Part shown: piece after piece, positions 1-24,659 of the stretch
How positions within the stretch are numbered: the stretch's first letter is position 1
Layout: each line of letters opens with the position of its first letter
Position numbers and translations under genes: made by a program
Virus record (IMG/VR): IMGVR_UViG_3300023279_000079
Location: 1-24,659 of that record
From: a virus
Reading direction: 5' to 3' (one strand)
DNA length: 24,659 nt
The notes under the pieces: model-generated
Told to the model about the DNA's origin: nothing
Seen by the model: the letters and a program-made list of their open reading frames with translations, nothing else
Database searches by the model: none

Positions 1-160
1 CATAACCAGTAATAGCAGAGCCACCAATGTTAGATGGTGCGGTAAAAGACACATTAGCCTGTGTATCACCCGCAGACGCAGAGCCCCCCGTAGGAGGATC
101 GGCAACCTCAAGCGGGTTATAAAAGCTGCTTAGAAACCCTGCTATGTAGCGCAGTGACAT
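1..160 (-). CDS. Partial virion/fibre protein with fibronectin-III-like start (runs off left edge)
   Basis: This is the first 53 residues of a protein that continues beyond the window. The ATG at 160 follows a good AAGGTGG ribosome site. The first 20 residues (MSLRYIAGFLSSFYNPLEVA) form a short leader. They are followed by DPPTGGSASAGDTQANVSF and GGSAITGY, the pattern of an early fibronectin type III repeat (Pro-rich start, hydrophobic core strand, GG-x-x-ITGY). Such repeats are common in phage tail fibres and other exposed virion proteins, where they are thought to help surface binding. The gene is last in a co-directional series of fibre-like genes and starts 26 bases after the 132-aa gene. 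Only the N-terminus is visible, so total length and function are unknown. Confidence 0.7.
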   Translation of the reverse strand, partial: MSLRYIAGFLSSFYNPLEVADPPTGGSASAGDTQANVSFTAPSNIGGSAITGY

Positions 161-186
161 GGCAAACCACCTTAATCAGGAGCCCG

Positions 187-585
187 TTAAGCGGAAATTA
201 GCTCGTAACTGACTGTGTAGGTGATGCCACTTGCTGTGCCAGATGTAACCGTCAGGGACGTACCTTCCTGAAGATAAAGCTGAGTGGTCTTGTCTACCAC
301 AATCAGCGTAGCATCAGCAGGGACAGACACCGTGGATACAAACGGATAAGCCGTGCCACTAGACGGTGCGCCACCCTGCGCTACAGCGCCGTTGGTGTAT
401 ACGCTGACCGTGCAGTCCACCGCAACAGTGCCGTTCACATTGGCGGCCACCAGACTGTTGATTTTCATCACAGTGCCAGAAGAAGCCGCATTTGGCAGCA
501 ACACCACAGCAGAAGTACCGCTGGGCGTATAGTACGTTGTGTTGCCGTAAATGCTGGATAATGCAGCAATATTCGGATTTGCCAT
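187..585 (-). CDS. Small beta-rich putative virion protein (132 aa)
   Basis: The ATG at 585 is preceded by a strong AGGAGGT site. The protein is rich in Thr, Ser, Val, Ala and Gly with few charged residues. It alternates like beta strands (for example SVPADATLIVVDKTTQLYLQ) and has no signal peptide or membrane segment. This composition is typical of small fibre, decoration or adaptor proteins exposed on virions. From memory, proteins of this type that begin MANPN and contain SVPADA and VVDK are frequent next to fibre genes in uncultured marine phages, but no function is known to me. It lies between the 740-aa fibre-like gene and the FN3-like gene. Confidence 0.8.
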   Translation of the reverse strand: MANPNIAALSSIYGNTTYYTPSGTSAVVLLPNAASSGTVMKINSLVAANVNGTVAVDCTVSVYTNGAVAQGGAPSSGTAYPFVSTVSVPADATLIVVDKTTQLYLQEGTSLTVTSGTASGITYTVSYELISA

Positions 586-596
586 GTCTTAACCTC

Positions 597-2819
597 CTAG
601 AAACCGCCTAGAACCATAGCATAAGCTATGGCTTGTGCTTGAGTGGGGCCAGACGGTGCGGGTGTCTGGGAAACCCATGTTGTACCATCACTTGTTAGTA
701 CATTACCGCTAGTCCCCGGTGCAACCTCTTGAACTGCGGATGTTCCGTTGCCCAGTATAACATTATTTGCTGTTAAACTGGAGGCCCCTGTACCGCCATT
801 TGACACAGCAAGAGTGCCGCTCAAGGTAAGAGTGCCGGAAGTGGTAATTGGGCCGCCGGTAAACGTCAGGCCAGTAGTTCCACCAGAAGCATCTACGCTG
901 GTAACAGTCCCGTTATTGTCGGCATCAATGGTAATCGTGCCGCTGCCGTTGGTGATCGTAATCCCAGTTCCAGCAGTCAGGGTAGCTTTAGCAAGAGTAT
1001 TGCCAGTGCTATTACCGATTAGAAGCTGACCGTCCGTATAGCTAGTCTGGCCCGTACCGCCATTTGCTACGTTCAGGGTTCCAGCCAGTGTCACACTGCC
1101 AGAAGTTCCAGTGCTTGGCGTAAACCCGGTAGTTCCGGCGGAGAAATCTGTAACACCCGTAGCAGGGGCGTCCTGCCAGCTAGGCAGACCACCGCTTACC
1201 GTAAGTAGTTGGCCATTAGTACCAACACCAAGATTAGAAAGAGTATCTGTAGCTGACCCATACAGCAAATCCCCCGTTGATGCAGAGGAAAGACCTGTAC
1301 CACCCCGCGTTACCCCAAGAGTGCCAGATGTGATAGCTGACGTATCAATTGCAATTGCTGCGTTGGCGGCTGCTGTAAGCTGCCCCTGTGCATTTACAGT
1401 AAATGTGGCAACCTGACTGGCAGAACCATACGCCGCCGCGGAAACAGTGGTATTGGCAATGCTGAATACCGTACCGGCTAGGTTCAGGCCCGTACCAGCC
1501 GAGTAGGATACGCTAGAGCCAAACTGGATAAAGACAATATCTGTTGTTCCGACCGTAATGGGCAGAGGCGTTTGCTGAACCCAAGACGAGTTAGCGTTTG
1601 TAGAACCGCCAATAATGTAAACAAAGTCACCAGCATCAATCTGGTTAGCCCCAGTACCGGGTGTATCAAAGTCCGTAGCGCGGGTCAGGATAAAGGGGCT
1701 TGTACCATCACCTACCTGCGTAACCGTGTAAATGCCGTTATACGGGGCATTTGCTACAGTCTCGTCCTTAACCAGAATACGATTACCTACCGATGGGGTG
1801 CTACCATCTACCGACAGAGCCCCGTTGGAACTGGCCGTAATCGTAGCCCCAACGCCGCTGGAACCATTGTCATAGACATATGTAGGCAACGCAGCAGCAG
1901 TGGCGTACTCACAGGCATCATGGAAGTTTAGGCCAGAAGCTACTGAATCTACATAGTTTTTGTTTGCTATGTCAGTGCCATTTACCGGATCGGTACTGAT
2001 TGTGCCTGTAGTCAGCGTAACAGCATTAATCGTGCTATTTGCTGCGGCAGTAAGCTGTCCCTGCGCATTTACGGTGAATGTAGCAACCTGATAGCTAGAA
2101 CCGTAAGACGAAGCCGATACGCCGGTATTATCTATGCTGATCGTACCAGAAGATGTAATTGGGCCACCAGTCAGGCCGGTTCCAGTATTAACCTGCGTAA
2201 CAGTACCGGCACCAGTAACCGTAAACCATACGGGATCAGTACCCAATCCCTGCGTCTGAAGCAACTGCCCCGCAGTTCCGGGGGTCAGTGCAGTCCAACC
2301 AGCAGACCCACGATACAGGATATTACCCCAGTCACTATTGCCGATCTGGGCGTCTAAAACTTGCGTAATCGTCTGATAATGGGGGTTAGATGATGCTCCC
2401 TGAGACACTACAAGCTGATTTGGGGATGCCGCAGCAAGAGCTTCCCAGACATATTGACCCCGATAGGCCAAATCTCCCTGCGTGGATCCAATAAGATCCA
2501 TCACTTGAGAAACAGTAACATCCTGCGGATTTGCGGTGCCACCAGTGACATTAGCCTTAATTGTCTCCGCGCCCATCTGGGCCAGATAACTGTTGGTAAC
2601 GCCGCTGCCCTGTAGCCCGATAGTCCCGGTAGTCGTGATAGGGCCACCAGAAATTGGGGCATCTGTATTGATCTGAGTGACAGTTCCAGACGTAGAATTA
2701 AGATCGGCAATGTCCTGTGTCGTAGTACGCCGAGATACCCCACCCTGAACAATTTCAAGTTCTTCTTGCCCGCTCAGGGACGTAGCAGCAGGTAGATTGG
2801 GTATCTGGATGTTGCTCAT
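597..2819 (-). CDS. Repeat-rich tail fibre-like protein (740 aa)
   Basis: A probable tail fibre or appendage protein. After a short N-terminus (IQIPNLPAATSLSGQEELEI), it is made of Thr/Ser/Gly/Asn-rich repeats of the form GTVTxVN-TGLTGGPITTSGTI, at about residues 45-70, 205-230 and 635-670. A 25-residue unit (SQVATFTVNAQGQLTAAAN) occurs twice, and NGGTGxxS motifs recur in the C-terminal third. Such GGPITTSGT repeats are characteristic of fibrous phage adhesins that fold as trimeric beta structures. The ATG at 2819 overlaps the stop of the 170-aa gene as ATGA and has no strong ribosome site, so translation is probably coupled. No enzyme domain or intramolecular chaperone domain is recognisable. 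The receptor is unknown. Confidence 0.8.
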   Translation of the reverse strand: MSNIQIPNLPAATSLSGQEELEIVQGGVSRRTTTQDIADLNSTSGTVTQINTDAPISGGPITTTGTIGLQGSGVTNSYLAQMGAETIKANVTGGTANPQDVTVSQVMDLIGSTQGDLAYRGQYVWEALAAASPNQLVVSQGASSNPHYQTITQVLDAQIGNSDWGNILYRGSAGWTALTPGTAGQLLQTQGLGTDPVWFTVTGAGTVTQVNTGTGLTGGPITSSGTISIDNTGVSASSYGSSYQVATFTVNAQGQLTAAANSTINAVTLTTGTISTDPVNGTDIANKNYVDSVASGLNFHDACEYATAAALPTYVYDNGSSGVGATITASSNGALSVDGSTPSVGNRILVKDETVANAPYNGIYTVTQVGDGTSPFILTRATDFDTPGTGANQIDAGDFVYIIGGSTNANSSWVQQTPLPITVGTTDIVFIQFGSSVSYSAGTGLNLAGTVFSIANTTVSAAAYGSASQVATFTVNAQGQLTAAANAAIAIDTSAITSGTLGVTRGGTGLSSASTGDLLYGSATDTLSNLGVGTNGQLLTVSGGLPSWQDAPATGVTDFSAGTTGFTPSTGTSGSVTLAGTLNVANGGTGQTSYTDGQLLIGNSTGNTLAKATLTAGTGITITNGSGTITIDADNNGTVTSVDASGGTTGLTFTGGPITTSGTLTLSGTLAVSNGGTGASSLTANNVILGNGTSAVQEVAPGTSGNVLTSDGTTWVSQTPAPSGPTQAQAIAYAMVLGGF
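1351..1434 (-). repeat. Internal fibre repeat, copy 2
   Basis: This segment encodes a unit containing QVATFTVNAQGQLTAAANAA. It matches 2026-2109 closely at protein level and with scattered synonymous changes in DNA. This is diverged duplication inside the fibre gene. Confidence 0.8.
2026..2109 (-). repeat. Internal fibre repeat, copy 1
   Basis: This segment encodes QVATFTVNAQGQLTAAANST, the N-terminal copy of the unit repeated at 1351-1434. The two copies are about 225 residues apart and each is preceded by a YGS motif. Confidence 0.8.
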
Positions 2820-3328
2820 GTCAGCGGCCCTGTCTTTGGTACTTCCGTATTATTATACGGCAAGCCCGGATCATCGCCACCTATATCATCAGGAACCGTA
2901 ATACTGGTACCCGGCTCCTCATTGAGGCCGTAAGGTGGTTCACCCGTCTGCTGTGTAACACGGGTGTTGTCGTCTTGGGTAATGCGTGTATTGCCGCCCG
3001 GAACTGGCAATCCAGTGACCGGATCTATCGTATTCTGGCCAGAAGTGGTCCGAGAATCGGTAGACGCAACCACAAAATCCTGCACGCGGGGGTTCATAAT
3101 CGGCACCGGATCTGCCGGTACAACAATAGCCCGTAACTGCTGCTGCGGGGTATCATTACAAGTATTGCAGACCAAAATCCGCTTATTGATCAGAGAAGCA
3201 CCAGCCCAGTCAAATTGCCATTGCAAATCAACGTGATTGTACCGAAACCCGCACCTGTCACATATGGCATGGGCTTGGGGATTTGTGGCGCTAGTTCTGG
3301 CCCTACCGGCTTGGGAAGCATATGCCAT
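2816..3328 (-). CDS. Zinc-ribbon-like putative structural protein (170 aa)
   Basis: The N-terminal third has two Cys pairs, CDRCGFRY (about residue 23) and CNTCND (about residue 54), spaced like a zinc ribbon. WQFDWAGASLINKRILVC lies between them. The remainder is a low-complexity Pro/Gly/Thr/Asp-rich tail (TRITQDDNTRVTQQTGEPPYG) that is probably disordered. The ATG at 3328 follows an AGGGGG site. The stop overlaps the start of the fibre gene by four bases (ATGA), so the two are probably co-translated. I do not recognise a named family. Zinc-ribbon proteins in this position are seen beside tail adaptor genes in uncultured phages (from memory), so a structural or assembly role is an inference. 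Confidence 0.75.
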   Translation of the reverse strand: MAYASQAGRARTSATNPQAHAICDRCGFRYNHVDLQWQFDWAGASLINKRILVCNTCNDTPQQQLRAIVVPADPVPIMNPRVQDFVVASTDSRTTSGQNTIDPVTGLPVPGGNTRITQDDNTRVTQQTGEPPYGLNEEPGTSITVPDDIGGDDPGLPYNNTEVPKTGPLT

Positions 3329-3337
3329 TCATGCCCC

Positions 3338-4030
3338 CTACCTGTAATAACCAGCAATTTGCGGAGAAATATACTGCTGGGCAGTCTCCACATTCTGGTC
3401 TGCTGCTATCTTGTATGCCTCATCAGATAGAGGCTTCATAAGTTGGACAAGCTGCGGATTCCAGATCCGAGCCAGTCTTTCAGCCAATCCCGTAGCAAAG
3501 GCATCTAGCCAAAGGTACGGAATCTCTACATTCTGGCCACCCTGAAGGTTGGAATCCTGTATCTGACGCACCCGATAATACTTCAGATACTGGGCACTCG
3601 TCCCATCCGGGACCGGCCAAAGCGTCACAGTCGGGGAAATCAGACGGTCAAACCAGAAGGTTGTCGTGAAACCCTGCTGTTCCTTATTGGGATAACTGGC
3701 GTATTCAGTGCGGCTAACCGGCAGGATAATCCTATCAATTGGATCTCCACTGCCATTGTCGGTTTCCATATAGGCGTCCAGAATGACAACCGTATTGGAA
3801 TCAACATTATAGGTAGCCTGTCCAGCCACCAGCGGAACAGTCACAAGATCCACCGCCCAGAGATTTACACCTTGGTTACTAAATCTGGAAAGGAGCATAT
3901 TAGAAGCCATACGAGCGGCTTCAAGATGTTCTTGCGTTATCGCAGATGGCCGTATGCCTATTAGATTATAGGCATAAAGCGTTATTTCTCCTAAAGACGG
4001 ATTGAAGTTATACGTTCCAGAAGTCGTCAA
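3338..4030 (-). CDS. Head-tail connector / tail tubular-like protein (230 aa), TTG start
   Basis: This protein begins TTSGTYNFNPSLGEITLYAY and has a core resembling small phage adaptor proteins that start MTTSGT (ARMASNMLLSRFSNQGVNLWAV, then beta-rich segments). In podoviruses, proteins of this size and place form the head-tail connector or tail tube A. That role is an inference from position and from remembered similarity. The frame is open further upstream, but those extra residues lie inside the endonuclease remnant. The real start is the TTG at 4030. An AAGGAG site sits 8 bases upstream, and TTG overlaps the TGA stop of the endonuclease (TTGA). The original start of the gene appears to have been captured by the inserted endonuclease (see 4027-4308). 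Confidence 0.75.
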   Translation of the reverse strand: MTTSGTYNFNPSLGEITLYAYNLIGIRPSAITQEHLEAARMASNMLLSRFSNQGVNLWAVDLVTVPLVAGQATYNVDSNTVVILDAYMETDNGSGDPIDRIILPVSRTEYASYPNKEQQGFTTTFWFDRLISPTVTLWPVPDGTSAQYLKYYRVRQIQDSNLQGGQNVEIPYLWLDAFATGLAERLARIWNPQLVQLMKPLSDEAYKIAADQNVETAQQYISPQIAGYYR

Positions 4031-4308
4031 TTGGTTAACTCCTTCTTTTTCAAACGCAATTTTTCTTGCGCGGCTCTTCTGGCAGCACTCCACGGCTTAC
4101 CTTTGTGAGCGTTGCTCAAAATTTGTCGCGTTTGATCTAAAACAATTTTTCCCTTGTGAGATTCACTAATTTTCTTTTTATGACTATCAGATAAAGGATT
4201 TCCGCGTAGAGCGTCTGCCTTTTTTTGTATCGCCTCACCAACGTAAAAGCATTCGTCTCGGTCAAGACGCCAATGTTCATAAACGTAGAAATTACCGCTA
4301 GTAGTCAA
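4027..4308 (-). pseudogene. Truncated GIY-YIG / NUMOD3 homing endonuclease remnant (93 aa)
   Basis: Residues 8-25 (YVYEHWRLDRDECFYVG) match the two sequence blocks that name the GIY-YIG nuclease domain. NUMOD3-type DNA-binding repeats follow almost at once (LSDSHKKKISESHKGK and LSNAHKGKPWSAARRAA). Full proteins of this kind have tens of residues between these parts, carrying the catalytic Arg and Glu. Here only about ten residues remain (EAIQKKADAL, spanning an A7 run), so the nuclease is probably inactive after an internal deletion. The ORF starts at TTG 4308 with AGGAG 6 bases upstream and begins MTTSG, exactly like the 230-aa target protein. The DNA is clearly more AT-rich than its neighbours. 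This indicates a mobile endonuclease inserted at codon 5-6 of the tail gene. Confidence 0.8.
4028..4044 (-). promoter_or_regulatory. Replacement ribosome site and TTG start for the 230-aa gene
   Basis: AAGGAG at 4044-4039 lies inside the last codons of the endonuclease remnant, 8 bases before TTG at 4030-4028. The first five codons are TTG ACG ACT TCT GGA. They encode the same MTTSG as the endonuclease start but use different codons at most positions. Confidence 0.7.
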
Positions 4309-4319
4309 TGTAGACTCCT
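4306..4319 (-). promoter_or_regulatory. Probable original ribosome site and start of the interrupted tail gene
   Basis: AGGAG (4319-4315), a 6-base spacer and TTG (4308-4306) are followed by codons ACT ACT AGC GGT. They encode MTTSG, the N-terminus of the downstream 230-aa protein, but now lead into the endonuclease remnant. Confidence 0.6.
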
Positions 4320-4320
4320 A

Positions 4321-4635
4321 TCAGCGTGTACCGGACTGCTGAACGTACAGAGTTACCGATCCAGCACCGGACGCCACGTTAATCCGAACCCCACGGCACG
4401 GTACCGTCAGTGAGACAGCGCCAGCCGCTGTAAGGCCGGAGGAAAACCAGTTGGCCGTTGCAGCATTGAAGTCCGGGGACATCGGATCATCAAAAGTGTA
4501 CTGAATGGTGAATACCGGGGATCCAGTAACCACCGCGCCAAGGCCCACATTGAAGGGATTGGTCATAAAGCTGACAGCCGCAACAGTGCTGGTACCGGCA
4601 TTAGTCTGAGAAAGCGTAATAGGTTCCGCAATCAT
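4321..4635 (-). CDS. Small putative virion protein (104 aa)
   Basis: The ATG at 4635 has an AAGGG-type site upstream and lies a few bases after the stop of the 54-aa gene. The protein is almost free of charged residues and rich in Thr, Val, Ser, Gly and Ala. It has alternating strand-like stretches (FTIQYTFDDP, GVRINVASGAGSVTLYVQQ) and ends in SGTR. This suggests an all-beta virion component. From memory, comparable small proteins with a VQYTFDDP-like block sit between capsid and tail genes of uncultured phages. No specific function can be assigned. It precedes the endonuclease remnant, so the 3' flank of this gene marks one edge of the insertion. Confidence 0.75.
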   Translation of the reverse strand: MIAEPITLSQTNAGTSTVAAVSFMTNPFNVGLGAVVTGSPVFTIQYTFDDPMSPDFNAATANWFSSGLTAAGAVSLTVPCRGVRINVASGAGSVTLYVQQSGTR

Positions 4636-4637
4636 AG

Positions 4638-4802
4638 CTATTTCCCTTTCGCCCTAGCAGCGGCCACGTTGTCCACCAAGTTAGGGTATGGCCTACCGGC
4701 TGCCCTTGCTTTGGCCTTAGCAGACTTCACCTGCTGCTTATTCAGATGCTTCACTTTAGCATCTTTTGAGGCATCTTTCTCCCAAAAAGGTTTGTCAGAC
4801 AT
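4638..4802 (-). CDS. Small basic hypothetical protein (54 aa)
   Basis: A complete short frame, ATG at 4802 to TAG at 4638, starting MSDKPFWEKDASKDAKVKHL and continuing with Lys/Ala-rich helical sequence that ends AAARAKGK. The start codon immediately follows the stop of the DUF6321-like gene (TAG-ATG), so translation is likely coupled. It is strongly basic (many Lys and Arg) and largely helical by composition. That would suit binding nucleic acid or an acidic virion surface, but no function is known to me. Its tight fit between two real genes on the same strand is the main support. Confidence 0.7.
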   Translation of the reverse strand: MSDKPFWEKDASKDAKVKHLNKQQVKSAKAKARAAGRPYPNLVDNVAAARAKGK

Positions 4803-5072
4803 CTAACAATCCCACTTTCTAAGAGACTTATTGATCCGACTATCGGGATCAGCCGCAGCAGAGGAACCCGTCAGTTTCTTCTTTACGCCTGTCATTCTAG
4901 CACAGAATGAGCGTCTGCGTCCTGCATCCATCTCACTTTTCTGCGCCTGTTCACGAGACACAGGAGGCTTTAGATCATGCCCTTCAGTCCGAGCCGAAGC
5001 CCGTCCCTTGGCATTTAAGCCACCTTCTGGGTTTTTACCTTCAGACCGCTGCCAAGCAGGGGATCTAGCCAT
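4803..5072 (-). CDS. DUF6321-like small phage protein (89 aa)
   Basis: The sequence SPAWQRSEGKNPEGGLNAKG, then PVSREQAQ, then SFCARMTGVKKKLT and a C-terminus DPDSRINKSLRKWDC match a small conserved phage protein that I recall as DUF6321. Its function is undetermined. It has conserved basic and Gly/Asn motifs and no membrane segment. A GTG at 5075 is possible, but ATG at 5072 fits the upstream GAGG site better (5-base spacing). The stop abuts the ATG of the 54-aa gene. It sits among small virion genes after the major capsid gene, and a virion or capsid-associated role is only an inference. Confidence 0.8.
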   Translation of the reverse strand: MARSPAWQRSEGKNPEGGLNAKGRASARTEGHDLKPPVSREQAQKSEMDAGRRRSFCARMTGVKKKLTGSSAAADPDSRINKSLRKWDC

Positions 5073-5091
5073 CACTTCCTCAATTGCAATA

Positions 5092-5111
5092 CGGGGGCAC
5101 TGAGGCCCCCG
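5092..5111. other. Strong GC hairpin between two small genes
   Basis: CGGGGGC (5092-5098) and GCCCCCG (5105-5111) form a perfect 7-bp stem with a 6-base loop. On the minus strand no T run follows; on the plus strand CTGCTCTTTT follows. It may act as an attenuator or mRNA stabiliser for the minus-strand operon, or as a weak plus-strand terminator. Confidence 0.5.
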
Positions 5112-5147
5112 CTGCTCTTTTACCTTGCCGTGGGAGGGGGGTACGGC

Positions 5148-5390
5148 TTAGTAATTAGAGGCTTTGCCGCGTGGCGCCCCTGCCGCAGCAGAGGAGAATA
5201 CGCCGCCACCGCTCTTACGAGGCTTACGGCCAGCATGTGCCTTGGACATTACGCCCTCAGCCTTCATGTCAGCCTTACCGCCGCGCTTGAAACCGTTGGT
5301 TCCCTGCATGGATTCCTTGGCAACATCACTGTCACCACCGGCATATGCAGTGTGCTTCATTGCACCAGTTTTTGGAGCTTTACCCTTCAT
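5148..5390 (-). CDS. Small Gly/Lys-rich protein with KRGGK motif (80 aa)
   Basis: The ATG at 5390 follows an excellent AGGAGGT site. The protein is short, basic and low in hydrophobic residues. It contains NGFKRGGKADMKAEG and a C-terminal GRKPRKSGGGVFSS segment. The KRGGK block resembles the repeated KKGG(K/R) element of the 517-aa protein at 10045-11598, suggesting a shared binding or processing signal among virion proteins of this phage. It is likely disordered. No enzymatic motif is visible. It stands alone between the 150-aa gene and a GC hairpin. Confidence 0.75.
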   Translation of the reverse strand: MKGKAPKTGAMKHTAYAGGDSDVAKESMQGTNGFKRGGKADMKAEGVMSKAHAGRKPRKSGGGVFSSAAAGAPRGKASNY

Positions 5391-5408
5391 GTGAACCTCC
5401 TATGGTCC

Positions 5409-5861
5409 TTAGATATTGTTAATGGCCTGAATATACTGGACAGTCAGCCAGCCAATACCGTCGCCAGTATTGGTAGAGGTGATTGTTATCTTAACGTCAG
5501 TGGTACCAACATCAACCCAGTTACCCGTCCGAGTAGCGTCAGCACCCGGAGCAGCAGCAACGATACCAATCGTACCGCCATCTACCGCAGCCGCAGCAGT
5601 CAGGGCCGTAGCAGAGGCAGTTGTACCGATGCCAAAAGTAGAAGCAGCGCCATTCCAAGCAGTGGACACATTCAGATCAATTGCTACGATCTGACTGCCC
5701 GCCGGAATAACAATGCTGGTTGCTGCGCTAGCCTGGTCAACTGCGCTTGTCTGAGCCATAACAACGTAGCCGACATTGGCTACGTCAGTACCAACGGTAG
5801 AACCCGAGGTATTGAGGATGTCACCGGCCTTGATAGGGCCAGAGAATGTTGACGTTCCCAT
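5409..5861 (-). CDS. Putative capsid decoration or fibre protein (150 aa)
   Basis: The start is ATG at 5861, preceded by AGGAGGT with 4-base spacing. The frame is open further upstream, but that part shows no ribosome site and has non-phage-like composition. The protein (GTSTFSGPIKAGDI, DVANVGYVVMAQ, then VIPAGSQIVAIDLNVSTAW, TGNWVDVGTTDVKI) is Ala/Thr/Val-rich and beta-like, without Cys, signal peptide or membrane segment. Similar GTSTFSGPI proteins occur right after the major capsid gene in uncultured aquatic phages (from memory), so an exposed head decoration or fibre role is plausible. It is separated from the capsid gene by a 183-base structured spacer and may have its own expression level. 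Confidence 0.75.
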   Translation of the reverse strand: MGTSTFSGPIKAGDILNTSGSTVGTDVANVGYVVMAQTSAVDQASAATSIVIPAGSQIVAIDLNVSTAWNGAASTFGIGTTASATALTAAAAVDGGTIGIVAAAPGADATRTGNWVDVGTTDVKITITSTNTGDGIGWLTVQYIQAINNI

Positions 5862-6044
5862 TGGAACCTCCTGCACGATACATTCACACAGTCTATGCAG
5901 AGTCCGCTTGGCCGGTCTGCGTGAACTATACACCAAGTTTTTCTAGATTTTGCCTCTCCGATGTATGGGTTAAAACCACAACACCGGAGAGACTGTTTGT
6001 TACAAGTAGTATCTGTTGATAACTGCCCAAACACCTGATTTTAA
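5862..6044 (-). other. Structured spacer downstream of the capsid gene
   Basis: No gene is evident. On the minus strand it contains a 16-base perfect inverted repeat with stem CCTGATT/AATCAGG (6049-6034) over the capsid stop codon. A long imperfect hairpin closed by CTCTCCG/CGGAGAG (5991-5954) follows, then a TATAGT box without a good -35. A GCAGA/TCTGC hairpin precedes the ribosome site of the 150-aa gene. The T runs are poor, so these hairpins may adjust mRNA decay or partial termination rather than stop transcription fully. Confidence 0.45.
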
Positions 6045-6956
6045 TCAGGACGGGAAGCTACCATAGATACTCCTAAAATTATAATGCCCGAAGCTGTAGC
6101 GTTCGTAACCCTTAACCAGAAGGTTATCGGTAACAAAATCTACCTGCATGTCGGTTTCAAACTTCACTCGTTCCATATAGGCCAGACCATCAATGTTGGT
6201 CAGCAGGAACCAAGCCGTAGCAGAGGTCAGATAGTCATTGACCATGTAACCTTCTGGTAGACCGCCTGCTGTGCCCTTAATGGCGTTGACATCGTTGTCC
6301 GCAGTACCCGGACGCAGTTCAGTCTGCGTAAGACGGATAGCAACCGGCTCAAGTGCCGGGGGAACAACCAGACGACGACCGCGGGCAAACACCTTCAGAC
6401 CAGCCTGATCTTTGAAGTTGGTACGGATGCTAATCATGCCGTTCAACAGGGTAGCCTCGTTGAGATCTACGTCCGTTGTCGGGCGGTTAGCAACAGTGCC
6501 ACCATCAATCGGGTGATCCGTGGCGATAAGTGCCTTGCCGTCACCACCGATAGATGCGTTATAGGTGGTTGCGGTGTTCAGCACGTTAGCGCCGTAGATT
6601 TCCTTGGTCTGCTGGAAAGATTCAATCAGACCGAGGTTAGACGGTGCAAACTGGGACTTATACAGGTTGTCATCAATGGCTTTGCGGGTGATCGCATAGC
6701 CCAGAGCAATTTCTGTATGTTCCTGATTGTAGACGAAACGCTCACCAGAAGCGTTATCAAAGGCCGTCTGGCCGCCTTCAGTTTTTAGCTGGGCGAGGCC
6801 GAGGAACCGCATTTCTGCGGTGCGTTCCAAAGCCATCTTTGAATCGTGCTTGGTGAAGATTTTATCGTACTGTGAAGGGATCTGCTCGTACTTGCCCTCA
6901 ATGCCACGAAGGCCGGGAAGAAGCAGATCACGAATAGCCGAAAGATTAACAGCCAT
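6045..6956 (-). CDS. Major capsid protein (303 aa)
   Basis: Length, position after scaffold-like and decoration-like genes, and composition mark this as the major head subunit, probably of the HK97 fold. The N-terminal helix-rich part (AIRDLLLPGLRGIEG, YDKIFTKHDS) is followed by the core. The core includes TAEMRFLGLAQLKTEGG, an E-loop-like region (RFVYNQEHTEIALGYAIT), HPIDGGTVANRP and the conserved GLKVFARGRRLVVPPALEP block seen in many capsid proteins as the strand leading into the A domain. The C-terminus ends VKGYERYSFGHYNFRSIYGS. No protease motif is present and no N-terminal delta domain is obvious, consistent with a separate scaffold. The start at 6956 lies 15 bases after the preceding gene. 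Confidence 0.85.
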   Translation of the reverse strand: MAVNLSAIRDLLLPGLRGIEGKYEQIPSQYDKIFTKHDSKMALERTAEMRFLGLAQLKTEGGQTAFDNASGERFVYNQEHTEIALGYAITRKAIDDNLYKSQFAPSNLGLIESFQQTKEIYGANVLNTATTYNASIGGDGKALIATDHPIDGGTVANRPTTDVDLNEATLLNGMISIRTNFKDQAGLKVFARGRRLVVPPALEPVAIRLTQTELRPGTADNDVNAIKGTAGGLPEGYMVNDYLTSATAWFLLTNIDGLAYMERVKFETDMQVDFVTDNLLVKGYERYSFGHYNFRSIYGSFPS

Positions 6957-6971
6957 TGTTTAATACTCCTC

Positions 6972-7568
6972 TTAGCCAACACTAAGCAGTTGCTTAGTAG
7001 AGACATTGTTAAAGGCGACGATAACATAGTTATACGCGCCAGCGGCAGTTCCCGGACCACCCGGCGGGTCGGTCACAAGACCAACGAGACGGAGCGGCAG
7101 GGTGTTAGTGGTCGTCGGAGTGACGGAAATATCAACATAAGCACCAGAGATGCCCGTGCTGGTATTGCCGGTGCCGATTGCGTACTGGACGTTAGCGTTA
7201 ACGTCACCAACTACTGCACCAACAGAGGAAGAACCACCCACCTGCGCAAGGAACTTGGCATTAGGATCGTTCACGATGTAGCCAGTAACATAGTTACCAG
7301 AAGCTACGTCACTACCCGGCCAATAGTTTGACCAAACAGTGCGCTTCTGAGAGACCGACAGGTACTGACAGCCGACAAAGATACCAGCAATCTGGTCAGT
7401 TCCGGGCGAACCCTGAACGACATGGCCAGTATTGTCTGGGTTTACGGGATCGCCGTAAAAGATGTTCGTGGCATTATAGGCAATATGGACAGTCACCTGT
7501 TCGTAGGTGGGTGCCGATCCCGTACCGCTATACTGCCGGAAACCGAAAGGCGCATTTGTGTTTGCCAT
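6972..7568 (-). CDS. Putative head decoration/stabilisation protein (198 aa)
   Basis: First gene of the capsid transcript. The chosen ATG at 7568 has AAAGGAG 7 bases upstream; a GTG at 7571 is a less well-spaced alternative. The protein starts ANTNAPFGFRQYSGTGSAP and is Gly/Thr/Val/Asn-rich and beta-like, with segments such as IFYGDPVNPD and IAGIFVGCQY. This resembles proteins encoded next to capsid genes that coat or stabilise heads. The FGFRQYSG start and the QIAGIFVG block are familiar from phages of this kind (from memory). Assignment to decoration, rather than another head role, is inferred from its place immediately before the major capsid gene and from its composition. Confidence 0.75.
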   Translation of the reverse strand: MANTNAPFGFRQYSGTGSAPTYEQVTVHIAYNATNIFYGDPVNPDNTGHVVQGSPGTDQIAGIFVGCQYLSVSQKRTVWSNYWPGSDVASGNYVTGYIVNDPNAKFLAQVGGSSSVGAVVGDVNANVQYAIGTGNTSTGISGAYVDISVTPTTTNTLPLRLVGLVTDPPGGPGTAAGAYNYVIVAFNNVSTKQLLSVG

Positions 7569-7602
7569 CACGGAACTCCTTTAGAGGTTGATTGGGGTTT
7601 GG

Positions 7603-7650
7603 TTCTTCCACACCGGGGGAAGAATTTTACCGCGCACCGGGGCAGTAAAA
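7603..7650 (-). promoter_or_regulatory. Two abutting leader hairpins with the same loop
   Basis: In the 5' leader of the capsid transcript, two hairpins touch without a gap. The first is TTTTAC/GTAAAA (7650-7645 with 7630-7625) and the second is TTCTTCC/GGAAGAA (7624-7618 with 7609-7603). Each displays CCCCGGTG in the loop region. They lie about 35 bases upstream of the ribosome site. Identical loops on different stems point to a bound protein or RNA, but no binder is known. Confidence 0.6.
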
Positions 7651-7669
7651 TGAGCATTGTCGTAGCAAT

Positions 7670-7698
7670 ACTATATGCAACTTATTCAGATATGTAAA
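7670..7698 (-). promoter_or_regulatory. Sigma70-type promoter for the capsid genes
   Basis: TTTACA (7698-7693) and TATAGT (7675-7670) are separated by exactly 17 bases on the minus strand; each box matches the consensus at five of six positions. Predicted transcription starts near 7663. The -35 box overlaps the T-containing tail of the upstream terminator, so the two signals form a compact terminator-promoter unit. Confidence 0.6.
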
Positions 7699-7718
7699 GA
7701 GCCGCACTATGGCGGCTC
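7693..7718 (-). terminator. Intrinsic terminator after the 216-aa gene
   Basis: GAGCCGC (7718-7712) and GCGGCTC (7705-7699) form a perfect 7-bp stem with a 6-base loop, followed on the minus strand by TTTACAT. The short T run suggests incomplete termination. It separates the terminase-scaffold transcript from the capsid transcript. Confidence 0.6.
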
Positions 7719-7726
7719 AATACAGG

Positions 7727-8377
7727 CTATTTCTCCGGGATAGGCATGGGCTCATAGCCCTTTTTAACCTTGGCCAGAGAAGAATCCTTATTGTTGCGCT
7801 CAAACTGTCCGGGAGGGGCAGCCGATAGCTGTTCTTCCTTGATCGTAACCTGACCACGGGCACGCTGCCGTTCCAGCCTACGGGCCTCCTCGGTGATTAC
7901 CTTGGGGCGTTCCATCAGGATCATGCCCTTACGCTCAATGGTCCGGCCTTTCCAGTCAGCGCCCATCAAAGCACGGTGATCATGGTCCTTATTGACGTTT
8001 ACAGGATCCCAACCCATCCGAGCAAGGGATGTCTGGTATCCTACGTCCTCCTGCCCCATGACGGTCTTGCGCTTCCACTCATACGTCCAGCCGTCTGGGA
8101 TCATTTTCGGGTTAATCCTGAACTCATCCACCCCATCGTCTAGGGTATCAATGGTTCCCATGATCTCAGCAGCACGCCGCTGGGCACGGGCTAGATCATC
8201 CTCACGCATGGGCTCTCTCATAGGCTGACGCATGGGCCTTGGTGCTGGATCCGCAGCAGAAACGGTAATCTCCTGCCCAAAATCCATCGTCTCCGCTACC
8301 GAATCAACGGTCTGTAGAACTTCTTCCTTCTTCCGACGCCCACGCCGACGCGGTGCTTCACTGGTATTGTCTGTCAT
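7727..8377 (-). CDS. Conserved phage protein of unknown function (216 aa)
   Basis: The start is ATG at 8377 after an AAGGGGG site; 23 further upstream codons are open but run into the preceding gene's end. The N-terminus is basic (RRRGRRKKEE). After a Pro/Arg-rich linker (APRPMRQPMREPMRED), a conserved block follows: IPDGWTYEWKRKTVMGQEDV, then ARMGWDPVN, and WKGRTIERKGMILMERPKVI. I recall this GW-YEWK-RKG-MILMERP block as a common but uncharacterised protein between scaffold and capsid genes in aquatic phages. The C-terminus is helical and Lys/Glu-rich, ending GYEPMPIPEK. The basic N-terminus and gene position suggest a role in head assembly or DNA contact. This is inference only. Confidence 0.75.
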   Translation of the reverse strand: MTDNTSEAPRRRGRRKKEEVLQTVDSVAETMDFGQEITVSAADPAPRPMRQPMREPMREDDLARAQRRAAEIMGTIDTLDDGVDEFRINPKMIPDGWTYEWKRKTVMGQEDVGYQTSLARMGWDPVNVNKDHDHRALMGADWKGRTIERKGMILMERPKVITEEARRLERQRARGQVTIKEEQLSAAPPGQFERNNKDSSLAKVKKGYEPMPIPEK

Positions 8378-8387
8378 TTGATCCCCC

Positions 8388-9329
8388 TTAGTGGATTTTG
8401 CCTTCTTTACGCAGTGCAACCATGTGCTTTGCGTACTCTTTGTCATCCATACCCATCATCTGGGCCATTTCACGCTGTTCAGCCGTTAGTCTTACGACGT
8501 TTGGCCTAGAACCTGTGCCATTACCGCTCCGAGACACGGGCGCAGCAGGAGGAGCACTCCTACGCTGGACTGGCTTGGCCGCGGCAGAAGTAGCATCCGG
8601 CTCCGTTTCATGTGAAACATTCCGAGCGGGCGCATCTATGTCCAAAACCCGTTCAATGGCTCGGAAATAGTCATCCGTATCAGGCTCGTAGCCCCTAGAA
8701 ACAATCAGATTGTGCGCTGAAATCATCTGATTGGTCATTCTGGGGTCACGGGCATACTCAGGATTGCGCCGAACCCAGTCCGCAGACCGAGGAGACAGGT
8801 TAGAAGCAAGTGCTTCCACCGGATCGTCAGGCACAGCAGGAGATGGAGGTGCCGGAGGGGGTGCTTTCTGCCTCCCTTCCATACTGCTACGTCCATTTTC
8901 TAGCTGATTTAGCTTAATCAGGTTCTCAGAAACCGATTGCTGGATCTCTGCGGCCTTATCGTAGTCCCCAACTGACATTGCCTCACTCAAATTCATCCGA
9001 AGGATTTCATTGTCACGAGTTACAGTGTCAATTGCGTTCCGAATCAGGTGAAGGTTTACGTCATCCACCTCATTACCGGCCTGATAAGCCTGATTTGCGG
9101 CCTCATGAGCCCGTCTTTCAGCCTCAACACGGGCTCTACGCTCGTATTCCAGCTTCTGTTTCAGCTCTGCTATGCCATCTTCGGCTTTTAAGATGCCAGA
9201 TTCCTGTTCTTCAGGCTCATCTGGCTCATCTTCAGCCGCAGTTACCTCAATTTCTACTTCTTCATCCTGTTTTTTGTCATCATCCGGGATTTCAAAGTCA
9301 ATTTCGGCCTGTTCTTTTTTCTTATCCAT
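8388..9329 (-). CDS. Coiled-coil, acidic scaffold-like protein (313 aa)
   Basis: The start is ATG at 9329 with GGAGAG just upstream; an earlier TTG in frame lacks a good site. The first 60 residues are highly acidic (DDDKKQDEEVEIEV and EDEPDEPEEQE). A long heptad-rich coiled coil follows at about residues 55-155 (LKQKLEYERRARVEAERRA and on). Next come a Pro-rich linker (PPPAPPSPAVPDDP), a conserved middle (SADWVRRNPEYARDPRMTNQ) and a short basic helical C-terminus (DDKEYAKHMVALRKEGKIH). An acidic coiled-coil body with a basic C-terminal helix, encoded just upstream of the capsid gene, is the usual form of an internal scaffolding protein. No catalytic protease triad is seen. Confidence 0.75.
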   Translation of the reverse strand: MDKKKEQAEIDFEIPDDDKKQDEEVEIEVTAAEDEPDEPEEQESGILKAEDGIAELKQKLEYERRARVEAERRAHEAANQAYQAGNEVDDVNLHLIRNAIDTVTRDNEILRMNLSEAMSVGDYDKAAEIQQSVSENLIKLNQLENGRSSMEGRQKAPPPAPPSPAVPDDPVEALASNLSPRSADWVRRNPEYARDPRMTNQMISAHNLIVSRGYEPDTDDYFRAIERVLDIDAPARNVSHETEPDATSAAAKPVQRRSAPPAAPVSRSGNGTGSRPNVVRLTAEQREMAQMMGMDDKEYAKHMVALRKEGKIH

Positions 9330-9340
9330 GACGCTCTCCA

Positions 9341-9733
9341 TCAATATGCCATGTCAGGATTGGGAACGCGGCCCTTGGTAGCCACATCTTCCAATATTCT
9401 GCACAAAACGCCGTTGATGGTGATGCTCCACCCATCAGACGGACGGAAAATCAGCCAGTCATGGTCATTGATTTCCACGTCTTTGAACCAAGTATCCGTA
9501 TCGTCCTCAAAAGCAGAGTTGCCAGCCTTTACCAGCAAACCCACTTTGGACTGATACCGATCCTCGTCGGTGGTTTCATGGGGTAGGAGAATACCAGATT
9601 TGGTGCGCTGCGGTCTGATATACACAGCAAGAAGTATCTGGTTATTAAAGATTTCTAGTTCTGAGATGTCCCCCAAGTCATTAAGCAACTTCTGCTTGGG
9701 ATCTACATCATGTTCCATAACCATGTACGGCAT
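9341..9733 (-). CDS. Phage GroES-like co-chaperonin (130 aa)
   Basis: Residues about 28-120 follow the Cpn10 plan. IFNNQILLAVYIRPQRTKSG is the first strand leading to a mobile loop (KSGILLPHETTDEDRYQ). KVGLLVKAG replaces the usual GxVxAVG block. INDHDWLIFRPSDGWS matches the region where GroES has GDIV-F, and the end is GVLCRILEDVATKGRVPNP. Phage co-chaperonins such as T4 Gp31 replace host GroES so that GroEL can fold the capsid protein, so location just before scaffold and capsid genes fits. The start at ATG 9733 has GAGGGG with short spacing; the longer frame overlaps the 69-aa gene. Acting with host GroEL is inferred, as no GroEL gene is present here. Confidence 0.8.
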   Translation of the reverse strand: MPYMVMEHDVDPKQKLLNDLGDISELEIFNNQILLAVYIRPQRTKSGILLPHETTDEDRYQSKVGLLVKAGNSAFEDDTDTWFKDVEINDHDWLIFRPSDGWSITINGVLCRILEDVATKGRVPNPDMAY

Positions 9734-9746
9734 TTTTCCCCTCACT

Positions 9747-9956
9747 TTAGCTACGGGACTTCTTAGAAGCCTCCGTTTCTGCCACTTCAACAAGCTCAAG
9801 AGCCAGTTTCAAACCAGCTATCTTGCCAACTTGGTGGCGATATTCACTAAAGTCAGGCGTACCGTGGCCGTTAGATAAATTCTCTTTCAGTCTCTCAATT
9901 TCATATTCAATCAGTTCAATCAACTCAGCCTTATAAAGCCCGTGTTGAGTAAACAT
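9747..9956 (-). CDS. Small helical phage protein (69 aa)
   Basis: The ATG at 9956 with GGAGGG 5 bases upstream gives MFTQHGLYKAELIELIEYEI. The following EYRHQVGKIAGLKLALELVE suggests two amphipathic helices in a coiled-coil arrangement. It is acidic/helical with no Cys and no membrane segment. From memory, small proteins with YRH-VGKI-GL-ALEL occur between portal and scaffold genes of several podovirus-like phages and are uncharacterised. It ends 13 bases before the co-chaperonin start. A head assembly role is possible from its place only. Confidence 0.7.
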   Translation of the reverse strand: MFTQHGLYKAELIELIEYEIERLKENLSNGHGTPDFSEYRHQVGKIAGLKLALELVEVAETEASKKSRS

Positions 9957-10044
9957 CCCCACCCTCCAAGCCCTCCTAAGATAGGGGGACAAGAACCATT
10001 TAAGCTCTCATCCCCCTAATTGCTAGTGGAAGGCAACTAGCAAG
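9957..10044 (-). other. Short intergenic region with hairpins
   Basis: TTGCTAGT/ACTAGCAA (10043-10036 with 10027-10020) is a perfect 8-bp stem with 8-base loop right after the KKGG-protein stop codon. AGGGGG and CCCCCT further on (minus strand) can also pair. No T run follows the first hairpin, so mRNA stabilisation or attenuation is as likely as termination. Confidence 0.4.
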
Positions 10045-11598
10045 CTACTTAATGCGCTTCTCCAACTCGGTTTTCTGCAAACGGCCTACGCCGGATCCAG
10101 CACCAGCAGTCAGATCTTTTACTGAACGCACTGTACGCCCACCACGCTTGCGCGGCATAGGCATCCCACCCGGAACCGGAGGAGCGCCCATACCCGGAGG
10201 CATCGGAGGCATCCCCGGACCTGCCCCCGGCATACCACCCGGAGGCATACCCATAGCAGGAGGGGCACCAGCGCCGCCCGGAGGCATACCGCCGGGGTGC
10301 TGACCCTTCGGGGAAGTCTCAATGTTAATCAGGATATTGGTGCCGCCACCTTTCTTATCTTTCTTGTCCTTCTTAGGCTTCTCACCGCCCATCATGCTGC
10401 TAAGGAGCCCACCATCCTGTTTGGCGATACGGCCACCAGCATAACGCGCAGCCCGTCCACCCTTCTTCAGGCCCTTGGACGATTCCTGCTCATCATGTTT
10501 GTCGTCCATCTTGGAGGATTCCCACTCCTTCATGGACATGCCGTGCTTCTTGGCCAGCTTCTTATCCTGCTTTTCATCTTCAGCAGAACCTTCCCACTTG
10601 GCCTTACCGCCCTTCTTCATCGGGCTAAGACGCAAGCCACGGGACTGTCCCTGACGCAGCAGGGAAGTAGGAACCCCAGCGTTTGGAGGAACCATCGGCC
10701 CACCCATCTGCTTCTTGGCGCGGCCACCAGATTTACGTCCTCCCTCAATCCGACGAAGATTTTCACCTTCATACAGATCACTGGCATCAGGCTCATTAAC
10801 TACTGGACCGGGCAAATCCCTCCGCTTGCTTTCCAGTTCCCTACGAATCCTATTGCTGCGAACCATTTCTTCAATTTCGGACTGCGGAGGACGCGGGGGA
10901 GGAAGGGGCATAGAACCGCCGCCCTGCTTCTTAGCACGGCCACCCTTCTTCATGCCGCCAATATGCTTGATGCCTTCACGCTCCTCGTTGGCATCTTTGC
11001 GGTTCATATTAGCCTTGGCATTTGCAATGTCCTTAGCTTCTTCCTTGTCGTTCTCTACCTTGCCACCCTTCTTGTAGTGGCCAGCAGCGCCGCGCTTAGG
11101 CTTGGAAGCATTTTCCTGCCTACGCTCAATGGCTTCCTGTTCCTTGGTAGACGGACCAGACTTGCCACCGGGCATCGTAGCAGGGCCATAGTTCACCTTG
11201 CCGCCCTTCTTCAGGCCAAAAGCACCTTCCGGCTCACGGGTAGCGCGGGCAACATCACGGCGGCCAGTCATGCCCATGTCCATGTCAGCCTCTGGGCCTT
11301 CGGTCATGCCAAGCTGTTCGTCCTTGCGGTCGTCATAGCCCTGCGGGGCCATAGCAAGCATATCTTTCTTCTTCTTCCGAGGCTTACGGTCAGCCCGGAC
11401 CAGAGCGGCAGCCCCAGTAACTTTGCCACCCTTCTTATAGGCGCGGCGGCTGATCGGGCGCATACCCGTCTTAACGTCAGCATTTAGCTTTGCGGGGGGC
11501 GTCCAGTCCGAAGAATCAACCTTTTCGTCCTTCTCACCGGCAAGTTTACGGGCTTTTGCCTTCATGGCATCACGGCCCTTTTTAGCCATTTCGTACAT
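10045..11598 (-). CDS. Low-complexity KKGG-repeat protein, putative virion protein (517 aa)
   Basis: The ATG at 11598 has AGGAG at 6-base spacing. The protein is Lys/Gly/Arg-rich and mostly disordered. It has eight copies of a short motif (K/R)(K/R/S)GG(K/R), for example AYKKGGKV, MKKGGRAKKQGG, LKKGGRAARYAGG and RKRGGRTV. Between them are charged linkers, and near the end comes a Pro/Gly/Met-rich tract (GMPPGGMPGAGPGMPPMPPG). The C-terminus SVKDLTAGAGSGVGRLQKTE is a block I remember from uncultured marine phage proteins. It lies between the 1354-aa virion protein and the scaffold region. A structural or ejected DNA-binding role would suit the strong positive charge, but no function is established. 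Confidence 0.75.
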   Translation of the reverse strand: MYEMAKKGRDAMKAKARKLAGEKDEKVDSSDWTPPAKLNADVKTGMRPISRRAYKKGGKVTGAAALVRADRKPRKKKKDMLAMAPQGYDDRKDEQLGMTEGPEADMDMGMTGRRDVARATREPEGAFGLKKGGKVNYGPATMPGGKSGPSTKEQEAIERRQENASKPKRGAAGHYKKGGKVENDKEEAKDIANAKANMNRKDANEEREGIKHIGGMKKGGRAKKQGGGSMPLPPPRPPQSEIEEMVRSNRIRRELESKRRDLPGPVVNEPDASDLYEGENLRRIEGGRKSGGRAKKQMGGPMVPPNAGVPTSLLRQGQSRGLRLSPMKKGGKAKWEGSAEDEKQDKKLAKKHGMSMKEWESSKMDDKHDEQESSKGLKKGGRAARYAGGRIAKQDGGLLSSMMGGEKPKKDKKDKKGGGTNILINIETSPKGQHPGGMPPGGAGAPPAMGMPPGGMPGAGPGMPPMPPGMGAPPVPGGMPMPRKRGGRTVRSVKDLTAGAGSGVGRLQKTELEKRIK

Positions 11599-11611
11599 AA
11601 TGCGCTCCTAG

Positions 11612-14600
11612 CTAGGATACCGGGCGTCCCCGGAGTTGCCTTAAAAGGGGTCCAGCACCGGGCAACCTCGGCGCAGAACCAGAAGATACCATAAGTGCCT
11701 TGTTTGCGATAGGGGATTGAGAAACAGGCAGTTGCCGCCTTTTGACGGGGGCCGCAGCAGGAGGAACCTCTCCGCCGTCAGCAAAAGCTGTCTGCCCTCT
11801 CAAAATACTTTCCCGCATTTTAGGGGTTATATCAAGAGATTGAGCGTCTACTTCAGCAATACGACCCCTACCAATCTTTGCATCCTTGTCATGCTTACTG
11901 GCAAGTTTCTGCAATGCTTTGGGTACTATCTTATCGTAGTAGTCTTTCATACCCTCGCCGCCGACTGCCAGATCAACCCCAGATATGGATTGCATCTTGC
12001 TCTGCTTCGCGGGCACCGCGCTCACCATCATGCTGCCCTTCACGCTGGGATACTTCGCCTTGAATTCAAGCATGGCCGCGTGAGCGGCTTCCTTCGTCGG
12101 ATAACGCTCCGACCGGTTGCCGCGGGTGACATTGTAGAAAATAAACCCTGCATCGTCGGGTGCCGGCGTGTCGGTCATCTTCTTCGCGATGTCCTTGCCG
12201 AGTAACTCCTCCACCTCCTCCGGCTTCATCTTCAGCTTCGTCATGATCTCTTCCCCATCTTTTTGGGGATACACATTGTACGTGCCGTCGGCGTTGCGCA
12301 TGTACCGCACTTCATCAACGTGCTGCGACAGGTCGTACCGCTTCGCCTGCGTCGCGCCCGGCGTCCACATCAACTTGTCGTAGCCGCCGTTTGCCGCCTC
12401 GGTCAGCGCCCGCTTCAAACCCAGATCAGTCCAGTGCTGTGTGTTGGTAACGTAGGGTGCGGCTGGAATGCCATCAGCCTTGAACCCCTTCTTGCGTCCA
12501 CTCTGCGCCCAGTCGCTCTGCAATTCCTCGAGGTGGAGGATCTTCTCGCCATTCGGACCAGTGCGGTCAGCCAGTCGCAAGTGCGCGACGACGTTCGGCT
12601 GGTCCCAATGGGTGGATTGAAACCCGCCTTCATAAGTCACTGCAGGGTCTTGGCGCACTGTGCCGTTGACTGCTGCCGCGCGTTCAGCAGCACTGGCGGC
12701 ATTATCGTATGTACCGTCAATGTGTCCGTCTGGTCCCACCACTTTGAATTGTGGCAATTCATTCTTGGTAGGCGGCAACCTCATCAGCACTTCGCGATAA
12801 TTTTCACCACCGGGAAGCGTATATTCACTATATTTAGGAGTGCCCTCTACTCCATAGCCCGGATCTTCTCCCGCAGCTTGGTTAATTCTGTCAAATTCAT
12901 CCCAGTCTCCGCGCTGTACCGCAGCAGCAATGGCATCATCCCATTCACGAGTTGTCTTATACGGAGACGAATTGTTTTTATTTGATAAAATTGTTTCCTC
13001 AATCTTCGGCATACTCTGCTTAAAGTGCTGCGCTATCTCATCCCGTGTAACACTTGGACGATCTGCAAACGCCTCATCATATCCAGAGTTTTCTATCTCA
13101 GCGGGCCTCACACCGGCATTACGCAACATGGAATTAAACTGCTGTGGCGTACCCTTCGCCTGCGGGAAGTTCTGGGCAGTCTCTGCTGCGTGACTATAAA
13201 AGCCCATAGGAGATAGATCTCTTTGGGGCTGCTCAGGCTCCTCACCCTTGGCTGCACCACCGTCAGCAAAGTAGCTTTCAAAACCCCAGCCACCAAAGCC
13301 ATCCCATGAATTGCCGCCATAGCCCAAGTTAAGGCCAGCGTTGGAGTAGTTATTCAAATCAGTGCTGAATGTGGTCAGGCCACTGGCACCGCCAAGATCC
13401 CCGCTGCCGGAGAAGCTGCCATAATCACTGGGGTTTACCGACAGATTGGTGAATACGGGCATGGACTTGTAATCGGTATCCAACCCTACGGTGTAGTTGT
13501 CATAGTTTGGCGTATAAGAAGAAACGTCATCAAGAGGAGTAAACTCATACGCGCCAGATGGTTCCGTAGGCTCAACGGCATGGAAATTTATTGCCAGATC
13601 ATCCGGCCTTGGAGGAGGAACCGGAATCGTACCCGGTGCGCTAGATCCTACATCTGGGGGGCGCACTGGAGGGACAGGAGGGATTTCATAAAACTTGGCC
13701 AGACGGTCTGCCTCGTTGCCGTAGATGAAGAAGCTATGGCCGCCAAGCTGATTGAAGTTAGACAAGTTAGTCCCAGCCCGCTCTGCTACGCGCCGGTTGT
13801 AATCCTCAGATGCCTTATTGAAGTTTGTGATGTTCTTATAAGGTTCCAGAGCATCCTGCATGTTGCCTTGCAGGTAATTGGTGGCACGGTTCCAAGCCTC
13901 CGCAGCAGCGTCAGCATCCGTCTTAACGCCAAAACCGCTACGGGCTTCCCCATACATCATAGCAGCAAGATTGCGGGCATCGGCCCCAGAAAACTCACCC
14001 ATAGACCCAGTAATCGTACCCGGCGCAATCTCATTGTTCTTCAGGTAATTATCAATAGCGTTCTGGCTATTCTGGTTGTAGCCCAGATACTGGCCCTTCT
14101 GGGAAACTATGTCGCCAATAGGCTGTCCCTGCAATAGTGATCTGTTGTAGGCGGTCTGGGCTTCCAGATAACCAGCAAATGGCTGATAGGAATCATTAGT
14201 CGCGGACTGACTGCTACCCATTGAAGAATCATAGAAGTGCGGCATCAGATCATTGTAGGATAGATCAGTGCTATCCCAGTAGTCTAAGCCACCGGTATCT
14301 GCTTCTCGGCCTAGCTGGGTTTGATAAATATCCTGTATCTGTTCTCTTGTAGCAGGGGCAGACGCTGTATCTGTATCCGCTACAACAGCCCCCTCAGGGG
14401 CAGACGCTGTATCTGTAGCCGCTACAACAGCCCCCTCAGTGGCATAGCCTACGCGGCCACCAGCCTCACGAGATGGGTAAGCCGTTCCAAACACATGATT
14501 ACCAATACGGATAGCCGTCCCATTGTCATACATGCGTCGCAGCCAGCTTAAACCACTTTTGTTGCCTCTTTGTGCAACAATTGCAGGGTTCTGGAAGTTA

Positions 14601-15676
14601 ATTGCCCCCTTTGTGGGATCAGCAATATCACCGCTAATAACACCATCAACGATAGCCCCAACACTCTTGTACAGAGGCGATTCGGGGTTAATAGACATCA
14701 GGCTCTTTGCCCTTGTCATCCACGGCTCAAACTGCTTGGGAGCAAATAAAACGCTTTTAATATTGTCGCCCCATTTACCTGTATTCAAACGGTTTTTTAC
14801 AACATGCGCAACAGCAGCTTTTCCCGCCTCTGGCTCTCTTGCTGCTTCTCCAATAACAGTTCTGATCATCAAGTCCCGATCAGACGCACCGCCTATCATG
14901 TTCTGCAAAGAAGCATAACTCATGACAGGGGCAGCAGCCGCACGGGAGCCAGAGACAACGCCCTTTGCTACGGCAGCAGGGGCCTTGGCAGCCTTCTCCA
15001 TAGCAAGCATGGCATTGGAAGCCCGAACAAAGTCAGCCGGATCTTCAGACTGATTGTACCGTTCCCACGCCTGTTTGGCCGCAGCACGCGCCGCATCGTA
15101 GGCTCTGGTATCCGGCCTAGCCTGTGGGCGTACAACAGATGGACGAGTACCAATCCGTCCGGGACCAACATCTTGTGCCTTGGGTAATGGCGCAACTGCT
15201 GGGGCATCAGGACGTGGAAGCTGATAAAAATCAGGCCCTCCAGCCTGTTCTGGTGCAGTAGCCGCCACTTTGTTCAGTGGTCCAGCCCGCAGAGGGGACT
15301 TCCCAAAAACTGCAAAGCTGGTGCCACCGGGCATATCTACTTCTGCATCCGTAGCAGGGACAGGCTCGGGCTTCCCAAGCTGATAGAAGTTAGGATCGTC
15401 AAAGAGAGATGGAGTAACAGGCTCATCCCCCCTTGGCATATTCCTCATTGTCTGGCGCATCCGCATAGCCCCAGTCGGCTGGAAGCCACTTTCTATAGAA
15501 CGCGGTGCATCGGCCAAATCTCTGCGGGAATAAAGCGTATAGTCCTCATCCTCGGCCATTGGCTCTGGGCCAGTCAAAACCCTGTAATCCTCCGCAGGCC
15601 CACCATTATCAAACCCAGCACGGGGACGGATGCCGCGGGCAAGTTGAATAGCGCGGAGAAGTTTGGGGTTCGGCAT
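11612..15676 (-). CDS. Large multidomain virion protein: two cell-wall-hydrolase-like domains and a polyvalent-protein C-terminal domain (1354 aa)
   Basis: Residues 268-400 match the SleB/CwlJ-type hydrolase pattern (RTVIGEAAREPEAGKAAVAH, KNRLNTGKWG, APKQFEPW) with the expected Glu in GEAA. A 14-residue tandem repeat lies at 414-441. A DUF4214-like element follows (YQTQLGREADTGGLDYW, about 451-467). A second, weaker hydrolase-like block (AAMMYGEARSGF, AEAWNRATN) sits at about 565-600. A Pro-rich linker leads to a domain at about 975-1330 (LPGGENYREVLMRLP, HLEELQSDWAQSGRKKG, YDKLMWTPG, SLDITPKMRES). I know the last from large polyvalent proteins of phages and conjugative elements. FADGG motifs recur. 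It probably acts as an ejected virion protein that opens the wall. The start ATG shares one base with the portal stop (TGATG). Confidence 0.75.
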   Translation of the reverse strand: MPNPKLLRAIQLARGIRPRAGFDNGGPAEDYRVLTGPEPMAEDEDYTLYSRRDLADAPRSIESGFQPTGAMRMRQTMRNMPRGDEPVTPSLFDDPNFYQLGKPEPVPATDAEVDMPGGTSFAVFGKSPLRAGPLNKVAATAPEQAGGPDFYQLPRPDAPAVAPLPKAQDVGPGRIGTRPSVVRPQARPDTRAYDAARAAAKQAWERYNQSEDPADFVRASNAMLAMEKAAKAPAAVAKGVVSGSRAAAAPVMSYASLQNMIGGASDRDLMIRTVIGEAAREPEAGKAAVAHVVKNRLNTGKWGDNIKSVLFAPKQFEPWMTRAKSLMSINPESPLYKSVGAIVDGVISGDIADPTKGAINFQNPAIVAQRGNKSGLSWLRRMYDNGTAIRIGNHVFGTAYPSREAGGRVGYATEGAVVAATDTASAPEGAVVADTDTASAPATREQIQDIYQTQLGREADTGGLDYWDSTDLSYNDLMPHFYDSSMGSSQSATNDSYQPFAGYLEAQTAYNRSLLQGQPIGDIVSQKGQYLGYNQNSQNAIDNYLKNNEIAPGTITGSMGEFSGADARNLAAMMYGEARSGFGVKTDADAAAEAWNRATNYLQGNMQDALEPYKNITNFNKASEDYNRRVAERAGTNLSNFNQLGGHSFFIYGNEADRLAKFYEIPPVPPVRPPDVGSSAPGTIPVPPPRPDDLAINFHAVEPTEPSGAYEFTPLDDVSSYTPNYDNYTVGLDTDYKSMPVFTNLSVNPSDYGSFSGSGDLGGASGLTTFSTDLNNYSNAGLNLGYGGNSWDGFGGWGFESYFADGGAAKGEEPEQPQRDLSPMGFYSHAAETAQNFPQAKGTPQQFNSMLRNAGVRPAEIENSGYDEAFADRPSVTRDEIAQHFKQSMPKIEETILSNKNNSSPYKTTREWDDAIAAAVQRGDWDEFDRINQAAGEDPGYGVEGTPKYSEYTLPGGENYREVLMRLPPTKNELPQFKVVGPDGHIDGTYDNAASAAERAAAVNGTVRQDPAVTYEGGFQSTHWDQPNVVAHLRLADRTGPNGEKILHLEELQSDWAQSGRKKGFKADGIPAAPYVTNTQHWTDLGLKRALTEAANGGYDKLMWTPGATQAKRYDLSQHVDEVRYMRNADGTYNVYPQKDGEEIMTKLKMKPEEVEELLGKDIAKKMTDTPAPDDAGFIFYNVTRGNRSERYPTKEAAHAAMLEFKAKYPSVKGSMMVSAVPAKQSKMQSISGVDLAVGGEGMKDYYDKIVPKALQKLASKHDKDAKIGRGRIAEVDAQSLDITPKMRESILRGQTAFADGGEVPPAAAPVKRRQLPVSQSPIANKALMVSSGSAPRLPGAGPLLRQLRGRPVS
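11990..12660 (-). other. GC-rich, codon-shifted segment within the 1354-aa gene
   Basis: This part (about residues 1005-1229) is visibly more GC-rich and uses C/G-ending codons far more than the flanking gene, which favours A/T-ending ones. It coincides with the core of the polyvalent-protein domain. The change is gradual to read by eye but marked, suggesting acquisition from another source. Confidence 0.55.
14355..14438 (-). repeat. Two tandem 42-bp repeats
   Basis: Two direct copies of a 42-bp unit (14355-14396 and 14397-14438) are nearly identical and encode EGAVVAATDTASAP and EGAVVADTDTASAP. The repeat keeps the frame and forms a linker after the first hydrolase-like domain. Confidence 0.9.
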
Positions 15677-18090
15677 CAGCCTTCTTCCTTCAGGTTCTGG
15701 AGGAACTCAGGAGTGAGATACTTCTCTACCAATGGGGCAGCTTCAGGGTGCGCAGCCAGATCCTGAATGATCTTAGCAAGAGCAACACGCTCCCGGCTCT
15801 CCCTCTCAGCATCCCGGTTCAAAGCATCAAACTGAGCATCAGCCTGACGGATTTCCATCTCCTTCAGCTTCATCTGAGTCAGCATCTGATCTGTAGGATC
15901 AACCCGCTGGGACGCTACCTGATCGGCCCGGATCTTGGCTATCTCGTTCTCAGCACGGGTCTGATCGTACATCATCCTAGCCTGTGCAGTCTGCTGCTTG
16001 ATATCAGCCTCCTGCTTCTTGATATACAGTTCACCCAACCGAGCCATGTCAATCTGCTGGTCAGCCTGCAACTTGGCCTGATCAATAGCCAACTTGCCGT
16101 CAGCTTCCTTAGACCGGGTATCCGCGTCCTGCTTCTTGATCTGCATGTCAGCCATGGCGGCCATCATCTCAGGCGGCGGTGCGTTCCTCTGCTGCGGAGG
16201 TGCAAAGAACTGCTCAGGATTGTTCCAGCCCATTGCCTGCAACGCAGCAGTGTCAATGGCAACTTGATTGTACATCCTTGGGTTGCTCTGCTGTAGCTGC
16301 TTCAACCCAACAATCTTCATCAAACGCTGGCTATGGCTGGCCGTATTAGGATCAGCCTGCGGGACCAGATCACAGTCCTCCAACGCCGTCAGGAACGTCT
16401 GCTCATCCCACTCATACGATGGTTTCTGACACCGCTGCCAGAAGCTCTCAGGGTTCTCCTTGAACGTCCTGACGATCAGTTCAAACTCTCGGGCCTGCGC
16501 ACTGTGCATCCGCTTATGCACCGCGTTCATCACCTTCATAGCCTGATCAATCATAGCAAGAGTGGTACCGACAGCCGCATCAGCCCTGCCCTCACCAACC
16601 TGCTGCTCTGACGTTCCACCGATCCGCATACCCGTCTGAGCCATATTCTCCACTAGGCTCATCAAAGCCCCACCGGGCTCCTTATACGGCAGCGGCATCA
16701 CCGCTTGGTTGATCGGCATACCACCAGTTTTAACAAGTGCGCCTCCGCCCGGAGGAACCCTAAAGATATTCGTGTTCTGGCGGGCTCCGGTATCAGCCAT
16801 AAGAAAACCGGGGAAGTTAGCGTACATGCCTGCATCAAGCATCTCACGCCACGCAGCAGTAATAGCATTTGTTGTGTTCCCCAGAATGTGAAGCAAACCA
16901 ATGTCATAGAAGCCCAAGCCCGGAACAAAGGTATACTTTACAAAGTTCTCCCTAGCCTCGGGCAGCTCCTCGTTCTCGTCGTAGTTCCGAACAATGCTCA
17001 GGATCTCCCGCGTGCTGCTATCCAGCGTCACACGATACGGGATCTCAAGCCCGGTTTCCTTGCCCTTAAACCGATGCTCAAAGCCTGCAATGTCAAGTTC
17101 ACAATAGCACTCGTAGATCTCCCGGTCCCGGTCATCAGGATTGGACACGCTCATGGCAATGCCTTGAACCGCCTTCTCCTCACGCTTTACCGCATCCAGA
17201 TCGGCAGCCTTCGGAGTACTCAGGTCCGTATCCCGGTAAACCCCAAGCAACTGCAACCGCTTGATGGTGCTGGGCCGCATATACGTCCGGTGCGTTACAC
17301 GCCTGGCGTTCCGAAGATCCGTAGCAGAGTTGGTCACTATCAGGTCGTCCGCATCCACAGTCTCACTGACCGGGCGATTTCGTAACGGACAATAGTAAAC
17401 CTTCTTAAACGCCGTACCCCCAAAGCCCAACATTAACAGCATCCTGTCAGTGTCAGGGTAATACTCAGTAGCAACAGCCGTCAGGTAATGGTTGATATCC
17501 CGCTCCAAGAAATTGGCGAGATTATCTTCCTGCGGCGTGGAGTTGTTATCGTCATTGCGGATCTTCACCGGGCCATCGGTCGGCAACAGCTCCGATCTGG
17601 CATTGGCCTGAAACCGCAAACAGGCTTCTAACAGCAATGGATGCCGAACCTTGCTCATGCCCTCAACCGGCGCACCGTCACCAGCGCCACCGATCCCCGG
17701 CACTTCCAGCTTCAGACCGAGCAGCTTCAGACCCTGCGCCCGATCCTCAATCCACTCCTTGCGGCTCTCCAAGTCATCGGAAATCCCGCGCATCAGATCG
17801 TCAGCAATCCGGTGCAGCTCGTAGGCTTCTATGTCATTGACAAGATTATCAAACCAACCCTGCTTGGCCTTTCCAGCCTGCTCAATCGGCTGTCCGTCCA
17901 GTGAAACAGAGATACTACCGTCAGCATGTTTAATGGTCAGGACATTGCCGTCCATGTCCAGCTCAGGGACATCGGCACCCTCGTCGGCATCCTCAATGAT
18001 AATATCGGCGTCAGACTCCTGAGCCGCGCCGTTCATCAAGCCTTCTTCAGGCAAACGGATATTAGGTGACAGGCCCGGTGTCATCGCCAT
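15676..18090 (-). CDS. Portal protein, P22-like large type (804 aa)
   Basis: Size, position directly after the terminase and content mark this as the portal ring subunit through which DNA enters the head. An acidic N-terminus is followed by the core (GLKLLGLKLEVPGIGG, VRHPLLLEACLRFQANA, RMLLMLGFGGTAFKKVYY, VKYTFVPGLGFYDIGLLHI, EMLDAGMYANFPGFLMA). A GMRIGGTSEQQVGEGRADA block precedes the long C-terminal helical barrel-like region at about 625-785, rich in Gln/Lys/Asp heptads (KKQDADTRSKEADGKLAIDQ). Such long C-terminal helices are known for P22-type portals. The chosen ATG at 18090 has GGAG 7 bases upstream, and the frame start at 18105 lacks a site. It overlaps the 81-aa gene by 29 bases. Confidence 0.85.
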   Translation of the reverse strand: MAMTPGLSPNIRLPEEGLMNGAAQESDADIIIEDADEGADVPELDMDGNVLTIKHADGSISVSLDGQPIEQAGKAKQGWFDNLVNDIEAYELHRIADDLMRGISDDLESRKEWIEDRAQGLKLLGLKLEVPGIGGAGDGAPVEGMSKVRHPLLLEACLRFQANARSELLPTDGPVKIRNDDNNSTPQEDNLANFLERDINHYLTAVATEYYPDTDRMLLMLGFGGTAFKKVYYCPLRNRPVSETVDADDLIVTNSATDLRNARRVTHRTYMRPSTIKRLQLLGVYRDTDLSTPKAADLDAVKREEKAVQGIAMSVSNPDDRDREIYECYCELDIAGFEHRFKGKETGLEIPYRVTLDSSTREILSIVRNYDENEELPEARENFVKYTFVPGLGFYDIGLLHILGNTTNAITAAWREMLDAGMYANFPGFLMADTGARQNTNIFRVPPGGGALVKTGGMPINQAVMPLPYKEPGGALMSLVENMAQTGMRIGGTSEQQVGEGRADAAVGTTLAMIDQAMKVMNAVHKRMHSAQAREFELIVRTFKENPESFWQRCQKPSYEWDEQTFLTALEDCDLVPQADPNTASHSQRLMKIVGLKQLQQSNPRMYNQVAIDTAALQAMGWNNPEQFFAPPQQRNAPPPEMMAAMADMQIKKQDADTRSKEADGKLAIDQAKLQADQQIDMARLGELYIKKQEADIKQQTAQARMMYDQTRAENEIAKIRADQVASQRVDPTDQMLTQMKLKEMEIRQADAQFDALNRDAERESRERVALAKIIQDLAAHPEAAPLVEKYLTPEFLQNLKEEG

Positions 18091-18307
18091 TCTGATTCTC
18101 CGCAATTAACTGCGCTATCTCGTCCTCAAAACGGCGCAGCCCCTCCTGCGCAGCTAATGTATCAGATTTAGCCGTGATCGTATATATCCGCACATAATCA
18201 TGCGGTGGTTCGCCCCAGACTTCAACGCGCCATGGGCTAATGCCGCTGCCGTTCACTACTGACAACTCAATCTTGTCCACAACAGCGTGGGCCAATATCC
18301 GTTCCAT
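18062..18307 (-). CDS. Small unknown protein between terminase and portal (81 aa)
   Basis: The frame runs ERILAHAVVDKIELSVVNGS, then WGEPPHDYVRIYTITAKSD and an amphipathic helical end (EGLRRFEDEIAQLIAE). It looks like a compact alpha/beta protein. Two starts are possible: ATG at 18307 (weak GAG site) or TTG at 18319, which overlaps the terminase stop as TTGA. I prefer the ATG, since the PHDY and ERILAH parts are what I recall from similar small proteins next to phage terminases. It overlaps the portal start by 29 bases. The function is unknown; a packaging accessory role is only suggested by location. Confidence 0.6.
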   Translation of the reverse strand: MERILAHAVVDKIELSVVNGSGISPWRVEVWGEPPHDYVRIYTITAKSDTLAAQEGLRRFEDEIAQLIAENQNGDDTGPVT

Positions 18308-18315
18308 CTTAGTAC

Positions 18316-19938
18316 TCAAATTGGATACAAGGGATCAGGCAGATCGCCCTGATGAAGCCTGCTGGCCTCAATCCCTGCTATGCGTTCAGTGGCCCGTTCC
18401 AGCAGCCCAATGTCCCGGAGATGCCGCAAGGCCATGCTCACGGTGTCCACCAAGTCATCGTGCTTGCCCTTCGGAAAGCTGGCCGTCTGGGTGATCACCA
18501 TATCAGACCATTGGCGGTCTGGCGAATAGATCATTCCCTCAGCAAAGAGATGCTGGATGGAGTAAAGCCTAGCCAGCTTGTCCTGCGCTCCGGGGTTGAT
18601 TAGCTGCACTGCCCATTTCTCATGGCCGTAGAGCCTGCGGATTTCCTGAGCAACAGAATGACCGGCAGCCTTATCTTCTATCAGCAGACGATCCACCCGC
18701 ATCTTGCGGCATGTCTCGGCTACCTTGGTCACGAGATCGTGAAGCTCCAGCCTTTCCTGCCACGCCGACATCATCATCAGCTTGGGCGCACCCTCAACAT
18801 ACTGACGCTGGACCGCTTGGATTTGGCCGTCCCGGTCTATGGCTCGGTTGGCAATAGCCACGTTGCTAACGTCAGAGAACACGCCCCACACGGTTAAGGC
18901 CGAGAAGTCATTCTCTTGCTTGGTGGTGTAGGCCGTATCCAGACTGGCCACAATGAAGTCCATTGGAGGATAGGCGCTCTCCTCCCAGAGTTGCCACCAG
19001 TCTCTTTTGATAACACCACCGCCCGCAGGCTCGGGACGCTGTTGAAGCTGACCAGCCGCAGCAAAGGGACCAAGCTGCCTCTCAAGGATGTCAACCTCTG
19101 CTGTACCCATACGGTCAGGCCAAAGAAGTTCACCGGGCTTCTTCCGCGGATCATCCCAGCCGATCGTAGTGGTGAACGCCCGTTCCGGCTCATACTTCAT
19201 CGGCAAACATAGGTGCGTCCAATCTCCGACATCTTTTGACAAGATATGTCCAGTTAAGTCATCTTCTGCCAACCTTTGTTGAATTATGACAAAGCAACCT
19301 GTCTTAGGATCATTCAGACGGGTAGACAGCGCCGAGTCCCACCACTCAATCGTCGTAGCAATGGTAGCCTCGGAGAACGCTTCCTGCGCCGCGTTGGGGT
19401 CATCCACCACGATGATGGAGCCGCCTTCACCCGTCAGAGCCGAGCCGACCGAGGTACTGAGCCGGGATCCAGCCCGGCTATTGTCAAACCTTGTCTTGGT
19501 ATTCTGGTCACTGGTCAGCTTGAACCGCTCACCCCAATGGTCTTGATACCACGGACTTTCAATCAACCGGCGGCACTTCACCGAGTCACGCAGGGAAAGC
19601 TGCTGGGCATACGAGGCGTGCAGGAACTGAACACCGGGGCCGCTGGTCTTGCTATCGGTCGGCTGCGCCCACGTCCACGCAGGGAACGCCACCGAGGTGA
19701 TGGTGGATTTACCCATGCGCGGAGGGATGTTGATGATCAGCCTGCGGATCTCTCCATCCACAATTGCCTGTAAATGCTCGGCAATGGCCATGATCGGCCA
19801 GCCCTCAGTAAATGTGCTGGGGTCTATGTACCGCCATGCGTGCCGTAAAAATTTGTAAAGGCTATCTTCACATTCGGCCCGCTCTATCTCTAGCAGCGTC
19901 TGGTCTATGTCCAGATTGTACCCGGCAAGATCATCCAT
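18316..19938 (-). CDS. terL: Terminase large subunit (540 aa)
   Basis: This is the ATP-driven DNA packaging motor and nuclease. The ATPase part has Walker A PPRMGKS at residues 72-78, Walker B IIVVDD at 175-180 and a coupling-like VIIQQRL at about 217-223. The RNase H-like nuclease part has the acidic set ASLDTAY (D334), LLIEDKAAG (E421) and GKHDDLVD (D494/D495). All key residues are present, so it should be active. ATG at 19938 overlaps the small subunit's stop region (GATGGATGA), and a GTG at 19956 is an alternative. It works with the small subunit and docks on the portal encoded two genes later. The cutting style (headful or cos) cannot be judged from this window. Confidence 0.95.
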   Translation of the reverse strand: MDDLAGYNLDIDQTLLEIERAECEDSLYKFLRHAWRYIDPSTFTEGWPIMAIAEHLQAIVDGEIRRLIINIPPRMGKSTITSVAFPAWTWAQPTDSKTSGPGVQFLHASYAQQLSLRDSVKCRRLIESPWYQDHWGERFKLTSDQNTKTRFDNSRAGSRLSTSVGSALTGEGGSIIVVDDPNAAQEAFSEATIATTIEWWDSALSTRLNDPKTGCFVIIQQRLAEDDLTGHILSKDVGDWTHLCLPMKYEPERAFTTTIGWDDPRKKPGELLWPDRMGTAEVDILERQLGPFAAAGQLQQRPEPAGGGVIKRDWWQLWEESAYPPMDFIVASLDTAYTTKQENDFSALTVWGVFSDVSNVAIANRAIDRDGQIQAVQRQYVEGAPKLMMMSAWQERLELHDLVTKVAETCRKMRVDRLLIEDKAAGHSVAQEIRRLYGHEKWAVQLINPGAQDKLARLYSIQHLFAEGMIYSPDRQWSDMVITQTASFPKGKHDDLVDTVSMALRHLRDIGLLERATERIAGIEASRLHQGDLPDPLYPI

Positions 19939-20557
19939 CGTCTGATTCCGCAGCACGAACTTCTAGCAGCAACTGCTTCAGCCGCTCCCTCTGCTCAGGC
20001 TCCAGAGCCCGGACATTCAGCGTCCGCTGTTCTTCCACCTGCACAGGTCCGCCACCTTCCCCCATGATTTCCGTCTGTTTGCTGTCTTTCCAGTCTCTTG
20101 GGAAACGGTTCTTCATCTGGAACGTATAGCTAGTGGCATTGTATCCATCTATTGCCCCAAACGTCCCTAACTGTCCCTGAGCCTCCCACCATTCTTGGCT
20201 CAAAACTCTTGCCATTTCTATGGTATGACAAAACTCTGGGTATTCTTCAGCCCATCTGTAAATGGTTTTAGGAGTAACTCCAATAGAAACAGCTATTTGC
20301 AAAAATGACCCACCTCTAATGCCTACCTCTATGATTTTAGGTAGCATCCAGTCTGGATCATATAGAGTTGGTCTGCCTAGAGCTATTGCCTTGTATCTCT
20401 CTGCCTTGTCATTGGACCCGGGTTCCGTAGCAGGGATTTGACCGCCAAATGCTGCCTCGGCTGATCTCCAAGTCTTAGCCTTCTCACTCTTTGGCTTCTG
20501 CTTTGGTTTTGGTTTTGGCTTTGGCTTTGCGCCTGACTTTTGGCTTGCTGCTGGCAT
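19931..20557 (-). CDS. terS: Terminase small subunit (208 aa)
   Basis: The likely DNA-recognition subunit of the packaging terminase. After a Lys/Pro repeat tail (residues 11-24) lies a helix-turn-helix at about 79-105 (GSFLQIAVSIGVTPKTIYRW), the usual plan for small terminases. Residues 120-160 (QEWWEAQGQLGTFGAIDGYN, FQMKNRFPRDWKDSK) match the oligomerisation/linker style seen in this family, and the C-terminus is helical and charged. ATG at 20557 is preceded by GGAGG at rather long spacing. TTG at 20587 with GGGAG at 4 bases is possible and would add ten residues. The gene overlaps the upstream 108-aa frame by about 70 bases through a hexanucleotide repeat. Confidence 0.85.
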   Translation of the reverse strand: MPAASQKSGAKPKPKPKPKQKPKSEKAKTWRSAEAAFGGQIPATEPGSNDKAERYKAIALGRPTLYDPDWMLPKIIEVGIRGGSFLQIAVSIGVTPKTIYRWAEEYPEFCHTIEMARVLSQEWWEAQGQLGTFGAIDGYNATSYTFQMKNRFPRDWKDSKQTEIMGEGGGPVQVEEQRTLNVRALEPEQRERLKQLLLEVRAAESDDG

Positions 20558-20810
20558 CGTCCACAACCCCTCCGGCTGGATGATCAATTATCTCCCGGAT
20601 CATAGCACGGATTCTATGGGCTACGACAGAGTGCTGTTTGCCTGCTGTGTAGTCCCAGATCTTTTGGATGGCCAAGAAATAGGGATCAACGTCATGCGCA
20701 GCAAGGATCAGCCGGACTTGCTCACGCTCTTGGACAGCGTTCCAGCAATCGCAACGGTCAACTAACTGTTGGGCGGCCTTGGTAAAGTTCTGCACGCAAA
20801 TGAACCCCAC
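20484..20810 (-). CDS. Small unknown protein with Lys-rich tail (108 aa), GTG start
   Basis: The frame starts at GTG 20810, overlapping the end of the 95-aa gene by 49 bases. It includes AAQQLVDRCDCWNAVQERE, a helical middle (DPYFLAIQKIWDYTAGKQHS, VAHRIRAMIREII) and a highly basic tail (KPKVRRKAKAKTKTKAEAKE) read from the same repeat that gives TerS its Lys/Pro tail in another frame. No family is recognised. The middle is coherent and without low-complexity bias, which supports a real gene, but the overlaps at both ends and the non-ATG start lower certainty. A DNA-binding helper near terminase is conceivable. Confidence 0.5.
   Translation of the reverse strand: MGFICVQNFTKAAQQLVDRCDCWNAVQEREQVRLILAAHDVDPYFLAIQKIWDYTAGKQHSVVAHRIRAMIREIIDHPAGGVVDDASSKPKVRRKAKAKTKTKAEAKE
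20489..20530 (-). repeat. Hexanucleotide-type repeat read in two frames
   Basis: Tandem units close to AAGCCA/AAACCA (minus strand) encode KPKPKPKPKQKP in the terminase small subunit and KAKAKTKTKAEAK in the overlapping 108-aa frame. The repeat gives a basic tail in either frame. Confidence 0.75.
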
Positions 20811-21049
20811 ATCCTACGATATTCTTTAGTCCAAGATCCCGGCGAATATGCAAACGTCAGATATTCTTCGCCAGTCTCCTCATCTTGCCAGACTGCAAGT
20901 TTAGCCGCCTTCTGGTGGATAGCACGGCCAGAATAAATCAAATCCCCATCAGGCTCCTCGTAGCAATAGCCATTGGAATCATCCATCGCAGGCCGCCGCA
21001 GCCAACCGGCCTGCCAGTGCCAGATCACCCGCTTTATGTCATCAGTCAT
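20762..21049 (-). CDS. Unknown small protein (95 aa)
   Basis: The ATG at 21049 follows GGAGGG with 4-base spacing; the same frame opens 4 codons earlier at a TTG. The protein contains KRVIWHWQAGWLRRPAMDDS, GYCYEEPDGDLIYSG and EYLTFAYSPGSWTKEYRRM. It is rich in Trp and Tyr and likely a small globular alpha/beta protein. No family is recognised. It is the first gene after the candidate promoter at 21086-21115 and the long hairpin behind the primase, so it opens the packaging transcript. Confidence 0.6.
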   Translation of the reverse strand: MTDDIKRVIWHWQAGWLRRPAMDDSNGYCYEEPDGDLIYSGRAIHQKAAKLAVWQDEETGEEYLTFAYSPGSWTKEYRRMWGSFACRTLPRPPNS

Positions 21050-21085
21050 CAGTCCCTCCAACTGTCAATCATTTAAGATTTCAAC

Positions 21086-21115
21086 ATCTTACACCCAAAT
21101 CACCCCAAAAGTCAA
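21086..21115 (-). promoter_or_regulatory. Candidate promoter for the packaging genes
   Basis: TTGACT (21115-21110) and TAAGAT (21091-21086) are 18 bases apart on the minus strand. They lie 37 bases upstream of the ATG at 21049, which has a good ribosome site. The -35 box matches five of six consensus bases and the -10 box four of six. Confidence 0.4.
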
Positions 21116-21122
21116 AACATTC

Positions 21123-21159
21123 CTGCCCAAATACCCCCTGCCATTTTGGGCGGGTTTTA
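21123..21159. other. Second inverted repeat in the primase-terminase gap
   Basis: GCCCAAA (about 21126-21132) and TTTGGGC (about 21145-21151) form a 7-bp stem with a loop of about 12 bases. On the plus strand GGGTTTTAG follows. It may be a weak plus-strand terminator or part of an operator, and no stronger reading is possible. Confidence 0.35.
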
Positions 21160-21201
21160 GTAAAAGAGAACAGAACAAGAATACGATACCCTGCCGAAGA
21201 A

Positions 21202-21256
21202 GAGGTGCGGGACATTTTTGTATAGAAGGTAATTATACAGAATTGTCCCGCTCCTC
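21202..21256 (-). other. Long interrupted hairpin directly after the primase stop
   Basis: Nested arms GAGG/CCTC, GCGGGACA/TGTCCCGC (8 bp) and TGTATA/TATACA (6 bp) align in register, giving about 18 bp of pairing broken by single-base mismatches and a four-base internal loop. On the minus strand it begins within the primase stop codon and is followed by a pyrimidine-rich TCTTCTTC, not a clean T run. It likely ends or processes the early transcript (for example as a double-strand RNase site). Confidence 0.65.
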
Positions 21257-22143
21257 TATCTCACACCTTTCAGTAACATATCATTCCAATCACAACCTTC
21301 GTCCGGCAAGTCTACCTTTACATCCAGACCACTGATTGCCAGCCGGTTAGCTAGAGCATAGGCTTTTGCTTGGCCGGTAAAGTTGTAATCGTTATCCGCA
21401 AAGATATGGATTTCCTCGGCAATCTCAGGCGGTTGCCACTTGGCTAACAGAGTGCCGTTGATAGCCGCCCAGACCGGCATCTTATAGATAATAGCCGCGC
21501 TCATGGCTGTCTCAATGCCCTCTGCAATCCCCATAATTGGGGCCGGTTTCCAAAGTTGGACAGCACACCCATCCGGTAAACGTCCAGCCATCACACGTTT
21601 ATTCGGTTCTATCTCAGCCTTGCGTCCCGAATCAGTCAGCAAGGTAATATGCAAGCTACTTCCATTACCTTTTTGGTCTGAGATTCTAGAAATCATAGCA
21701 GGGCAATTATGCGCAAACCCTTCCCTGATAGCCTCAGAGGCCCAGAAACGCCCGAGACGGTGTTTTAGGTAATCGTATACCGGGCCACCCTCTTCCGGGC
21801 GTCTGGAGGACCCCCAGAGGAGTTTACAGGCGTCTTTGTTCTTCCGATCTTGCTCGGCAACCGGCGATACAGTCATGTCAGGCTCATTGTTTAGGATCTT
21901 GTCTAATTCAGCAGCTAATTCGGCAAACGGCTTCTGGGAAACGCGGGAGGCCAATGTCATACCGTTGCCGGATCCGCATTGGTTGCAGTGCCAGATTCCG
22001 TCCAGGCCACCAGCGTACCTAAATCTGTCCTTCCCTGCGCACATCGGACACGGGCCATGCTTGCCGGTCAGGGCCGTAGCAGGGACGCCCACACATTCCA
22101 GAAGTTCAGGCCACCGGCCTCGGGCAGCGTCAAAGGTTCTCAT
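21256..22143 (-). CDS. DNA primase: zinc ribbon plus Toprim, no helicase domain (295 aa)
   Basis: The N-terminus has a zinc ribbon of the primase type: CPMCAGKDRFRY (Cys32, Cys35) and WHCNQCGSGNGM (Cys53, Cys56). The C-terminal part is a Toprim domain with IAEGIETAMSA (Glu208) and HIFADNDYNF (Asp250, Asp252), ending DLPDEGCDWNDMLL. This is the P4/phage primase layout that makes RNA primers at the fork. Unlike T7 gp4 it carries no helicase domain; a separate helicase is encoded directly upstream, overlapping as ATGA. The ATG at 22143 has a moderate AGGG site and is probably translated by coupling. Key acidic residues are present, so it should be active. Confidence 0.9.
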   Translation of the reverse strand: MRTFDAARGRWPELLECVGVPATALTGKHGPCPMCAGKDRFRYAGGLDGIWHCNQCGSGNGMTLASRVSQKPFAELAAELDKILNNEPDMTVSPVAEQDRKNKDACKLLWGSSRRPEEGGPVYDYLKHRLGRFWASEAIREGFAHNCPAMISRISDQKGNGSSLHITLLTDSGRKAEIEPNKRVMAGRLPDGCAVQLWKPAPIMGIAEGIETAMSAAIIYKMPVWAAINGTLLAKWQPPEIAEEIHIFADNDYNFTGQAKAYALANRLAISGLDVKVDLPDEGCDWNDMLLKGVR

Positions 22144-23627
22144 GCCGCACCCTTCCGCTTCCGAGCATAGGCTTTGGCAATGTTGTAATGCTGGATCCAG
22201 CTCTGGGTTTCCATGCTAACGTACCGGGCTGGTTCTTTCTCAATCCGATGCTCGGGCCAAACACCGAGGCGTTTCTTGTACGCATGGGCTGCCCAACCAT
22301 CTTTCCAGCCCCTGCTGCCGCAATGGCATAGCAAGTCAGAGTAAAACGCCTGTTTGCGCTCCAACGGCCAATCCTTGGATTTAAGAGTCTGCTTACTGTT
22401 ACGGTCCAGTTCCATGAGGAACCCAGTAACCTGTTCTACTTGATCCACCGGCTCGGGCTTGTGTCCACAGTTCGGACAGACCGATATTTTAGGAGGTTTG
22501 AGATACGCGCACTTGGGACATTCTTTCGGCATCCGTTCTTTTTTCACAGCAGGGTTCTGACGGGCAGCGCCATCGTGCAGCGTCTTGTGGTTTATATCAT
22601 CCACAAAGCCAAGCCTAAGAGTAGTGTCTGAGTGATCTAGGATCAGGCAATCTTTTTTGCCCGGTGCAGTCCGCAGACCGCGGCCAACCATCTGGACGTA
22701 CAGCATCTCGGATTTAGTAGGCCGAGCAAGAATTACGCACCGGACATCCGAATCAAATCCAGTAGTCAGCACGCCAACATTGCAGATTACTTGGACATCG
22801 CCATTCTCAAATGCCCGGATGATCTTGTGGCGTTCCTCTCGGTCTGTAAACGCATCCATATACTCAGCATTGACCCCGGCCTCCTGAAACCGCTGCTGGA
22901 GGGTTTTGGCATGGATCCGATCAACGCAAAATGCCACGGTCGGCTGCCGGTCGGCCTTCTCAATCCAAGTGCTGACAATATCGGCCACCAACGCACCATC
23001 GGCCATCCGCTCCCCAAGATCTTTGAGGTTATAGTCACCGGCAGTAATCTTGACGCCTTCCAGATCGGGATGACCCGGAGCAAAAACCCTGAAGTCAGAC
23101 AAATGGCCTAGCTTGATCAACTGGCCAAGAGTTGTCGGGGTAATGAGATCGTCCCATCTATTACCCATTCCACGCGCCCACGGCGTAGCAGAGAGACCAA
23201 TGATCGGACGGTCCTTCCAGTCAGACCGCTTGAACCATTTGTCGTAAAAATTAAAATTTATGTGGCACTCGTCCACAATCGCAAAATCAGCATCTGGAAT
23301 CTCACGCCGCATTAGGGTCTGGACCGAGCAAACCTGTACCGGCTGCCGCCAATCCGTCCGCTCATGGATACCCTGCACAACACCGATCTCATCAATGCCG
23401 ACGCCTTCAAACCGAAATACAGTCTGATCAATCAAAGTCAGCGCCGGGACGACAAACATAACCTTGCTGTCCTTAGCCCGAGCCATACGGATGATCTCCG
23501 CAGCAATGATGGTCTTGCCTGCCCCGGTTGGTGCCATCAACACCGGCCTGCGCTTGCCTGATCGTAAGCTAAGTTTCAGCTTATCAATGGCGGCCTTCTG
23601 GTAATCTCTCAAGATCAAGTCAGTCAT
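22140..23627 (-). CDS. Superfamily 2 DEAD/DEAH-type helicase (495 aa)
   Basis: An ATP-dependent nucleic-acid helicase. Motif I is APTGAGKT (residues 32-39), motif II is DECH (119-122), motif III is LSATPW (145-150), and the second RecA-like half carries VLTTGFDSDVR and QMVGRGLRTA (motifs V and VI). A zinc ribbon (CPKCAYL and CPNCGHKP) lies near residues 375-395, with a helical tail after it. This plan is that of type III restriction-subunit-like or RAD25-type helicases found in many phage replication modules. It lies head to tail with the primase and probably acts at the replication fork or in recombination. The start at 23627 has only a weak site, near a possible TTGGAC-N17-TAGACT promoter. 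Confidence 0.9.
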   Translation of the reverse strand: MTDLILRDYQKAAIDKLKLSLRSGKRRPVLMAPTGAGKTIIAAEIIRMARAKDSKVMFVVPALTLIDQTVFRFEGVGIDEIGVVQGIHERTDWRQPVQVCSVQTLMRREIPDADFAIVDECHINFNFYDKWFKRSDWKDRPIIGLSATPWARGMGNRWDDLITPTTLGQLIKLGHLSDFRVFAPGHPDLEGVKITAGDYNLKDLGERMADGALVADIVSTWIEKADRQPTVAFCVDRIHAKTLQQRFQEAGVNAEYMDAFTDREERHKIIRAFENGDVQVICNVGVLTTGFDSDVRCVILARPTKSEMLYVQMVGRGLRTAPGKKDCLILDHSDTTLRLGFVDDINHKTLHDGAARQNPAVKKERMPKECPKCAYLKPPKISVCPNCGHKPEPVDQVEQVTGFLMELDRNSKQTLKSKDWPLERKQAFYSDLLCHCGSRGWKDGWAAHAYKKRLGVWPEHRIEKEPARYVSMETQSWIQHYNIAKAYARKRKGAA

Positions 23628-23677
23628 GTCATAGTCCAGTCTAAGCTAGATAATTGTTACGTCCAAGGTGGGATTTA

Positions 23678-23705
23678 TTGCACAGCTAAAGCCAACCCCT
23701 ACAGT
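23678..23705 (+). promoter_or_regulatory. Weak candidate promoter for the plus-strand RNA
   Basis: TTGCAC (23678-23683) and TACAGT (23700-23705) lie 16 bases apart, placing a start near 23712, just where the first hairpin (CTTAG/CTAAG) begins. The boxes are moderate, and a phage-specific or middle promoter could be used instead. Confidence 0.3.
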
Positions 23706-23710
23706 AAAGT

Positions 23711-24212
23711 CTTAGTCTATGTGTCTCTTACTAAGTCCGTGTTTGTTGGTGGAACCTGAGCAAGGGACAAAGGGAACTATCCCCGCCATTTTACTGGCAG
23801 GGCGTCCCCTCGTTCCAATGAGATCTTGTTTGCCGGAGCCAACCGTCGCATCGGGACACCACTGGCTGAGTAGACCAGCAGCAGACACGCAACTTTCGGA
23901 GACTATAGACTCTCTCCGGTGTCCCCCCTTCGTGCCTTCGGGCTGGGGTTTGGCTATGGACACATCCCACAGTAACCATGTCCCGCTGGTGCCTGTCGTT
24001 TTTCACCGACGCCCGGATGCCCCCGGATTTCCAGCGGTAGAACCGAAGCTGTGCCTGTGCTGGGCAGAGGCGTTGCGGTTAAGTTCTTTGCGAGAGAGTC
24101 TTGACGGTGATACTATGTAAAGGTAGTATCCACTTCAAGAACCGTTCTTCCCGCGAAGAAGTTGTTCGGTTCTGTAGCCCCCCTTGAGCCTTGGCTCGGG
24201 GGGTTACTTTTT
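23711..24212 (+). ncRNA. Candidate large structured noncoding RNA (about 500 nt)
   Basis: No credible protein is coded here, yet the plus strand tiles with stems. They are CTTAG/CTAAG (23711, 23731), GGAAC/GTTCC (23773, 23812) enclosing CCCCGCCA/TGGCAGGG (one C-A mismatch), and GGGACACC/GGTGTCCC (23853, 23918) enclosing CTGG/CCAG and GGAGA/TCTCC. Next are CCCC/GGGG around GCC-UUCG-GGC (23934-23943), GGACA/TGTCC, CCGCTGG/CCAGCGG (23983, 24031), AACCG/CGGTT (24041, 24076), and GATACTA/TAGTATC (24109, 24124). Last comes AGAACCG-UUCUUC-CCGC-GAAGAA/CGGTTCT (24138-24173), which touches the terminator. Multi-branch junctions, the UUCG loop sense and the T-tract give the plus strand as template sense. 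It resembles in size the phage RNAs ROOL or GOLLD, but I cannot assign it. Confidence 0.65.
24174..24212 (+). terminator. Strong intrinsic terminator of the plus-strand RNA
   Basis: GTAGCCCCCC (24174-24183) pairs with GGGGGGTTAC (24198-24207), with an inner GAGC-CTTG-GCTC hairpin, and five Ts follow at 24208-24212. On the minus strand no T run follows the hairpin, so it points to plus-strand transcription ending here, tail to tail with the HTH gene. Confidence 0.85.
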
Positions 24213-24217
24213 ACAGG

Positions 24218-24388
24218 CTACCTGTTGCTGCGCATCCTGTCAATCAGAATAACAACCGCGGTGGGGATACGGTGTACACCGCCAATCCAATTGTAGACAG
24301 TGCGTTCGGTCACTCCCATCAGTGCGCCGAATTTTTTGTAGTCCAACCGCAGTTCTACCAGTGCCTGTTTCAGTTCATCCGCTTCCAT
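24218..24388 (-). CDS. Small helix-turn-helix regulator (56 aa)
   Basis: A complete short gene from ATG 24388 to TAG 24218. Residues 18-48 form a helix-turn-helix of the XRE/phage Cro type: KKFGALMGVTERTVYNWIGG, then a turn and a hydrophobic helix VHRIPTAVVILIDRM. The protein is only long enough for the DNA-binding domain and presumably works as a dimer. It is convergent with the structured RNA, whose terminator ends 6 bases before its stop. A purine-rich AGAGAAGAAAG lies upstream of the ATG; it is a weak site. As the first minus-strand phage gene at the right edge, it may control early transcription. The operator cannot be named; TTGTT-N8-AACAA at about 24448-24465 is one possible inverted repeat. 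Confidence 0.8.
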   Translation of the reverse strand: MEADELKQALVELRLDYKKFGALMGVTERTVYNWIGGVHRIPTAVVILIDRMRSNR

Positions 24389-24422
24389 TTCAGTTATCTT
24401 TCTTCTCTTATAAAGCGGGGGA

Positions 24423-24659
24423 TCATAGGTTCATCCTAATTTTATCGTTGTTACTAACAGAACAATAGCCTGGACGCAACGTCAAATCCAAAGTCTCTTT
24501 GGCATCACCGTCGCCCTGATGGCAGTCACCGCAATATCGGTCGAGGACCGGTTGGACGTAACGCAGGTAGCTTACCGTGTCCTGCCGGCCCCACGGCGGA
24601 GGAGTAATCTGGCGAGGTTCGCGGGACAGTGCGATCGAGCCCGCGGCATACTCCGGAGC
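24423..24659 (-). CDS. Fragment of a planctomycete-type c-cytochrome-like protein (78 aa, broken)
   Basis: The minus strand from the window edge to TGA at 24423 is open. It reads SREPRQITPPPWGRQDTVSY, then a YVQPVLDRYC segment, GDCHQGDGDAKETLDLTLRPG, then an unrelated YCSVSNNDKIRMNL. CGDCH is a haem-c attachment motif (CxxCH). The surrounding pattern, VQPVLDRYC-x-CH-GDG then LDLTLRP, is one I know from large exported cytochrome/HzsA-related proteins of Planctomycetota and relatives. In those proteins the chain continues for hundreds of residues after LTLRPG, whereas here the likeness ends at about 24467. The stretch is GC-rich relative to the phage. It is a bacterial gene piece joined to phage DNA. 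Confidence 0.65.
   Translation of the reverse strand, partial: APEYAAGSIALSREPRQITPPPWGRQDTVSYLRYVQPVLDRYCGDCHQGDGDAKETLDLTLRPGYCSVSNNDKIRMNL

Follow-up and report, generated by a model that had tools for sequence, protein, structure and literature searches.

A phage family of GIY-YIG homing endonucleases that probably captures the start of its target gene and supplies a recoded replacement

In the viral contig analyzed here (the window: 24,659 nucleotides, IMG/VR record IMGVR_UViG_3300023279_000079), a homing endonuclease gene (HEG) has very probably captured the start of the gene that it entered and brought along a recoded 5' end for it, and the copy held in the window appears to have decayed since. 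The sequences compared contain an empty site, this site occupied by full-length relatives, a native left and a foreign right copy of the start, a shift of the serine codon from AGC to TCN, a remnant, and an apparent scar.

All features of the locus lie on the minus strand. A remnant of a GIY-YIG/NUMOD3 homing endonuclease (93 aa, 4308-4027; NUMOD3 in Pfam, 2e-6; PHROG 314 homing endonuclease, 1.6e-6) begins MTTSGNFYVYEHWRLDRDECFYVGE from a TTG codon, and the following tail gene (230 aa, 4030-3338), which begins MTTSGTYNFNPSLGE, also from TTG, is similar to the SU10 head-tail adaptor (SU10_adaptor in Pfam, 1.2e-8; PHROG 12985, 2e-14). The preliminary description had reported two MTTSG starts of different spelling, and both are read in the window sequence. 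The first, TTG-ACT-ACT-AGC-GGT (4308-4294), is preceded at six bases by AGGAG (4319-4315), and the second, TTG-ACG-ACT-TCT-GGA (4030-4016), at eight bases by AAGGAG (4044-4039); the second thus has TCT for AGC at Ser and GGA for GGT at Gly. The AAGGAG, which is the ribosome-binding site of the second start, does lie within the last codons of the endonuclease, and the stop of the endonuclease does overlap the start of the tail gene (ATTGA), as had been noted. The upstream neighbor (104 aa, 4321-4635, function unassigned) is collinear in insert-free relatives, and a promoter scan found none close to the junction.

A search of viral contigs with the adaptor protein yielded 80 loci. The nearest three (L004-L006, 87% amino acid identity to the window adaptor) have no insert: their start region reads GATAGGAGTCTAAA-TTG-ACT-ACT-AGC-GGC-ACA-TAT, or over a longer stretch GCTGATAGGAGTCTAAA-TTG-ACT-ACT-AGC-GGC-ACA-TAT-ACA, and runs straight into adaptor codon 6, just as was predicted, with the upstream spelling, for relatives lacking the insert. 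Together with its leader, the upstream copy of the window differs from L004 at 2 of 33 nt, whereas the 33 nt of the downstream copy have at least 11 mismatches to every HEG-free native start. Because of this near-identity on one side and distance on the other, we read the upstream copy as the native start. Positions 4294-4319 (AGGAG TCTACA TTG ACT ACT AGC GGT) would then be the ribosome-binding site and first five adaptor codons of the recipient, which the endonuclease now uses as its own start, and positions 4016-4030 the replacement start of the adaptor. The insertion point, earlier placed between codons 5 and 6, differs among phages and ranges over codons 4-7.

Judging by these relatives, the insert lies inside a coding sequence, as it would with an intron, an intein, or a translational bypass, in which case the first start would serve the tail gene. 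We regard this reading as hardly credible. The second copy provides a complete N-terminus with its own Shine-Dalgarno (SD) sequence, so nothing needs removing. A group I intron-encoded endonuclease was rejected, since Rfam matched no intron in the window and the gene is restored by the second start and not by splicing; an intein was rejected, since the window ORF is closed by a stop codon that overlaps the tail-gene start; and the same stop, together with the SD and complete N-terminus of the second start, led us to reject bypass.

Full-length GIY-YIG/NUMOD3 endonucleases, expected at the same site by the preliminary description, occupy it in at least about ten related phages. Proteins of 219 aa stand at the adaptor start in L037/L039 and L091, and a scan that demanded the motif FYVYEHW, so that its family counts refer to a sample, namely the matches listed, adds L106, L120, L158, L180, L183, L186, L188, and L200; the first six of these, with L037/L039 and L091, bear out the expectation. 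In their N-termini a short native-looking start (MATSN-L, MATSD-T, MATSG-H, MATSG-T, MTTS-V, and others) is fused to FYVYEHW, and after each full-length endonuclease comes another adaptor start of different spelling, in most cases overlapping by 4 nt and preceded by an SD that lies in the last endonuclease codons. The layout of the window, with the SD in the C-terminus of the endonuclease and a 4-nt stop/start overlap, recurs in L037, L091, L106, L120, and L180. Left copies have 2-5 mismatches in 33 nt to HEG-free starts in the window, L037, L091, L120, L186, and L188, and up to 11 in the remaining loci; HEG-free starts used as controls have a median of 5 mismatches, and 90% of them lie within 11. 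For TCN elements at the adaptor start, the right copies have 10-16 mismatches, with the exception of L037 compared to L086. Since left copies resemble HEG-free phages and TCN right copies do not, the left copy is taken as the recipient's own.

The L037 and L091 endonucleases (dN 0.14, dS 1.34) are under purifying selection. The full-length relatives carry the GIY-YIG motif, the Arg, Glu, and Asn residues, and a NUMOD3 DNA-binding tail, and their assignment to the GIY-YIG family is based on these motifs and on profiles; a PDB profile search gave only a weak match to a GIY-YIG protein (E 0.26). Relatives occur in only four MAG contigs, which fall in unrelated bins (Opitutae, beta-proteobacteria, and Nitrosomonadales), and therefore we name no host.

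The right side of the insertion extends beyond the start itself. Compared with L004, the window adaptor gene is 64% identical in its first 180 nt and 87% in the next 360 nt, whereas 46 HEG-free control pairs, chosen with 80-90% core identity, average 88% in the first 180 nt with a minimum of 79%. Left of the junction the identity stays high (92% in the final 60 nt). The drop delimits a foreign 5' tract of about 180 nt (3851-4030), which we interpret as a one-sided co-conversion tract from the donor, as would be expected from break repair. The duplicate had been described as a synonymously recoded version of the gene's own start: the spelling does differ, and it appears to come from this foreign tract and not from re-spelling of the native start.

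At serine codon 4, the HEG-free genes have AGC or AGT in 63 of 64 cases and TCN in one (an unbiased, serine-bearing set), and among the matches listed the copies downstream of an endonuclease have TCN in 11 of 14 cases and AGY in three; Fisher's test of TCN right copies against natives gives 5e-10, a descriptive value, as the loci share ancestry and p-values overstate their independence. Two start-capturing endonucleases (L188 and L200) are followed by AGT and not TCN, and in L160, where the endonuclease starts M-FYVYEHW and nothing is captured, AGC is kept downstream. This pattern suggests that the re-spelling serves escape from re-cutting. The main rival, in our view rather unlikely, accepts the same insertion and co-conversion and takes the spelling for a hitch-hiking donor allele that is AT-richer by chance, with immunity due to the splitting of the site by the insertion. 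It is consistent with foreign sequence throughout the first ~180 nt, beyond the site, with GC3 that is generally lower across codons 2-15 (the difference from the rest of the gene is -0.25 in genes with an endonuclease and +0.03 in natives), and with TCN in the HEG-free phages L047, L135, L181, and L204. However, after insertion a full start region is still present in second copy, and splitting of the site would therefore not by itself do away with the target. The change from AGY to TCN takes two base substitutions and is nearly absent in natives, yet among the matches listed AGC is retained in none of the 11 right copies whose left copy has it, and three different TCN codons are found. The same replacement of AGC by TCT is seen at a tail-fibre gene in L213, whose left copy, ATGAGCAATGTGCAAATC, is the same as in native L018 and whose right copy is ATGTCTTCGGTGCAAATC. 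That this two-base change is repeated, and is met again at the tail-fibre gene, speaks for escape, and a single founding recoded 5' end could account for much of the TCN pattern at the adaptor gene. Another adaptor-like gene (MTTSGTYNFGTTEQIDII) starts with ACC-ACT-TCT-GGA-ACA-TAT-AAT in L084 and L088, with no adjoining endonuclease.

Start capture is not confined to the adaptor: it is also found at the tail-fibre gene (L009 and L213) and at a gene with an MGG start (L095, L149, and L171). In the 63 endonucleases listed from viral contigs that have at least two residues ahead of FYVYEHW, these residues agree with those that begin the next protein at 53 positions, while 10,000 permutations of this sample averaged 18.4 and never exceeded 38; at least two residues are shared with the next gene by 16 of the endonucleases listed, against a permuted mean of 3.0 and maximum of 9. 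On the tree of endonucleases, the capture label needs at least eight changes, six of them forced by well-supported branches. One could still regard the window ORF as an ordinary intercistronic endonuclease resembling the next gene by chance, all the more as most listed members at the MAYAS gene (MKK- and MNN-FYVYEHW) show no residue capture. The permutation result is at variance with this view, which is extremely improbable, and chance likeness of MTTSG is refuted by the empty sites, where left copy and leader match in DNA, a situation repeated in other phages and other genes. The members without capture at the MAYAS gene overlap the stop of the preceding gene in the manner of T4 mobE (PMC2988022), and since they form the majority there, start capture is one of two insertion modes.

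Loss of most of the catalytic domain in the window copy, proposed in the preliminary description, is evident from alignment with the full-length relatives: the ORF keeps YVY-N11-YVG, which agrees with the GIY-N10/11-YIG motif with 11 residues between YVY and YVG, and then jumps to NUMOD3. The missing part contains the catalytic residues R30, E73, and N89 (L037 numbering), invariant in 38 relatives, and for this reason the window copy is classified as a remnant and not as an active GIY-YIG member. A full-length endonuclease is also present at the next gene (MGYAS..) in L097 (2929-3783), and L099 (2929-3201) has an internally deleted 90-aa form with the same flanks as L097 (L099-L101), a second example of an endonuclease that decayed at its site.

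Locus L086 has no endonuclease, yet 58 nt (2487-2544) are identical to the end of the L037 endonuclease and its recoded adaptor start, and past this segment the gene diverges. On the simplest reading, the endonuclease was lost and left the recoded start behind, or the recoded start was transferred alone. An insert-free phage whose native start matches the downstream copy had been named as evidence against capture, and L086 fits that description literally. Phages of this type might be the original donors, their start and leader being an ancestral native allele that the endonuclease entered and did not shape; the 58-nt match to the L037 right copy in a phage with no endonuclease speaks for this. 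This origin is nevertheless improbable: the leader of L086 matches the 3' coding end of the endonuclease itself (which is similar in L091), AT-richness is limited to its first 14 codons, the remainder of the gene being GC-rich, and on the left the segment joins at AAGGCGG, 7 nt that are repeated on either side of the L037 endonuclease (2333 and 2984). We therefore prefer to read L086 as a scar.

From these comparisons we infer that the enzyme cuts and homes and that the recoding serves to evade it, and the following course of events is proposed. The mobile unit would consist of the endonuclease ORF, its own SD, and the 5' end of the target gene in recoded form. The intact enzyme would cut the conserved adaptor start ATG-GCN-ACN-AGC-GGC-ACN-TAY of an insert-free phage infecting the same cell. 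Repair from the donor would then leave on the left side the recipient's SD and start codon with roughly the first five codons, now driving the endonuclease, and on the right side the endonuclease, a new SD in its last codons, and the donor-spelled start together with as much as ~180 nt of the coding region. The tail gene would remain whole, its translation would begin at the new start, and the rebuilt gene would be spared, as its spelling should no longer resemble the target of the enzyme. In the window, the catalytic core of the endonuclease would later have been lost without a shift of frame; the remnant frame, the SD, and the replacement start presumably persist because the tail gene depends on them.

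Several known systems share parts of this logic, and the nearest of them comes from fungi. In the mobile ORFs of fungal mitochondria (atp6, atp9, cox2, and nad3 of Allomyces and Glomus), an endonuclease within a host gene likewise carries a foreign, divergent replacement of the part it displaces, the displaced native part persists as a duplicate, and the hybrid gene is expressed (PMC3630166). However, those elements are mitochondrial and swap the 3' end, the native C-terminus being left as a relic (PMC3630166), whereas the phage element swaps the 5' end and reuses the displaced native start as the SD, start codon, and N-terminus of the endonuclease. The phage element thus works as a mirror image of the fungal mobile ORF and is not a member of that class. 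The free-standing GIY-YIG/HNH endonuclease genes segA-G and mobE of T4-like phages also lack an intron or intein, overlap their neighbors tightly (UAAUGA in mobE), and co-convert their flanks (PMC2988022); unlike the phage element, these enzymes cut hundreds of bases or more from their own gene, and T4-type insertions into genes (mobE in Aeh1 nrdA, mobA in gene 60) split the host protein (PMC2988022), which here is kept whole by the supplied 5' end. Full-length relatives resemble the group I intron endonucleases of TIGR01453 and PHROG 314 in motifs, domain order, and size (219 aa), but have no intron, carry FYVYEHW directly after a few residues, either captured or their own, and match TIGR01453 under the curated cut-off; the window copy, in contrast to the GIY-YIG/NUMOD3 enzymes of TIGR01453, is without catalytic residues. 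Engineered HomeR home-and-rescue drives combine a homing nuclease directed at an essential gene with a recoded, cut-resistant rescue (PMC7968924). The kinship is an analogy of logic and not homology: the phage element is natural, only the 5' end of the gene is recoded, and the cut-resistance is presumed.

In the open-license PMC papers searched, we found no case of a phage endonuclease taking over a gene start and recoding it. On balance it seems probable that a widespread phage GIY-YIG family acts as natural home-and-rescue drives at conserved structural-gene starts, taking over the recipient's start, and that the recoded, cut-resistant 5' end can persist as an immune scar after the endonuclease is gone. 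A free-standing homing endonuclease could then insert among the codons of an important virion gene without an intron or intein, supplying in re-spelled form the gene piece that it displaces and exploiting the recipient's start for its own expression. The natural series of empty, active, decayed, and scar states would make the spread, decay, and resistance of a rescue-carrying drive readable from sequence. Gene annotation is error-prone at such junctions.

Elsewhere, a GIY-YIG-family match in Synechococcus phage S-SRM01 (MW015081.1, 62515-63090) is annotated as "translation initiation factor 2", as is one in phage B23, and in both cases the label is probably a misannotation. Among its structural genes, the window encodes a Chaperonin-10-like (GroES) protein (9341-9799; PF00166, 2e-4), and two Lys/Gly-rich low-complexity proteins with KKGGK/KKGGR repeats (MKGKAPKTGAMKHTAYAGG) are located in the structural block (10045-11598 and 4803-5390). 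An ORF at the edge of the window (24423-24659) has a CxxCH heme motif (YLRYVQPVLDRYCGDCHQG), looks bacterial, and has no Pfam match; this end of the window may be host DNA or a chimera.

What the first reader, a model, noticed from the sequence alone, without database searches (positions are those of the whole stretch)
23711..24212. Plus-strand, multi-branched structured RNA of about 500 nt facing against the whole phage operon
Directly seen: at least ten well-spaced stems, several perfect at 7-8 bp (GGGACACC/GGTGTCCC, CCGCTGG/CCAGCGG, GATACTA/TAGTATC, AGAACCG/CGGTTCT), nested into three-way junctions, with a C(UUCG)G tetraloop. The chain ends in a strong intrinsic terminator that touches the last hairpin. 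No gene is likely in any frame. Known: phages carry huge ornate RNAs (GOLLD, ROOL) with little-known roles. Inference: this is a member of such a class or a new one, transcribed divergently from the helicase.
Basis: partly seen in the sequence, partly recalled or inferred. Interest (0 to 1): 0.88.

Follow-up and report, generated by a model that had tools for sequence, protein, structure and literature searches.

The report
New pseudoknotted RNA family in alphaproteobacterial phages
A previously undescribed, intricately folded RNA lies between phage genes (on the opposite DNA strand from the one first proposed), recurs in many phages, prophages and genomic islands of alphaproteobacteria, and carries a short 'address' that exactly repeats the sequence at its own end, as if it were built to recognise that spot.

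Summary
The structured RNA is real, but on the MINUS strand, co-directional with the phage genes (HTH gene - RNA - helicase), at about 24212 to 23740. Rfam 15 has no match. I found more than 60 homologues in freshwater phage contigs, Paracoccus phage Shpa, prophages and integrase-AlpA islands; a covariance model hits 33 of 395 genomes of the family of Paracoccus denitrificans and 12 of 385 of its class. Covariation is overwhelming: 304 compensatory cells against 113 +/- 9 shuffled and at most 110 when slid. It supports about 8 helices, two pseudoknots and a kissing loop. G.U versus A.C counts (97:30) fix the strand. Unexpectedly, each RNA contains a variable 6-11 nt segment just after an invariant GGCUCCGG that is repeated exactly at the RNA's 3' end: 43 of 59 exact at one fixed offset, 15 different sequences, permutation maximum 14. 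This direct-identity coupling suggests a guide that can pair with the template DNA strand at the RNA's own 3' boundary. Function is not shown. GOLLD/ROOL membership is not supported.

The parts
23740..24212 (-). Whole structured RNA (5' end near 24212, 3' end near 23740), between the HTH gene and the helicase gene
   Evidence: Covarying homologues; strand from G.U/A.C counts; model R1 hits window 23739-24025 (-), 166 bits, E 7e-52
23739..24025 (-). Conserved core (288 model positions) shared by all members
24026..24212 (-). 5' extension found only in the window's subgroup (L317, L119, L148, L151, L155, L386, L122)
   Evidence: Alignments A3 and A7
24178..24203 (-).
   Evidence: comparable hairpin just upstream of the core in many members
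24039..24173 (-). Helix P0 of the 5' extension: 24165-24173 with 24039-24047; CCGAA/UUCGG in W and L119 becomes CCAAG/CUUGG in L148 and L155
   Evidence: Read from A3/A7
23983..24037 (-).
   Evidence: Covarying; W row mis-aligned in A5, coordinates read
23969..23996 (-). Pseudoknot PK2: 23993-23996 with 23969-23972 (loop of H6 with downstream CCAC-type strand)
   Evidence: 96.3% of cells paired, all 4 pairs with double changes; W coordinates
23919..23963 (-). Helix H4: 23958-23963 with 23919-23924, extended by H4b 23945-23948 with 23925-23928
   Evidence: 88% and 95% of cells paired, all pairs with double changes
23884..23936 (-). Pseudoknot PK1: 23932-23935 with 23885-23888 (loop of H4b with segment between H3 and H2)
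   Evidence: 96.3% of cells paired; 5-mer complementarity 90% observed against 11% expected
23897..23918 (-). Helix H3: 23913-23918 with 23897-23902; its third pair is G.U on the minus strand in 12 of 27 members
   Evidence: key to the strand call
23857..23882 (-). Helix H2: 23877-23882 with 23857-23862
   Evidence: 81.5% of cells paired, all 6 pairs with double changes
23868..23912 (-). Kissing loop between the H3 and H2 loops: 23909-23912 with 23868-23871 (GAGU/ACUC here; GAGC/GCUC in L317; GAUGG/CCAUC in L148)
   Evidence: Covarying pairs in A4; W-subgroup pairing read from A3
23833..23853 (-). Invariant segment CCNAWGCGACGG...GGCUCCGG
   Evidence: Invariant columns of A5
23827..23832 (-). 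r1: variable internal 'guide-like' segment, CAAACA, immediately 3' of GGCUCCGG
23740..23745 (-). r2: exact repeat of r1 (CAAACA) at the 3' end of the RNA, after CCACCA(A)
23765..23816 (-). Helix H1, long imperfect hairpin before the 3' tail
   Evidence: 86% of cells paired; 38 G.U against 13 A.C
24218..24388 (-). Upstream co-directional gene: 56-aa helix-turn-helix protein (YdaS-like, below the Pfam cut-off; phrog_4779)
22140..23627 (-). Downstream co-directional gene: DEAD/ResIII helicase, followed by primase 21256-22143

Best explanation
SHOWN: a new family of structured noncoding RNA, encoded on the same strand as the surrounding phage or island genes, with an about 290-nt core held by about 8 covarying helices, two pseudoknots and a kissing-loop contact; in the window a 5' extension brings it to about 470 nt. 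SHOWN: each RNA has a variable internal segment (r1) that is identical to the sequence at the RNA's own 3' end (r2), while different members have different sequences. INFERRED: it acts in trans or at its own locus as an RNA scaffold that presents r1 as a short guide. Because r1 equals r2 on the RNA-sense strand, the only partner found for it is the template DNA strand at r2, so r1 can form a 6-11 bp RNA-DNA hybrid at the RNA gene's 3' boundary. I think the most likely use is recognition of that DNA site (in the element itself or in a second copy) to start or bound a DNA or RNA transaction of the mobile element (priming, nicking, packaging, recombination or release of the transcript), with an unknown phage or host protein. 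The identity and strand I hold at about 0.95; the guide mechanism at about 0.35 (the value given below).
For: Covariation: 84.6% of cells paired, 304 two-sided changes against 113 +/- 9 in shuffles and 66-110 when slid, score 0.522 against 0.208; independent RNAalifold run on 16 Paracoccus-type sequences gives 30 of 57 pairs with compensatory changes. Strand: G.U 97 against A.C 30 on minus; RNAalifold -81.2 (minus) against -49.8 (plus). Direct repeat: r1 = r2 in 43 of 59 at a fixed offset, 15 distinct sequences, permutation maximum 14, mean 5.4; 103 of 126 close-relative comparisons with a different r1 keep r1 = r2; strongest direct signal in an all-against-all 5-mer scan, 70% against 11% expected; no complement of r within the core and 60-70 nt flanks, and for the longer repeats no complement near the RNA in the fetched sequence. 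The neighbour genes differ (TerL, helicase, primase, AlpA, replication proteins) while RNAs in different settings share the same r: CCAGCA in both L184 (TerL) and Shpa (primase), so r is not set by the adjacent protein. In L148/L151/L155 and L484/L489 the RNA is followed by opposite-strand ORFs, so it is not simply a leader of a particular gene.
Against: No expression data, no protein partner, no assay. Six to eleven base pairs alone make a weak hybrid. r1 and r2 could instead be two copies of a protein-binding site, or compete for an unseen partner RNA outside the fetched flanks. No RNA-less 'empty site' was found among TerL relatives, so mobility of the RNA gene itself is untested. Some divergent members keep no obvious repeat. 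A + strand T-run next to the 5' hairpin remains unexplained. Some sequences are related, so cells and pairs are not independent events.
Confidence: 0.35

Rival explanations
1. Cis-acting transcription element: the RNA folds behind RNA polymerase and, when r2 is in the RNA-DNA hybrid (about 9-10 bp, similar to the repeat length), r1 invades that hybrid and causes release or pausing (or, like HK022 put or the EAR element, modifies the polymerase). It would set the 3' end of the upstream mRNA or gate the downstream operon.
For: RNA starts about 30-40 nt after the upstream stop codon in many members; lies at operon joints (HTH/helicase, small gene/TerL, AlpA/cargo) or at an operon end; no minus-strand U-run terminator is seen at its 3' end.
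Against: Elaborate conserved fold and invariant loops exceed what known put or EAR elements need; readthrough would have to occur for TerL or helicase expression; no transcription data.
Confidence: 0.25
2. r1 and r2 are two copies of a recognition site for a cognate DNA- or RNA-binding protein of the element (operator pair or iteron-like), embedded in a structured RNA gene.
For: Upstream neighbours are often small DNA-binding proteins: HTH in W, AlpA/HTH_17 in islands; direct repeats are typical of such sites.
Against: The same r occurs beside different neighbour genes and different r beside the same kind of neighbour; copy 1 always sits next to invariant GGCUCCGG in the fold.
Confidence: 0.18
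3. Trans-acting structural RNA or ribonucleoprotein (for example a decoy, counter-defence RNA or host-protein trap), with the repeat serving an intramolecular or dimer switch.
For: Compact pseudoknotted fold with many invariant unpaired bases; varied gene neighbourhoods; up to three copies in one genome.
Against: No complementary segment that would make a switch was found; does not explain why r2 lies at the 3' end.
Confidence: 0.17
4. One reading: plus-strand ornate RNA of the GOLLD/ROOL kind ending in an intrinsic terminator and facing the operon.
For: Plus-strand hairpin plus T-run at 24178-24212 and in several relatives; the plus strand also folds well.
Against: Pairing statistics favour minus; no Rfam match; no tRNA island.
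Confidence: 0.05

Closest known systems
GOLLD and ROOL RNAs
   Same: Phage- and prophage-borne, conserved, multi-pseudoknot RNAs of unknown function (PMC12286853)
   Different: No Rfam match; shorter (about 290-470 nt); no tRNA island in the window; has the r1/r2 direct repeat; mainly alphaproteobacterial elements
IS110 bridge RNA / IS1111 seekRNA
   Same: Short guide segments in a structured RNA that match DNA at the element's own boundary (bridge RNA: PMC11208160; details from general knowledge)
   Different: No IS110-type recombinase among the neighbour proteins I scanned; much larger fold; only one, direct-orientation match was found
HK022 put RNA / EAR antitermination elements (from general knowledge)
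   Same: Structured RNA at operon heads or within operons
   Different: Those are much smaller, and I know of no variable internal copy of the 3' boundary in them; here the RNA can also be last in its operon
Rhodobacterales ncRNA motifs from intergenic-region screens (HRC-8-4, odc1, uORFC-8-2; PMC8632094)
   Same: Structured RNAs confined to alphaproteobacteria or Rhodobacterales
   Different: Those sit by cco, odc1 or cysS housekeeping genes; the paper's main text does not mention phage or terminase
Group I/II introns
   Same: Conserved pseudoknotted RNAs carried by phages; guide-boundary coevolution
   Different: No Rfam match; lies between genes after a stop codon; guide and boundary are identical, not complementary; no reverse transcriptase or homing gene seen next to it

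Membership tests
GOLLD / ROOL | Match to the Rfam covariance model | tested here: not met
   No hit at gathering score in the window or 13 homologue loci, none of note at E up to 10
GOLLD / ROOL | Location near tRNA genes | tested here: not met
   ARAGORN finds none in the window
GOLLD / ROOL | Forms homo-oligomeric nanocage | not testable with these tools
   Needs cryo-EM
Structured noncoding RNA (in general) | Compensatory covariation across homologues | tested here: met
Structured noncoding RNA (in general) | No conserved reading frame | tested here: met
   At most 7 of 27 members open in any frame
Structured noncoding RNA (in general) | Expressed transcript | not testable with these tools
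   No transcriptome data available
IS110 bridge RNA | Adjacent IS110/IS1111 recombinase (DEDD, Transposase_20) | tested here: not met
   Not among the adjacent proteins scanned; not every neighbour was scanned
IS110 bridge RNA | Guide segments matching element boundary or target | tested here: inconclusive
   r1 = r2 at the 3' boundary; no second guide for the 5' side found
Intrinsic terminator at 24178-24212 (+) as end of the RNA | RNA lies upstream of it on the same strand | tested here: not met
   Pairing statistics place the RNA on the minus strand, where this hairpin is 5'
Riboswitch / mRNA leader | Constant class of downstream gene | tested here: not met
   TerL, helicase, type I restriction genes, tail protein, or opposite-strand ORFs downstream
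Group I/II intron | Rfam intron model match | tested here: not met

The most novel reading that the evidence does not exclude
A new kind of RNA-guided element: a compact pseudoknotted RNA, shared by phages, prophages and integrase-AlpA islands of alphaproteobacteria, that carries a rapidly changing 6-11 nt guide always kept identical to the DNA at its own 3' boundary, and uses it (with an unknown protein) to recognise that DNA site for replication, packaging, excision or mobility.
Probability: 0.3. Interest if true: 0.95.

Novelty: categorically new. Interest (0 to 1): 0.88.

Why it matters
Few phage RNAs with this degree of conserved tertiary structure are known, and their functions are mostly open. 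This family is present in an isolated phage (Paracoccus phage Shpa) and in a prophage of Paracoccus denitrificans, so it can be tested in laboratory strains. Identity between an internal loop segment and the RNA's own 3' boundary, preserved while the sequence itself keeps changing, is a signature I know only from guide-type systems; it makes a specific, falsifiable prediction. If the guide reading holds, it would be a new RNA-guided principle used by phages and defence-bearing islands.

Tried and rejected
Coding gene on + (133 aa ORF) or on -: no family hit, frames not conserved. Known RNA families: none in Rfam, including a specific look for cobalamin-riboswitch-like motifs suggested by eye. 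Plus-strand RNA: accepted at first because of terminator-like T-runs, then rejected after the G.U/A.C test. Decayed Rep-like gene (present at this site in relatives G013 and G019): no similarity in the window. Direct nucleotide search of the phage collection with the window: nothing; homologues came only through helicase neighbours and motif patterns. Empty-site comparison at TerL: every TerL relative with a detectable upstream small gene still has 318-639 nt between the two, so no insertion boundary could be read. Complementary partner for r1/r2 in cis: none. Plasmids: no match to the P. denitrificans copy. Literature (open PMC papers only): no description found; that library misses most subscription journals.

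Full report
What was claimed. A plus-strand, about 500-nt multi-branched RNA at 23711-24212 that faces against the phage genes, ends in an intrinsic terminator and may be GOLLD/ROOL-like.

The window. It is an IMG/VR virus record of 24,659 bases, a phage fragment with terminase, portal, capsid, tail, helicase and primase genes, all on the minus strand. The nearest genes to the RNA are also on the minus strand: a 56-aa HTH protein (stop codon 24218-24220) and a helicase (start 23627). A second contig carries the same region with one change in 794 nt.

Observation. The region folds far better than shuffles on both strands, has no Rfam match and no likely gene. A direct search of 50,697 phage records gives nothing useful.

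Finding homologues. I used the neighbouring helicase: an alignment of three relatives brought in 80 phage loci, and blastn of the RNA region against their upstream sequence found L119, L101 and L122. Conserved pieces served as DNA patterns, and iterative profile searches gave 37 distinct members at E < 1e-4, including Paracoccus phage Shpa and prophages of Paracoccus denitrificans DSM 413, P. siganidrum, P. albicereus, P. maritimus and other Rhodobacteraceae. A covariance model then found the RNA in 33 of 395 genomes of the family of P. denitrificans, 12 of 385 of its class and 5 of 398 of its phylum, P. denitrificans itself counted each time.

Structure. RNAalifold on 16 Paracoccus-type sequences gave 57 pairs, 30 with compensatory changes. 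A strand-neutral search for Watson-Crick covariation found 27 strongly covarying column pairs, and from these I read helices H2, H3, H4, H4b and H6, a kissing contact between the H2 and H3 loops and pseudoknot PK1; H1 and PK2 came from the alignment. On 27 members from all subgroups, 84.6% of cells pair, with 304 two-sided changes against 113 +/- 9 in shuffles and 66-110 when the partners are slid.

Strand. G.U pairs are allowed in RNA while their mirror images on the other strand are A.C mismatches. On the minus strand there are 97 G.U against 30 A.C in the well-aligned helices, 41 against 8 in the window's own subgroup. The third pair of H3 is G.U in 12 of 27 members, in several sequence backgrounds. 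RNAalifold also prefers minus (-81.2 against -49.8 kcal/mol). So the RNA runs with the genes, HTH - RNA - helicase, and the plus-strand 'terminator' is its 5' hairpin. The plus-strand T-run beside that hairpin is real in the window and several relatives and remains unexplained.

Where it sits. The RNA core often begins 30-40 nt after the stop codon of a co-directional gene, but the genes differ: HTH before and helicase after (window, L317, L119); primase before, and opposite-strand ORFs after (L148, L151, L155) or more genes after (Shpa); a small unannotated protein before, terminase after (L184, L271, L217, L454, L455); integrase - ORF - AlpA/HTH_17 before, and type I restriction-modification genes after in three islands (L483, L487, L490). 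Among 80 terminase relatives 42 have the RNA by the model, and others have a more divergent RNA at the same place. The RNA therefore belongs to mobile elements rather than to one gene.

An unexpected feature. Immediately after the invariant GGCUCCGG each RNA has a variable segment (r1) that is repeated exactly at the RNA's 3' end after CUCACCA plus one base (r2). Examples: L425 GAGAGCAGGAC, L148 GCCTTCTGGA, L454 TTGAGCAGG, L412 CCGGAAC, L184 CCAGCA; the window has CAAACA at 23827-23832 and 23740-23745. In a scan of all pairs of positions this is the strongest direct-identity signal, 70% observed against 11% expected. At a fixed offset 43 of 59 members match exactly over 6 nt with 15 different sequences, where 5000 permutations never exceed 14; of 126 close-relative comparisons with a different r1, 103 keep the identity (my text pattern missed the window itself, so 43 is slightly low). 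For the longer repeats the fetched sequence near the RNA holds exactly these two copies and, in nearly all cases, no complement. The same r occurs with different neighbour genes (L184 and Shpa), so it does not follow the neighbouring protein. A weaker second direct signal links the GGGGC after PK2 with H1 (60% against 34%); I did not resolve it. The divergent terminase-linked RNAs read the same way (GTGAGCAG in L494, ATGGGCAGGT in L525), but there my background test was not informative.

What it most likely does. The identity and strand I regard as settled (about 0.95). For mechanism: r1 and r2 are identical, not complementary, so r1 can pair with the template DNA strand at r2; no other partner was found. 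I therefore favour an RNA that presents a short guide for its own 3' boundary (0.35), with cis-acting hybrid displacement at the polymerase (0.25), a protein-binding repeat (0.18) and a plain trans-acting RNP (0.17) as rivals. None of these has been tested experimentally.

Comparison with known things. It works somewhat like IS110 bridge RNA (a short guide matching the element boundary, PMC11208160), but no such recombinase was found beside it. It is not GOLLD/ROOL: no model match, no tRNA genes in the window, shorter. It is not among the Rhodobacterales motifs named in the main text of an intergenic-region screen (PMC8632094). My literature search covered only open papers, so an earlier description elsewhere cannot be excluded.

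Noticed in passing
L454:1827-2057, L184:1552-1815, L440:1230-1466, L217:2830-3054, L455:1802-2029: A family of about 75-90 aa proteins (ELDEIL...W.KGFA.SIARHGKRP.W.P..KQ..IMRR) directly upstream of the RNA in terminase-linked prophages; no Pfam hit and only a marginal PHROG hit.
   Followed up: partly
L483, L487, L490 (also L485, L489): Integrase - ORF - AlpA/HTH_17 - RNA architecture in chromosomal islands, with type I restriction-modification genes (HsdM, HsdS) as cargo in three of them.
   Followed up: partly
core142 and core523 of A6: A second direct-repeat signal inside the RNA: GGGGC-type segment after PK2 and in the 3' strand of H1 change together (60% observed, 34% expected).
   Followed up: no
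window 24178-24212 and relatives L155, L217, L232, L396, L385: Plus-strand hairpin plus T-run at the 5' border of the RNA in several members; may stop antisense transcription.
   Followed up: partly
L493, L500, L510, L518, L525 upstream of terminase: A more divergent structured RNA in the same position, missed by the model but carrying the same kind of repeat (e.g. ATTGGCAG twice).
   Followed up: partly
G029 (Paracoccus albicereus), G036, G030: Two or three copies of the RNA in one genome, at different places.
   Followed up: no
window 24475-24659 against L002: The near-identical contig diverges abruptly at 24475 into CCATAACC-type repeats, so the two phages differ upstream of the HTH gene or one assembly is chimeric.
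   Followed up: no
window 11612-15676: 1354-aa protein with an endolysin-like stretch, next to the portal gene.
   Followed up: no
L096 8558-8824, L097 about 2032-2358: In relatives without the RNA a small winged-helix, replication-initiator-like gene (MSFQAMAWAIKQ...) sits between HTH and helicase; in others a gene starting MALPYIPFYFGDYWRDT-like.
   Followed up: partly
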